Shown piece by piece: positions 1 to 52,798 of a DNA stretch of 52,798 nt. The stretch spans positions 1-52,798 of the forward strand of contig CAIZEI010000071.1 of the NCBI GenBank assembly GCA_903931945.1, in the 5' to 3' direction. Below the pieces are notes generated by a model, which worked only from the letters and a program-made list of their open reading frames with translations, had not been told where the DNA came from and did no database searches. A program made the position numbers and the translations under genes. Source of the DNA: an uncultured Hyphomicrobiales bacterium. GTDB lineage: Bacteria > Pseudomonadota > Alphaproteobacteria > Rhizobiales > Beijerinckiaceae. Every line of letters starts with the position of its first letter. Within the stretch, counting starts at the first letter, position 1.

Positions 1-126
1 CATCTGCGCAAGGCCGCGGCCCGCACCTTCGACGCGCTCTGGCGCGCGCTCGGCGACATTTGCGCACTGTTCGAACCCGCCGAATGCTGGAATTTCTTCA
101 AGCACGCCAAATACGCTTCCGATTAA
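1..126 (+). CDS. IS630-family transposase, C-terminal fragment (open at left edge)
   Basis: Reading frame 1 is open from the window edge to a TAA at 124-126 and gives 41 residues. The stretch with [14 protein letters not shown] followed by [13 protein letters not shown] resembles the extreme C-terminus of IS630/Tc1-mariner DDE transposases, which end in a helix followed by a C-x-N-[FY] and an H/AGY-like tail. The catalytic DDE residues lie outside the window, so whether the element is intact cannot be judged. Its stop codon overlaps the stop of the convergent LuxR remnant by two bases, meaning that the mobile element's end supplies the last codons of that regulator. Family assignment rests on this short tail only. 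Confidence 0.7.
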
Positions 127-139
127 GCGTACGATGCTC
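1..139 (+). mobile_element. Right end of an IS630-type insertion sequence (partial)
   Basis: The transposase tail is followed by 13 bases of non-coding end. The LuxR homology on the other strand stops at a TA dinucleotide (140-141). IS630 elements insert at TA and duplicate it, so the IS end is placed at about 139. The left end and the second TA copy are outside the window, so the terminal inverted repeat cannot be confirmed. Confidence 0.5.
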
Positions 140-740
140 TAATGTCCTTATTGGTCTTCCCAGCGGATGCCCAGACAAGACACTGGCGTTCGCGTGCCGT
201 CAGCATCAAAGCAGGAATTTTAAGGCTCAACGGCTTGACGGGCAGCGGCAGGGCTCGAACGCGCTCATGGAACGCCGTCGCAAGCAGTTGAAGACTTGCA
301 ATCGTCGGCCATTCGATTTCTGGTTGCGGATCGGCGTTTGGCCTGGCCGCACTCAAAACTCCGTAGTCGCCGCCGAAGCGATGAATCGGCACCACCACGC
401 CGGATCGGTAACCGAAGCGCTTCTCCATCTCCCTTTGACGGGAAGAGGTCGGAGGAGTTTTAAATATCCGTTCGTAGCGGAACGGGGTTACACTTAACAG
501 CGATGCTCGAACCAGCCGGTCATCCCGATAGTATCGGTTGGCTGCGTAGTAATTGATCCAGTTCGGATCAAGCGTTGACCAAATACGATCCGCGATCAAT
601 CCTCCACCTTGCGTGAAATGGCCGCTGCCGTAATTGAACGCAACAAATCCCAGTTGGAGAAGCGCTCGATTGAGCGCTTCAATCAAAGAAGTCTCGTCCT
701 CAATGGTTCCTATATACTCTATGAAAGCAGTTACGTCCAT
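123..740 (-). pseudogene. LuxR-family autoinducer-binding regulator, HTH truncated by IS630
   Basis: The protein (about 205 aa) has an N-terminal autoinducer-binding domain: the region around residues 40-130 contains the W-x-x-x-Y-x-x-x-x-Y/D pattern (NWINYYAANRYYRDDRLV) typical of acyl-homoserine-lactone binding. It continues into the start of a LuxR-type helix-turn-helix (LTARERQCLVWASAGKTNKDI). At that point homology ends and five codons read from the IS630 end lead to TAA. The recognition helix is therefore missing and specific DNA binding should be lost. The ATG at 740 is preferred over a TTG at 776 because GGGGAG lies six bases before it. Base composition looks lower in GC than the flanking genes, which hints at acquisition. 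No luxI-type synthase gene is visible in the window. Confidence 0.8.
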
Positions 741-846
741 GACCCACTCCCCAAGTAGGCAAGACAAGGTTTCCAAAAACTGCCCTTCACACCTTCAGAA
801 ACCCATTCTTGAGTAATTACAGTATAGTATGAGGTTCCTGCAATCC

Positions 847-864
847 GGTACCCGTTCGGGTACC
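847..864. promoter_or_regulatory. Lux-box-like 18-bp perfect palindrome
   Basis: GGTACCCG, two central T bases, then CGGGTACC: eight-base arms with exact dyad symmetry. Length and symmetry match lux/tra/cin boxes, the operators of LuxR-type regulators (18-20 bp). It lies about 107 bp upstream of the start codon of the truncated LuxR gene, where an autoregulatory operator or a luxI promoter operator would be expected. No luxI follows on the plus strand. Binding is inference. Confidence 0.45.
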
Positions 865-984
865 ATTATGTCATCGAGGCAGCACGACGTCTGGCACATC
901 GTCAGAACCGCCGCCCTCGCCAATCTTCGGCCGTCCCCGATGCTTCACGGCGCCCCACAGGCTCGAAGTCCCTTCTGGGTCTTG

Positions 985-1138
985 GCTGTGTAAAAACGCA
1001 AAACCCATCGCGAAGAGCAAATACGTGAGCGAGTTTTTGAGCCTTTAGGCCGTTCGAAATCTGGAAAGCGACCGAAAGCACTCGTGAGCGCGGCTATTTT
1101 GGATCGAATTTAATATGAGCTTGGAGTTTTTACACAGC
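985..1138. mobile_element. MITE-like element or solo IS remnant (154 bp)
   Basis: GCTGTGTAAAAAC (985-997) is matched by its exact reverse complement GTTTTTACACAGC (1126-1138). The 13-bp inverted ends resemble those of IS5/IS1182-like elements, recalled from the family without a database check. The 128 bp between them have no coding capacity, so the element can only move with a transposase supplied elsewhere. No clear target-site duplication is visible in the flanks. Confidence 0.6.
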
Positions 1139-1251
1139 GAGGATCATTCAGAAAAACCCGCCGCAAAACGCCCGCCCTCCGCCTTGGCCGCAATACGCCA
1201 ACAAGCGGTCGCAACGCCTTCGAGCGCCACGCGCAAACGCAGCTGGCGCTC

Positions 1252-2487
<1,236 letters not shown>

Positions 2488-2637
2488 GGCTTTTTGAAAA
2501 CTCTTGCTGATGAGCTGGACGGAATGGGCGCACGGGCCCGCATGTCAGGCGGAACTAACGGTTTCAAGGGCGCGGCGCAAGGGTCGGGCGAAATGCCGCC
2601 GGCCGAAACAGCGCCTGCAACCATTCGCCGGTTGGCT

Positions 2638-3306
2638 TTAGGTCCGCCCACGACCTGAGAAAAACCAGCGGTAGCACACTTGCACAACCAGAAGCGTCAA
2701 CAGCAGGGCAAAAATCGCATCGGACAGAAAATGGCCGCCAAACGCCATCCGGCCAAGCGCAGTCAAAGCCGTCATGACGAGCGCAGTCGCTACAGCCGGG
2801 ACCCGCAGCGGCGGCGGGGCGAGCATGGCCGGCGCGATCAACCATGCCGAGGCGGACACCTCGCCAGACACAAACGCGCAGTTTGTGGCGCATGCGCCAT
2901 CGCCGCGCCAGATCGGGCGGAATTGCATCGGCCCGCCAAACTCCTCGATCTGCGCGGGGCGCGGCCTGTGCCAGTGATCTTTCAGGCCAGCGTTGACCAG
3001 AAGACCCGGCCCCAGAGCCATCGTCAGCGCCATGAATGCGAGCCCGCGCCCGGTGAACCAATCAGAGCCCGGCAAGGCCCTGCCGCGTTGCTTCAGCGCC
3101 CAAACAAGAAGCGCGTAAGCCAGCACGACAAACGGCAGCCAGTAGAAAAAAGCACGATAGCTGCGCGCCCAAAGGCTCGCGCCCCAGAACGCGCCGCTCT
3201 GGTGGAACGATGCAGCGACAGCGATATCGAGATTCGGCCACAGGCCAAAGACCAGCGTGGCGATGCAAAGAGCCGCAATCGTCAGGATGACTGAAAGATT
3301 TGACAA
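2638..3306 (-). CDS. PAP2-family membrane phosphatase (lipid phosphatase-like)
   Basis: This 222-aa protein has about six hydrophobic segments and the three PAP2 motifs in order: K-x6-RP at residues 109-117 (KDHWHRPRP), SG-[E] at 147-149, and R-x5-H-x3-D at 186-196 (RMAFGGHFLSD). PAP2 enzymes remove phosphate from lipid or isoprenoid pyrophosphates at the membrane. Motif 2 normally reads PSGH, but here the third residue is Glu149, a substitution I recall from some proteobacterial members. Candidate substrates are lipid A phosphate, undecaprenyl pyrophosphate or phosphatidylglycerophosphate, and the sequence does not distinguish them. The downstream neighbour is argG, with no functional link evident. 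Confidence 0.88.
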   Translation of the reverse strand: MSNLSVILTIAALCIATLVFGLWPNLDIAVAASFHQSGAFWGASLWARSYRAFFYWLPFVVLAYALLVWALKQRGRALPGSDWFTGRGLAFMALTMALGPGLLVNAGLKDHWHRPRPAQIEEFGGPMQFRPIWRGDGACATNCAFVSGEVSASAWLIAPAMLAPPPLRVPAVATALVMTALTALGRMAFGGHFLSDAIFALLLTLLVVQVCYRWFFSGRGRT

Positions 3307-3318
3307 GACAGCGGTCGC

Positions 3319-3939
3319 CTAAGCCTGTTCGTGCGCGGGTTCAAGCCCGATCTCGCGCAACGTGACCGCCAGTTCCGGCGCCAGAATTGAAACCAGAGGC
3401 TGGTCATGCGGGATGTTCACAATCTCGGCATAGCCCGCCGCGCCCAGCGCGCGATGCACGCGCGTCACAAGCGTTCTGGCGTCGATGACCCAGACTTCAG
3501 GCACGCCATAGGCGGCATAAACGCCGATCTTGCGTCCAAGATCGTAGGCGAGGCTGGAGTCCGCCACTTCGATGGCGAGCAGCATATCGGCGCCTGTCGT
3601 TTTCCTGGGCCCGGCCACGCGCGCATGGACCCAAAAGTCTGGTTCGACGAATGTGTATTCATCAAGCCAAAGCGTCGTTTCTGGCGCTATTTGCAAATGA
3701 TCGGGCGCGGCGCGTTGCCAGAACCGGTTGAGTTCGATCTTGATCCACTCGTGGTAAGGGCCCTTGGGCGACGTGGGCACAACCTCTCCGCCAATCAACT
3801 CGAAACGTTCGTCTTCCGCAAGAATGCCGGCGCTGACCATGGCTTCGATTTCAGCAACGCTCCAGCAGCGCCGGTCGAGGCCTTCGGCGGCGCGCGTCGT
3901 TTTGCTCACTGGGGAGGCTATCGCCACATGCTCATTCAT
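3319..3939 (-). CDS. Uma2-family putative PD-(D/E)XK nuclease-fold protein (DUF820)
   Basis: About 206 aa with the Uma2/DUF820 pattern: an FELIGGEVV block near the N-terminus, YHEWIKIELNRFW, then VEPDFWV, LLAIEVADSS and the downstream DLGRKIGVYAAYGVPEVWVID segment. The PD, I-E-V and K positions are the presumed metal and catalytic residues of the restriction-like fold. The family is common in cyanobacteria and scattered in proteobacteria. Its cellular role is unknown and no endonuclease activity can be claimed from sequence. The start is uncertain: MNEHVAI at 3939 is used, an in-frame ATG exists at 3957, and neither has a clear Shine-Dalgarno. The gene lies 12 bp from the PAP2 gene on the same strand. 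Confidence 0.85.
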   Translation of the reverse strand: MNEHVAIASPVSKTTRAAEGLDRRCWSVAEIEAMVSAGILAEDERFELIGGEVVPTSPKGPYHEWIKIELNRFWQRAAPDHLQIAPETTLWLDEYTFVEPDFWVHARVAGPRKTTGADMLLAIEVADSSLAYDLGRKIGVYAAYGVPEVWVIDARTLVTRVHRALGAAGYAEIVNIPHDQPLVSILAPELAVTLREIGLEPAHEQA

Positions 3940-4053
3940 GGCCGGACTATAACACATTGTCGGGCGGGTTGAACCCGAAACGATAATGCGCCTTTCGCCG
4001 GCGCCGCCGGAGGCCTATGCTAACGACAGGCCTGAAGGCCGAGGGAACCCTGA

Positions 4054-4851
4054 ATGGCATTGTCGGAAGAAGAAATCGAGCGTTACGCGCGGCACATCGT
4101 TTTGCATGGCGTTGGCGGGCCGGGCCAGCAGAAGATCCGGGCTGCGCGCATTCTTGTGGTCGGCGCTGGCGGGCTTGGCTCGCCTTTGATCCAGTATCTG
4201 GCGGCGGCGGGCGTTGGCGAACTTGGCATTGTCGATGATGACATTGTATCGCTCTCCAATTTGCAGCGACAGGTGCTGCATGGCACGCCCGACATTGGCC
4301 AAAGCAAGGTCGCGAGCGCGCGCAACGCCATCGCACGTCTCAATCCGCATGTGCGCGTGGCGGCGCACGGGTTCCGGATGACAGCGGCGAACGCTCGCGA
4401 ACTCGTGCGCGCCTATGATATCGTCGCGGATGGATCGGACAATTTCGACACGCGCTATCTTGTTTCGGACGCCTGTTTTTATGAGCGCAAGCCGCTCGTG
4501 ATGGGCGCCGTCGGCGCCTATGACGGCTCGCTGACAGTGTTGCGGCCATTCGAAAACGCCCGCAACGGCGAACCCAATCCCACCTATCGCTGCCTGTTTC
4601 CAGAGCGGCCGCCCGCTGGCGCCGTCGCCGCCTGTTCGGAAGCTGGCGTATTGGGCGCCCTCACTGGCGTTGTCGGTTCGATGATGGCTCTTGAGGTTCT
4701 GCGCGAGATTGCCGGTTTTGGCGAAAGCCTTGTCGGACGCCTGTTGCTGATGGACACGCGCGCCATGCGATTTGAAACAGTCGCTTATGGCTGGGATCCG
4801 GACAATCCGCTGAGTGGCAAGGCGGCGGCGAAACAGGACGCGCTGTCTTGA
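4054..4851 (+). CDS. moeB: MoeB/ThiF/HesA-family adenylyltransferase
   Basis: The 265-aa length is typical. The nucleotide-binding loop VVGAGGLGSP begins at about residue 35, followed by the acidic stretch DDD (61-63), the SNLQRQ motif (68-73) and the YRCLFPERPPAG...CSEAGVLG region that holds the family's adenylation core. These enzymes adenylate the C-terminal Gly-Gly of MoaD or ThiS before sulfur transfer in molybdopterin or thiamine synthesis. The zinc-binding CxxC pairs of E. coli MoeB are not obvious. The molybdenum hydroxylase genes 15 kb away would need molybdopterin, which makes MoeB plausible, but ThiF cannot be excluded. A GAGGG ribosome site precedes the ATG. It is divergent from the Uma2 gene. 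Confidence 0.85.
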   Translation: MALSEEEIERYARHIVLHGVGGPGQQKIRAARILVVGAGGLGSPLIQYLAAAGVGELGIVDDDIVSLSNLQRQVLHGTPDIGQSKVASARNAIARLNPHVRVAAHGFRMTAANARELVRAYDIVADGSDNFDTRYLVSDACFYERKPLVMGAVGAYDGSLTVLRPFENARNGEPNPTYRCLFPERPPAGAVAACSEAGVLGALTGVVGSMMALEVLREIAGFGESLVGRLLLMDTRAMRFETVAYGWDPDNPLSGKAAAKQDALS

Positions 4852-4904
4852 GACTGACGCCCGATTGCTTTATCAAGCGCAGAGCTTAACCAAGGGAGGC
4901 TCCT

Positions 4905-5423
4905 GTGTCGCTTTACGATTCCTCTATCCCCACATATCAACAGGTACTTGGCGGCATGCTCGGCGTGCTCGACAAGGCCATCGCTCAATATAGCGAGAAA
5001 AAATATGAGGATATCTCGCTTCTGCATGACCGTCTGTATCCCGACATGTTCACCTTCACCAAACAGGTGCAGTCGTTTTGTGATCACGCCTCGCGTTCAA
5101 GCCTGTTGCTCGCCGGCAAGGACAGCGCCCCGCCTGAGCGGAACGAAACCACGCTTGCCGCCCTGCGCGAGCGAATCGTAAAGGCTTTGTCTGCGGTGAA
5201 TTCCGTGTCGAAAGCCGATGTCGATGCGCATGCCGACAAGGATGTCACATTTCCGATGGGTCCGCGTCAGGTCACGATGAAAGGCGCGGATTACATGATG
5301 CATTTTGCATTCCCGAATTTCTATTTCCACGCGGTGACGGCATATAACATTCTGCGGCATCGCGGGGTTGTGATCGGCAAGCGCGATTTCCTCGGCGTGG
5401 TTCCAGGAATGCCGAAGGCGTGA
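4905..5423 (+). CDS. DUF1993 family protein, copy 1
   Basis: 172 aa, GTG start supported by AAGGGAGG seven bases upstream. The DUF1993 pattern is visible: YDSSIPTYQQVLGGMLGVLDKA at the N-terminus, a central DMFTFTKQVQSFCDHA helix, and HFAFPNFYFHAVTAYNILRHRGV near the C-terminus. The fold is thought to be a DinB/YfiT-like four-helix bundle, with unknown biochemical function. A second paralogue lies in opposite orientation at 6038-6562, on the far side of the RidA gene. The gene follows moeB by 53 bp and ends just before an intrinsic terminator. Confidence 0.88.
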   Translation: MSLYDSSIPTYQQVLGGMLGVLDKAIAQYSEKKYEDISLLHDRLYPDMFTFTKQVQSFCDHASRSSLLLAGKDSAPPERNETTLAALRERIVKALSAVNSVSKADVDAHADKDVTFPMGPRQVTMKGADYMMHFAFPNFYFHAVTAYNILRHRGVVIGKRDFLGVVPGMPKA

Positions 5424-5450
5424 GTGTGCGTTTTCGTTCAAGGCCATGTT

Positions 5451-5486
5451 TCAAGCGAACCGGTTGTCGGTTCGCTTGATTTTTTT
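5451..5486 (+). terminator. Strong intrinsic terminator
   Basis: A perfect 12-bp stem (5451-5462 with 5468-5479), a five-base loop and seven consecutive T bases (5480-5486). It follows the first DUF1993 gene by 27 bp. It ends only 14 bp before the RidA start codon, so it also sits in the RidA leader. Confidence 0.92.
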
Positions 5487-5500
5487 CAGGGAGATTTCAA

Positions 5501-5851
5501 ATGAGCATTCGCCGCATTGGCGTGGGTCCGCGCATGAGCGCCGCCGTCGTGCATGGCAATACGGTCTATCTCGCAGGGCAGGTCGCCGACAAGAGCAAGG
5601 GCGCCGGCGTGACCGAGCAGACGAAAGAAGTTCTGTCGATCATCGACGCGCTGCTGGCGCAGGCGGGAACCGACAAGACGAAAATCCTCTCCGCCACGAT
5701 CTATCTGCCCGATATCTCCACCTTCGCGCAAATGAACGCCGCCTGGGACACGTGGGTTGCCGCCGGCCATACGCCCGCGCGCGCCACAGTCGAAGCAAAA
5801 CTCGCGGCGCCTGACTACAAGGTTGAGATTGCGGTGATTGCTGCGGTGTGA
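5501..5851 (+). CDS. RidA/YjgF/YER057c-family protein
   Basis: 116 aa, the usual size for the family, which forms trimers and in well-studied members deaminates reactive enamine/imine intermediates. The N-terminal MSIRRIGVGPRMSAAVV, the central NTVYLAGQVAD and the C-terminal PARATVEAKLA with its conserved Arg fit the family. The C-terminus replaces the classical E-I-x-x-I/V-A of archetypal RidA with VEIAVIAAV, so it belongs to one of the side subfamilies, whose activities are less certain. AGGGAG precedes the ATG. The start codon is directly behind a strong terminator. The gene faces the second DUF1993 gene across a repeat-rich gap. Confidence 0.9.
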   Translation: MSIRRIGVGPRMSAAVVHGNTVYLAGQVADKSKGAGVTEQTKEVLSIIDALLAQAGTDKTKILSATIYLPDISTFAQMNAAWDTWVAAGHTPARATVEAKLAAPDYKVEIAVIAAV

Positions 5852-5866
5852 ATCTCGCGGCGCGCT

Positions 5867-6011
5867 CCTCTCCCGCGCGCGGGAGAGGGTGGCGCGGAGC
5901 GCCGGGTGAGGGCGTCAACTGCTTCGCCGCCTTGAAATTCGATGACGCTTCACGGCCCTCATGTGTCGTTTGCTGACGCAAACGACACCCTCTCCGGCGC
6001 GCGGGAGAAGG
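5867..6011. repeat. Intergenic palindromic repeat cluster between convergent genes
   Basis: Three hairpins lie in 145 bp. A perfect 22-bp GC-rich palindrome covers 5867-5888 and is followed by GGCGC/GCGCC arms (5891-5903). A second hairpin has 11-bp arms at 5963-5973 and 5978-5988. A degenerate, similar copy of the first palindrome covers 5988-6011. The CTCTCCC...GGGAGAGGGTG pattern resembles abundant intergenic repeats of Rhizobiales, from general knowledge. It may also end transcription from both convergent genes. Confidence 0.7.
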
Positions 6012-6037
6012 AAAGAGCAGCAACATTAATTCCATTA

Positions 6038-6562
6038 TTACCCTTCAATCAAACCCTGCACCGGCCCCATGAAATCGCGCTTGGCGAGCGTCACGCCGCT
6101 ATGGCGCAACAGGTCATAGGCCGTCGTGCAGTGAAAGAAGAAATGCGGCAGGGCGAAATGCAACAGAAAATCCTTGCCCTTGTATTTGCGCACATTCGGG
6201 CCGGCCTGGATAGACAGCACGACATCGGCGTGGGCGTCGATGGTCTTCCTGTCGACGGATTCGACAAAGGCAATCGCCTTCAGCACGCGCGCTTTCAATT
6301 CTTCAAACGTCTTTTCGTCGTCGGCGAATTTGATCATTTCGGCGCCGGACAATTTTGCCGCGATCACGGCGCCCCACATGGAGGCGACCTGAACCTGTTT
6401 GCCAAAGGCATACATGTCAGGCGCGAAACGCGCATCGATCAGCGCGCGCGGATCGACCTTTCGCTCGGCGGCAAAAGCGATGGCCTTGTCGATAACGCCG
6501 GCAAGGCCGGTGAGGTGCTGGGTGACGACGGGGATCGAGGCGTCGAAAAGAGTGAATGACAT
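6038..6562 (-). CDS. DUF1993 family protein, copy 2
   Basis: 174 aa with the same layout as copy 1: FDASIPVVTQHLTGLAGVIDKA, DMYAFGKQVQVASMWG, then LLHFALPHFFFHCTTAYDLLRHSGV and KRDFMGPV at the end. The last 50 residues of the two copies are clearly similar, while the middle has diverged, which points to an old duplication or two separate acquisitions. AGGAG lies before the ATG. It is the last gene of the long minus-strand series and follows the DUF35 gene by 20 bp, so it may be co-transcribed with the CoA-thioester cluster. Function unknown. Confidence 0.88.
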   Translation of the reverse strand: MSFTLFDASIPVVTQHLTGLAGVIDKAIAFAAERKVDPRALIDARFAPDMYAFGKQVQVASMWGAVIAAKLSGAEMIKFADDEKTFEELKARVLKAIAFVESVDRKTIDAHADVVLSIQAGPNVRKYKGKDFLLHFALPHFFFHCTTAYDLLRHSGVTLAKRDFMGPVQGLIEG

Positions 6563-6582
6563 GCGGGGCTCCTGCCTGCGAC

Positions 6583-6990
6583 CTAAACGGGTTTGAATTT
6601 CGGCACCGACACGCCTTCTGCGACATCGTCAAACACGACTGAAACGGGCATATCGCAGCGCACGTCGTCTGGTCGAATCCCGACAATGTTGGAGATCAGG
6701 CGCGGCCCCTCCTCCAGTTCGACGAGCGCCACCACATAGGGGACTTCTTCGGCAAAAGCCGGGTGATAGACGCGGTCATACATGACAAAGCTGAACACCT
6801 TGCCACGCCCGGAAACCTGTTTGAAGCCAACGTCAGCCGACATGCAATGCGGGCAGGAGCGCGAAGGCGGAAACCAGTAGCCGTCGCACGCGTGGCAGTG
6901 CGGAATTTCGAGACGGTGATGCCTCGCCGCCTCCCAATAGGGAACCGATTCCGGCGCCGGGCGGGGGAGGGGTTTGCGAACCTCAGACAT
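6583..6990 (-). CDS. DUF35 zinc-ribbon/OB-fold protein, partner of the thiolase-like protein
   Basis: About 135 aa. A rubredoxin-like zinc ribbon is formed by Cys32, Cys35, Cys46 and Cys49 (CHAC and CPHC), followed by an OB-fold with the GKVFSFVMYDRVYHPAF and PYVVALVELEEGPRLISN strands usual for DUF35. Such proteins work in a complex with thiolase-fold enzymes (for example ChsH2-DUF35 with Ltp2, or DitF-type aldolases) and bind acyl-CoA. The second of two adjacent ATG codons (6988-6990) is chosen because GGGGAGG is spaced correctly for it. This ATG shares its A with the thiolase stop (TGATG), which suggests coupled translation and a stoichiometric complex. Confidence 0.9.
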   Translation of the reverse strand: MSEVRKPLPRPAPESVPYWEAARHHRLEIPHCHACDGYWFPPSRSCPHCMSADVGFKQVSGRGKVFSFVMYDRVYHPAFAEEVPYVVALVELEEGPRLISNIVGIRPDDVRCDMPVSVVFDDVAEGVSVPKFKPV

Positions 6991-8171
6991 CATGCCCTCC
7001 CCAGAATGAGCGTGGAATGGCAGACCTGATTGCCGCCATGTCCCGAAATCAGCGCGATTTCAGCGTCCTTCACCTGCCGGTGCGCGGGATAGGTGTGGCG
7101 CATCTGCCGCGCGCCTTCAACGAGTTGCAATACGCCTTCGGCATGAGCCTCTGACAATTGCCCGCCGGATGTATTGGTTGGCAAGACGCCGCTCATGCGC
7201 AGCGCGCCGGAGGCGACGAAATCGCCGCCCTCGCCCTTCTTGCAGAAGCCGTAATCCTCCAGCTGCGTCAGCACCATATAGGTGAAGCAGTCATAAATTT
7301 GCGCGGTGTCGACGTCTTTGGGGCCAAGCCCCGCCATGGCGTAGGCGCGCTCGCCGCTTTGTTTGGCGGCGGTGACAACCATGTTGTCGTCGGCGAACCA
7401 GCCCTTGGTGTTGTTATGCGTGCCAAAACCCTTGATGATCACGGGCGGCTGCTTCAAATCCTTTGAGCGCGCCTTGCTTGTGACAATCACCGCGCCCGCC
7501 GCGTCGCTGCGCAAGCTGCAATCGTAGAGCCCGAAAGGCCGCACGATGGAGCGCTGCGCGTGATACTCCTCCATCGTCAGCGGCTTTTTCATCTGCGCCT
7601 GCGGATTGCGCAAGGCATGTTCGCGAAAGGCCACGGCGATATGGCCAAAATGCTCCTTCGTGGTGCCGTAAAGATGCATGTGGCGGGTCGCGCCGAAGGC
7701 ATGCGTCGCCGCGGCGCTGTAATAGCCGTATTCCGGGCCGAATTCGCGCGGCAGCTGACTTGGCGGGCGCGTCTCATTGCGCACGCGCGCTTCTTCATTG
7801 GCGTGTGTGCGCGACCAGGCGTCGCGTCCATAGCCGCAGATGACGGTGGTTGCGAGACCGTGCTTGATCGCCATTACAGCCAGCGCCACGGACAGGATCT
7901 GGCTGGCGCCGCCATTGGTCACAGTGGTGGAAAATTTGGCGTTGATGCCAAGCCGTCCGCCGACCTCCTGATGGTGGCTGTAAATCTCGTCCGGGCCGCG
8001 GCAGAGGATGCCGTCGATATCGCTGAGTTTCAGGCCGGAATCGTCGATGGCGTTGCGCATGGCCTCGACGATGAGATCAAGACTCGACACGCCCGGAACC
8101 TTGCCAAGCCGGCTGTTGCCAATGCCAACGATCGCGCAGGTGTCGCGAAGGTCTGAGGAGGATTCGATCAT
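6990..8171 (-). CDS. Thiolase-fold protein of the SCPx/Ltp2 type lacking the nucleophilic Cys
   Basis: 393 aa, length and fold markers of SCPx-like thiolases: AIVGIGNSRLGKVPG at the start, DIYDCFT-like AQIYDCFTYMVLTQLE around residue 295, GGQLSEAHAEG and the C-terminal LISGHGGNQVCHSTLILGR. The position that carries the catalytic Cys in thiolases (N-x-C-[AS]-[TS]) reads NGGAS at residues 86-90, so Cys is replaced by Gly. The steroid side-chain retro-aldolase Ltp2 has the same fold, lacks thiolase activity and needs a DUF35 partner, exactly the partner encoded next door. Retro-aldol cleavage of a beta-hydroxyacyl-CoA is therefore a better guess than thiolysis. AGGAG precedes the ATG. It lies 9 bp after the TctC gene. 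Confidence 0.85.
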   Translation of the reverse strand: MIESSSDLRDTCAIVGIGNSRLGKVPGVSSLDLIVEAMRNAIDDSGLKLSDIDGILCRGPDEIYSHHQEVGGRLGINAKFSTTVTNGGASQILSVALAVMAIKHGLATTVICGYGRDAWSRTHANEEARVRNETRPPSQLPREFGPEYGYYSAAATHAFGATRHMHLYGTTKEHFGHIAVAFREHALRNPQAQMKKPLTMEEYHAQRSIVRPFGLYDCSLRSDAAGAVIVTSKARSKDLKQPPVIIKGFGTHNNTKGWFADDNMVVTAAKQSGERAYAMAGLGPKDVDTAQIYDCFTYMVLTQLEDYGFCKKGEGGDFVASGALRMSGVLPTNTSGGQLSEAHAEGVLQLVEGARQMRHTYPAHRQVKDAEIALISGHGGNQVCHSTLILGRA

Positions 8172-8180
8172 GTCTGTCTC

Positions 8181-9293
8181 CTATTTCGCCAGCGCGCGCA
8201 GCCGCTCGATCACTTCGGGCGGCGCGCCATAGGCGCGGTCAAGCAATGCGTTGATGGCCGCGCCATCGACGGGCGCAATTTCGGCGTTGGCGCGCGCCGC
8301 GTCGGCCAGAAACAACGGGTCTTTCATCGTCGCATCGAAAGCCGCGCGCAACGCCGCCACGCGATCGGCTGGCACATCGGGCGGCAGGACGAATGGCCGC
8401 CCCATGACCTGTTCGGCAAAGGCGATTTCGAACAATTGCTTGTCCTCGGGCTTGTCCATCAATTCGATGGCTGTTGGAACATCGGGATAGGAGGGGTCGC
8501 GGGATTTGCCCATCGCCATGATGACGCGGGCCTTGCCATCCTTCACCCAGGGTTCGAACCGCCCACGAAATTCCGCTGAAGATCCGCCGGATATATGACC
8601 GTCTGTTTCATCGCGCTCAACCGCCATGAGGCAGGCCTGCGAGCCGTCATAACCCTCAATGGTTTTCAACTTGGCGCCATAAAGCGCATTCAGCATTCGG
8701 GCGTAAATCGAGCTTGGCGAATTATGCGCGGCGGAAGAAATGGTCATCTCACGGGTCTTGATATCGGCGGCTTTCAGAATGCCAGTCTTCGTATTCACGA
8801 GAAAGAAACCGACCTCCTGCTGCGGCGAACCGAGCCAGTGAAATTTGCGGGCGTCAAACTGGATCGCCGCATTGTTGAAATCATAAAACCGGGCAAGGCC
8901 GGTGTTGCGCGAGAGGCCGCCGATGACTGTGCCATCCTGCGCGGCGACGGAATAAAGATGATTGGCGGCCTTGATGCCCTCCGCACCCAGCATATTCTGC
9001 ACGAGAATTTGCGGTTCGCCGGGAATATGGCGCGTCATATGCGTGGCGAGCAGACGCGCATAAAGATCGTAACCGCCGCCGGGCGAGGCCGATGTCACCA
9101 GCGTGATGCGCTTGCCGCGATAGAAATCGGCGATGGCGTCGGCGCGCGCGGGGCGAAGGCCAGCTGCGACCGCCAGCGCGCCGAGCGCCATGGCGTTCAC
9201 GCTGCGGCGCGTCAGGAAGCCGCTGTCAATCGTTTGAACGCGAGAATCCAGCGGGCTCGTCGGGATGACATGTGTTTGACGCATCTTGCTCAT
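8181..9293 (-). CDS. TctC/Bug-type periplasmic binding protein 1 (Tat-like signal)
   Basis: About 370 aa. The N-terminus contains a twin-arginine-like signal (LTRRSVNAMALGALAVAAG, ending ARA), followed by mature sequence IADFYRGKRITLVTSASPGGGYDLYARLLA. The PGGxxD loop and the IPGEPQILVQNM...EG block are the usual ligand-side features of tripartite tricarboxylate transporter receptors. Start chosen at MSKMRQT because this ATG overlaps the CoA-transferase stop (ATGA); the longer frame upstream runs inside that gene. Encoded between the CoA-transferase and thiolase-like genes, it presumably captures the acid that this cluster degrades. No TctA/TctB is present in the window. Confidence 0.9.
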   Translation of the reverse strand: MSKMRQTHVIPTSPLDSRVQTIDSGFLTRRSVNAMALGALAVAAGLRPARADAIADFYRGKRITLVTSASPGGGYDLYARLLATHMTRHIPGEPQILVQNMLGAEGIKAANHLYSVAAQDGTVIGGLSRNTGLARFYDFNNAAIQFDARKFHWLGSPQQEVGFFLVNTKTGILKAADIKTREMTISSAAHNSPSSIYARMLNALYGAKLKTIEGYDGSQACLMAVERDETDGHISGGSSAEFRGRFEPWVKDGKARVIMAMGKSRDPSYPDVPTAIELMDKPEDKQLFEIAFAEQVMGRPFVLPPDVPADRVAALRAAFDATMKDPLFLADAARANAEIAPVDGAAINALLDRAYGAPPEVIERLRALAK

Positions 9294-10429
9294 GGTTTGC
9301 GTCCCAGCGAGGCAAGCACTTCTTCGGTGTGCTCGCCAAGCTCCGGGGAGGCGGACAAAATCTGCGGCGGCGTTTCGGAAAGGCGCAATCCGTTGCGCAC
9401 GAGGCCCACCGAGCCCAGCGCCCGATGCGGCATATCCACGCGCATCTTCAAATGTTTGACCTGTGGATCGTTGAACACATCGTCGAAATTGTTCAGCGGC
9501 GCGGAGGGAACGTCTTCGGCCAGCAACAGGTTCAGCCAATGCTCGCGCGGCATGGTTTTGAAGACGCCGGCCAGCCCCTCATGCAGGGCAGGATAATTCT
9601 TGCCGCGCGTTTCCTTGGTCGCGAAACGCGGGTCCTTCAAATATTCCGGTTTGCCGGCGACGCGCGTCAAACCCTCCCAGAACTTATTGGGTGAAGACAG
9701 ATGCACGACAAACGGCTTTCCGTCGCCGGCGACAAAAGCATAGACCTGCGCGCGATGCGTGCGCGTGGCCCGGCTCGGCGTCTTGCCGTTCTCGAAATAA
9801 TTGGCGGCGTTTTCGCCGCAAAAGGAGACTGCCGATTCGAGCAGCGAGGTATCCACGCGCTGGCCCCGGCCCGTTTTGCCGCGCGACACCAGCGCCGCCA
9901 GAATTCCGTTGCAGGCGACCATGCCGGCCAGATGGTCCGACAGAGAAATGCCCATCGGCTTGGGGTCTTCAATGTCGGTGAGCAGACTCAGCAGTCCGCT
10001 CATGGCCTGCCCGACCGTGTCATAGCCAGGACGCGCGGAATAGGGGCCATCCGAGCCAAAGCCGGTAATCGCGCAATAGATGAGGCCGGGATGATCCTGC
10101 CCGAGCGTGTCATATCCCAGGCCCAGGCGCTCCATTGTGCCGGAGCGAAAATTCTCGATCACCACATCCGCTGTTTTGACCAGCGCGCGCGCATGATCGC
10201 GGCCCGCCTCAGATTTGAGGTCGAGCGTGACGCTCTTCTTGTTGCGGTTCACCGAACCAAACGTCGGGCTGTATTCAACACGGCCCCAGCCGCGAAACGG
10301 GTCGCCCTTGCCCGGCGTTTCGACCTTGATGACATCCGCGCCGAGATCAGCGAGCAACATGCCCGCATAAGGGCCGGACACGTAGTTGGCGAATTCGATA
10401 ACGCGGATGCCGTTGAGCGCGCCGGTCAA
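9290..10429 (-). CDS. CaiB/BaiF (family III) CoA-transferase
   Basis: 379 aa. Family blocks are clear: the N-terminal LNGIRVIEFANYVSGPYAGMLLADLGADVIKVE, NRNKKSVTLDLK, VVIENFRSG, and the ISLSDHLAGM segment whose Asp165 matches the catalytic Asp that forms the acyl anhydride and CoA-ester intermediates. The enzyme moves CoA between organic acids and is likely the activation step of this cluster. The start codon is TTG with GGAGGAGACC in front. It overlaps the next gene by ATGA and lies 117 bp after the crotonase gene. It is the only CoA enzyme in this cluster in which the canonical catalytic residue is clearly retained. Confidence 0.93.
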   Translation of the reverse strand: MTGALNGIRVIEFANYVSGPYAGMLLADLGADVIKVETPGKGDPFRGWGRVEYSPTFGSVNRNKKSVTLDLKSEAGRDHARALVKTADVVIENFRSGTMERLGLGYDTLGQDHPGLIYCAITGFGSDGPYSARPGYDTVGQAMSGLLSLLTDIEDPKPMGISLSDHLAGMVACNGILAALVSRGKTGRGQRVDTSLLESAVSFCGENAANYFENGKTPSRATRTHRAQVYAFVAGDGKPFVVHLSSPNKFWEGLTRVAGKPEYLKDPRFATKETRGKNYPALHEGLAGVFKTMPREHWLNLLLAEDVPSAPLNNFDDVFNDPQVKHLKMRVDMPHRALGSVGLVRNGLRLSETPPQILSASPELGEHTEEVLASLGRKP

Positions 10430-10546
10430 TGTGGTCTCCTCCGAAGGTTCGATGTCTATTCTACCCGCGTGGCTCTAAAAGCAAAGCGGAATCGGCGCAT
10501 TTGGCAGGCGGTCTCGAGCCTTTATCCAAACGTCGGGTGGCGCGCG

Positions 10547-11347
10547 CTATCTTCCCGTAAATTTCGGGCGCCGTTTTTCCATAAAGGCGCGGCGACCTTC
10601 CTGAAAATCGGCGCTGCCCGCGCAAAGGTCTGAAAGCTTGCGGCATTTATCGAGATCGACGTGACGCATCTGGTCCGCCACCTCGTTGATGACGATTTTG
10701 GAGGCCGCCGTCGAGAGCGGCGCGTTGTCTGCGATATCGGCGATGTACTTTGCAAAGACATCGTCAAAGTCTGCGACCGGAACGACCCGGTGCACCAGGC
10801 CGATGGATGCAGCCTCGGCAGCCGGATAGCGCCGCGCCGTAATCAGAATTTCCTTCAGTCGCGCGGGGCCGACGATTTCATTGAGCCAGGCGATGAAATC
10901 GGCGCGATAGGCGATGCCGAGACGCCCGGCGGGGATACTGAACAGTGAATCATCCGATGCAATGCGCAGATCGCAGGCCGCTGCGAGACCCATGCCGCCG
11001 CCAAAGCAGAAACCACGAATGCGGGCGATGACCGGTTTTGGAAACTCGCGCACGCGCGTATACATTTGCGACGAAATTTTAGAATACCGCGCCGCCGTTT
11101 CGGCGTCCTTGCGGACTTTTTCAAATTCTGAAATGTCGGCGCCAGAGATAAAAGACGTATCGCCTGCGCCGCGTATCACCAGCAACCGGACATCCGGATT
11201 GCCGGCGAAACTCTCCAGCAAGTCCGCCGCCTGTTGCGACATGGCGACAGAAATCGCATTGCGCCGGGGTTCGTTGTCAAACAGCAATTCAGCGACGCCA
11301 TTCGCAATGGAGCCAACCACACGTCCCGGAGCTTTTTCCTCAGACAC
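10547..11347 (-). CDS. Crotonase-fold protein (enoyl-CoA hydratase-like) without both catalytic Glu
   Basis: 266 aa, GTG start with AGGGAG upstream. The oxyanion-hole blocks are present: SFISGADISEF at about 65-75 and FCFGGGMGLAAACDLRIAS at about 113-131. In enoyl-CoA hydratase the two acid/base glutamates sit in GGGxE and in the following PE motif. Here these positions are Gly120 (GGGMG) and Ala140 (IPAGRLG). The fold should still bind and polarise an acyl-CoA thioester, so isomerase, decarboxylase, hydrolase or lyase chemistry with other residues is possible. It lies 23 bp downstream of the SDR gene. Confidence 0.88.
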   Translation of the reverse strand: MSEEKAPGRVVGSIANGVAELLFDNEPRRNAISVAMSQQAADLLESFAGNPDVRLLVIRGAGDTSFISGADISEFEKVRKDAETAARYSKISSQMYTRVREFPKPVIARIRGFCFGGGMGLAAACDLRIASDDSLFSIPAGRLGIAYRADFIAWLNEIVGPARLKEILITARRYPAAEAASIGLVHRVVPVADFDDVFAKYIADIADNAPLSTAASKIVINEVADQMRHVDLDKCRKLSDLCAGSADFQEGRRAFMEKRRPKFTGR

Positions 11348-11370
11348 CCAGAATCTCCCTGTTGTGAAAT

Positions 11371-12144
11371 CTATTTTTTATACATATTGCCGGCGTCGAT
11401 CGTGATTTGCGCCGCCGACGTGTAGGATGATTTATCCGATGCAAGGAAGGCCACAGTCGAAGCGATTTCCTCACAGGACGCGATGCGCCCGCCCGGGTAG
11501 TCCTTCATGAATTCGACATAGCGCTCGGGATCGCCCAGTTTGCGGCGCGCATTTTCCTTGCTGAGATAGGTCTGCCGTTCGGACGCGGTTGCGCCGGGAT
11601 TGACCGCCAGCACGCGGACGCCATGATCGAAGGATTCGCGACCGAGGCACTGCACGAACATGTTGAGGGCGAGATTGGCCATACAGCCCGCGATGTAATT
11701 GGGGTTTGCGCTGAAGGCCGCTGCGCCGCAAATGCAAATGACGACGCCGCTTTTGCGCGCATACATTGCCGGCATCAGCGCGCGGGTCAACCCGACATAG
11801 CCATAGACCTTCAGGTCCCAGGCGGCCTTCCAGCGTTCGTGCGTCACGTCCTGCAGGTTGCCAGCCGGAATGGCGCCCGCATTGTTGACGAGAATATCCG
11901 GATTCGGACAGGCGGCGGCGAGCGCCAGAACATCCTCATGTCTTGAGAGATCGCATCCCTGCACGGCGACCGAGACGCCGTGCCTTGCCTTGAGTTCCTG
12001 CGCCAAAGCTTCCATCTGGTCGGCGGATCGCGCGGCAAGGTGCAGGTTGCAGCCCTCGGCGGCAAGCTCGCGCGCGATGGCCGCGCCAATGCCTTTGGAG
12101 GCGCCGGTCACAAGCGCCAGTTTGCCCTTGAGATTGAGTTCCAA
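11371..12144 (-). CDS. Short-chain dehydrogenase/reductase with atypical active site
   Basis: 257 aa, TTG start with GGGAGG upstream. The Rossmann signature TGASKGIG (13-20), the NNAG motif (87-90) and the N-terminal half are standard for classical SDRs. The catalytic Tyr is kept (Tyr150 in NPNYIAGC), but the Lys four residues later is Cys154 and the Ser thirteen residues before Tyr is Cys137. A side group of SDRs with a YIAG-x-x-GN-like motif exists among Rhizobiales (recalled, not checked), so this may be a real variant clade and not a decaying gene. The likely substrate is a hydroxy- or oxoacyl-CoA in this cluster. The NAD(P) preference was not determined. Confidence 0.87.
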   Translation of the reverse strand: MELNLKGKLALVTGASKGIGAAIARELAAEGCNLHLAARSADQMEALAQELKARHGVSVAVQGCDLSRHEDVLALAAACPNPDILVNNAGAIPAGNLQDVTHERWKAAWDLKVYGYVGLTRALMPAMYARKSGVVICICGAAAFSANPNYIAGCMANLALNMFVQCLGRESFDHGVRVLAVNPGATASERQTYLSKENARRKLGDPERYVEFMKDYPGGRIASCEEIASTVAFLASDKSSYTSAAQITIDAGNMYKK

Positions 12145-12195
12145 ACCCGCCTCCCCGATTTCGCCTTGCGAGACGCTCGCTTCGCTTCCTGCATT

Positions 12196-12846
12196 CTACC
12201 CGATATGGTCGCGGAACAGTTTCATCGTGCGCTCGCGTGCAATCGCCGCCGCCGCCGGAGTGTTGCCGTCAAAGCCATGGCCGGCGTTATAGACATGAAC
12301 GGGCAGAAGGGGAAAGGCTGTCCTGATCTTCTCGACATCGGCGAGGGGGATCAACCTGTCGGAATCGCCAAAATGCAATACAATAGGGCATTTGGGCGTG
12401 CGATCCAGAAAATCCACGACGTCCTTGCCATAATAGGACGCCGCTGCATCGAAGGGCAGGGAATGCGCGGCGAGCCAGACAACGGAGCCGCCAACGCAAT
12501 AGCCGACGATAGCCACCTTGCCGGCGCTTGCGACCCGCTGGCGGGCGGCGTCCACATCTTTCAGGACATCTTCCCAGACGAAGGCGTTGCGCATTCGGCC
12601 CGCTTCGGCGCCGCCCTCAGGCGTATGTTCAAACACCGCGCCGCGCCGCTGCCGATCATACAGGGCCGGCGCAAGAGTGAGATAACCCTCTCGGGCGAAT
12701 GCATCGCATACGCCGCGCAAGTAATCATCAAGGCCAAAGGCCGTCTGGATCACGATCAGGCCGCCGCGCGGGGCGACTGCGGGCGTCGACAAAAAGCCCG
12801 CGAGGCGGTGGCCATCGCGCGCTGTGATTTCAATTGTCTCGCCCAT
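12196..12846 (-). CDS. Dienelactone hydrolase-family protein 1
   Basis: 216 aa, near the usual 230. Alpha/beta-hydrolase nucleophile elbow GYCVGG places the catalytic Cys at 117, with Asp163 (FGDSDRLIP) and His190 (NAGHGFD) completing the triad. The Glu that activates Cys in carboxymethylenebutenolidase (QEIFG) is Thr35 here (IQTAFG), so the substrate or mechanism may differ. Carboxymethylenebutenolidases open dienelactone rings in chloroaromatic and related pathways. GGGGAGACGGG precedes the ATG. The gene is 51 bp before the SDR gene and 48 bp after the TctC gene, in the same minus-strand series. Confidence 0.88.
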   Translation of the reverse strand: MGETIEITARDGHRLAGFLSTPAVAPRGGLIVIQTAFGLDDYLRGVCDAFAREGYLTLAPALYDRQRRGAVFEHTPEGGAEAGRMRNAFVWEDVLKDVDAARQRVASAGKVAIVGYCVGGSVVWLAAHSLPFDAAASYYGKDVVDFLDRTPKCPIVLHFGDSDRLIPLADVEKIRTAFPLLPVHVYNAGHGFDGNTPAAAAIARERTMKLFRDHIG

Positions 12847-12894
12847 TTCCCCGTCTCCCCGAACCGCTGTCTGTCGCGCGCATCGCCTCCAGCC

Positions 12895-13920
12895 TCAAGA
12901 TGGCGGCGCGATTTCGCGTGCGCGCTGCACCACTGCTGCAGGCATGCCGTAAAGCCGCCGCACGAGCCTGTCCAGTTCATCGCCGCTGAGGGGATCGAGC
13001 GCAAGATTTTGTTTGGCCGCAATCGCAACGAAGTCCGGGTCGTGCATGGTTCTGGCGAAAGCCTCGCGCAACGCCAGCACCCGCGCTTGCGGCACGCCCG
13101 GCCCCATGAACGAGGGATAACCCATTGCGACAGGCGAAAATATCAGCTCCATGACCTGACGGTCTTCAACCGTTGTTGCAGCGTCGAGCGCCAGCGGGAC
13201 ATCGGGGAGATCGCTGGCCTTCTCGAGACCGATTTGCGCGAGAATGCGGACCTTGCCCTGTTGCAGCCATTCGAGTGAGCGTCCGCTTTTCAGCGAGCCC
13301 CAGGTCCAGATTTTGCCCTGCGCCTCGCCGCGTTGCATGGCAAGATCGACCTCCGTACTGCTTTTGTAGCCCGGCACGACCTTGAAACGCGTGCCAAGCA
13401 ATTTGTTCATCACCAGCGGAAACAGGCCTGTGTCGGTGCCAAGCGAGGTCGCGCCATAAACGACCTCCGTTGTCATGGCGTCCTTCAACGACCGCACCTC
13501 GGTTGCCTCGCTCCAGACTGTGGCGACGGTGGGTTCGCGCGAGGGGCTGCCGATCCATTGAAATTTGACGGGATCGAAATCCGCGCCGATGGATTTCAGC
13601 AGAGGGGCGCGAACAAATCCGCGCGTGATAAAGCCCCAGGCGGTCCCATCCTGTGGCGCAACAGATTGCAGGAACATCGCCGCCTTGAAACCGCCCGCGC
13701 CTGGCATGTTGCGCAAAATGATCGTGGGATGGCCGGGTATATAGCGCGGCATGATTTCCGCTATCGCCTGCGGATAGGCGGTAAGCGCGCCCGCGCCTTC
13801 GCCGGTGCCGATGTAAATGCTGATGATCTTGCCGCGATAGAAGTCCTCAACGCCCTGCGCCAGCGCAGGCCTCGCCAGCGCAGACGTCAACAGACAGAAG
13901 ATGATATTCAGCGCTTTCAT
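12895..13920 (-). CDS. TctC/Bug-type periplasmic binding protein 2
   Basis: 341 aa from the ATG at 13920, chosen because MKALNIIFCLLTSALARPAL followed by AQG makes a good Sec signal peptide; the frame continues upstream without support. The mature part starts VEDFYRGKIISIYIG and has the IPGHPTIILRNMPGAGGFKAA block of the FYRGK-type TctC proteins. The ligand-loop motif PGGxxD is replaced by GEGAGAL, so the acidic contact residue is missing and the ligand may be recognised differently. It is first in the minus-strand CoA-thioester series and probably heads that operon. No membrane partner is encoded nearby. Confidence 0.88.
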   Translation of the reverse strand: MKALNIIFCLLTSALARPALAQGVEDFYRGKIISIYIGTGEGAGALTAYPQAIAEIMPRYIPGHPTIILRNMPGAGGFKAAMFLQSVAPQDGTAWGFITRGFVRAPLLKSIGADFDPVKFQWIGSPSREPTVATVWSEATEVRSLKDAMTTEVVYGATSLGTDTGLFPLVMNKLLGTRFKVVPGYKSSTEVDLAMQRGEAQGKIWTWGSLKSGRSLEWLQQGKVRILAQIGLEKASDLPDVPLALDAATTVEDRQVMELIFSPVAMGYPSFMGPGVPQARVLALREAFARTMHDPDFVAIAAKQNLALDPLSGDELDRLVRRLYGMPAAVVQRAREIAPPS

Positions 13921-13996
13921 GAGGCCTGCCGCAGTGGGGCGATCGGAGCATGATCGGCATCCCCAGGGCAAAAGGCAAGCGCGCCGATTTGCCGCG

Positions 13997-14842
13997 CTAT
14001 TCCCCAACAACCCAATCGATCCTGAAGGCCGCGCCGTCATCCCGCCCAAGTGTTTTGACGAACCACGGCAGCAACTCGCGCGCTTCGGCCTCCAGCGGGA
14101 AGGGCGGATTGATGATCAACATCCCGCAGCCGGACAGAGGTCCGGGTTCGCGCCGGCGCGCGATGTCGAGCTCAAGCCGCAGGATACGGCGAAGGCCGGC
14201 TTCCGCCAGACCCTCCACAAATGTCTGCGCTTCGTCCGGGCGCTTCAGCGGATACCAGAGGGCGTAAACGCCCGTCGGCCATTTCTTCCATGCCCGTATG
14301 GTCGCAGCAGCCATGTCGCCGAATTCGTCGGGTTCTTCAAACGGCGGATCGATCAGCACCAGGCCTCGCCGCTCGGGCGGCGGCACATTCGCATTCAGCG
14401 CGACATAGCCGTCCAAGTGAAACGTCTTAACGCTTTTGTCGCGCCCGATGGTTGATTCGAGCCTGGCCGCGTCGCGTTCTTGCCATTCGCACAGGATCAG
14501 CCGGTCGACGGGGCGCAGCAGCGCTTGCGCAATCAGGGGCGAGCCGGGATATTCGAAAGGCTCTTGCCCGCTGCGCAGCCCGGTCGCATCAAGCCAGGGT
14601 TTCAGCAGCGATTCGATTGCTGCTGGAATATCCGCCGAGGCAATACGCCCGACGCCATCGCGCCATTCGGCGCCGCGCACGGCCTCCTCGCTTTTGAGAT
14701 CGTAGAGACCCTTGCCAGCATGTGTGTCGATATATCTCAGCGGCGCATCCTTGCGCATGAGATAAACAAGCATTCGCGTCAGAAGCGCGTGCTTGAAAAC
14801 ATCGGCGAAATTGCCCGCATGGAACGCGTGGCGGTAATTCAC
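13997..14842 (-). CDS. rlmJ: 23S rRNA (adenine(2030)-N6)-methyltransferase RlmJ
   Basis: 281 aa from a GTG start. The family begins with (M)xYRHxFHAGNxADVxKH, and the frame reads NYRHAFHAGNFADVFKHALL right after this GTG, whereas the upstream extension of the open frame has no family similarity. DTHAGKGLYDL (SAM site), EYPGSP and the catalytic DPPFE segment are present. RlmJ methylates A2030 of 23S rRNA. The GTG overlaps the stop of the RNase T2 gene (GTGA), so translation of the two is probably coupled, a curious pairing of a periplasmic nuclease with an rRNA methyltransferase. Confidence 0.93.
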   Translation of the reverse strand: MNYRHAFHAGNFADVFKHALLTRMLVYLMRKDAPLRYIDTHAGKGLYDLKSEEAVRGAEWRDGVGRIASADIPAAIESLLKPWLDATGLRSGQEPFEYPGSPLIAQALLRPVDRLILCEWQERDAARLESTIGRDKSVKTFHLDGYVALNANVPPPERRGLVLIDPPFEEPDEFGDMAAATIRAWKKWPTGVYALWYPLKRPDEAQTFVEGLAEAGLRRILRLELDIARRREPGPLSGCGMLIINPPFPLEAEARELLPWFVKTLGRDDGAAFRIDWVVGE

Positions 14843-15639
14843 CTTGGCGCTGGCACGGTGATCTGCCGGGTGCGGCAGGACCCGCGCGCGACTTCGCCGC
14901 AAGTGCGGAATGCGCCGAGATCCTTGGTTAGGCAGATACGCACTTCCTGCAACAGGTTGCGTTGGCAGCCCACAGCCATCATGCCAGGACGAAGTTGCGG
15001 ATTGGCGGCCTGGAATTCGCGCTGGATGTCGATCGGCGCGATCTGTTCATCACTCTGGAGTTGTAGAAGTTCCGGCGGAATTTTGACTTGATCGCGGGCG
15101 AATTTCACATCCGAGAAATAATCGCCCGGTGTTTTGCCCGTGCAGGTTCCGTGTTTGCGCCATTCATACCGCGCCAGCCCCTCCGAAGGATAAACGCCAT
15201 GCGTCAGCGCCAGATCGGCGCGGCTCGGTTGCGGCGCGGACGTATCGCAATTGCTCGGAAAACTCTGTTCAAACTGCGGCCAAAGACCATGCACGACAAA
15301 GGTCAGATGCGAGCCGATATTGCACTGATCGGAATTGATGGCGCTGCTGGCGCCGGCGCAAAATCCGGATGACCACGACAGCGACAGCACATAAAAATCA
15401 AAGTCGCCTGGCGCTACCGCCGGGAGGGAGCGAGCAGATGGCGCAGCCACGACGGGACTGCGATTGCCGGCAGGCGGCGGGGCCTCATTGGCGCGCGGCG
15501 CCGGCGCAACCGGCGTTCGATCGCGGCAATTGTCAAGGATACATCCGCCGCTCTGCGCCACAACCTGCGCGCTGGCGCCAACAGGAGGCAGAAGCGCCAG
15601 GCAAAACCCAACCGCCACGGCGCCAAAACAAAACCGCAT
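14839..15639 (-). CDS. Secreted ribonuclease T2-family protein
   Basis: 266 aa: signal peptide (about 1-24, ending GASAQ), a Pro/Ala-rich linker to about residue 78, then the RNase T2 core. Conserved segment CAS1 is FVVHGLWPQ with His117, and CAS2 is YEWRKHGTC with Glu159, Lys162 and His163; these are the catalytic residues that make 2',3'-cyclic phosphates. Several Cys can form the usual disulfides, fitting a periplasmic location. RNase I of E. coli is the relative. GAGGGAG precedes the ATG. The gene is followed by rlmJ with an overlap and preceded by a small secreted protein gene 49 bp upstream. Confidence 0.92.
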   Translation of the reverse strand: MRFCFGAVAVGFCLALLPPVGASAQVVAQSGGCILDNCRDRTPVAPAPRANEAPPPAGNRSPVVAAPSARSLPAVAPGDFDFYVLSLSWSSGFCAGASSAINSDQCNIGSHLTFVVHGLWPQFEQSFPSNCDTSAPQPSRADLALTHGVYPSEGLARYEWRKHGTCTGKTPGDYFSDVKFARDQVKIPPELLQLQSDEQIAPIDIQREFQAANPQLRPGMMAVGCQRNLLQEVRICLTKDLGAFRTCGEVARGSCRTRQITVPAPR

Positions 15640-15688
15640 CCCGTCAACTCCCTCAGGCGGACAACCCGATAGCGTCAGGCGCCGGAGA

Positions 15689-16210
15689 TCAACGCTTCGC
15701 CGATCTGCAATTCAGCCCATAAGCGCCGTTGCGGTCGAGCCCGACCACACACCAGTCAACGCCAAAATTGATGTTTGAACTGACATTGGTTTTACCAATC
15801 AAAAGGCCAAGCGTCAGGCTTTGCGCAACGCTGCCCAAGGCGTCGGTCCCGGCCATCCCCAGGTCCTCGCCAATGTTGTAGAAGACCTCGCGGGTCTTGT
15901 GGTCGTTCAGAACGGCGGTCGCTGCGCAAAAGCGGCGCGGTATATAGTCCGCGCCGTTGCTGCGAAAACCGGTCTCGCGAATATCGCGAATCTCCTGAAT
16001 CGCGAGGCCCGACTCCCAATAGGCGCTTTCGCGCTCGGCAAAACGGGACGCAATCACGTCAGTCATGCTGGCGCTATCGCAGGACGGCACGATACCCTGC
16101 CAATGCGCAAAACGTTGCTCTGCGGGGGTTAACGGACGGGCGCTCGCTGGCGGCAGACATGACCCGGTCAGGGCGGTGGCCAAAACGATGCCGACAAAGA
16201 CTGAACGCAT
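15689..16210 (-). CDS. Hypothetical secreted protein
   Basis: 173 aa, not recognised. An N-terminal signal peptide is plausible (MRSVFVGIVLATALTGSCLP, cut near ASA-RP); TGSC is only a weak lipobox. The mature part contains four Cys (PSCDSA, RRFCAA, VDWCVVG, LNCRSA), which could pair in the periplasm, and an ALGSVAQSLTLGLLIG stretch that might be a hydrophobic helix. The last 20 residues (WCVVGLDRNGAYGLNC) look like a small conserved module. GAGG sits before the ATG. It is upstream of RNase T2 on the same strand, so a common transcript is possible. Confidence 0.75.
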   Translation of the reverse strand: MRSVFVGIVLATALTGSCLPPASARPLTPAEQRFAHWQGIVPSCDSASMTDVIASRFAERESAYWESGLAIQEIRDIRETGFRSNGADYIPRRFCAATAVLNDHKTREVFYNIGEDLGMAGTDALGSVAQSLTLGLLIGKTNVSSNINFGVDWCVVGLDRNGAYGLNCRSAKR

Positions 16211-16453
16211 GATCGCCTCGAAAGAAATTCTTCATTCGACGATGCAACGCCGGCGCGCGCCGGTCAAGAGGCCAAAAACGCTTGCCCCGCTCATTCCACG
16301 AGCATGGCCTCTATGGCGCGCCGCAGGCCTGTGCGCTCCTCTGCCGGGGCGTCTTGCGTCACTCCAGCGTCCAAGCGATTTCGGCCGGTCGTCGCAGAAC
16401 GACAATCCGGTCGCCAATTTCAGGCGCCTGGCTTCTCCGCCTCCCTTTGACGT

Positions 16454-18094
16454 CTATTCCGCGTCAGGCCGGAATTTGGTTTCTGGCGTCAGCCCCTTTT
16501 GTTGACGCTGCGCGCTGATGCGCCCGTTCTCAAGGTAATGTCCGCTGGCTGCAAGGTCAGCGGCCCTGTCCCATTCCTTTGACCAGTCGCCGAGCGAATA
16601 GCCAAACCAGGGGGATTGCGGACGCAATGCGGGAAGTCCCAGTTCTTCCCAGATTTTTTTGGTGTTTTCCATATAGGGCTTCTTTGGCAACGCAAGCGGT
16701 GGCATGGCCGATTTCATTGTCGCATCCATGAGCAGGGTTGAATCTTCCTCGCCGCCATGTTCGCGCTTTGGTCCGTGGCCCTGACCGCGCGATTCCACAG
16801 TGCGCACGTCATGCACAGGATTCGAACGATAGGCGAGCGTCCATAACAGCGCATCGGCATTGTCCGGATCTATATCGTCGTTCACGGCGATGCATATCTT
16901 GCCGCAATCGCCCTTGAAGAATGCGGCGCCATAGAGCGCGCGCCAGATTTCCGTGCGTGGCATATTCCGTTCGCAAACGATTGTTGTGACGCGCAGCAAT
17001 CCGGTCAAAGGTTCGTGCAGGGCGACTCGTTTGACGCCCTTGATTCCGAGCCCATCGCGCAGATGCGCGAGAAACAGCGGCTCATAGGCGACGCGCTTGA
17101 TGACGCTGGATTCGCTTGGCGCGACCTGACTGATATAGGATGGAATGATCGGGTGCTTGCGATGCGTGATAGCCGTAATCCGCATTGGCATATTGAATTC
17201 TTCAAGCGCCACATGGCCATGCGATTCGCCAAACGGAGCTTCGGGCTCGACATATTCGGTATCGATGAAACCCTCGATCACAACTTCAGATTCCGCCGGA
17301 ACCATCAGATCGACCGTACGGCATTTCACAATATTGATCGGCGCGCCTGCGAGTCCGCCAGCGACATCAAGTTCATCGACGCCGGCAGGGAGCTTCTGCG
17401 GCCCCATAAAGGCGACGTAGGGCGGGCAACCCAGCACGATCGCGCAGGGCATTTCCTTGTCGCCGCGCTTTTGGTGCGCGAGGTAATGCTGATAGCCGCC
17501 AGCGCCGCCGACTCGTGTGGCCATACGCACCACGAGCCTGTCGCAAGCCTTCAAGGCTGCGCGATACGTGCCCATGTTCTGCACGCCCGTGGCGGGATCG
17601 CGCGTGACGACGTTGGTCGCGGTCAGCGTCGGCGCTGAATCGAATCCAGGCGTCGAGACGGGGATCGGGAGGCGGTCGAGTCCCTTGCCTTCGCCGATGA
17701 GATCGCGGCCCTCGTGGACTACGTCATGGCATGGCGCTTCCGACACGACGCGCGGCTTCACCGGATGCGCGATGGCGTGGTCCCATTTGGCCTGTATCTC
17801 ATCGACCGGAGCATCCATGCCGATGGAATAGATTTGCCGATTGGCGGCGATGGCCCCGACAACAACGGGAATGTCGTAGGCGCGTCCAAGCCCATCGACA
17901 ATGTTGGTGAACAAAAACGCCTTGCGGTCCTTTTCGTCGATGCCGCCAACAAATTGCCAGCGCACCAGTGGATGCAATTCGGAATCCTTGTCGATCTTGC
18001 GATCGACTGTCACGAGTAGTCCCGCCGTTCGCAGGGCGTCCAGATGTTCGCGGAGGTCGCGATAGCCACGCGCGCGTTGGATGTCTTCTGTCAT
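16454..18094 (-). CDS. UbiD-family (prenylated-FMN) decarboxylase
   Basis: About 546 aa. N-terminal YRDLREHLDALRTAGLL, the N-V-x-x-D-P segment at TATNVVTRDPATGVQNMGTYR, and the E-x-P-F-G-E-S-H-G segment (PEAPFGESHGH) are hallmarks of UbiD-type enzymes that reversibly decarboxylate aromatic or alpha,beta-unsaturated acids with prFMN. The middle Arg/Glu network residues lie in these blocks. The start at 18094 (MTEDIQRARGY) is preferred over the longer frame because it begins at the family N-terminus. It is 22 bp after the amidohydrolase gene and is the fifth gene of the molybdenum-hydroxylase operon. No UbiX-type prenyltransferase is in the window. Likely substrate: the hydroxylated (hetero)aromatic acid from the upstream enzyme (inference). 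Confidence 0.92.
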   Translation of the reverse strand: MTEDIQRARGYRDLREHLDALRTAGLLVTVDRKIDKDSELHPLVRWQFVGGIDEKDRKAFLFTNIVDGLGRAYDIPVVVGAIAANRQIYSIGMDAPVDEIQAKWDHAIAHPVKPRVVSEAPCHDVVHEGRDLIGEGKGLDRLPIPVSTPGFDSAPTLTATNVVTRDPATGVQNMGTYRAALKACDRLVVRMATRVGGAGGYQHYLAHQKRGDKEMPCAIVLGCPPYVAFMGPQKLPAGVDELDVAGGLAGAPINIVKCRTVDLMVPAESEVVIEGFIDTEYVEPEAPFGESHGHVALEEFNMPMRITAITHRKHPIIPSYISQVAPSESSVIKRVAYEPLFLAHLRDGLGIKGVKRVALHEPLTGLLRVTTIVCERNMPRTEIWRALYGAAFFKGDCGKICIAVNDDIDPDNADALLWTLAYRSNPVHDVRTVESRGQGHGPKREHGGEEDSTLLMDATMKSAMPPLALPKKPYMENTKKIWEELGLPALRPQSPWFGYSLGDWSKEWDRAADLAASGHYLENGRISAQRQQKGLTPETKFRPDAE

Positions 18095-18116
18095 GTCGCT
18101 CTCGCGGTTCGTGGTC

Positions 18117-19094
18117 TTAAAGGCCAAACAGCTTTTCAGCCAGTCCGCCGTTGATCGATGCGGTTTCACTGGCCGAGAAGCCTGCTTCGCGCACAACATC
18201 CATGGGCTTGAGATCGCCAATCGGAAATGGGGCGTCCGATCCCATCATCAGGCGCCCAACGCCAACCTTGTCAGCAAGAAAGCGCAGCGTTGCTGCATCA
18301 TGCACAATCGTGTCGTAATACAATTGTGCGAGACTTTCAGCGGGATTTCCCAGGCTCTTGTCGAGGGTCCAGGACTTTGTCAGTCGCCCCAGCGCCCAGG
18401 GCAATCCCGCGCCGCCGATGCCGGCGACAATCCTGGCGTTCCTGTATTTCAGGATATGTCCGGAATAGATGATGCGGCTGACGGCGATCAAAGTATCGGT
18501 GATGCGACCGATAGCATTGGCCATGCCGTAATCGGCGTTGCGTTTGTCGCCGCTCTCGAACACGGGGTGGATAAAGAGCGCCATGCCAAGCTCGTCCGCC
18601 GCTTTCCAGAAGGGTTCAAGCTGGGGATCGTCGAGCACGCCGCCAACGCCCTTGGGCTGTGTGCCGATCATCGCGCCGCGCATCCCCATGGCGTGCGCCT
18701 CGCGCAGAACGTCTGCAGCTCGCGCGCCATCCTGCAAGGGCACGGTGGCGAGTGCGACAAATCGCGGCTGCGATTTGGCGAGCGCCGCAAGATGGCGATT
18801 GATCAGCCGCGCCCAGCGCGCGCCCTCTTCAGCCGGCAATTCATAGCCAAACATATCGAGCCAGCCGCCAAAAACCTGGCGCTCGACGCCTTGTTCGTCC
18901 ATCCATTTGAGGCGCGCGCCGATATCGATCAATGGTTTGGCGACAGGACGCGTTGGCTTGCCGCCGGCAAAGCCAAGTCCAAAGCCGCCTGCGGGATCCG
19001 GAACAAGTTTCAGCGAGGGGAAAGTCGCGGCTTCCGTCTCGATCGCCGCCATCAGATCGGGCGGAGCGATATGCGCGTGGCAGTCGATAATCAT
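18117..19094 (-). CDS. Amidohydrolase family 2 (ACMSD-like) protein lacking a family His
   Basis: 325 aa. TIM-barrel metal-site residues are visible: His6 and His8 in DCHAHIAPP, His176 in LFIHPVF and Asp287 in GSDAPFP. In ACMSD and the resorcylate/carboxyvanillate decarboxylases another catalytic His precedes a G-G-x-x-P motif; here the corresponding place reads GIGGAGLP, with Ile226 where His is expected. Relatives decarboxylate, hydrolyse or hydrate aromatic and muconate-type acids. The ATG overlaps the stop of the molybdenum subunit gene (ATGA), so it is firmly part of that operon. Activity is open: a decarboxylase, a ring hydrolase or a non-catalytic form. Confidence 0.88.
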   Translation of the reverse strand: MIIDCHAHIAPPDLMAAIETEAATFPSLKLVPDPAGGFGLGFAGGKPTRPVAKPLIDIGARLKWMDEQGVERQVFGGWLDMFGYELPAEEGARWARLINRHLAALAKSQPRFVALATVPLQDGARAADVLREAHAMGMRGAMIGTQPKGVGGVLDDPQLEPFWKAADELGMALFIHPVFESGDKRNADYGMANAIGRITDTLIAVSRIIYSGHILKYRNARIVAGIGGAGLPWALGRLTKSWTLDKSLGNPAESLAQLYYDTIVHDAATLRFLADKVGVGRLMMGSDAPFPIGDLKPMDVVREAGFSASETASINGGLAEKLFGL

Positions 19095-21487
19095 GGCAGG
19101 CGTCCTTTCAGTTTCGCTTCGGCGATGGCGTCGGAAATGGCGGTTGTCCGGATGGGGAGTTTTTCAAATCGAATGCCGAGCGCGCGCACGGCGTCGTTGA
19201 TCGCGCCCGATACAGCGGCAGGCGCGCCAAGATAACCCGATTCTCCCGATCCCTTTTGTCCGAATACGGTCAGCGGAGAGGGCGTGCAGTGATGCACAAT
19301 TTCGACATGCGGAATTTCGCTCGCCGAGGGCAGGAGATAATCCATGAACGACTGGCTCATCATCTGGCCGTCCGCGTCATAGACAAATTCTTCCAGCAGC
19401 GCGGCGCCGATGCCATGCGCGATGCCGCCGAGCGTCATTCCCTTGACGATATGCGGATTGATGACGACGCCGCAATCGTGGCCGATGACATAGCGACGCA
19501 AGTCAGGCTTGCCGAGTTCGGGGTCGATGACAACAAGCACGATATGAAATTCGAACGAATGGCAGGGATACATCTGCACGCGGCCATCAGGGGTTGGCAA
19601 AGCCTCGCCGGTTGGCGTCTGCATGATGAACGAGGCTTCAAGACCGGGTTCCGCGCCAGGCGGCAATTCATGGAAATGCCGGTGCGCGATGGCGACGACG
19701 TCAAGCCATTTCAGTGACTGTTCGCCATGCGACAGATTGCCGTCGCAGTAGTTCACAGCATCCACTGCGCAACCAAATCGATGCGCCCCGATCGCGCGAA
19801 ATTTATCTTTCAGTTTCTCTGCAGCCTTGAATGCAGCGCCCCCAAGCATGATCGCCATGCGGCTGCCCACCGGCGAGTTGCCCGGCAGGCTCGACAGAGA
19901 ATCAGGACGCGTAACGCGAATTCTGGCAGGATCGATTTCAAGCGCTTCGCCAACTGCGGTCGCGACCAGCGTCTCGTGTCCCTGACCCGACGAGGTTGTA
20001 TGAATGGCGACATTGATATCGCCAAGCGCATCAATGTTGATGCGGCATGATTCCATCCAGGTTGTTGTCGTATTCTTCGGGTTCAGCAATGGCTCGAAGG
20101 ACGAATTGCCGCCCGAAGGCTCGAGGCAGGCGGCGACGCCAATGCCCGCCATCAGACCCTCGTCGCGCAGCCGGTCGCGCTCTGCAACGAGTTCTGGCCA
20201 GTTCACATGCGTCAGAACCTTGTCGACGACCGTGTGGTAATCGCCGCTGTCGTAACGCGTGCCGCTCGGGATCAGATAGGGAAATTCATCCGAACGAATG
20301 AGATTTCGGCGGCGGACTTCGATGCGATCGACGCCGACGGCTTCAGCCACACGATCCACCATGGCCTCAATGGCGTAATTTGTCGGCGACTGGCCGAACC
20401 CGCGCACAGCTTCTTCGACAGCCTTGTTGGTGGTGACGGAGATCGCGTGATAATGCACGCTTTTGATGCGATAGGGGCCGACAATCGCGCCGATAGGTTT
20501 GCCGAGCTGGAATGGCGCGCGACCGGCGTAAGCGCCGGCATTGTCAAGCGCCCGCATCTTCATGCTGTTGATGACGCCATCCGAATTGAAAGCAACATCG
20601 ATATCGAAAATGCGTTCGGGTCCATGCGCATCGCCCGAGCGCATGTTTTCCAGGCGATCCTCGAGCAGGCGGACGGGGCGATTGAGCTTGCGCGCGAGAT
20701 AACCTGTGAGCACGCTATGCTTGATGCCGCGCTTGACGCCATAGCTGCCGCCAACATCGACATCGTAATGCACGCGAACGCCGTTCATCGGAAGTCGCAG
20801 CGCGCGAGCGATCTGGTCGGCGTATTTTGGCATCTGGATTGAGGCGTTGACATCAAGCACCGCGCCCCATGGGTCCCATTGCGCCAGCACGCCGAAGGTC
20901 TCGATGGGGACGGTTGCGTTGCGTCCCCATGTCACGCGAAGCGAGAGCTGGCTGTCGCTTGCGGCGAAATGTTCATCGACGTCGCCCCAGTTGAAAACGC
21001 GATCCAGCAGCACATTTGAGCCATGCGCGGGATGCACTGGCGTGCTTGACGATTTGTAGGCCTCTTCCGCATCAATGACATGCGGAAGCGCTTCATAGAC
21101 GATATCGACACGCTCGGCGGCGTCTTCTGCGATCGCGCGTGTTTCGGCGACAACGGCCGCGACCCATTCTCCCATGTAACGCGTCGCGCCGACCGCGAGC
21201 GGATAGCGCTGGACATGGGGCGTATCCAGCCCGTTCATCAAGGGTTCGCAGGCGGCGGCAAGCTCGGCGCCGTCGACGACGCCATGAACGCCGGGCAGCG
21301 CCAGCGCACGCGATGCGTCGATCGAGACAATGCGCGCGGCCGCATGTTGGGACGGAACAAGGGCGACGTGCAGCATCGCCTCGGCGGCAATGTCGGCAAT
21401 GTACTTGCCCTTGCCAACCACGAAACGACGGTCTTCGCGCACGCGTCTGTCTGTCGAGATATAACGGAAAGCGCGGGGAGCGTTCAT
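19091..21487 (-). CDS. Xanthine-dehydrogenase-family molybdenum hydroxylase, large (Mo) subunit
   Basis: 798 aa. N-terminal VREDRRFVVGKGKYIADI and the DVDVGGSYGVKRG, EAVRGFGQSPTNYAIE and GQGHETLV blocks are typical of the molybdopterin-binding subunit. The catalytic Glu749 lies in GQKGSGESGYLG near the C-terminus. The CO-dehydrogenase loop (A-Y-x-C-S-F-R) is absent, so it is not a CO oxidiser. It is likely a hydroxylase of an N-heterocycle, aldehyde or aromatic acid, using water as oxygen source. ATG at 21487 overlaps the stop of the iron-sulfur gene; the longer open frame lies within that gene. Its own stop overlaps the next gene. No XdhC/MCP-type maturation factor is nearby. Confidence 0.93.
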   Translation of the reverse strand: MNAPRAFRYISTDRRVREDRRFVVGKGKYIADIAAEAMLHVALVPSQHAAARIVSIDASRALALPGVHGVVDGAELAAACEPLMNGLDTPHVQRYPLAVGATRYMGEWVAAVVAETRAIAEDAAERVDIVYEALPHVIDAEEAYKSSSTPVHPAHGSNVLLDRVFNWGDVDEHFAASDSQLSLRVTWGRNATVPIETFGVLAQWDPWGAVLDVNASIQMPKYADQIARALRLPMNGVRVHYDVDVGGSYGVKRGIKHSVLTGYLARKLNRPVRLLEDRLENMRSGDAHGPERIFDIDVAFNSDGVINSMKMRALDNAGAYAGRAPFQLGKPIGAIVGPYRIKSVHYHAISVTTNKAVEEAVRGFGQSPTNYAIEAMVDRVAEAVGVDRIEVRRRNLIRSDEFPYLIPSGTRYDSGDYHTVVDKVLTHVNWPELVAERDRLRDEGLMAGIGVAACLEPSGGNSSFEPLLNPKNTTTTWMESCRINIDALGDINVAIHTTSSGQGHETLVATAVGEALEIDPARIRVTRPDSLSSLPGNSPVGSRMAIMLGGAAFKAAEKLKDKFRAIGAHRFGCAVDAVNYCDGNLSHGEQSLKWLDVVAIAHRHFHELPPGAEPGLEASFIMQTPTGEALPTPDGRVQMYPCHSFEFHIVLVVIDPELGKPDLRRYVIGHDCGVVINPHIVKGMTLGGIAHGIGAALLEEFVYDADGQMMSQSFMDYLLPSASEIPHVEIVHHCTPSPLTVFGQKGSGESGYLGAPAAVSGAINDAVRALGIRFEKLPIRTTAISDAIAEAKLKGRLP

Positions 21488-21972
21488 GCCGCGTCTCCCG
21501 CATTCGAGCCTGCAAGACGCCGGGCGGCGAGCTCGATGGCCTCGATGATCTGGCCGTAGCCGGTGCAACGGCAGATGTTGCCAGATATAGCGGCGACGAT
21601 TTTTTCGCGGGATGGCGAGGGGTTCTCGCGCAGCAGCGCGTGCGCGGTCAAAATCATGCCGGGCGTGCAATAGCCGCATTGCATTCCATGAGTTTCGCAG
21701 AAAGCGTCCTGAATGAGACTGAGTTCGCCCGGCGCCGGCGCCAGCCCTTCAATCGTGCCGATGGCAAGGCCATCGGCCTGCACGGCAAATATCAGACAGG
21801 CCCGCGCCGGCGCGCCATCGATCAACACTGTGCAAGCGCCGCAGACGCCGTGTTCGCAGCCCGTATGCACGCCGGTGAGGCGCATGTTGTCTCGCAGCGC
21901 GTCAAGCAACGTCAGGCGCGGCTCAACATCGATCTCGTGTTCGACGTGGTTGACGTTCAATAGAACTTTCAT
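21484..21972 (-). CDS. Molybdenum hydroxylase, [2Fe-2S] small subunit
   Basis: 162 aa. Plant-ferredoxin-type cluster ligands Cys39, Cys44, Cys47 and Cys59 (TGCEHGVCGACTVLIDGAPARAC) and the second cluster ligands Cys99, Cys102, Cys134 and Cys136 (QCGYCTPGM and GNICRCTGY) are all present. This subunit carries electrons from the Mo centre to FAD. It overlaps the FAD gene upstream and the Mo gene downstream by ATGA, giving the order FAD, FeS, Mo, which differs from the common Mo-last Cox order only by subunit arrangement. Confidence 0.96.
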   Translation of the reverse strand: MKVLLNVNHVEHEIDVEPRLTLLDALRDNMRLTGVHTGCEHGVCGACTVLIDGAPARACLIFAVQADGLAIGTIEGLAPAPGELSLIQDAFCETHGMQCGYCTPGMILTAHALLRENPSPSREKIVAAISGNICRCTGYGQIIEAIELAARRLAGSNAGDAA

Positions 21973-22844
21973 GTGCGCGCCCGCTTCGCCAGGGCTTCGT
22001 CGCGCGCAGCCAGAAGCGCGCGCAGGGCCAACGCCAAGGCAGCCCGTTTGCGATAGGCGGGGCTTGCGTGGGGGTCAGTCATCATGTCGAGCGTTTCAAT
22101 GGCGACGGACAGCTTTTCGCGGGCTGTCGTTTCGTTGATCCTTGCGCCGGTCAAATCAACAGCGAGTTGTGTTGGCTGGGCCGTCGCGCCGCCAACGCCA
22201 AGCGCGCATGCTACGCATGACCCATTGTCATCCAGCGCCACCTGCGCGGCTGCCGAGACGTAAGCAAAATCGCCATGCCGGGCGCTGATTTCGGTAAAGC
22301 ACGCGCCAATGCGTTGGTGAGTCCAGACGGGGAAATGCGCCTCCACCAGGCAGCCATCTGCGGGGATTGCCGTCGTCATCGGGCCAAGAAAGAAATCTCG
22401 CGCCGCAAACCTTTCACGTCCGCGCGGCGTTTGAACAACGACTGCGCCGCCAAGCGTGGCAAGAACCAGCGGGATTTCTGCAGCCGGATCGGCGTTGGCG
22501 ATGGAGCCGCCAATTGTGCCCCGGTTCCGGATAGCAGAGTGCCCAATCCACGGAAGCGCGCGCGCCAGCAGCGGCAAGTCGAGCGCAACTGTTGCGTTCG
22601 CTTCGGCAAACGCCTGCCGGGTCGCAGCGCCAATTTCGATGTGGTCGCCTTCACGGCGGACAAAGGCGAGTTCCGGGATCCGGGCAATATCGATCAGTGC
22701 GGTGGGCCGCGCCAGTCGCATCGCCATCATCGGCACGAGGGTTTGACCGCCCGCGATCAGTCGGGCGTCCTCGTCGGCAGCCAGCAGCGCGCAAGCTTCT
22801 GTGACGCTGGCGGGCCGGCAATATGTAAATGGCGCTGATTTCAT
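21969..22844 (-). CDS. Molybdenum hydroxylase, FAD-binding medium subunit
   Basis: 291 aa, CoxM/CutM type. The two FAD-binding loops are LIAGGQTLVPMM (29-40) and TIGGSIANADPAAE (110-124), and the C-terminal CO-deh flavoprotein domain follows. It receives electrons from the iron-sulfur subunit and passes them to an acceptor. AGGA precedes the ATG. It is the first gene of the five-gene operon that ends with UbiD, and it starts 149 bp from the divergent FAH-family gene, so the promoter should lie in that gap. Confidence 0.95.
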   Translation of the reverse strand: MKSAPFTYCRPASVTEACALLAADEDARLIAGGQTLVPMMAMRLARPTALIDIARIPELAFVRREGDHIEIGAATRQAFAEANATVALDLPLLARALPWIGHSAIRNRGTIGGSIANADPAAEIPLVLATLGGAVVVQTPRGRERFAARDFFLGPMTTAIPADGCLVEAHFPVWTHQRIGACFTEISARHGDFAYVSAAAQVALDDNGSCVACALGVGGATAQPTQLAVDLTGARINETTAREKLSVAIETLDMMTDPHASPAYRKRAALALALRALLAARDEALAKRART

Positions 22845-22993
22845 CGACGTCCTGAAACGCGGCGGGAGACGATCGCGCCGCGCCGGGCTGCTTTAGGGAG
22901 GGGCCAGGGGCGTGTCAACGCGTCGCCGCGTGCCGGTTTGACCTTTGCGCCGACCGGCTGCTTACTGAAAGCTCAACCGGGCGGGGCATCCAG

Positions 22994-23872
22994 ATGCGTT
23001 TCATGCGTTTTACAGCGGGCGGGCAAGCCCGATTCGGGGTCGCTTCGGACAGCGGCGTCGTGGATCTCACGGGGCGGCTTGCGGGCCAATTTGCGGGGCT
23101 CGACGAGATCGCCTTTGCCAATGCCTATGCAATCGCCGGCGCTGCGGCAAAAGGCGCAGGCGTGGATTTCAGTTTCGACGACGTTGTATTTCTCCCGCCC
23201 ATTGCCCGCCCGGGTAAAATTCTCTGCATTGGCGTCAATTATGGCAAACGCAATGAAGAATACGGGCTTGCCGGGGCGCCGTCGAAATATCCGAATGTCT
23301 TCATGCGCACGCCCGATTCGCTTGTGGGCCATCGCGCAGCGATCGTTCGCCCGCACGTCTCCGAGCAATTCGATTACGAAGGCGAAATCGTTCTCGTAAT
23401 TGGCAAAAAGGGTCGCTATATCGAGCGCGCCAACGCCAACAGCCATATTGCAGGCCTGACCATCGCCAACGAAGGCTCGGTGCGCGACTGGATGGCGCAT
23501 GGAAAATTCAACATCACGCAGGGCAAGAATTTTGACGCCAGCGGCAGCATAGGTCCCTGGATCGATATAACGCCGCTGCCGCCAGACTATGAAATCAGGC
23601 TGCGAACCTGGGTTAATGACGAGTTACGGCAAGACGATACGACGGCCAATATGATCTGGCCGTTCGATTTCCTGATTTCCTATCTTTCGCAATTCGCCAC
23701 ATTGTGTCCAGGCGACGTTATATTGACCGGAACGCCCGTTGGCGCGGGCGCCCGGTTCAATCCGCCAAAGTGGCTGAAGCCCGGAGACCGGCTGAAAATC
23801 GAGGTTTCCGGCCTTGGCGCGCTGGAAAACATCGTCGCGGATGAGAGGGCTATAGAGCGTGGGGACTCCTGA
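22994..23872 (+). CDS. Fumarylacetoacetate hydrolase (FAH) family protein
   Basis: 292 aa: an N-terminal domain, then the FAH catalytic barrel starting PIARPGKILCIGVNYGKRNEE. Metal-site Glu residues are in the DYEGEIVLVIGKKGR block, the NEGSVRDWM loop and the TGTPVGAGARFNPPKWLKPGD end are typical. Relatives hydrolyse fumarylpyruvate or acylpyruvates, or hydrate 2-oxopentenoate, late steps of gentisate and meta-cleavage pathways. A gentisate-dioxygenase-like cupin gene lies 6.4 kb downstream. It is divergent from the molybdenum hydroxylase operon, so both could be switched together. A second ATG three codons in (23003) is possible. Confidence 0.9.
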   Translation: MRFMRFTAGGQARFGVASDSGVVDLTGRLAGQFAGLDEIAFANAYAIAGAAAKGAGVDFSFDDVVFLPPIARPGKILCIGVNYGKRNEEYGLAGAPSKYPNVFMRTPDSLVGHRAAIVRPHVSEQFDYEGEIVLVIGKKGRYIERANANSHIAGLTIANEGSVRDWMAHGKFNITQGKNFDASGSIGPWIDITPLPPDYEIRLRTWVNDELRQDDTTANMIWPFDFLISYLSQFATLCPGDVILTGTPVGAGARFNPPKWLKPGDRLKIEVSGLGALENIVADERAIERGDS

Positions 23873-24033
23873 ACGGTCTCAAAATGCCGGTTTGCTGGCC
23901 TTTTTCTTGCCGCCAGGCCAGTTAGTCCCGATTTATATGGGATATTTTCGTTTTTTTTCGCGACGACCCTTATTTTCCCATTTGCCACAGTGTATCTTTC
24001 ACTCTGGTTCTGATTCGCAAAAGGAGAAACCAC

Positions 24034-24378
24034 ATGGTCAAAGCCGCTACCACCGCCGCCCCGAAGGCCGCCGCCGCCCCCAAGGCGCCGAAAGCCAAGG
24101 TCGACACCGTTACTTTGAAGCACATTGCTACAACCATTGCCGAAACGCATGAACTCTCGAAGAAGCAGGCCAACGCCATTCTCGATGATTTCGTCGCCAA
24201 CGTATCCAAGCACCTCAAGAAGGGCGCACGCATCCGCATCGGCGGACTTGGCATTCTGCAGGTTCGCAAGCGCGCCGCCCGCATGGGCCGCAACCCTGCG
24301 ACGGGCGAAGCCATCAAGATCAAGGCGAGCAAGAAAGTTGCTTTCCGCGCGGCCAAAGAGCTGAAGGAATCGGTCTGA
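24034..24378 (+). CDS. HU-family DNA-binding protein with Ala/Lys/Pro-rich N-terminal extension
   Basis: 114 aa, while HU itself is about 90. The first 23 residues (AATTAAPKAAAAPKAPKAK) form a basic low-complexity tail. The HU core follows: ELSKKQANAILDDFVANV, the GARIRIGGLGILQV saddle and the MGRNPATGEAIKIKASKKVAFRAAKEL arm with the usual RNPxTGE and Pro. It should bend DNA as a dimer in the nucleoid. AAGGAGAAACC precedes the ATG, and a hairpin follows the stop, so it is a single-gene unit. The 160-bp leader is AT-rich, with a run of eight T and a probable promoter. Codon use looks like a highly expressed gene. Confidence 0.93.
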   Translation: MVKAATTAAPKAAAAPKAPKAKVDTVTLKHIATTIAETHELSKKQANAILDDFVANVSKHLKKGARIRIGGLGILQVRKRAARMGRNPATGEAIKIKASKKVAFRAAKELKESV

Positions 24379-24407
24379 TCCGGATTTCTGTTCCAGGTCT
24401 ATTGTGT

Positions 24408-24435
24408 CAAACGGCGGGGTTTTTCCCGCCGTTTG
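24408..24435 (+). terminator. Terminator-like hairpin after the HU gene
   Basis: An 11-bp perfect GC-rich stem (24408-24418 with 24425-24435) around a T-rich loop, 30 bp after the HU stop and 23 bp from the end of the convergent TctC gene. No T run follows the stem. It may serve both directions. Confidence 0.6.
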
Positions 24436-24457
24436 CATGTCAGCGCATTGATGATTT

Positions 24458-25444
24458 TTATGGTTGCGCCTTGATTCCTGCGGACTGAATAATCGGCCCC
24501 CATTTGGCGATTTCGGCAGCGATAAAGGCGTCGAGATCGGCAGGCGTCCCCCCTTCGCCGCTCATTTCAAGGTTGCCGAGCTGCGCTTTGCCCTCCGCGC
24601 CGGCAAGCCAGCCATTGACCGCAGAATTGATGCGAGCGATGGCTGCGGCAGGCGCGCCGGCGGGCGCCATCAGCGCAGACCACGCCGTCGCCTCAAATGT
24701 CGGCAGTCCGCTTTCGGCGACGGTTGGCAAATCAGGCAGCGCCAGGGAATGTCTGCTTCCGGTGATTGCAATCGCCTTGTAGCGATGGTCTTTCAGCAAG
24801 GGCACATGCGCGGGAATGAGATCGGACGCAAGGTCGATCTGTCCGCCGAGCAGCGCTGAAATGATCGGCGTCGAGCCGGGAAATGGCACGTTGATCATGC
24901 TGATTCCTGCAGAAACCTGAAAAAACTCGGACGCGATATGCGCCACCGTTCCATAGCCCGCCGTGCCGATGGTGAGCTTGCCAGGATTCTGTTTCGCATA
25001 GGCGATCCATTCCGCAATGGTCGAGAACGGCGCATCAGCGCGCGCGGTGAACAGGACCGGCGATTTGGCGATCAGAACAATGGACGAAAAGTCTTTCACA
25101 GGATCGAAGGACAGCGAAGGATACAGAAATTTGTTGTTGGCTGTGGGGCCGGTCGAGGTGAACAGCAGCGTCTGCCCGTCCGGTCGCGCTTTGGCGACCA
25201 GGCCCGCCGCGATATTGCCGGCTGCGCCAACGCGATTCTCGACCAGAAAGGGCGCGCCGATGGCCTCGGTCAGGGCTTTGGCGAGTAAGCGCGCCAAAAG
25301 ATCGTTCGGGCCGCCGGCAGGATAGGGGCAGACCATCGTCACGGGGCCGGCAGGCCAGTCCTGAGCTCGCACCGGTCCGCTCGAAACCGTCATTGCGCCA
25401 AACCCGGCAAGCAAGGACTGCGCGCGTCGGCGTGTGATGGTCAT
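24458..25444 (-). CDS. TctC/Bug-type periplasmic binding protein 3 (Bug-like)
   Basis: 328 aa from the ATG at 25444. GGAGGAAGCG lies just ahead of that ATG and would be inside the gene if the upstream ATG (25456) were used. Signal MTITRRRAQSLLAGFGAMTV with a twin-Arg start and an A-x-A-like cut (VRAQD). The mature protein has the classical Bug pattern: VCPYPAGGPNDLLARLLA, VENRVGAAGNIAAGLVAKARPDGQTLL, and TLPTVAESGLPTFEATAWSALMAP. Bug proteins bind carboxylates or amides. It is divergent from the DLH gene, and TGCTAAACTGG in the intergenic gap recurs beside another TctC gene at 43252. Confidence 0.92.
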   Translation of the reverse strand: MTITRRRAQSLLAGFGAMTVSSGPVRAQDWPAGPVTMVCPYPAGGPNDLLARLLAKALTEAIGAPFLVENRVGAAGNIAAGLVAKARPDGQTLLFTSTGPTANNKFLYPSLSFDPVKDFSSIVLIAKSPVLFTARADAPFSTIAEWIAYAKQNPGKLTIGTAGYGTVAHIASEFFQVSAGISMINVPFPGSTPIISALLGGQIDLASDLIPAHVPLLKDHRYKAIAITGSRHSLALPDLPTVAESGLPTFEATAWSALMAPAGAPAAAIARINSAVNGWLAGAEGKAQLGNLEMSGEGGTPADLDAFIAAEIAKWGPIIQSAGIKAQP

Positions 25445-25596
25445 CGCTTCCTCCATGGCGCAATCAGCGCGTGAAAACCCGGATGACGCTCAGTCTATTG
25501 ATCGGCGCCAGAACTGGAAACAGGATTTTTGGCGCGCAATTTGCTAAACTGGAATTTCGCATTCAATATGCCTGCTGCAACCGGAGGTTGGACCGC

Positions 25597-26400
25597 ATGG
25601 CCGAAATTGAAACGAAAACAGTCATCTGCGCCGGAGGTTTGCCGGCCTTTATCGCCATTCCCGCAGGCGGCGGGCCGTCGCCCGTGATTGTGCTTCTGCA
25701 TGAGCGCTACGGCCTTGTTGAACATACGCGCGATCTTGCCCGTCGCCACGCGCGCGAAGGCTATGTCTGCATCGCTGCGGATTATTTTTTCAAGCACCCG
25801 GATCAGGCCGCGTTGCATCGCGGCGACACCGGCTACGATATGACCGACCCGGAATCGCTCGACTATATGAACGCAGCAATTGCCGCGCTGGAAAATGAGC
25901 CGCGCGCCGATCTCACGCGCATCGCCTGCATGGGCGTCTGCCAGACGGGCCGTCACCCGCTTGTGCTGGCCGCCAACCGCAAGATTTCGGCGGCGCTGGT
26001 GTGGTATGGCGCCGCGCAGGAGCGGGAATGGCTGATGAATTCCAGATATCCCGTTGCGCTGGACGAACTGATCGCAAAAGCGGATTGTCCGGTGCTTGGC
26101 ATGTTTGGAGAAACCGATCACATCATTTCTGTCGATAGCGTGCGGCGGTTGCGTGGCAGCCTCGAAAAGCATGGTTTGAGCTTCCATGTCGAGATTTTTG
26201 GCGCCGCGCCGCATGGCTGGCTCAACGACACCATGCCAGGCCGCTATCGTCGCGAGGCGGCGGAGGCCGCCTGGGCTGCGCAGCGCGCGTTTCTGGCGTG
26301 GGTTTTCGATCCCGCGCGCGATCGCGCCTTCATCAAGCAGAGTTACAAGGCGGCGATCCAGCCGAGCTATGATTTTTCGAAAAATGTGCGCTACGAATAA
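25597..26400 (+). CDS. Dienelactone hydrolase-family protein 2
   Basis: 267 aa from the ATG at 25597 (CCGGAGG nine bases ahead); the longer frame has no support. The activating Glu36 (LLHERYGL) and nucleophile Cys115 are both present, and the His is in GAAPHGWLN; the acidic residue is in GETDHIISV. The nucleophile elbow is GVCQTG, which departs from the usual GxCxGG. It has a C-terminal extension (AYKAAIQPSYDFSKNV region) beyond the core. It forms an operon with the cysteine hydrolase gene 23 bp downstream, and faces a divergent TctC gene, so both may act on an imported lactone or ester. Confidence 0.88.
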   Translation: MAEIETKTVICAGGLPAFIAIPAGGGPSPVIVLLHERYGLVEHTRDLARRHAREGYVCIAADYFFKHPDQAALHRGDTGYDMTDPESLDYMNAAIAALENEPRADLTRIACMGVCQTGRHPLVLAANRKISAALVWYGAAQEREWLMNSRYPVALDELIAKADCPVLGMFGETDHIISVDSVRRLRGSLEKHGLSFHVEIFGAAPHGWLNDTMPGRYRREAAEAAWAAQRAFLAWVFDPARDRAFIKQSYKAAIQPSYDFSKNVRYE

Positions 26401-26423
26401 GTCAGCAACAGGGAAACTCCGAC

Positions 26424-27125
26424 ATGACCGACAAATTCGAGGACTACTGCTGGAAAGATATCGTCAACGACGAGATTCTGGAGATTTATGAAGCTTACAA
26501 GCGGGATGTGTTCGTGGGTCCGAGGCCCGCCATCCTCGCCATTGATCTTTATAAGAAGGCCTATCAGGGCGGCAATCGCCCGGTCATCGAGGTCAATCGG
26601 CAGCATGCTGGCTCCTGCGGCGAAAATGCGTGGAAAGCCATCGATCCCACGCAAAAGCTGTTTGCCGCTGCGCGCCGCGCCGGCGTGCCGGTCGTCTACA
26701 CGACGCGTCATGCCGATACGGCGGGCGTCCATTCCACCAACCGGCGCATGGGCCGCGAGGTCGAGGATCTCTACGCGATCCAGCCGGGCCTTGAACCTGA
26801 GCCGGGCGAACTTGTCATCTACAAGGAGCGGGCGTCGGCCTTTTTTGGCACGCCGCTCATTGCGCATTTGCGCAAAATGCGCATCGAAAGCCTGATCATT
26901 TGCGGCGAGAGCACGTCAGGTTGCGTGCGCGCCTCAACGGTCGACGCCTATTCGCATGGCTTTCACAACACGCTGGTCGAGGAATGCACGTATGACCGCT
27001 CGATGCTGAGCCACAAGGTCAATCTGTTCGACCTGCATCATAAATACGCCGATGTCATGCATGTCGCCGACGTTTTGGCGCATCTTGAAAAAATGCCGGC
27101 GGTCCAGCGCAAGGCCGCGGAGTAA
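26424..27125 (+). CDS. Isochorismatase-fold cysteine hydrolase (N-carbamoylsarcosine amidase-like)
   Basis: 233 aa. The catalytic triad of the family is complete: Asp41 in LAIDLYKK, Lys134 in VIYKERASAF and Cys167 in CGESTSGCVRASTVDA, whose T/S-S-G-C-V-R pattern is that of N-carbamoylsarcosine amidohydrolase and maleamate amidohydrolase. Such enzymes hydrolyse amides to acid and ammonia. Together with a DLH and a TctC receptor it would suit a maleamate- or carbamoyl-type intermediate of N-heterocycle breakdown, but that is inference. AGGGAAACTCCGAC precedes the ATG. A hairpin follows, then a convergent OYE gene. Confidence 0.9.
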   Translation: MTDKFEDYCWKDIVNDEILEIYEAYKRDVFVGPRPAILAIDLYKKAYQGGNRPVIEVNRQHAGSCGENAWKAIDPTQKLFAAARRAGVPVVYTTRHADTAGVHSTNRRMGREVEDLYAIQPGLEPEPGELVIYKERASAFFGTPLIAHLRKMRIESLIICGESTSGCVRASTVDAYSHGFHNTLVEECTYDRSMLSHKVNLFDLHHKYADVMHVADVLAHLEKMPAVQRKAAE

Positions 27126-27139
27126 TCCACCTCTAAACG

Positions 27140-27169
27140 AACGGCGATGTGACTTGTCGCATCGCCGTT
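27140..27169. terminator. Hairpin between convergent genes
   Basis: Ten-base arms (27140-27149 and 27160-27169) with a ten-base loop, 15 bp after the cysteine hydrolase stop. No T run follows, so a terminator role is only a possibility. Confidence 0.4.
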
Positions 27170-27253
27170 GGCAAGCGCGAACGCGCGCCGGCGCTGATGC
27201 GCCGAACGCTTCCGACCGACCGTAGGTCGATCCGAGGCGCGCTTGGTATATCG

Positions 27254-28414
27254 CTATTCCCGTGTCGCATGGCCCATGCCGCCCTCGCCCTGGCGCAATG
27301 TCACGCCATGGATGGCGGCATAGGCGGGCCAGTGCTGCGGCGCGGACCGCGCATAGGGCTTGGGCGTCTCGATCCGCTCGCCCAGCGCTGTCGCCGCGTG
27401 CCATGGCCAGCGCGGATTGTCCATAATCGCGCGGCCGATGGCGATCATATCGGCTGTGTCCGAAGCAATGATCTCTTCGGCGAATTTTGGCTCATAGATC
27501 ATGCCGACGGTCATCGTCGCGATGCCAGCTTCGCGTTTCACTTTCTCGGCGAAATGCGCCATGTAACCAGGCCCGATTTTCGGCAGCTTCATGCCCGGCG
27601 CGACATTGCCCGCCGATGGCGTCACATAGTCCATGCCGATGTCCTTGAGCGCACGCGCGAACACGACGGCGTCATCGAGATTGAGGCCGCCCTCGACAAA
27701 ATCCTCGCCGGTTATCCGCACGCCAATCGGTTTGTGCTTCGGGAACGCGTCGCGCATGGCCCGCGCAACTTCAAGGGGAAACCGCATCCGGCCCTTGAGG
27801 TCGCCGCCATATCGATCGTTACGATGGTTGGTCAGCGGCGAACAGAATTCATGCAGTAGATAGCCGTGCGCCGCATGGATTTCGATCATGTCGAAGCCGC
27901 AGCGGTTCGCGCGTTGCGCTGCAGCCACAAATTCATCGCGCACGCGTTTCAACCCGGCCTCATCAAGCGCCGCAGGCGTGCGCCAACCCTCTGCGAACGC
28001 TTCTGCGGACGGACCTTCGACAGCCCAGCCGCCTTCGGCGTCCGGCACATTATGGCCCTTGTGCAAATCCCAGGTCGGTCGGGTCGAGCCCTTGCGCCCG
28101 GCGTGGCTGAGCTGGATGCCGATCGGTATGTCGGAGTAAGTCCTGATATCGCCGATGATGTCTGTTAACGCCGCTTCGTTTTCGTCCGAATAAAGACCCA
28201 GGCATTGCGGTGAAATACGCCCGGTCGCGCTGACCCCTGTCGCTTCCAGTATGCACAGGCCCGCGCCTGAAATCGCAAAAGAGCCAATGTGCTGCCTGTG
28301 CCAGGGCGAGGCCGTGCCATCCACGGCGCTGTACTGACATAGCGGCGAGATGACGATGCGGTTCTTCAGAGTGAGTTCGCGCAACTGGATGGGCTGGAAA
28401 AGCGGCGACGGCAT
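27254..28414 (-). CDS. Old-yellow-enzyme-family NADH:flavin oxidoreductase (YqjM-like)
   Basis: 386 aa. The thermophilic-like class of OYE is indicated by ISPLCQYSA at 22-30 with Cys26 and Tyr28, exactly the YqjM residues that tune FMN, and by HAAHGYLLHEF (substrate-binding His pair), DRYGGDLKGRMRF and the TVGMIY...IAIGRAIMDNPRW phosphate-binding C-terminus. These enzymes reduce activated C=C bonds, for example enones or maleimides, with NAD(P)H. The gene lies 62 bp downstream of the PQQ dehydrogenase on the same strand, so a pathway alcohol, aldehyde and enone reduction is conceivable. Confidence 0.93.
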   Translation of the reverse strand: MPSPLFQPIQLRELTLKNRIVISPLCQYSAVDGTASPWHRQHIGSFAISGAGLCILEATGVSATGRISPQCLGLYSDENEAALTDIIGDIRTYSDIPIGIQLSHAGRKGSTRPTWDLHKGHNVPDAEGGWAVEGPSAEAFAEGWRTPAALDEAGLKRVRDEFVAAAQRANRCGFDMIEIHAAHGYLLHEFCSPLTNHRNDRYGGDLKGRMRFPLEVARAMRDAFPKHKPIGVRITGEDFVEGGLNLDDAVVFARALKDIGMDYVTPSAGNVAPGMKLPKIGPGYMAHFAEKVKREAGIATMTVGMIYEPKFAEEIIASDTADMIAIGRAIMDNPRWPWHAATALGERIETPKPYARSAPQHWPAYAAIHGVTLRQGEGGMGHATRE

Positions 28415-28476
28415 GGAGGCTCCCTGATGATCAATTCATTTTTGCTGCGGCGTTCCAGGACGTTTGGCAGACATGT

Positions 28477-30177
28477 TTACAACCCGAAGACAAACAGCAT
28501 TGGCGCGCTGGTCTGATCCACCATTTCGGGTGCGCGCCGGAGCTTGCCGCGCGCGTTGTTGAAAAGCCCCGAGGCGATGGCGACATACTGCTTGCCGTTC
28601 ACCGCATAGGTCATCGGCGGCGCATTGAAACCCGCGCCCACATTGATCCGCCAAAGCTCATCGAGCGTCTCATCGTCGAGGGCGACAATCGTTCCATCGA
28701 GCAGCGCGGTAACGATGATTCCACCGGCAGTCGACAGGACGCCGGCGAAATCGGGATAGGGAAACTCCTTGCGGCCTTTGACACTGGCGTTCGCCGGATC
28801 AATCGCAATCACGCTGCTGGTGATGCGGCCCGCGTCTGCATTTTTCCCGCCGACGAAATTCCCCTTCACATGCGACCGGTAATCGGGCGTCACATTGGCG
28901 CAGCCTTCGTTGGCGGCGACATAGATCGTCTTCGTCTTCACGCTGTAGGACGCGGGCCAGTAATTGTTGCCGCCCGATGTGTCGGGACAGATTTTCCGTG
29001 TCCGGCCATCGGTGTTGACATCGGGCCCCTCGGCATAAATCTGCACGTCGCGTGCGGGGTCATAGTCAACCGGCTTGCCGGTTTTCTGGTCGACGCCCTT
29101 TGTCCAGGTCACTTCCTTCACATATTGGGCGGCTTTCAGGAACTGCCCGTTCAACCGGTCGAATGTATAGGCAAACCCATTGCGCCCGGTGTGTGTGACG
29201 GTTTTGCGCGGCTCGCCATTCACGATCGTGTCGATGAGAATATGCGTCCCGGTCTCATCGTAATCGTGGTTATCGTTGGGGCTATACTGATGCCACCAGT
29301 TGATCTTGCCGCTCGACGCGTCAAACGCAATGGCGCTTGAGGTATAAAGATTGTCGCCGGGCCGGTAATGCGAATCATAGCCCGGAACGGGATTGCCCGA
29401 GCCCCAGTAGGTCAGATTTGTGGCGGGATCGTAAGAGCCGGTGACATAAAAGGCGCCGCCGCCCGTCTGCCAGGCGTTGACTGTGTCTTTCCATGTCTCG
29501 CTGCCGGGTTCCCCGGGCGCCGGAATGGAATAGGTCTTCCATTTGAGGTCGCCGGTTTTCGCATCGAGCGAGGCGACCCAGTCGCGCACGCCGCGGTCGC
29601 CGCCCGATGCGCCGATGAGGATCGAATCTTCAAGCGCCAGCGGCGCCGCGGTCAATTCCAGATCGGGCTGGTCGTGCAGGTTCTTGTCCCAGACAACCTT
29701 GCCGCTATCGCGGTTGGTGGCGATAATGCGCCCGTCGTGGCTGGTAATCGAAATCACAAGATTGCCCCAGAGCGCGACGCCCCGGTCTCGGTCCTGTTTC
29801 TGCTGGCCGGGGTCCATCTTCCAGACAATGCGCGCCGCAGCTCCGGAACGCACGTCGAGCTTGTAGACGACGCCCCAGGGGTCGGCGACATACATGAAAC
29901 CATCGTCAACCAGAGGCGTCGCCTCGACACCCTCATTCCCCGATCCGCCGCCCAGCGCCAGCGCGAATTTCAGCTTCAGGCCCCCGACGTTGGATTTGTT
30001 GATCATGTCGAGCGGCGAATGCCGCTGGGCGCTGTAATCGCGATGGTTATGCAGCCAGTTGTCAGGCTCGGGATTGCGCAGCCGTTCGTAGGTTGCATCC
30101 CCAGCGTTGGCGCTCCAGGGCGTCAATGCAAGGCTCAGCGCCGATAACGCGAGCGCAGATGTCATCGATCGAGCCAT
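28477..30177 (-). CDS. PQQ-dependent alcohol dehydrogenase, predicted lanthanide type
   Basis: 566 aa. Sec signal of about 25 residues ending SANAG, then eight-bladed propeller repeats with WGVVYKLD, GRIIATNRDSGKVVWD, GASGGDRGVRDW and the NPVPGYDSHYRPGDNLYTSS region. The catalytic Asp305 lies in NDNHDYDETG; Asp307, two residues on, is the extra Asp of lanthanide-dependent XoxF/ExaF enzymes, where calcium enzymes have Ala. Oddly only two Cys occur in the whole protein and they are not adjacent, so the vicinal disulfide of most PQQ alcohol dehydrogenases is missing. There is no heme domain. GGGAGGGGCC precedes the ATG at 30177. No cytochrome or PQQ genes are nearby. Confidence 0.9.
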   Translation of the reverse strand: MARSMTSALALSALSLALTPWSANAGDATYERLRNPEPDNWLHNHRDYSAQRHSPLDMINKSNVGGLKLKFALALGGGSGNEGVEATPLVDDGFMYVADPWGVVYKLDVRSGAAARIVWKMDPGQQKQDRDRGVALWGNLVISITSHDGRIIATNRDSGKVVWDKNLHDQPDLELTAAPLALEDSILIGASGGDRGVRDWVASLDAKTGDLKWKTYSIPAPGEPGSETWKDTVNAWQTGGGAFYVTGSYDPATNLTYWGSGNPVPGYDSHYRPGDNLYTSSAIAFDASSGKINWWHQYSPNDNHDYDETGTHILIDTIVNGEPRKTVTHTGRNGFAYTFDRLNGQFLKAAQYVKEVTWTKGVDQKTGKPVDYDPARDVQIYAEGPDVNTDGRTRKICPDTSGGNNYWPASYSVKTKTIYVAANEGCANVTPDYRSHVKGNFVGGKNADAGRITSSVIAIDPANASVKGRKEFPYPDFAGVLSTAGGIIVTALLDGTIVALDDETLDELWRINVGAGFNAPPMTYAVNGKQYVAIASGLFNNARGKLRRAPEMVDQTSAPMLFVFGL

Positions 30178-30302
30178 GGCCCCTCCCGGAATTAGTTGAT
30201 GCGCATCCTGCCTGAACGCGGTGTTTCCAGCAAGCAGCAGCAAACGGGTTTCCTAATGGCGTCGTTCGGTGATATAAAATGACCAACGAGGGAGAGACCT
30301 GA

Positions 30303-31262
30303 ATGCAGAACGCTGCGCTGGAGGCATTCGACGAAAAACTCGCCCGCGCTCACATGCGCGGCCAATGGAAGTCGGAGGGCTTCCTCAGCGCAGCCATTGG
30401 CGGACCCAAGCCCGCAGGCTTTCCAGGCAAATGGACCTGGGCTGATGTCATGGGGCTCATGGACGAGGCGGGCGCAGTCATGCGCGAAAGCCAGCAGGCC
30501 CGGCGTGCGCTGATGTTTCATAATCCGGGTTTGCAACGCGGCGCAACGCACACGATCAATATGGGCGTGCAGATGATTATGCCCGGCGAAACCGCCTGGG
30601 CGCATCGCCACTCCATCGCTGCAATCCGGTTTATTATTGAGGGAAACAGCGCGCTCACAACCATTATCGACGGCGAGCGTTGTGTGATGGAAGATTTCGA
30701 TCTGGTTCTGACGCCGAACTGGTCGTGGCATGATCACCACAACAAGGCGGAGAAACCGGCCTATTGGCTCGATGTGCTCGATGTGCCGCTGGTGCTCAAT
30801 CTCAATCAAACCTTCTATGAACCCGGAACGGGCGAAGATCAGCCTGTCCCTGGCGCCGATTTCAGTCCCCACGCGCGGTTGCGCTACCCCTGGCGCGAAA
30901 CCGAGCCATTGCTGCGCAGCGCAATGCTCGACGCGCATGACGGCTACCGTCACGATTATCTCAACCCGGCGACAGGCGGTCCAACGCTCCCGACGCTGTC
31001 TTGCCATGTGCTGGCGCTCCCGCCAGGATTTGCAGGCGCGCCGCGACGGCGCACAGCGAGCGCGGTCTATTTTGCGATGCGCGGGGCTGGAACGCTGGAG
31101 GTTGGCGATCAGACTTTGTCCTTCAATAAATCTGACAGCCTTGTTGTTCCGAATTTTGTCCGCACGCGCTTTGTCAATGCCTCAAATACGGATGAGGCGC
31201 TTTTGTTCAGCGTTGAAGATACGCCGGTTCTGAAAGCGCTCGGGCTTTATCGCGAGGGTTGA
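30303..31262 (+). CDS. Gentisate 1,2-dioxygenase-like bicupin
   Basis: 319 aa. Two cupin domains: the N-terminal one has the iron ligands His101 and His103 (AWAHRHSIAAIRF) and His143 (WSWHDHHN); the C-terminal cupin (residues 250-310) keeps the barrel with VYFAMRGAGTLEVGD. The family includes gentisate, 1-hydroxy-2-naphthoate and 5-nitrosalicylate dioxygenases, which cleave the ring next to the carboxyl. GAGGGAGAG precedes the ATG. It is divergent from the PQQ dehydrogenase and is followed 86 bp later by the MLE-like gene. The substrate is not deducible, but an FAH hydrolase gene in the same zone would fit a gentisate-type route. Confidence 0.9.
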   Translation: MQNAALEAFDEKLARAHMRGQWKSEGFLSAAIGGPKPAGFPGKWTWADVMGLMDEAGAVMRESQQARRALMFHNPGLQRGATHTINMGVQMIMPGETAWAHRHSIAAIRFIIEGNSALTTIIDGERCVMEDFDLVLTPNWSWHDHHNKAEKPAYWLDVLDVPLVLNLNQTFYEPGTGEDQPVPGADFSPHARLRYPWRETEPLLRSAMLDAHDGYRHDYLNPATGGPTLPTLSCHVLALPPGFAGAPRRRTASAVYFAMRGAGTLEVGDQTLSFNKSDSLVVPNFVRTRFVNASNTDEALLFSVEDTPVLKALGLYREG

Positions 31263-31348
31263 TCGAAATGGCGCTTGCCGAGCGCGCGGCGGCAAGTGTA
31301 ACCTGCCGCTCATAAAGATGCGGCCATCGCTGCGCGGGAGGAACCATC

Positions 31349-32443
31349 ATGAAAATCACCGAGGTGCGAATCCACGAGTCCCTTCTGCCCAAGCAGGACA
31401 AGGACTGGAAATTTGCGCTGGCTGCGAGCGGCATGTCGGAGGGCTGGGTGGTCGGAATCCACGACGATGAAGGCCGCATCGGCTATGGCTACGCGTCGAC
31501 CATGTCGCACTATGGCGCGCCGCATCAGGGCGTGAAGGGCGCGCTGGATCGATTGACAAAGATATTGGCAGGTCGCGATCCCCGGTGCATTGCGACATTG
31601 ATGGACGAACTTGACCATGTGATGGTCGGCAACAATCAGGCAAAGTCGGGCATCGACTGCGCGTTGCATGACTTGCAGGCGCGGCGGCTCGGCGTGCCGG
31701 TCTGCGAATTGTTTGGCGGACCTGCGACGCGCGAATTTGCAACATTGCGCATCCTGCCGATCAAATCGCCGGCGGATATGGCGAAGAACGCGCGTATGCT
31801 CGCCAACAAGGGCGTGAAACATTTCAAGATCAAAATTCATGGCCATGTCGAGGAGGATGTGGCGCGCGTAAAAGCAGTGCGCGCTGAAGTCGGGCCGGAT
31901 CTGCATCTGACAGTCGACGCCAATCAATCCTACAAGAGCGTCAAGGACGCCATCCGGGCGCTGACAAAGATGGCCGATTACAATATCGACCTGGCCGAGC
32001 AGCCGGTGCCTTCCAACGACCTCATCGGCTTGAAGGAAGTTACGCGCGCCGCGCCCATGATCGTAGAGGCGGATGAAGCCGCCTATTCGCTTGATCAGGT
32101 GATGATCCTGGTGCGCGAGCGCATTGTCGACGCCATCAGTCTCAAGATCAGCAAACTCGGGGGCTTGCGGAAAACCTATGCGGCGGCGCAGATTTGCGCT
32201 GCGGGCGGGGTGCGGTTTCGTATGGGCGCGCATTCCGGGCCAATGCTGCTGGCGGCGCATGGCATGCAGCTTGCGGCAGCCTTGCCCGGCATCTGGTACG
32301 CCAATGAACTCTCGGAATTTGATGGGCTTGCCGAAGATCACTGGGAGGGATTGCGGCTCGACAATGGCGTGTTGCACCTGACCGATGCGCCAGGATGCGG
32401 CGTGACCCCGAAATCGACTGCGCCCATGCCGCGCTCGAAATGA
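31349..32443 (+). CDS. Mandelate racemase/muconate lactonizing enzyme-family protein
   Basis: 364 aa of the enolase superfamily. Catalytic KxK at Lys160 and Lys162 (FKIKIHG), metal ligands Asp190 (VDANQ), Glu217 (AEQP) and the acidic residue in VEADEAA, and the general-base Lys266 (SLKISKLGG) correspond to the MLE subgroup, where the second Lys sits on the opposite barrel face. Reactions include cycloisomerisation, racemisation and dehydration of carboxylates. Its stop overlaps the start of the ABC-type binding protein gene (ATGA), so the two are coupled. GGGAGGAACC precedes the ATG. Confidence 0.92.
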   Translation: MKITEVRIHESLLPKQDKDWKFALAASGMSEGWVVGIHDDEGRIGYGYASTMSHYGAPHQGVKGALDRLTKILAGRDPRCIATLMDELDHVMVGNNQAKSGIDCALHDLQARRLGVPVCELFGGPATREFATLRILPIKSPADMAKNARMLANKGVKHFKIKIHGHVEEDVARVKAVRAEVGPDLHLTVDANQSYKSVKDAIRALTKMADYNIDLAEQPVPSNDLIGLKEVTRAAPMIVEADEAAYSLDQVMILVRERIVDAISLKISKLGGLRKTYAAAQICAAGGVRFRMGAHSGPMLLAAHGMQLAAALPGIWYANELSEFDGLAEDHWEGLRLDNGVLHLTDAPGCGVTPKSTAPMPRSK

Positions 32444-33516
32444 TATTGGCGCGCGCATCGCTCGTCTTTGCCTTGGCGTTGGCGGGGGCGAGCGTTGCGC
32501 GCGCGCAATCTGCGCCAGCAGAAATCCTGAACTACCATGGCGCTGACCGCGAACAGCGGCTGCTGGAGGGCGCAGCCAGGGAAGGCGAGGTCACGTTCTT
32601 TTCGGCGATGATCGTCAATCAGGCGCTGCGGCCGCTGACTGCGGCGTTCCAGAAGAAATATCCTGCGCTCAAAATGACCTATTGGCGTGGCGATTCAGAA
32701 GATATCGCCGTCAGGCTATCGGCCGAGATGCGCGCCAATAATCTGGTCGCAGACGTTGTAGAGGGCACGGGCATTGGCGAAATGGTGGTCAAGGCGGGCT
32801 TTGCGGATTCCGCCTGGTCGCCGGAACTCGACAACATCTCCGCAAAAATTCGTGATACGCGCATGTTATGGGCGCCAACGCGGATGAGCTATTTTGGCAT
32901 GGCCTACAACACGCGGCTCGTTGCAGCCAATGATGCCCCCAAAACCTATGACGACCTGCTCGCCCCGCGATGGAAAGGCGGGATTGCGTGGCCGTTGACG
33001 GCTTCAAGCGCAGCGCCGCTGTTTGTGACAAACCTGCGGCTTGCCTGGGGCGAGGACAGGGCGCTGGCCTATCTCAAACGTCTCAGCGAACAGAAAATCG
33101 TCAATTTTGGCGCCGGCAATGCGCGCACGCTGGTCGACCGTGTGATCGCAGGCGAATATCCGATTGCGCTTGCGATATTTGCGCATCATCCGCTGATCAG
33201 CGCGGGCAAGGGCGCGCCTGTCACGGCGCGTCTTCTCCCGCCAGTCGCGAGCGCGGCGGGCACGCTGGCGATTCCCAAGGGCGTGCGCCATCCCTATGCC
33301 GCGATGTTGCTGATGGATTTTATTCTGTCGAAAGAGGGTCAGCAAATCCTCGCAGGCGCCGAATATCTGCCCGTGCGGGGCGATGTCGAACCGCTGGCGC
33401 AAATTGCGCCGATAGTGCCCGTGCGCGCGGGCGTCGAGGAAAACTTCATCAGCCCGGAAAACCTCAACGCCTACACGGAAAGTTCGACAAAGTTGATTGA
33501 GGACCTGTTCAGGTAA
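32440..33516 (+). CDS. ABC transporter substrate-binding protein (Fe(III)/polyamine-like family 1)
   Basis: 358 aa from the ATG at 32440, which overlaps the MLE stop. Signal peptide MILARASLVFALALAGASVA ending RAQ. The mature part has the extracellular solute-binding family 1 pattern of the FutA/AfuA type: EGAAREGEVTFFSA, AFQKKYPALKMTYWRG, YDDLLAPRWKGGIAW and HPYAAMLLMDFILSKEGQQIL. The Tyr cluster that binds ferric ion in true iron receptors is not evident, so organic anions are equally likely. Encoded with the MLE and another binding protein, but no permease or ATPase gene follows. Confidence 0.88.
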   Translation: MILARASLVFALALAGASVARAQSAPAEILNYHGADREQRLLEGAAREGEVTFFSAMIVNQALRPLTAAFQKKYPALKMTYWRGDSEDIAVRLSAEMRANNLVADVVEGTGIGEMVVKAGFADSAWSPELDNISAKIRDTRMLWAPTRMSYFGMAYNTRLVAANDAPKTYDDLLAPRWKGGIAWPLTASSAAPLFVTNLRLAWGEDRALAYLKRLSEQKIVNFGAGNARTLVDRVIAGEYPIALAIFAHHPLISAGKGAPVTARLLPPVASAAGTLAIPKGVRHPYAAMLLMDFILSKEGQQILAGAEYLPVRGDVEPLAQIAPIVPVRAGVEENFISPENLNAYTESSTKLIEDLFR

Positions 33517-33553
33517 ACACGACTGCTAATAGACGTTCATCAGGGAGCGCGCC

Positions 33554-34498
33554 ATGAGACCCGTCGCCGCCTTTGTCCTTTCCGCGCTGTCCATCGTCTC
33601 GACGACGAGCGCTGCACTCGCGGACGATCCGCTTAAAATCGCAATCACCCAGCAGGGCGCATGGGACACCGGTCTTGCGGAACTTGGCAAACGCTCCGGC
33701 ATATTCAAAAAACACGGCCTTGACGTCGATATTCTTTACACGCAGGCAGGGCCTGAAGCGATCCAGGCGCTGATTGCCGGCAGCGTCGATGTCGCTGAAG
33801 GCGCGGGCGTCTCTGCGGCCATCGGAACCATTTCCAAAGGCGCGCCCATCAAAATCATCGGGGCGGAAATTCAGGGCGCGCCGGATCAATACTGGTATGT
33901 TCCGGCGGAGTCTTCGATCAAGTCAATCGCCGATTTCAACGGCAAGACCTTGTCCTATTCATTGCCGGGGTCGTCCAGCAATGCGGCTGTTCTAGCCTTG
34001 ATTGCTCAATACAAGCTTGATGCGAAAACAGTTTCGACCGGCAGCATCACGGCGACCCTGACGCAAGTGATGACGCATCAGGTCGATGTCGGATTTTCCG
34101 CCATTCCCTTTTTCCTCGACAAGGTTGAAGCCGGGCAAATTCGCATCGTCGCCACGGGAGAGGAGGTTGCTGTGCTGAAAACCCGCACGGGACGCGTCAA
34201 TCTGTCAAACCTGAACAATCTGCAAAACCGTCGGCCTGTTTTGCAACGCTTCAAACAAGCCTATCTCGACACAATCGAGTTTATGTACAACGACCCTCAG
34301 TCGCTCAAAATGTTCGCCGATTACGCGGGCCTGCCGGATTCTGTGGTGGCTAGAATTCGCGGTCTGATCCCGAAAAGCGCACTCGACCCGGGACAGCTGA
34401 CAGGCGAGGATCAGATCATCGCCGAGGCGGTGGCGGGCAAATTCATCGCTGCGCCCATCACCGCTCGGCAACTGGAAGCTATGACGGATATTCCGTAA
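33554..34498 (+). CDS. ABC transporter substrate-binding protein (NMT1/SsuA-like)
   Basis: 314 aa, Sec signal (MRPVAAFVLSALSIVSTTSA then ALADD). The mature part resembles the NMT1/THI5-like and SsuA/TauA families: LGKRSGIFKKHGLDVDI, EAIQALIAGSVDVAEGAGV, FNGKTLSYSLPGSSSNAAVL and a C-terminal helix. These receptors bind thiamine precursors, nitrate, sulfonates or aromatic acids. AGGGAGCGCGCC precedes the ATG. It is 37 bp after the other ABC receptor, so one transcript with two receptors and no membrane components is likely. It converges on the TPR lipoprotein gene with only 11 bp between them. Confidence 0.88.
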   Translation: MRPVAAFVLSALSIVSTTSAALADDPLKIAITQQGAWDTGLAELGKRSGIFKKHGLDVDILYTQAGPEAIQALIAGSVDVAEGAGVSAAIGTISKGAPIKIIGAEIQGAPDQYWYVPAESSIKSIADFNGKTLSYSLPGSSSNAAVLALIAQYKLDAKTVSTGSITATLTQVMTHQVDVGFSAIPFFLDKVEAGQIRIVATGEEVAVLKTRTGRVNLSNLNNLQNRRPVLQRFKQAYLDTIEFMYNDPQSLKMFADYAGLPDSVVARIRGLIPKSALDPGQLTGEDQIIAEAVAGKFIAAPITARQLEAMTDIP

Positions 34499-34509
34499 AC
34501 GGCGCGGCG

Positions 34510-35442
34510 CTATTCGGCGGATGCAGTCGCTGGCGCTGGCGTTGATTGATCCGGTTTGCTGATCTTCCGCATCGCAATGCTGTGGCCCGAATGGACAGGC
34601 GCGCTGGCCACTGTCGCCTTTGGCTTATCGAGGTTTTTGAGTTCGCGCCAGGAATCCGTTTGCGCAGCCATCTGCTGAATCGCCGCCACATTCGCGGCGG
34701 CCTGTTCGGGTGAAAGATCGCGCGCGCCCAACTGCTGGGCTTCGGTGTATTTGCCTTCGAGCGACAGGACCATGGCAAGATTCTGGCGCACGCGCGCATC
34801 GGCCTGCGGGCTTGCCGCCGCCTGTCGCAGCGCCTGTTCAGCCGGCGGCAATTGCTTTGTCAGCATGTAGGACAGACCAAGATTGGACAGAACGGAAGGT
34901 TCGCCGGGCATGATCTTCAGGGCGGCGTTATAGTAATTCCGCGCCGAGGCATGGTCGCCGAGGCGGTCCGCGACAGATCCCTGCGCCGAGAGGATGGACC
35001 AGTCCGGGTTCTCGGGCGTATGGGCCTGCGGCAGCACCGAGGCGGCTTCGTCGAGACGTCCCGCATCGGCCAGCGCCTTGCCATAGGCGCCAAGAATCTC
35101 CCTGTCTTTCGGATTCTTGATGGCGACGGCCTGCAATACCGCGACCGCCTGCACATATTGCGAGCGTTTGCGGAGAATTCCCGCATATTGGATGGCGATC
35201 ATTTTATTATCAGGGCTGGCCTGATATCGCTGGCCCCAGACTTCAGCTTCCCGCCGCAATGCGGCGTCATCGCGAGCGCCAGCCGGAATAGAGCCTGTCA
35301 CGTCGGAGTGGTTGAGCGCGCTGCAACCGCCCAGAGCCATGATCGCCATCAGCGCAGCGCCAATCATTGACTGATGAGGCGAGCGAACCGGCTTCAGGTT
35401 CGCCGCGCCGGGAAAATCTTGCAAGGCGTGGTTTCGTGACAT
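34510..35442 (-). CDS. TPR-repeat lipoprotein (TadD-like)
   Basis: 310 aa. A lipobox LGGC lies at residues 37-40 (MALGGCSAL), followed by the VTGSI motif frequent in alphaproteobacterial lipoproteins, then about four tetratricopeptide repeats (SILSAQGSVADRLGDHASARNYYNAAL and similar units between 75 and 230) and an Ala/Lys/Pro-rich tail. TadD-type proteins help assemble the Tad/Flp pilus, but no other tad gene is in the window. The start is uncertain: a second Met (35367) would give a short signal without basic residues, so the longer form is kept. Confidence 0.85.
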   Translation of the reverse strand: MSRNHALQDFPGAANLKPVRSPHQSMIGAALMAIMALGGCSALNHSDVTGSIPAGARDDAALRREAEVWGQRYQASPDNKMIAIQYAGILRKRSQYVQAVAVLQAVAIKNPKDREILGAYGKALADAGRLDEAASVLPQAHTPENPDWSILSAQGSVADRLGDHASARNYYNAALKIMPGEPSVLSNLGLSYMLTKQLPPAEQALRQAAASPQADARVRQNLAMVLSLEGKYTEAQQLGARDLSPEQAAANVAAIQQMAAQTDSWRELKNLDKPKATVASAPVHSGHSIAMRKISKPDQSTPAPATASAE

Positions 35443-35544
35443 CGGCGAACCATCAAATCTGCGGCAGCGGCGCGCGTCCGGACTTGGAGAAATAATCGGT
35501 TAACCCTAATGCTTTCTTAATGGGGATGCGCAGAGGAGCCCGCG

Positions 35545-36942
35545 ATGACCAGTCTGATTGTCAAAAACGCCAAAAACCCCACGCCCGTCTGGTTCGTCAC
35601 GCGGGAAACATGGGCGCAGACGCGTGCGCAATTGCCTGCGGCTGCGGCGCGCTTTGCCGACGCGAACGGATTTGAGCCAACGCCGGGCCGCTTTCTCAGC
35701 CTGCCCGCCGCTGATGGCGGATTGGCGGGCGCGTTGCTGGGGCTTGCCGCGGCCGCCGCGCCACATATTGACCTGCTGGCCCCCGGCAGACTGGCGAGCC
35801 TCCTTCCGGCAGGCGTTTACGCCTTCGCGAACCATCCGCCAGGAGGCGATGAAGCAATGGAAATGGCGGTGCTGGGCTGGGCTTTGTCAGCCTACAGCTT
35901 TGCCCGCTACAAGGCGCCAAAATCGGCGTGGCCGCAGCTTGTCGCGCCGAAGGGCGTCGATCTCGATCGCGTGCACAGGATCGCGCAGGCGCACCAACTG
36001 GCGCGCGATCTCGTCAATACGCCCGCCAATGACATGGGGCCGGACGCGCTTGAGGCGGCGGCTAGCGCGCTCGCCAAAACACATCGTGCGAAAATCAGGA
36101 CTGTTCGCGGCGCCGATCTTCTGAAGAAAAATTTTCCGCTGATTCATGCGGTCGGGCGCGCCGCCGCGCAGGAGCCGCGCATATGCGATCTGACATGGGG
36201 CGACGCAAAAGCGCCGCGCGTGACGCTCGTCGGCAAGGGTGTCTGTTTCGACACCGGCGGGCTCGATATCAAGCCATCGAGCGCCATGCTGCTGATGAAA
36301 AAGGACATGGCTGGAGCCGCGACCGCTCTTGCGCTGGCCCACATGATTATGGACGCGAAGCTGCCTGTGCGTCTGCGCGTGCTTTTGCCCATTGTCGAGA
36401 ATTCCATCGCAGGCGACGCTTTCCGGCCTGGCGATATCTATCCAAGCCGCAAGGGCCATACGGTCGAGATCGGCAACACCGATGCCGAGGGGCGATTGAT
36501 TCTCGCGGACGCGCTCGCGCTGGCCGATGAGGAAGCGCCAGATCTGCTGTTTGATTTTGCGACGCTGACCGGCGCGGCGCGCGTCGCTTTGGGTCCCGAT
36601 CTCCCGCCCTTCTACACGATGGATGACGCTCTGGCCGGCGAGATCGCGCAGCACGGCGCGGCGACCGCCGATCCTGTCTGGCGTCTGCCGCTGTGGGAAC
36701 CCTATGACGCCTTGATCGATGGCAAAATCTCGACCCTTGTCAACGTGTCCAGCGGACCCTTTGCCGGGTCGATTACCGCCGCGCTGTTTTTGCGCCGCTT
36801 CGTCGAAAAGACCCGCTCATGGGTTCATTTTGACATTTATGGCTGGAACCCGTCGACAAAGCCGGGCCGGCCGGAAGGCGGCGAAACGCAGACCGCGCGT
36901 CTGCTCTATCGGCTCGTTGAGACGCGATACAAGCGCTCATGA
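35545..36942 (+). CDS. Leucyl aminopeptidase family (M17) metallopeptidase
   Basis: 465 aa. The M17 signature NTDAEGRLILADAL and the GKGVCFDTGGLDIKP plus MKKDMAGAA blocks supply the two-zinc ligands (Lys, Asp, Asp, Glu). The protein cleaves N-terminal residues from peptides in the cytoplasm. It belongs to the shorter alphaproteobacterial PepA/PepB-like group. GAGGAGCCCGCG precedes the ATG. Its stop overlaps the start of the MFS transporter gene by four bases (ATGA). Confidence 0.95.
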   Translation: MTSLIVKNAKNPTPVWFVTRETWAQTRAQLPAAAARFADANGFEPTPGRFLSLPAADGGLAGALLGLAAAAAPHIDLLAPGRLASLLPAGVYAFANHPPGGDEAMEMAVLGWALSAYSFARYKAPKSAWPQLVAPKGVDLDRVHRIAQAHQLARDLVNTPANDMGPDALEAAASALAKTHRAKIRTVRGADLLKKNFPLIHAVGRAAAQEPRICDLTWGDAKAPRVTLVGKGVCFDTGGLDIKPSSAMLLMKKDMAGAATALALAHMIMDAKLPVRLRVLLPIVENSIAGDAFRPGDIYPSRKGHTVEIGNTDAEGRLILADALALADEEAPDLLFDFATLTGAARVALGPDLPPFYTMDDALAGEIAQHGAATADPVWRLPLWEPYDALIDGKISTLVNVSSGPFAGSITAALFLRRFVEKTRSWVHFDIYGWNPSTKPGRPEGGETQTARLLYRLVETRYKRS

Positions 36943-38132
36943 CGACGCAGGCCAGCGCAAAGCCGCACGGCGTCGACTACCGGCTGTTCCTGCCGTTGCT
37001 CGCGCATGGCGTGCTCGTGCAGACCCTGACGGGGGTGCTGCGCGTGACCACATCCTATCGCGTGCTGGAACTCGGGCTGCCCGTCGTCTGGCTTGGCGCG
37101 ATTTCAGCGACCTTCGCTCTGTTGCCGGTGTTTCTTGCGGTCTGGGTCGGCCGGTTTATCGATCAGGGACATGATGCGCTGGCGGCGCGGATTGGTTCGG
37201 CGCTGGCGCTGGCGGCGGCGCTGGGGCTTGCCTTTCTCTCCCCGGGCGCTGTCTCAATACTGGCCTTCACTGTGCTGCTCGGCATCGGTCATCTTTTTTT
37301 GATGGCCTCGCAGCAGATGCTGTGCGTGCGCGCGGCGGGCGATGGCAATCGCGATGCGGTATTCGGCAATTTTCTTGTCACCAATGGCATTGGCCAGGGC
37401 CTTGGGCCTTTCATCGTCAGTTGGGTCGGTGGCGAAGCCAAAATCCCCGACACACGTCTGTTGTTCATTCTTGGCGTTTTGTGCTGCGCCTGTTCGCTGG
37501 CGGTATCGATGTTGTTGCCGGTCGCGGCCAAAAGCGCAGCGGGGCTGGCGCGCAAGGCGACGATACCGCTCAACCGGCTGCTGCAAATTCCTGGCTTCCT
37601 GACAATATTGACGGCCAGCATCATCACGATCACGGCTCAGGATCTCATCACCATTTACCTGCCACTGCTCGGCGCCGAACGCGGCATCGATTCGGGCCAC
37701 ATCGGTCTTGTGCTGACGGTGCGTTCAGCCGCAGCGATTGTTTCGCGCCTGTTTTATGCCGGCATGATCGAGGTCGTGGGTCGCGTGCGGCTGACCGTGG
37801 TCAGCATGTGCCTGTCGGGGCTTGGCTATGCGGCGCTCGGGCTGCCAATGCCGCTCATCCCGATGTATGGCGATGCCGCGCTGATGGGGCTTGGCCTTGG
37901 CGTTGCGACGACGCTCAGCCTGACGAGCGTGGTCGATATCGTGCCTGTCGATGCGCGGGCGACCGCACTTTCGCTGCGCATCACTGGCAATCGCATCGGT
38001 CAGGTGACGCTGCCGTTCATCGCGTCCATTATCGCGGCGGCGGCGGGCGCGCCGGGCGTGCTTGCCGTCATAGGCGCCAGTCTGTGCGTCTCCGCCATCT
38101 CCGTCGGCATTGTGCGCGGGCGGGGGCGATAG
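36939..38132 (+). CDS. Major facilitator superfamily transporter
   Basis: 397 aa with about 12 hydrophobic segments in two six-helix halves. The loop after helix 2 reads GRFIDQG, a weak version of the MFS A-motif (G-x-x-x-D-R-x-G-R-R), and the second half carries the PVDARATALSLRITGNRIG pattern common in MFS efflux proteins. The substrate cannot be told from sequence. The ATG overlaps the aminopeptidase stop. It is the only intact membrane transporter gene I can recognise in the window. Confidence 0.88.
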   Translation: MTTQASAKPHGVDYRLFLPLLAHGVLVQTLTGVLRVTTSYRVLELGLPVVWLGAISATFALLPVFLAVWVGRFIDQGHDALAARIGSALALAAALGLAFLSPGAVSILAFTVLLGIGHLFLMASQQMLCVRAAGDGNRDAVFGNFLVTNGIGQGLGPFIVSWVGGEAKIPDTRLLFILGVLCCACSLAVSMLLPVAAKSAAGLARKATIPLNRLLQIPGFLTILTASIITITAQDLITIYLPLLGAERGIDSGHIGLVLTVRSAAAIVSRLFYAGMIEVVGRVRLTVVSMCLSGLGYAALGLPMPLIPMYGDAALMGLGLGVATTLSLTSVVDIVPVDARATALSLRITGNRIGQVTLPFIASIIAAAAGAPGVLAVIGASLCVSAISVGIVRGRGR

Positions 38133-38214
38133 AACGCAAGGCTTGGCAAGCCATGGAAATTCCGCTTCGGTGGCGTAATCAAATATTTGCAATTTCAGGA
38201 CAGACGGGACCTCA

Positions 38215-38982
38215 ATGAACTTTTTTACCCATGACACCGTTCAACTCGCCTATATCGACATTGCGCCTGCGGGCGTTGATATCGGCGAACCCATTCTCCT
38301 CATTCATGGCTTCGCCTCGTCCCACGCCGTGAATTGGGTGAATACGCTCTGGGTGAAAACTTTGACCGCTGCCGGTCGCCCCGTGATCGCCTTCGACAAT
38401 CGCGGGCATGGCCAGAGCGACAAGCCGCACGACCCCGCCAGCTACGCATTGCCCCGAATGGCTGGCGATGCGCTGGCCTTGCTCGATCATCTGGGCATCC
38501 CGCGCGCCGACGTGATGGGCTATTCAATGGGCGCCCGGATTGCCGCCTTTCTGGCGCTGGCGCATCCAGATCGCGTGCGATCGGTGGTGCTTGGCGGGCT
38601 TGGACAGCATCTTGTTTCGCAGTCGGGACTGTCGCTCGCCATCGCCGAGGCGATGGACGCCCCGGCTCTGGAGAGCCTGACCGACCCGACGCAACGCATG
38701 TTCCGCGCTTTCGCCGACGCTAATGGCGCAGACCGGCTGGCCTTGTCCGCCTGCATTCGCGGCGCGCGCGATATTATGAGCGCCGAAGATGTCGGTCGCA
38801 TTGCGTGCCCGATGCTGGTCGCCATCGGCACGAAAGACGCGATTGCCGGCGACCCCCACCAACTCGCAGCGCTCAACCCCCGCGCTCGCGCGCTCGACAT
38901 ACCCGGACGCGATCACAATCTGGCCGTCGGCGACAAGGTCTTCAAACAGGGCGTGCTGGATTTTTTGTCGGAACGCGGCTGA
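38215..38982 (+). CDS. Alpha/beta-fold hydrolase
   Basis: 255 aa. Nucleophile elbow GYSMGAR with Ser104, the oxyanion strand LLIHGFASSH, acid residue in VAIGTKDAIAG and the catalytic His in PGRDHNLAVGD complete the canonical triad. The cap region is short, resembling esterases or 3-oxoadipate-enol-lactonase-like proteins. The gene is 82 bp after the MFS gene and ends 3 bp from the convergent dehydrogenase gene. The substrate is not known. Confidence 0.9.
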   Translation: MNFFTHDTVQLAYIDIAPAGVDIGEPILLIHGFASSHAVNWVNTLWVKTLTAAGRPVIAFDNRGHGQSDKPHDPASYALPRMAGDALALLDHLGIPRADVMGYSMGARIAAFLALAHPDRVRSVVLGGLGQHLVSQSGLSLAIAEAMDAPALESLTDPTQRMFRAFADANGADRLALSACIRGARDIMSAEDVGRIACPMLVAIGTKDAIAGDPHQLAALNPRARALDIPGRDHNLAVGDKVFKQGVLDFLSERG

Positions 38983-38985
38983 GCC

Positions 38986-39969
38986 TCACACTTCGATCAG
39001 GCAACCTGGCGGCGGCGTTGACCCATCGAGCGCGGCAATCACGCATCGCGCGGCAATCAGATTGGTGCGCGCCAACCCCTCGCGCGTGGAAGCGGCGGAA
39101 TGCGGCGTGCCCACAACATTGGGCAGAGCAAGCAATTCCAGCGCGACTGGCTTGAGGGCAGGGTCCGTCTCGCTCTCATAGACATCGAGGCCTGCGCCGC
39201 CAAGTTTGCCGCTGCGCAGGGCTTTGAGCAACGCCGCATCATCCACCAGGCCGCCACGCCCGGCGTTGATCAGAATGGCGCCCGATTTCATTGTGGCGAG
39301 TTCGCGTTCGCCAATCATGTGACGCGTCTGCGGGTTGAGTGGCGCGTGCAGGCTGATAAAATCGCTTTCCTGCAATACGGACGCGAGGTCGGTCAACCGA
39401 ATTGCGTTTGCGCCGGCGAAATCCGCGTCCGGGCGCGGCGTCGCCGCCAACGTCCGGGTCGCAAAGCCACGCAACCGCCGCGCCAGCGCGCGGCCTGTGC
39501 GGCCAAGACCGACGATGCCAACCGTCTTGCCATAGAGGTCGCCGCTGACGCGGATCGACCAATCGCCAGCGAGCATCGCCAGGTGTTGTTCGCGCACCCG
39601 CCGCGCGACCGCCAGCATCAGGCCGATGACGTGGTCGGCGACAGATTCGTCATTGCCGCCCGACGCAATCATCGCCGCGCCGCCGCGCTCTGCGATGGCT
39701 TTAACATCGAGCCGTTCATAGCCGACGCCGCGCCGCACGAAGACCTTGCAGGCGGGCGCGGCCTCCACCAGCGCGCGCGTGACATCGGCCTGCGGGCCAA
39801 TGATCCAGCCCGCGCAATCGCCGAGCAGGGCGGCAAGGTCGTCGCGCGACAGGCTGCTTTCCGCAACGCCGGGCAACACCGGCTCGCACCCGTTTGCGCG
39901 CAGAAACGCCAGCGCCGCCGCATCGAAATTCGGCGGCGTGATAAGGATTTTTCGGGTGCTCGCGCTCAT
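38986..39969 (-). CDS. D-2-hydroxyacid dehydrogenase (phosphoglycerate dehydrogenase-like)
   Basis: 327 aa. NAD-binding loop GIVGLGRTG, catalytic Arg in NAGRGGLVDD, Glu in DVYESETDP and His in GTPHSAAS are all in place, the hallmark triad of the D-isomer-specific 2-hydroxyacid dehydrogenase family. It lacks the ACT domain of SerA. Possible substrates are phosphoglycerate, glycerate, hydroxypyruvate or a D-2-hydroxy acid of the nearby pathways. It starts immediately after the gpmI stop (39971-39973), so it is co-transcribed with gpmI, which makes a glycerate-related activity attractive. Confidence 0.92.
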   Translation of the reverse strand: MSASTRKILITPPNFDAAALAFLRANGCEPVLPGVAESSLSRDDLAALLGDCAGWIIGPQADVTRALVEAAPACKVFVRRGVGYERLDVKAIAERGGAAMIASGGNDESVADHVIGLMLAVARRVREQHLAMLAGDWSIRVSGDLYGKTVGIVGLGRTGRALARRLRGFATRTLAATPRPDADFAGANAIRLTDLASVLQESDFISLHAPLNPQTRHMIGERELATMKSGAILINAGRGGLVDDAALLKALRSGKLGGAGLDVYESETDPALKPVALELLALPNVVGTPHSAASTREGLARTNLIAARCVIAALDGSTPPPGCLIEV

Positions 39970-39970
39970 T

Positions 39971-41488
39971 TCAGCGCAGCAGGTTCTGGCCGGTCATTTC
40001 CCTGGGTTGCGGCAGTTCCATCATCGCCAGCAACGTCGGCGCGAGATCGGCGAGCCTGCCGCTGGAGAGCGATTTTGCTCCCGCGCCAAAGGCCAGCAGC
40101 GGCACTGGATTTGTAGTGTGCGATGTGTGCGGGCCACCCGTTTCAGGGTCGCGCATCATCTCGCAATTGCCATGATCGGCAGTGGCGAGCAACGCGCCGC
40201 CGCTCTTTTCGATTGCGGCGACAATGCGTCCGAGCCCGGCGTCAACCGTTTCCACCGCCTTGATGGCGGCTGACAGAACGCCGGTGTGGCCGACCATATC
40301 GGGATTGGCGAAATTGAGAACGATCAAATCGTATTTGCCCGAGTCAATCGCCGCGACGGCCTTGTCCGTCAGTTCGGACGCCGACATTTCGGGTTGCAGA
40401 TCGTAGGTTGCGACCTTCGGGCTGGGGACCATGATGCGGTCTTCGCCCGTATAAGCAGCCTCTTCGCCGCCGTTCAGGAAATAGGTGACGTGCGGATATT
40501 TTTCGGTTTCCGCCATGCGCAATTGCGTGCGACCGGCCTTCGCCACAACCGCGCCCAGCACATTGTCGAGACTTTGCGGCTGGAACAGTGTCAGCAAAAA
40601 CGGATCGAGCGCCACGCTATATTGCGTCATGCCGGCGGCTGCGGCGAATTTGACCATACGTTTGCGCTCAAACCCTTTGAAGGCGGGGTCGAGCAGCGCG
40701 GCGAGAATTTCGCGCACGCGATCGGCGCGGAAGTTGATGCACAAAATGCCGTCGCCGTCTTTCATGCCCTGGTAATCGCCAATGACCGAGGGCTCAACGA
40801 ATTCATCGCTCTTGTCATGTTTATAGCTGTCGAGCACCGCCGCGACCGGGTCGCTGAAGCGCGCTCCCGTGCCGTCCATCATCAGATCATAGGCGCGCGA
40901 CACGCGTTCCCATCTGTTGTCGCGGTCCATGGCCCAATAGCGTCCGCAGACGGTCGCGATCCGCACGGACGGCGGCAGGGCGGCGACCAGACGCCTGATG
41001 TCCTCATCGGCGGAACGGGGCGGCGTATCGCGCCCGTCGGTCAGCGCATGAATCCAGGTTTTCACGCCCGCCGAGGCGACAAAGGCTGATATCGCAGCCG
41101 CATGGTCCTGATGCGAATGCACGCCGCCGGGCGATATCAGACCCAGAATATGGCAGGCGCCGTTGGAGGCGCGCAGCTTTTCAACGAACGTGCGAAGTTC
41201 GGCAATGCTGGCAAGGCCGCCGGACTCAATCGCATCGCTGATGCGCGGCAGGTCCTGCATCACAACGCGGCCCGCCCCGATGTTGAGATGCCCGACCTCC
41301 GAATTGCCCATCTGGCCATTGGGCAGACCGACATCGCGTCCCGACGTGTCCAGAAGGGCGTGCGGGCCTTGCGACCACAGCCGGTCGAAAGTGGGGGTGT
41401 TGGCTTGCAGCACGGCGTTGTCGGCGCGCTCCTCGCGCCAGCCCCAGCCATCGAGGACAACGAGCATGACGGGGCGGCGATGTTGCAT
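39971..41488 (-). CDS. gpmI: 2,3-bisphosphoglycerate-independent phosphoglycerate mutase
   Basis: 505 aa, the usual length. The metal-binding VVLDGWGWREE begins at residue 10, the phosphorylated nucleophile Ser63 lies in QMGNSEVGHLNIG, and the later ALTDGRDTPP, RYWAMDRDNRWER, GDYQ and DHGNCEMM...GPHTSHTT blocks match the alkaline-phosphatase-fold enzyme. It interconverts 3- and 2-phosphoglycerate in glycolysis and gluconeogenesis. No clear Shine-Dalgarno is seen before the ATG. It is followed directly by the D-2-hydroxyacid dehydrogenase gene. Confidence 0.97.
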   Translation of the reverse strand: MQHRRPVMLVVLDGWGWREERADNAVLQANTPTFDRLWSQGPHALLDTSGRDVGLPNGQMGNSEVGHLNIGAGRVVMQDLPRISDAIESGGLASIAELRTFVEKLRASNGACHILGLISPGGVHSHQDHAAAISAFVASAGVKTWIHALTDGRDTPPRSADEDIRRLVAALPPSVRIATVCGRYWAMDRDNRWERVSRAYDLMMDGTGARFSDPVAAVLDSYKHDKSDEFVEPSVIGDYQGMKDGDGILCINFRADRVREILAALLDPAFKGFERKRMVKFAAAAGMTQYSVALDPFLLTLFQPQSLDNVLGAVVAKAGRTQLRMAETEKYPHVTYFLNGGEEAAYTGEDRIMVPSPKVATYDLQPEMSASELTDKAVAAIDSGKYDLIVLNFANPDMVGHTGVLSAAIKAVETVDAGLGRIVAAIEKSGGALLATADHGNCEMMRDPETGGPHTSHTTNPVPLLAFGAGAKSLSSGRLADLAPTLLAMMELPQPREMTGQNLLR

Positions 41489-41630
41489 GGGGGCATATCC
41501 GGGAGTTCAAGGGGAATGGCCGTCGTCCGGGCCACCAGATCGCATTCGAAATATATTCAATCCGGGGTTTGGGCAATTCGCGAGACTTTGTCATTCATGC
41601 GGGGCGGAAGCCGGTGTGGGCGGCGGGGCG

Positions 41631-42062
41631 CTATGGGGGACGCGCTGTTATACAATATCCCAAAGCCGCAATCTTCTCCCGCGCGGCGCTCGCCAGAAAT
41701 CCGGATCGCGTCAACCCGCTACGCTTGGCAGACGCGTCGATGGAATCGAGCATGCCTCGATCGAGCGAAATATTTGCTTTCACCGGACGGCCCGCCTCGA
41801 TCACGAGTGGCACAGTCAGAAAGACAGCGCCCTCTTCAAGCGCGGCAATCGCGTCGGAGTCGCGTCGAAGCTCTTCAAGTCCACGCGGCGAAGGCGCAAC
41901 GCCTTCCGCACGCGCGTCGTGCATCCATTCGCCCAAGGCTTCGACGGCGTTGGCGTAGGCTTCGTTTTCATCTTCGCCCATGGCCGCGCATCCCGGACAA
42001 TCGGGAAAAGCGACGCCATAGGCGCCGGGCCCGCCATCAAGAAGCGCAAGGAAACGTTGCAT
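41631..42062 (-). CDS. HicB-family antitoxin-like protein without a HicA partner
   Basis: 143 aa from the ATG at 42062, chosen because CAGGAGGTTCC lies directly before it and because the upstream frame lacks family similarity. The N-terminal HicB domain (YGVAFPDCPGC at 15-25, then EDENEAYANAVEALGEWM) is followed at 93-131 by a ribbon-helix-helix segment (VKANISLDRGMLDSIDASAKRSGLTRSGFL) that should bind DNA. A HicA toxin (about 60-80 aa dsRNA-binding fold) is not found upstream or downstream. It could act as a free transcriptional regulator or be a leftover. Confidence 0.88.
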   Translation of the reverse strand: MQRFLALLDGGPGAYGVAFPDCPGCAAMGEDENEAYANAVEALGEWMHDARAEGVAPSPRGLEELRRDSDAIAALEEGAVFLTVPLVIEAGRPVKANISLDRGMLDSIDASAKRSGLTRSGFLASAAREKIAALGYCITARPP

Positions 42063-42120
42063 GGAACCTCCTGTCAACAGCCCGCGGCCTTCGCGATATT
42101 TCGCGTCCACAGACGATCCG

Positions 42121-42249
42121 TCACCCGATCCATCCGAGCCATCGCCCCGCCACGACGACCGCGACAAACGCCGCCAGCATCAGGAACGGATAGACGGGGT
42201 TGGTCTGGTCGCCGCCGCTGCCGGGGCAACCTCCACGTTCGCAGATCAT
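42121..42249 (-). CDS. Putative small membrane protein (42 aa)
   Basis: ATG at 42247-42249, stop TGA at 42121-42123. The N-terminal part is short and has two Cys (MICERGGCPGSGGDQ), followed by a hydrophobic segment (PVYPFLMLAAFVAVVV) and a WLGW ending. GCGGAGG lies five bases before the ATG, a good ribosome site. It starts 11 bp after the TctC stop and ends 58 bp before hicB. No family is recognised. Function unknown; the reading frame could be fortuitous. Confidence 0.45.
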   Translation of the reverse strand: MICERGGCPGSGGDQTNPVYPFLMLAAFVAVVVAGRWLGWIG

Positions 42250-42260
42250 TTCAGCCTCCG

Positions 42261-43211
42261 CTACTTCACCAGCAGCTTACGATATTTCTCAACCTCGCGC
42301 GGCACAAAATCTTGCACCCATGAAGGCTGAAACTCGTCGCCGGAGGCGGGCAAAACCGCCAGATCGGCGAAGCGTTTGCGCAGATTGTCGCTGGCGACGG
42401 CTTTGCGAAGCGCCGCGTTCAGAACATTGATTTGGGCTTCCGGAGTGCCTTTTGGCGCGAAAAAGGCGTTCCAGCCCTCCGCCTGAAAACCGGGAATACC
42501 GGCTTCAGCGCCGGTGGGAACCTCCGGCAGTTGCGTCAGGCGCGTGGTCGCCGACACCACCAGGCCGCGCACGCGTTTGTCCTGAATGGCGGGCGCAACC
42601 GAGGATGCGGCGTCGCAGACGCCATCGAGGTGTCCGCCGATGAGATCGGCCAGCGCGGGGCCGGCGCCGCGATAGCTCACCAGCGTTGCGTCAATTCCTG
42701 CCGCCTGCACAAAGCTCTGGCAGATCAGATAGTTCGACGAGCCAACGCCTGCGTGGCCGAGCGTGACCTTGCCGGGGTTCTTGCGCGCATAATCAAGAAA
42801 CTCGGCCGGTGACGTCGCGGGAAAATCATTACGGATGGCGATCACCGGCGAGGTCTTGGCGATCAGGCCAATGGGCGAAAAGGAATCGGGCGTGAATTGC
42901 ACATCCGAAGTCGTCCAGTAAACGGCGGCGTTGGTGCCGGCGTTGCCGATGACGATCGTATAGCCATCGGGCGCGGCGCGCGCCGCCTTGGCGAGCGCGA
43001 TGACGCCGCCTGCGCCGCCGATATTCTCGATGATGATGTTTTGACCAAGAATGCGACCGATTTCGTCGGCGGCGATGCGCGCAATCACATCCGACGATCC
43101 GCCGGGAGCGAAAGGCACGATGAGATCGATATTTTTGGCGGGATAGGATTGGGCCAGCGCCGGACCCGCCATCGCCAGAAACGTCAGGGCGGCCATTTTC
43201 GGATAGGTCAT
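42261..43211 (-). CDS. TctC/Bug-type periplasmic binding protein 4 (Bug-like)
   Basis: 316 aa. Signal MTYPKMAALTFLAMAGPALA followed by the mature SYPAKNIDLIVPFAPGGSSDVIARIAADEIG, with the PGGxxD loop, then VENIGGAGG-like IENIGGAGGVIALAKAARAAPDGYTIVIGN and TQLPEVPTGAEAGIPGFQAEGWNAFFAPKGTP. This is the classical Bug-type pattern and length. GGGAGGGGC precedes the ATG. The gene is followed by a small membrane-protein ORF and lacks a TctA/B partner. Confidence 0.94.
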   Translation of the reverse strand: MTYPKMAALTFLAMAGPALAQSYPAKNIDLIVPFAPGGSSDVIARIAADEIGRILGQNIIIENIGGAGGVIALAKAARAAPDGYTIVIGNAGTNAAVYWTTSDVQFTPDSFSPIGLIAKTSPVIAIRNDFPATSPAEFLDYARKNPGKVTLGHAGVGSSNYLICQSFVQAAGIDATLVSYRGAGPALADLIGGHLDGVCDAASSVAPAIQDKRVRGLVVSATTRLTQLPEVPTGAEAGIPGFQAEGWNAFFAPKGTPEAQINVLNAALRKAVASDNLRKRFADLAVLPASGDEFQPSWVQDFVPREVEKYRKLLVK

Positions 43212-43364
43212 CGTTCTGCCCCTCCCAATTGAGAAAATCTCACAACGGTTCTGCTAAACTGGGGCTGGCTTGTCCAGCGCCGCCCGGAGAAATGCGCATT
43301 TTCATGCAGGCGTTGATGATCGCGTCGTATACTGTGCTCAAATGGACCGGCTGGGGAGCGAACG

Positions 43365-43976
43365 ATGCAGCTGTTTGTCAATGGCAAGAAACGCGACGGG
43401 CTTTCGCCGGGACAGGAGCGCGACATCACCCTTGGTCGAAAGCAATCCGAAGTCCAGAGCTTCGTTCTGGCTGGCGATGTGGCGACGGCGACTTTTTTCC
43501 GCATATTACGAATAGTGTATCTGAGCCTGGGTGGATTCTGCATCGCAGCTTTTGTCGCCGTGGGCGTGTTTGCCTTGACCGATTACCAGGAGCTTTGGCC
43601 GGTCGTGCCTGTAGCCGTCGTTTTGGCGGTTGCGATGCCATTGTTCATGCGCTGGATGTATCGACGCCAGACACGCCAATGGCTGTCGCGGTTGCCTGAA
43701 CGAGTCGCAGCGCTGCCGCCGTCTGGAACCATTGTTCGCCTCGACGTCGCAGGACTGACTTCGGGCGGGAGAACTCTTGCGTGGCCGGACATGACTGTCA
43801 GTCTGCTGGAACTGATTGCAACGCAATTTGAAAATGCGTCATCCTACTATGTCGATCGCATGGTCATCGTTGCCGGGCGCGAAACGATCGCGCTTGACCG
43901 GCGTTTGATGAAAAATGGCCAGATGATCGTCGACGAGGCCTACCGGCGACTATGCCGGAAACAGGTCGCGTCGTGA
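43365..43976 (+). CDS. Hypothetical membrane protein with two transmembrane segments
   Basis: 203 aa, not recognised. Residues 1-45 are soluble and polar, two hydrophobic segments lie at about 48-71 and 77-96, and the C-terminal 100 residues (SGTIVRLDVAGLTSGGRTLAWPDMTVSL and following) look like a soluble beta-rich domain of the YcxB or PH-like type, which is a guess. GGGAGCGAACG precedes the ATG. The gene is 153 bp from the divergent TctC gene and converges on the DapA-like gene. Confidence 0.75.
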   Translation: MQLFVNGKKRDGLSPGQERDITLGRKQSEVQSFVLAGDVATATFFRILRIVYLSLGGFCIAAFVAVGVFALTDYQELWPVVPVAVVLAVAMPLFMRWMYRRQTRQWLSRLPERVAALPPSGTIVRLDVAGLTSGGRTLAWPDMTVSLLELIATQFENASSYYVDRMVIVAGRETIALDRRLMKNGQMIVDEAYRRLCRKQVAS

Positions 43977-44001
43977 CAATTGAAAACCGGCGCGCCGACC
44001 A

Positions 44002-44934
44002 TCAGCGGAGCAACCCCGCCTCCACCAGCGCCGCCTGAATCCGCGCCCGCTCAGCCTCGCCGATCCTGACCAGCGGCGGGCGCACGACGGCGCGCGGCAA
44101 CAGGCCAAGCATGACAAGCGCCTCTTTCATGCGGTTGTGCATATCGATGAAAGGCGCATCGTAAAAGACGCGGGCGAGCGGATAGATGCGATCGTTGAGT
44201 CTTCGCGCCTCGGCAAGATCATTGGCCTGCACAGCGCGAAACAATTGGGCCTGCAAATCGGCGATAACGCTGCCGCTGCCCGACAACAGGCCCCGGCATC
44301 CCAGCACGAGCGAACTCATCAGCCAGGCGCTGTTGGTGGACAGCACATTCACCGGGCGCGGCAGGGCGTGCAACGTGCGCACATGCCATTCGTGCTGCTG
44401 CACCACCGGCGTCCAGTCCTTGATAGCGCGGATCGAGGGCACGGCGTCGAGCAACTTCAGCAGCGTGTCGGGCGGATAGCCTTGTCCGCTCGTCAGCGGA
44501 TACTGGAATACGATGATCGGCAGATCGGAGGCGTCAGCGATACATTTGAAATGGGCGATGACCATGTCTGCATTTTGCCCCATGGCGAAGGGCCCGGGTG
44601 GAAAGACCAGCAAAGCTGAGGCCCCGCCCGCCTGCGCCGCCCGCGCGATGCGCCCGGCCTCCAGGCTGCCATCGGCCCAGACGCCATGGATCACCGGCAA
44701 CTTATCGCCAACCGTCTCGCCTGCGATCGCCATCACCCGCCGCTGTTCATCCGCCGTGCAGGATGCGACCTCGGTGGAATGGGCGTTGATCGTCATCGCG
44801 GACAGTCCCTCGACAGCGCCGACACAGGACAGATGGGCGCGGAACGCCGCTTCATCGATGGACAAATCGTCATGGAAGGGGAGTAAGACTGCGGGGATGA
44901 CCCCGTGTGGAATGAAATCGGCGTGGCGAACCAT
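44002..44934 (-). CDS. DHDPS/NAL-family aldolase (DapA-like)
   Basis: 310 aa from the ATG at 44934 (the longer upstream frame overlaps the VOC promoter side and lacks family similarity). Schiff-base Lys172 (RAIKDWTP) and the proton-relay Tyr145 (FQYPLTS) are present. The pyruvate-binding motif GTTGE of DapA reads NAHSTE, so true dihydrodipicolinate synthase is unlikely. Members of this group include N-acetylneuraminate lyase, KDG aldolase and trans-o-hydroxybenzylidenepyruvate hydratase-aldolase, the last found in aromatic pathways. The natural substrate is not predictable. Confidence 0.9.
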   Translation of the reverse strand: MVRHADFIPHGVIPAVLLPFHDDLSIDEAAFRAHLSCVGAVEGLSAMTINAHSTEVASCTADEQRRVMAIAGETVGDKLPVIHGVWADGSLEAGRIARAAQAGGASALLVFPPGPFAMGQNADMVIAHFKCIADASDLPIIVFQYPLTSGQGYPPDTLLKLLDAVPSIRAIKDWTPVVQQHEWHVRTLHALPRPVNVLSTNSAWLMSSLVLGCRGLLSGSGSVIADLQAQLFRAVQANDLAEARRLNDRIYPLARVFYDAPFIDMHNRMKEALVMLGLLPRAVVRPPLVRIGEAERARIQAALVEAGLLR

Positions 44935-45075
44935 GGCGGCGGCGTTTCCCTGTTGACATCGCCATGGTGAGGCCGTGTGGGGCGCGTGGCAAGGCGCCGG
45001 GCGCTCGCCAGACGCGATCGTCTGCTGTAAGGTTGGTTTTGCAGCCAACGTCAAAGCAAATTCAGGGGAGACCAC

Positions 45076-45474
45076 ATGGTGAAAATCCGCCACCTCGCAA
45101 TCAAATCGCCCAATCCCGCACGCCTCGCGCAATTTTATTGCGATGCGCTGGGACTGACGCTGCAACACAAATCCGGCAGCGGCTATTATGTTACTGACGG
45201 CTACCTGACGATTGCGTTGTTGCAGTCGCGTCCGGAGGATTCGCCGCCGGGCATCAACCATTTCGGCATTCAGGTCGATGACGCCGATTCAATCGGCAAG
45301 GCCATCGTCGATTTCGGGCTGCCCAAACCGACGCAACGCAAGTCGACGACGCCTTACGCAGAACAGCGCGGCATGGATCCCGACGGAAACCTGTTCGACA
45401 TTTCGGTGCATGGCTATGCAGAAGTTGAATATCCGCCGGAGCGCGCCGCGAAAAAGCCCGAGAATGTCGGCTGA
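45076..45474 (+). CDS. VOC-family (glyoxalase/bleomycin resistance/dioxygenase) protein
   Basis: 132 aa, a single VOC unit of two beta-alpha-beta-beta-beta modules. RHLAIKSPNPARLAQFYCDALGL begins module 1, GINHFGIQVDDADSIGKAIVDFG begins module 2, and the metal-type Glu/His positions fit the superfamily (His near 6, Glu near the C-terminus of each module). AGGGGAGACC precedes the ATG. The gene is 24 bp upstream of the siderophore-interacting protein gene, so they are probably co-transcribed, and 141 bp from the divergent aldolase gene. Confidence 0.88.
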   Translation: MVKIRHLAIKSPNPARLAQFYCDALGLTLQHKSGSGYYVTDGYLTIALLQSRPEDSPPGINHFGIQVDDADSIGKAIVDFGLPKPTQRKSTTPYAEQRGMDPDGNLFDISVHGYAEVEYPPERAAKKPENVG

Positions 45475-45498
45475 TCCGCTACAACAGGACGTCACCCA

Positions 45499-46302
45499 TT
45501 GAGCGAAATGCAACAGGCGCCAGCGCCGCGTGGCAAAAAGGTTCGCCCACCGCCCCGCGCAGCTATTGTGCGGGCGGTGGAGCGGGTAACGCCGGAAGTC
45601 ATGCGCATCACGTTTGGCGGCCCTGAACTGGCGACGTTTCAGCCTCCCAGGCCCGGAGCGCATATCAAGCTGCTGTTTGCGCCGCCTGGCCAGACATGGC
45701 CCACCGGCGATCCCGTGAAAGACGCCGTGCGCCCGCCCTCGCGCACTTACACGCCGCGACGCTTCAACGCAGAAAAGGCTGAGATCGAGGTTGAGTTTGT
45801 GCTGCATGGCGCGGGGCTGGCGTCATCATGGGCCGAGGGCGCCAGAGTGGGCGACAGGATGCTGATTGGCGGTCCGGGAGGCGGCTATGAACCACCCGAG
45901 GGCATCGAAAATCTCGTGATCATTGCCGACGATTCCGCTTTGCCCGCCGCAGGCATGATCCTCGAAGCGTTGCCCAGGGGGTGCGCCAGCCGCGTTCTTT
46001 GCGAAGTTGCGAACCCGGGCGAAGCGCGTCCCCTGTCGCCCAGCGTCGCCAGCCAGCCTGTCTGGATTTATCGGACGCCCGTCAATGCGCCGCCAGGCGT
46101 CTTGCTGGAGGCGGCCGTCGCGGCGCTCGCGCCACAGCCGCCCAACACATGGTTCTGGGTCGCCTGCGAAGCAGCTTCGATGCGGCGGATCCGGGAAACG
46201 CTTGTCTCGCAGCTCGGCTTTGAGCGTTCGCGCATACACACACGCGGTTACTGGAAAGCCGGCGACACAAATTATCCCGACCATGACTACGGCGCGGATT
46301 GA
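45499..46302 (+). CDS. Siderophore-interacting protein (ViuB/YqjH-like flavin reductase)
   Basis: 267 aa. The FAD-binding domain has RTYTPRRF (R-x-Y-T/S consensus for FAD) and the C-terminal siderophore-interacting domain has the NAD(P)H-like WVACEAASMRRIRE and YWKAGDTNYPDHDYG ending that is diagnostic of the family. Such proteins reduce ferric siderophores in the cytoplasm to free iron. The first start at 45499 is TTG with AGGAC ahead; an ATG at 45508 is an alternative. It lies close behind the VOC gene and 31 bp before an exported hydrolase-like gene. Confidence 0.9.
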   Translation: MSEMQQAPAPRGKKVRPPPRAAIVRAVERVTPEVMRITFGGPELATFQPPRPGAHIKLLFAPPGQTWPTGDPVKDAVRPPSRTYTPRRFNAEKAEIEVEFVLHGAGLASSWAEGARVGDRMLIGGPGGGYEPPEGIENLVIIADDSALPAAGMILEALPRGCASRVLCEVANPGEARPLSPSVASQPVWIYRTPVNAPPGVLLEAAVAALAPQPPNTWFWVACEAASMRRIRETLVSQLGFERSRIHTRGYWKAGDTNYPDHDYGAD

Positions 46303-46332
46303 GATTCTGAATCGTTCAACCTGGAGGAAAGC

Positions 46333-46965
46333 ATGAAAGCGTTTGTAAAATCGGGTCTTGGCCTTCTTGGCCTTGCTCTGTTCTCCGGCCCCGCTGGCGC
46401 GGCTGACATCATGAGCGAATGGGCAGGCGTAAAAGCCCCGCCGCCGCCGAAGCTTGAAGATGTGACAGTCGACCCGAAGACCACCGCTCTGTTGCTGCTC
46501 GATTTCAACCTGCCGATTTGCGACCCGGTGGCGCGCCCGCGCTGCAAGGAGTCCTTGCCCGCGCTGGCGAAACTTCTTGCCGCTGCGCGCGCTAAAAACA
46601 TGATGGTTGTCTATTCGCTGGGCGCGGGTCGTCCCGCAACCGATATCGTCCCGGAACTGAAGCCTCTGGGAACAGAGCCCGTGTTCAGCGCAGGATCGGA
46701 CAAGTTCTATGGCACAGAGCTTGAGAAGACGCTGAAGGACAAGGGCATCCAGACCCTGATCGTCAATGGCGTCGCCGCCAATGGCGCCGCGCTGTTTACC
46801 GCAACCGCAGCTGTGCGCCGCAACTTTGCCGTGATCGCGCCTGTCGATGGCCAGTCAAGCGACACCGCCTATGCCGAGCAATTCGCGATTTGGGAAATGG
46901 CGAATTCGCCGGGTCAGGTTGGCAAGATCAAAATCACCAAAACGGATATGATCAAGTTCGATTGA
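46333..46965 (+). CDS. Exported isochorismatase-fold protein with the catalytic Cys replaced
   Basis: 210 aa. Sec signal (first 23 residues, MKAFVKSGLGLLGLALFSGP, ending AGAAD), unusual for a family that is nearly always cytoplasmic. The triad Asp57 (LLLLDFN) and Lys124 (SDKFYG) are conserved, but the nucleophile position after the G-V-x-x-N motif is Ala152 (GVAANGAALFTATAA) where functional enzymes have Cys (G-x-x-T-x-x-C-V). A hydrolytic cysteine mechanism is therefore ruled out; binding or a different reaction remains. GGAGGAAAGC precedes the ATG. It follows the siderophore-interacting protein gene by 31 bp. Confidence 0.9.
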   Translation: MKAFVKSGLGLLGLALFSGPAGAADIMSEWAGVKAPPPPKLEDVTVDPKTTALLLLDFNLPICDPVARPRCKESLPALAKLLAAARAKNMMVVYSLGAGRPATDIVPELKPLGTEPVFSAGSDKFYGTELEKTLKDKGIQTLIVNGVAANGAALFTATAAVRRNFAVIAPVDGQSSDTAYAEQFAIWEMANSPGQVGKIKITKTDMIKFD

Positions 46966-47016
46966 GAGCCGGGGCAGGAGCGGCCACACACAGGCCGAAC
47001 GTTATTGCCTTACAGA

Positions 47017-47048
47017 CTCCCTCTCTTCACCCGGATGCAGAGAGGGAG
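47017..47048. terminator. Hairpin between convergent genes
   Basis: Ten-base perfect arms (CTCCCTCTCT at 47017-47026 with AGAGAGGGAG at 47039-47048) and a 12-base loop lie between the convergent exported protein and methyltransferase genes. No T run is adjacent, so it is only a possible bidirectional terminator. Confidence 0.45.
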
Positions 47049-47053
47049 CGGCT

Positions 47054-47731
47054 TTAATGCGGCGTTGCGCCCGCCACCGCCAGCAGGGTCAGATGATCCC
47101 ACCAGGCGTTGTCCGCGACATCGCGCATGACAATCGTGAAACCGGCTTCGGCGACTTCGCGATCGATGGCGTCCGCCTGTTTCAGCGTGCGATAGGGCCG
47201 ACCATAAAGCCGCAGCTGCTCGGTCTCCGGATCGAAATGCTGTTTCAAGCCATCCGATTTTGGCAAGCCGCACATGCTGCTGACAATGAACACGCCGCCG
47301 GGTCGCAACACGCGCCTGACTTCGGCAAGGCATTGCGCGCGCTGGTCGCCCAGAAGGCAATGCAGGCAGGCGCCATCGGCGACAATGTCAAACATTGCAT
47401 CGCCATAAAATGGCATTGAGCAGACATCGCCCTGCGTAAAGTCTCCTGGGAGCCGGGCTTCCCCGAACCGCTCGCGCGCCCACTCGATCGCCAGTTCCGC
47501 AATATCGACGCCGAAGGCGCGATAATCTTTCCGCGCCATCAGCAACGCCCATAGCCCGTTGCCGCAGCCAAGTTCCAGCACACGTGCGGGTGGCGGCGGA
47601 AAGCAGGTCTCGCGCATCAGGCGGTCAAGCATGGCGGAGGCTTGTGCGACGCCGCGTTCATGCTGATCTCCAGCCCAACCGCGCGCGCCGGTTTCCCGCA
47701 GTCGCCTGTATTGGGCATTGTAGTCGAACAT
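47054..47731 (-). CDS. Class I SAM-dependent methyltransferase
   Basis: 225 aa from the ATG at 47731; GGAGGCGGCG lies directly ahead, while the upstream ATG (47761) has no such site. SAM-binding motif I is RVLELGCGNGLWALLMA, followed by an acidic loop, the DIVADGACLHCLL segment and VRRVLRPGGVFIVSS (post-motif III). The acceptor (small molecule, protein or RNA) cannot be told. It lies 81 bp downstream of the TauD-like gene on the same strand. Confidence 0.9.
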   Translation of the reverse strand: MFDYNAQYRRLRETGARGWAGDQHERGVAQASAMLDRLMRETCFPPPPARVLELGCGNGLWALLMARKDYRAFGVDIAELAIEWARERFGEARLPGDFTQGDVCSMPFYGDAMFDIVADGACLHCLLGDQRAQCLAEVRRVLRPGGVFIVSSMCGLPKSDGLKQHFDPETEQLRLYGRPYRTLKQADAIDREVAEAGFTIVMRDVADNAWWDHLTLLAVAGATPH

Positions 47732-47812
47732 CGCCGCCTCCAGGAACAGCCGCGCCCGCACCGAATCGGACGCTCCGCTGGGAGCATAGCCACCTTCTGT
47801 GGCTGAAAAATT

Positions 47813-48865
47813 TCAGTCCGACAAAGCCCCCGTCGATTCAAAAATATAATGGCCCGTGCGGGTCGGAAAGCCGCCGCGCACGGCGCCGCGCGAACGATCC
47901 TGATAGATTGTGCCCATGCCCTCTGCGAGCGGTCGCGAGTTGGGGACAGACATCCACATGCGCAGCAAATGCCGGTAGCGGTCGGGCTCCGGCCAGTCCT
48001 CGAACGACGTGCGCGAATGCAGGCAGACGTGATTGTTGACGAACTGGACGTCGCCCGGTTTGAACATGAATGTCAGATGGAAATCCGCGCTGGCGGATAA
48101 CGAATCGTAATAGTCCATCGCCTCGATCTGCTTTTCAGTGAGGCGCGGCGCATCGGGAAACAATTGCCCGTTGCGAATATGGCCACGGATATAACGGCAC
48201 GAAATCTTGTTGTCGCGCATCGAAAAAATCGGCTGGAAATACCAGGGCTTGCCGCCTTTTGGCTCCTGCGTCTGCCAGCTCCAGGCGAAGGGTTGATACA
48301 GAACCTCCAGCAAATCGGGTCGCTTGCGCGCGATTTCATTGTGGATCGCCACGGAGCTCGCAACCAGGCTGAGGCCGCCCTCTTTGGCGACCCGCATCAC
48401 GAACAGGCCGACGACATCGCAACTGTCTGTGTGAAAGGACAGTTTTTGATTTGATTTGTAACCGCGCCCTTGTGGGCTGTGAATATCGACGCCAACATTG
48501 CGGACATCGCCGAGCAGATCGCCATCCGCGCTTTGCGACACCGCCGTGCCCATGTGCTTGCCGATGCCCCAGTAAATCAGCCTGAGATCGTCCTTGCTGA
48601 AACCCTCGACATCAAATCCCCGGAACTGGTAGATGCCGGTCCCTTCTTCCAGAACGTCACGCGCAGCGGCGAGCCGCGCCGAGACTGTGGGCAGGGGAAA
48701 ATCCTCGCGCGTCAGCGTCGGCAGCGTTTTGCCGAGCGCGCGCGCATGGGAATGCGCCGCCTTGATCTCTGCAACTTCAGCAGGCGTGAAATTGTGAATC
48801 CAGTCGGTGCGTCCGGCGAGGTCAGCGCCGCGCCAGTCGGCGGGATGTGCGTAAACGGCAACCAT
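47813..48865 (-). CDS. TauD/TfdA-family 2-oxoglutarate-dependent dioxygenase
   Basis: 350 aa. The iron facial triad is His145 and Asp147 (FHTDSCD) and the distal His281 (NNHVCLHSR), with the 2-oxoglutarate-binding Arg300 (RHLLRMW). The N-terminal 60 residues (WIHNFTPAEVAEI region) resemble the extended group that includes clavaminate-synthase-like and hydroxylase enzymes. Members hydroxylate taurine, 2,4-D, carnitine precursors or other acids. It is 54 bp after the TctC gene on the same strand, so a transcript with a dedicated receptor is likely. The substrate is not deducible. Confidence 0.92.
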   Translation of the reverse strand: MVAVYAHPADWRGADLAGRTDWIHNFTPAEVAEIKAAHSHARALGKTLPTLTREDFPLPTVSARLAAARDVLEEGTGIYQFRGFDVEGFSKDDLRLIYWGIGKHMGTAVSQSADGDLLGDVRNVGVDIHSPQGRGYKSNQKLSFHTDSCDVVGLFVMRVAKEGGLSLVASSVAIHNEIARKRPDLLEVLYQPFAWSWQTQEPKGGKPWYFQPIFSMRDNKISCRYIRGHIRNGQLFPDAPRLTEKQIEAMDYYDSLSASADFHLTFMFKPGDVQFVNNHVCLHSRTSFEDWPEPDRYRHLLRMWMSVPNSRPLAEGMGTIYQDRSRGAVRGGFPTRTGHYIFESTGALSD

Positions 48866-48919
48866 CGAATTTTCCCCATAAATGGAATTGCGTGAAAGGC
48901 GCAGCGCGCGGGCTCAATC

Positions 48920-50023
48920 CTACTTTTTGTCTCCAACCGTTCGGTAGCCTTTGGCGACATAATCGGCAATATAGGCCTGAAGATCGGGCTCCGTTTCAAG
49001 CACTGAATGAAACCCCATTTGCGTTGCCGTTCCGCTGCGAAATTCCGGCACGCTGTTGATGGTCTGTTTTGCGTCGGCGCGGTAGGCCTCGTCGGCGAAT
49101 GTATCCTTGAGCGCCTGGATCATGGCTTCGGCATAGGGCGCAGGCGTTTTGGGCGGCATCATCAGCACACGCAGAAAACTGGTACTGAGCAGGTTGATCC
49201 GACGGTAGGCCCGCCACATCAAATTGTGCGGGGCGGGGCCTTTCAGGCTTTCGTAGAAAGCATGATAGGGGAGCGCCGGAATTCCTGCTGCGGCAGGGGA
49301 GGTGTAAAATCTCTCGCCATCGTCGAGTGAATCATACCAGACCGGAATGATGACGCCGGCTTTGACAATGCCAGGTTCGATCGCCGCGCGATACGACGCC
49401 ATGCCCTCGCTGTAGAACTGGATTTCGTTTTGCTGGACAGCCAGCCGCGCCTCGGGCGAGCCTTTGTAGCCCGACAGATATTTATAATCGACGCCGAGCA
49501 GATCGAGTTGCAGGCGTTCTCCCAGATCCTTGGGACTGTCAGGCGTTAACCCGCCAATCCAGAAGCCGTGCGTTTTCAAAAGATCGGCGGGCTCTTTCAT
49601 GCCGGGCGCGACATCCGTGCGGATATAGGTGACATTGACATCCGGGACATTGCCCAAGAATGTCAGGGCTTTCATGTCTATCTTGAGGTCGCTCTCGCCA
49701 AGCGCCTGTTTGCCAACGGAAGCTGTCAAATAACCAACCGTCAACCCATCGGGACGCGCCACCTGCCCGAGATAATTGGACCCGATGGAGCCCCCGGCGC
49801 CGCCCATGTTCTGGACGGCGACATTGGGCTTGCCGGGAATATGATCGCCGAGATGGCGAGCCAGCACGCGGCCTTCGAAATCGGTCGATCCCCCCGGCGT
49901 GAAATTGATGAGGAAGGTCACGGTTTTTCCGCGATAGAATTCGGCGAGCGAGCCGGTCTGCGCCTGCGCACAGGCTGCAAACGTCAGCTCGATCAGGGAT
50001 ACGGCGATGCAAAGCCGGCGCAT
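48920..50023 (-). CDS. TctC/Bug-type periplasmic binding protein 5
   Basis: 367 aa, a little longer than most. Signal MRRLCIAVSLIELTFAACAQ with cut near AQAQ, then LAEFYRGKTVTFLINFTPGGSTDFEGRVLA with the PGGxxD loop kept, IPGKPNVAVQNMGGAGGSIGSNYLG and a long C-terminal region (ALKDTFADEAYRADAK and beyond) with several aromatic residues. GGGAGGAGACC precedes the ATG. It is transcribed toward the TauD-like gene and is divergent from the amidohydrolase operon, 140 bp away, so the receptors on either side of the gap may respond to the same acid. Confidence 0.93.
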   Translation of the reverse strand: MRRLCIAVSLIELTFAACAQAQTGSLAEFYRGKTVTFLINFTPGGSTDFEGRVLARHLGDHIPGKPNVAVQNMGGAGGSIGSNYLGQVARPDGLTVGYLTASVGKQALGESDLKIDMKALTFLGNVPDVNVTYIRTDVAPGMKEPADLLKTHGFWIGGLTPDSPKDLGERLQLDLLGVDYKYLSGYKGSPEARLAVQQNEIQFYSEGMASYRAAIEPGIVKAGVIIPVWYDSLDDGERFYTSPAAAGIPALPYHAFYESLKGPAPHNLMWRAYRRINLLSTSFLRVLMMPPKTPAPYAEAMIQALKDTFADEAYRADAKQTINSVPEFRSGTATQMGFHSVLETEPDLQAYIADYVAKGYRTVGDKK

Positions 50024-50163
50024 TGTGGTCTCCTCCCGGAATTTCGTACGGCAGTCTATACCGCGCGCGCCTGAAAAATCGAGCCGTCGCCTGCGTTGAC
50101 TCGGGCGCGGGCCTTGTTAGCATCGTCCCGGGCGTCATTGAAGCGCTGAAACGGGGAGAGACC

Positions 50164-51207
50164 ATGCTGGGCGGGGATACCATTGTCGATGCGCATTTTC
50201 ATCATGTGCCGCTCGCCGTTTACGCCAAACTCGATGTCTCCACCTTCGAGCGCGAGGAAGCAAGGCGTCTGCAAAACAAAAATCGCGATCCCGGTTATGC
50301 TGCCAGTCGGGCCAATAAGTTGCTCCGCGATCTCGATGCGACGCTTGCCTTCATGGATGAAGTCGGCATCGATATTGCGATGTTGCAAATGCCGTCCTGG
50401 AGCGTCGCGGGACTCGAAATTTGCAAGACGCTCAATGACGGGCTTAGCCGCGCGGAAAAGGAAAACCCGGAGCGCTTCCTGCCCGTTGCAACCGTGCCCT
50501 ACATTTTCGGGCAGGCCTCGATCGACGAATTGACGCGCATTCATGACGAGCTCGGGTTCAAGGGCGTTTCAATCCTCACCAGTCAGGCGGACATCAGGCT
50601 CGACGATCCCTCGCTCCGCCCCTGGTTCAAAAAGGCTGCTGCGCTGGGGCTCGTTATTCTTGTGCATCCCCCGACGCAGGCCAAGGGCATCTGGGGCGGA
50701 ACGAAGTGGAACATGGATTCCTCGGTCTCGCGGCAATATGAAAATGTGAAATGCTTCACAGAAGTGCTGCACGGACTGCTGCCGGAGGTCGAAGGTCTGC
50801 GCTTTCTGTTTTCGCATTTTGGCGGCGGCGTTCCCTCATTGCTGGGGCGCATCAAGTCCTGGTATCGCCCGCCGCCGCAGGCGGGAATCGACGCCACGGA
50901 TATCGAACTGCCAATGACGATGTGGGAGTTTGAGGAGCATGGCCTCGCGCCCTATTTTGACAGACTGATGCGCCAGTGCTGGTTTGACATGGCCGGCACC
51001 GGCGGCGTTCTGAGCGAGGTCCCGCATGCGATGTCGGTCATTTCGAGCGAACGCCTCGCGTTCGGCACGGACTATCCGCATGAATTCTCGCGCGCCCGGG
51101 ATGCGCGCGCCTATCTGCAGGGCGCCGCGGCGCTGATCGGCGACCCCGGCGCGCGCAAAAATATGCTTGGCGGCAATGTTCTGTCGCTTTTCGGGGTCGC
51201 GCGATGA
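50164..51207 (+). CDS. Amidohydrolase family 2 (ACMSD-like) protein, canonical metal site
   Basis: 347 aa from the ATG at 50164 (CGGGGAGAGACC ahead; the longer upstream frame has no support). Metal and catalytic residues are all in place: His11 and His13 (DAHFHH), the His in VILVHPP, the His in FLFSHFGGGVPSLLGR and the Asp in AFGTDYPHEF. It therefore contrasts with the relative at 18117, which lacks the G-G-G-x-P His. Relatives decarboxylate aromatic acids or hydrolyse ring-cleavage products. The stop overlaps the next TctC gene (ATGA). Confidence 0.93.
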   Translation: MLGGDTIVDAHFHHVPLAVYAKLDVSTFEREEARRLQNKNRDPGYAASRANKLLRDLDATLAFMDEVGIDIAMLQMPSWSVAGLEICKTLNDGLSRAEKENPERFLPVATVPYIFGQASIDELTRIHDELGFKGVSILTSQADIRLDDPSLRPWFKKAAALGLVILVHPPTQAKGIWGGTKWNMDSSVSRQYENVKCFTEVLHGLLPEVEGLRFLFSHFGGGVPSLLGRIKSWYRPPPQAGIDATDIELPMTMWEFEEHGLAPYFDRLMRQCWFDMAGTGGVLSEVPHAMSVISSERLAFGTDYPHEFSRARDARAYLQGAAALIGDPGARKNMLGGNVLSLFGVAR

Positions 51208-52250
51208 AGGGCGCCCGCGCCTTGCCCCTCGCTCTTCTGGCTTTGGCGGCGCTGACGTTGGGCGCGCGCGCAGATGGGCCTGCGCCATTCTATCAGGGCA
51301 AGCAATTGCGGATCGTCTCGGGCACAGCTGTGAGCGAAAGCACAGCGTCCTATGAGCGCATTCTTGCGCGCTTCATGCCAAAATATATTCCCGGCAATCC
51401 GGTGATGACAACTGAATCCATGCCCGGCGCGGGCGGCGTTACCGCCGCCAATTCGGTCGCCAATGTTGCGCCGCGCGATGGAACTGTGATGGCCTCGGTG
51501 CATGGTTTTGTGCCGCTCATGCCTTTGTTTGGAATGGAGGGGCCACGCTTTGATGCGCTTGAGTTGCGCTATATCGGTTCGATGTATCGCTTGACGGGCC
51601 TGTGCATTGGCATGAAGCGCGATCATATCGAAAGCATCGCCGATCTCCAGACACGCGAAACGGTGGTGGGAACATCCGGGCCCGTGACGGAAATTCTGAC
51701 TTTCTACAACACGCTGAAAGCCATGCTCGGCCTGAAGCTGAAAGTCATCTACGGTTATGCGTCTTCGTCGACGATCAATCTGGCGCTGGAGCGCGGGGAA
51801 TTGCAGGCGCGTTGCGGGGTATCGTGGACGTCGTTGCTGGCGTCGCGCCCCGCCTGGACGCGCGGCGAGGACATCAACATCCTCCTGCAACTGCGGCTGG
51901 AGAAAGACCCGGCCTTGCCCAATGTGCCTGTGCTCGGCGACCTCGTGACAAAGCCCGAGGATCGTGCGGCGATTGCGGTTCTCGCCGCATCGCCGGAGCT
52001 TGGATATCCATTGTTTTTACCGCCCGGCGTTCCGGCGGATCGCGTGGCGAGCCTTCGGCAGGCGTTCGACCGGACCATGCAAGACCCGGAATTCCAGGGC
52101 GAACTCGCACGCCAGCAACTCGCGTTGTCGCCAAGCTCCGGGGACGCGATTCAAACCATGATTGCGCGACTCTATCAGACGCCGGCCGATGTCATGACCC
52201 GCGTGCGCGCGCTGGTCGCGCCGCGCGACGCCAGACAGGCGCAGCCATGA
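51204..52250 (+). CDS. TctC/Bug-type periplasmic binding protein 6
   Basis: 348 aa. Signal MKGARALPLALLALAALTLG ending ARADG, then PAPFYQGKQLRIVSGTAVSESTASYERILA. The usual PGGxxD loop is replaced by SES-TAS with no Asp, as in binding protein 2, so the ligand contact differs. The block IPGNPVMTTESMPGAGGVTAANSV is typical. ATG overlaps the amidohydrolase stop and its own stop overlaps the next receptor (ATGA), so three genes are translationally chained. Confidence 0.92.
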   Translation: MKGARALPLALLALAALTLGARADGPAPFYQGKQLRIVSGTAVSESTASYERILARFMPKYIPGNPVMTTESMPGAGGVTAANSVANVAPRDGTVMASVHGFVPLMPLFGMEGPRFDALELRYIGSMYRLTGLCIGMKRDHIESIADLQTRETVVGTSGPVTEILTFYNTLKAMLGLKLKVIYGYASSSTINLALERGELQARCGVSWTSLLASRPAWTRGEDINILLQLRLEKDPALPNVPVLGDLVTKPEDRAAIAVLAASPELGYPLFLPPGVPADRVASLRQAFDRTMQDPEFQGELARQQLALSPSSGDAIQTMIARLYQTPADVMTRVRALVAPRDARQAQP

Positions 52251-52798
52251 GGCCTGTTGTTCATCTGCTTGCGCTGTTGCTGGTCGCCGGACCGGCGTGC
52301 GCCCAAACGCCTGACTTTCACGACAGGACCATCCGTCTCATCATCGGCTCGGCGCCCGGCGGCGGGCATGACGCCTACGCGCGTCTCGTGCAAAAATTTC
52401 TCGGCAATTTCTTGCCCGGCCATCCCGCGATTGTCGTCTCCAACATGCCCGGCGCCTCGGGCGTTCAGGCGGCGAATTATGTTTACGAAATCGCGCCGAA
52501 AGACGGAACGACGATCGGGACATTCAATCGTTCCATGCCCTATTACGACGCGATCAGGCTCGGCAATGTGCGTTTTCAGTCGAAAAACTTCGGCTGGATC
52601 GGCTCGCTCAGCCAGACCGATGACGTGACGGCGGCCTGGTATGCTTCTGGCGTCAAATCCATCGAGGATGTGAAGACGCGCGAACTGGTTGTCGGCGCAA
52701 TCAGCAAGGTCGGCACCATGTATGGCTATCCCGCCTTGCTGAATGGAACCATCGGCACGAAGTTCAAGATCATCACCGGTTATGAAAGCGGCACGGCG
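52247..52798 (+). CDS. TctC/Bug-type periplasmic binding protein 7 (open at right edge)
   Basis: The first 184 codons are in the window. Signal MRPVVHLLALLLVAGPACA, then DFHDRTIRLIIGSAPGGGHDAYARLVQ with the PGGxxD-type loop kept, LPGHPAIVVSNMPGASGVQAANYVY and the KDGTTIGTFNRSMPYYDAI region. It is a different subfamily member from protein 6 even though the two are adjacent in one operon. The ATG overlaps the stop of protein 6. The C-terminal half is missing, so length and completeness cannot be judged. Confidence 0.9.
   Translation, partial: MRPVVHLLALLLVAGPACAQTPDFHDRTIRLIIGSAPGGGHDAYARLVQKFLGNFLPGHPAIVVSNMPGASGVQAANYVYEIAPKDGTTIGTFNRSMPYYDAIRLGNVRFQSKNFGWIGSLSQTDDVTAAWYASGVKSIEDVKTRELVVGAISKVGTMYGYPALLNGTIGTKFKIITGYESGTA

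Follow-up and report, generated by a model that had tools for sequence, protein, structure and literature searches.

What a set of CoA-thioester enzymes does when several of its members lack the catalytic residues of their families is the question raised by one gene run in the 52,798-nucleotide stretch of DNA analysed here (the window). The original prediction was a pathway that uses family folds for other chemistry, perhaps retro-aldol cleavage with a DUF35 partner. We favor, with a probability of roughly 0.55, a reading in which the operon is a predicted CoA-dependent acid-degradation module that combines uptake, CoA transfer and retro-aldol cleavage, with a crotonase and a short-chain dehydrogenase/reductase (SDR) preparing the substrate.

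A single minus-strand gene run with intact reading frames

The genes lie, as originally described, in one contiguous cluster on the minus strand, and their reading frames are intact throughout. The run also includes a DUF1993 gene and two genes of TctC type, which the earlier description left out; its features are as follows.

12895..13920, minus strand: tctC2, TctC-family receptor (PF03401, 37.3 bits, cut-off 27)
12196..12846, minus strand: DLH-family protein (PF01738, 114.2 bits; alignment with 1din)
11371..12144, minus strand: SDR, subfamily PRK06125 (NF004779, 318.4 bits, cut-off 261)
10547..11347, minus strand: crotonase, subfamily PRK06127 (NF004781, 312.1 bits, cut-off 291)
9290..10429, minus strand: CaiB, family III CoA-transferase (PF02515, 394.8 bits)
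8181..9293, minus strand: tctC1, TctC-like receptor (31–41% similarity of tctC1/tctC2 homologues)
6990..8171, minus strand: thiolase-like protein, Sal/Ltp2-type aldolase (PF22691; nearest solved chains 4u4e, 6ok1 and 9myr)
6583..6993, minus strand: DUF35 partner, zinc ribbon plus OB fold (PF12172, PF01796)
6038..6562, minus strand: DUF1993 protein, last in the run (PF09351, 167.6 bits)

The tctC2 open reading frame spans 12895–14049, and the ATG at 13920 is the start that we chose. The start of tctC1 (ATG at 9293) overlaps the caiB stop; profile searches with tctC1 returned no Pfam or NCBIfam match, which counts against the acid-degradation reading. CaiB does keep Asp165, the catalytic Asp of family III CoA-transferases, as had been claimed, and 87 of 87 distinct matches share this residue.

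The crotonase and SDR active sites are mostly subfamily traits

Alignment of the crotonase with LiuC (5jbw), in which both catalytic Glu residues are present, confirmed that Gly120 and Ala140 occupy these two positions, and the protein therefore lacks the Glu pair of a canonical enoyl-CoA hydratase. Both Glu residues are missing too from 4olq and 4wcz in the same alignment set. The protein scores above the cut-off for PRK06127, named ‘enoyl-CoA hydratase’ in NCBIfam, relatives in which carry the same residues at the Glu positions, and we found no difference between the window crotonase and this subfamily. Ala140 is shared by 80 of 80 genome loci. Tyr147 is a possible substitute residue, and the structure model (pLDDT 92.0) has the usual fold.

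For the SDR, active-site columns were taken from an L-INS-i alignment with 16 more distant SDRs of the fetched loci. In place of the Asn-Ser-Tyr-Lys tetrad of classical SDRs, the window protein has Lys112 (Asn in 10 of the 16), Gly140 (Ser in 10 of 16), Gly153 (Tyr in 10 of 16) and Asn157 (Lys in 15 of 16). Because of these columns we place the missing Ser at Gly140, not Cys137, and the missing Lys at Asn157, not Cys154; the original assignment to Cys137 and Cys154 was a misalignment and is rejected, and for the SDR this relocation of key residues is one of the outcomes set in advance as refuting the original prediction. That assignment had been anchored on Tyr150, which lies three residues ahead of the usual Tyr and is a signature of PRK06125. 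The column of Cys137 itself is occupied by Asn in 95 of 120 sequences among the matches listed. Against our reassignment, phmmer, by means of a three-residue gap, set Tyr150 opposite the Tyr of 3ai1 and 3ai3, with Asn157 still opposite their Lys. The protein exceeds the cut-off for PRK06125 (NCBIfam ‘short-chain dehydrogenase/reductase’) and has Lys112, Gly140, Tyr150, Gly153 and Asn157 in common with it, but differs in having Cys at position 154, where 30 of 30 members of the family, taken class-wide, carry Ser, Thr or Ala.

Judged from sequence, the unusual active sites are for the most part inherited with the subfamilies and are not special to the window genome. Because the substitutions are long-standing features of named subfamilies that also occur well away from this cluster, they are not by themselves a sign of a special pathway; the proposal that family folds serve other chemistry may hold for the crotonase and SDR, but the substitutions invoked for it are of this older kind. 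At somewhat less than even odds, the two enzymes carry out ordinary hydratase/isomerase and oxidoreductase chemistry via substitute residues, with nothing chemically new. Consistent with this, candidate substitutes are present (Tyr147 in the crotonase; Lys112, Tyr150 and Asn157 in the SDR), the SDR keeps its NAD(P)-binding residues (TGxxxGxG, Asn87 and Asn88), its model (pLDDT 93.0), like that of the crotonase, shows the usual fold, and structure titles indicate NADP(H) binding for the nearest solved SDRs. However, the SDR tetrad is changed at all four positions and the crotonase lacks both Glu residues, and these changes are fixed; moreover, literature searches turned up no paper seen to concern either subfamily and no PRK06125 or PRK06127 member with a known activity. 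A bolder scheme, which we regard as unlikely, is that PRK06125 SDRs and PRK06127 crotonases are widespread enzymes with rebuilt active sites (Lys112/Tyr150/Asn157 in the former; no Glu, and Tyr147, in the latter) that act in series on CaiB-made CoA esters, in steps undescribed for either superfamily, and that in the window they supply a CoA-dependent retro-aldol pathway by which ring-fission products would be degraded without beta-oxidation. As they stand, the active sites of the two subfamilies lend no support to their annotated names.

The thiolase-like protein resembles Sal/Ltp2-type aldolases

Alignments to solved chains (for example, 6esq) bear out the claim that Gly88 of the thiolase-like protein replaces the nucleophilic Cys of canonical thiolases, and Gly88 is found in 120 of 120 homologues among the matches listed. 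The protein also contains the motif YDCF (Tyr293-Asp294-Cys295-Phe296), in which Tyr293 and Cys295 match, in the alignment, Tyr302 and Cys304 of Sal (9MYR), a pair reported to be catalytic in this steroid aldolase (PMC12329534). Both residues are kept in all 120 homologues among the matches listed. A DUF35 gene directly follows the aldolase gene in 23 of 23 loci; in the window its product has zinc-ribbon residues Cys33, Cys36, Cys47 and Cys50, a four-Cys (CCCC) set found in 24 of 24 distinct DUF35 sequences, and its best solved match is ChsH2(DUF35) (6ok1_B). Because Gly replaces the Cys, the YDCF motif is present and the gene for a C4-zinc DUF35 protein lies downstream, the thiolase-like protein is best read as a predicted Sal/Ltp2-type retro-aldolase, and for this protein the sequence lends support to the suggested retro-aldol cleavage together with DUF35.

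With the Sal-Shy(DUF35) bile-acid side-chain aldolase (9MYR; PMC12329534), the pair has in common the thiolase fold, the Gly at the Cys position, the YDC motif and the DUF35 partner. Unlike in that system, the DUF35 protein here is separate and short, with a C4 rather than a C3H1 zinc site, the unit adjoins CaiB and TctC genes and is without a fused MaoC hydratase, and the motif is YDCF rather than YDCY. Ltp2-ChsH2(DUF35) (6ok1) shares the fold, the partner and the first catalytic Tyr, whereas its motif is YDHF and its second catalytic residue, Tyr344, is replaced here by His343, which is kept in 120 of 120 homologues among the matches listed. This His counts against the acid-degradation reading, as do the scores of the aldolase, which fall below every NCBIfam cut-off, and the fact that its solved relatives act on steroids. 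No steroid gene was noticed in passing in this DNA.

Claisen-type or acyl-transfer chemistry, of the kind carried out by BbsAB (benzoylsuccinyl-CoA thiolase) or PhlABC (an acyltransferase), in place of retro-aldol cleavage is an improbable role for the thiolase-like/DUF35 pair. BbsAB and PhlBC chains are among its solved relatives, profile models of BbsA and BbsB match weakly, and the invariant His343 would fit such a role; yet Gly88 uniformly replaces the nucleophilic Cys, the protein carries the Sal motif, and among solved chains the aldolases 6ok1 and 9myr outscore BbsB and PhlC.

One substitution is seen, among the relatives examined, in the window alone

The DLH-family protein has the fold and the Cys-Asp-His triad (Cys117-Asp163-His190) of dienelactone hydrolase (1din), but Thr35 at the position of its activating Glu36. 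The claim that this protein lacks its canonical catalytic residues is not confirmed: the acid at position 35 is the only one changed, and the triad is intact. None of the relatives examined has Thr35 (the position is Asp or, mostly, Glu), and no DLH gene was seen at four sister clusters (L104 offered just 0.9 kb of upstream DNA). With its triad intact and no counterpart seen there, the DLH does not fit the set of proteins proposed for other chemistry. Among the relatives examined, degeneracy restricted to this genome describes the DLH change and not the other variants, which are fixed in their subfamilies.

For six genes of the run compared with L103, the DLH left out, dN/dS was 0.07–0.22, values that are rough given synonymous distances of 0.9–1.8; with the intact frames, they uphold the earlier view that decay is unlikely. 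Decay of a dying cluster as the source of the substitutions is very improbable: among the relatives examined, Thr35 is seen in the window alone and position 35 is Asp in four of four other DLH sequences at ~50% identity or more, but the frames and dN/dS (the DLH itself outside the test) led us to reject decay of the whole set, and the fixed pattern in relatives weighs against it for the aldolase, crotonase and SDR.

A conserved four-gene unit and a proposed pathway

Genes for a predicted CaiB CoA-transferase, TctC-like receptor, Sal/Ltp2-type thiolase-like aldolase and DUF35 protein constitute a conserved four-gene unit, found in this order in 19 of 23 loci. SDR and crotonase genes stand ahead of the unit in only 4 of these 19, which counts against the acid-degradation reading; 2-oxoacid oxidoreductase genes lie further upstream in two of the four. 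Elsewhere, Rieske genes lie ahead of the unit, on its strand, in 5 of 19 loci, as do cupin genes in 5 of 19, which supports the acid-degradation reading; the cupin, however, matches gentisate dioxygenase just weakly (E 3.6e-4) and auxin-binding protein better (1.5e-4), which counts against it. At a paralogous locus in the same genome (L118), a CoA-ligase-type gene occupies the place where CaiB would stand, which supports the acid-degradation reading; an aldolase without CaiB nearby (L188) and a downstream CaiB (L198) count against it. Joint occurrence of all four variants is rejected as a rule: L103, L104 and L105 carry those of the aldolase, crotonase and SDR with no DLH seen, L003 has the aldolase and crotonase with no SDR seen, and L106 has the crotonase, SDR and a DLH with Asp35 but no aldolase match. 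Our literature search on the CaiB-DUF35-aldolase cluster found no published cluster and yielded mostly steroid aldolases; a thiodipropionate study is just loosely analogous (PMC6370202).

In the acid-degradation module that we propose, the TctC-like receptor would serve in the uptake of an organic acid and CaiB would form its CoA thioester. The Glu-less crotonase and the SDR with its displaced Tyr, upstream in the window clade, would probably convert the CoA ester to the aldolase substrate, with the DLH perhaps opening a lactone. The aldolase-DUF35 complex would then cut a beta-hydroxyacyl-CoA by retro-aldol cleavage, in which Tyr293 would be the base for the hydroxyl and Cys295 the proton donor to the enolate; the products would be a short acyl-CoA plus an aldehyde or ketone. 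Because oxygenase genes adjoin the four-gene unit in sister genomes, we would guess that the substrate is an aromatic or cyclic acid. The unit places a Sal-like, cysteine-less thiolase aldolase alongside a CoA-transferase, at loci where no sign of a steroid setting was noticed, and the window operon holds this aldolase together with PRK06127 and PRK06125 proteins, open to joint assay. The DUF1993 gene follows that of DUF35 also in L103 and L003.

A probable minus-strand operon with a predicted aldolase

On contig C71 of a 5.03 Mb draft genome, the window carries a minus-strand run (6038..13920). Read in the direction of transcription, its products are a TctC receptor (tctC2), a DLH-family protein, an SDR, a crotonase, a CaiB CoA-transferase, a TctC-like receptor (tctC1), a thiolase-like protein, a DUF35 protein and a DUF1993 protein. 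Because intergenic spacing is short, with few-base overlaps at caiB/tctC1 and aldolase/DUF35, the run is likely a single operon; it is likely a real one, combining a known kind of aldolase with two subfamilies, PRK06127 and PRK06125, whose NCBIfam cut-offs the crotonase and the SDR, respectively, exceed. (Note that tctC1 matched nothing in Pfam and NCBIfam scans; its assignment as TctC-like rests on likeness between tctC1 and tctC2 homologues.) The closest crotonases on named contigs (L003, L004) come from MAGs of uncultured Rhizobiales and Beijerinckiaceae.

Residue changes in four enzymes

The original prediction held that four enzymes of this cluster lack canonical catalytic residues. We find that three of these cases (aldolase, crotonase and SDR) are subfamily traits, whereas the fourth, in the DLH-family protein, is a change seen in this genome only. 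In particular, the proposed replacement of the nucleophilic Cys of the thiolase-like protein was borne out: Gly stands here (Gly88 in the window) in 120 of 120 homologues among the matches listed, and it is also the residue of 4u4e, 6ok1 and 9myr, the solved structures aligned to the protein. Tyr293-Asp294-Cys295-Phe296 is likewise unchanged in 120/120 homologues among the matches listed, and Tyr293 and Cys295 align with Tyr302 and Cys304 of the YDCY motif of Comamonas testosteroni Sal (9MYR), reported as catalytic in the published account (PMC12329534). The window's motif, however, is YDCF, and His343 stands where Ltp2 has its second catalytic residue, Tyr344. The best solved match of the DUF35 protein is ChsH2(DUF35) of 6ok1, and its C4 zinc site is found in 24 of 24 distinct sequences. 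Although an NCBIfam scan of the thiolase-like protein scored below every cut-off, it is best described as a predicted aldolase of the type of Sal and Ltp2, known thiolase-fold steroid aldolases.

Alignment with solved crotonases also upheld Gly120 and Ala140 at the two catalytic-Glu positions. Among the 120 sequences in the matches listed (one being the window's own), position 140 holds Ala (117) or Ser (3), position 120 holds Ala (63) or Gly (57), and Tyr147 does not vary. In the best 80 of 576 candidate genome loci, Ala140 and Tyr147 are each present in 80/80, position 120 varies among Gly (50), Ala (20), Ser (6), Asn (3) and Gln (1), and a same-strand CaiB gene lies within 600 bases in 49 (upstream sequence reaches 1.3 kb or more in 74 of the 80). 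Both Glu are likewise missing from the solved chains 4olq and 4wcz, and the loss is, judging from these sequences, an old subfamily trait.

For the SDR, Cys137 and Cys154 had been proposed to replace the catalytic Ser and Lys, but when the protein is aligned by L-INS-i with 16 SDRs at greater distance, the Ser column (Ser in 10/16) falls at Gly140 instead and the Lys column (Lys in 15/16) at Asn157; Gly153 and Lys112 occupy the Tyr and Asn columns, respectively (Tyr and Asn in 10/16 each). A few pairwise alignments (3ai1, 3ai3) run contrary, pairing Tyr150 with Tyr by means of a gap, yet still leave Asn157 on Lys; the Tyr-x6-Asn spacing is reminiscent of Tyr-x6-Lys in enoyl-ACP reductases. Lys112, Gly140, Tyr150, Gly153 and Asn157 are unvarying across 120 sequences among the matches listed (the window's own included), of which 118 have Cys at position 154. 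Of 190 genomes from the class, 32 carry the family, as against none of 14 control genomes; all 30 class-wide members fetched keep the same five residues, with Ser (21), Thr (8) or Ala (1) at position 154. Confidently predicted structures of the crotonase (pLDDT 92.0) and SDR (pLDDT 93.0) resemble crotonase and SDR structures, a likeness of fold only that is silent on chemistry.

The DLH-family protein does have Thr35 in place of the activating Glu, but Cys117, Asp163 and His190 are all present. Matches about 180 residues long or longer comprise 32 distinct sequences: two from the window itself, with Thr35, and 30 others with Glu (23), Asp (5), Ala (1) or Ser (1) at that position. The Asp35 carriers are all four of the matches whose identity is ~50% or above, plus a single one at 44%. 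Such a DLH was found at E below 1e-60 in five genomes of the same genus; a further 396 genomes sampled from the order gave none at E<=1e-55. Comparison loci L103, L104 (just 0.9 kb before its SDR), L105 and L003 showed no DLH match; genomes G015 and G009 have more distant DLHs at other sites.

A conserved unit and its variable upstream genes

We surveyed 23 loci (22 of 29 aldolase matches, plus L003). DUF35 directly follows the aldolase in 23/23, and the order CaiB>TctC>aldolase>DUF35 is kept in 19/23; the exceptions are L181 (contig end), L188 (TctC without CaiB), L198 (CaiB downstream) and L118, the window genome's own paralogue, which has an acyl-CoA-synthetase-type gene. At L118 (contig C40, 3125-8001), TctC, aldolase (67%) and DUF35 (53%) are followed by that gene (PF13607, PF13549, PF13380) in place of CaiB. 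At 4 of the 19 loci (window, L103, L104, L105) the unit has SDR and crotonase genes ahead of it, and at L003 a crotonase without SDR. Elsewhere the unit is preceded by same-strand LigXa-type Rieske genes (L186, L187, L189, L190, L191) and by cupin genes (L180, L186, L187, L189, L190); at L186, L187, L189 and L190 the Rieske gene and a tandem pair of cupin genes lie immediately 5' of the unit. Upstream of the SDR in L103 and L105 are 2-oxoacid:acceptor oxidoreductase genes (of the two subunits in L105, alpha but not beta exceeds its NCBIfam cut-off). In sister genomes, genes of the PdxA and arylmalonate decarboxylase families occur near the unit together with TctC-like receptors (L182, 10982-14509; L185; L188).

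Among 61 relative genomes, nine SDR genes at E<=1e-60, spread over 7 genomes, have a CaiB match within 5 kb in 9/9 cases and a crotonase match in 7/9; given that a genome holds one or two crotonases of this kind, we infer that chance proximity would be rare. In scans of the loci other than L103-L105, L106 and L199 each have a crotonase above the PRK06127 cut-off, and SDRs from L106 (first copy), L196, L197 and L199 score above that of PRK06125. Within about 1.5 kb on each side of 30 class-wide SDR loci, however, CaiB was found in only 1 and a crotonase in 2, which argues against a family-wide link. L106 (2489-15476) is a bigger cluster, with several TctC genes, CaiB, an acyl-CoA dehydrogenase, a PRK06127 crotonase, a DLH and two PRK06125-like SDRs, and with MmgE/PrpD close by.

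Gene order, residues and selection are shown from sequence for the cluster. Its inferred pathway runs from uptake of an acid through CoA transfer to preparation of the substrate by crotonase and SDR, with retro-aldol cleavage as the putative last step.

At the end of the run, two DUF1993 genes about 42% alike bracket a small ORF, next to a ThiF-family gene. Both DUF1993 genes recur in L103, with similar neighbours. In the window the genes lie at:
4054-4851 (+), ThiF-family gene
4905-5423 (+), DUF1993
5501-5851 (+), small ORF
6038-6562 (-), DUF1993
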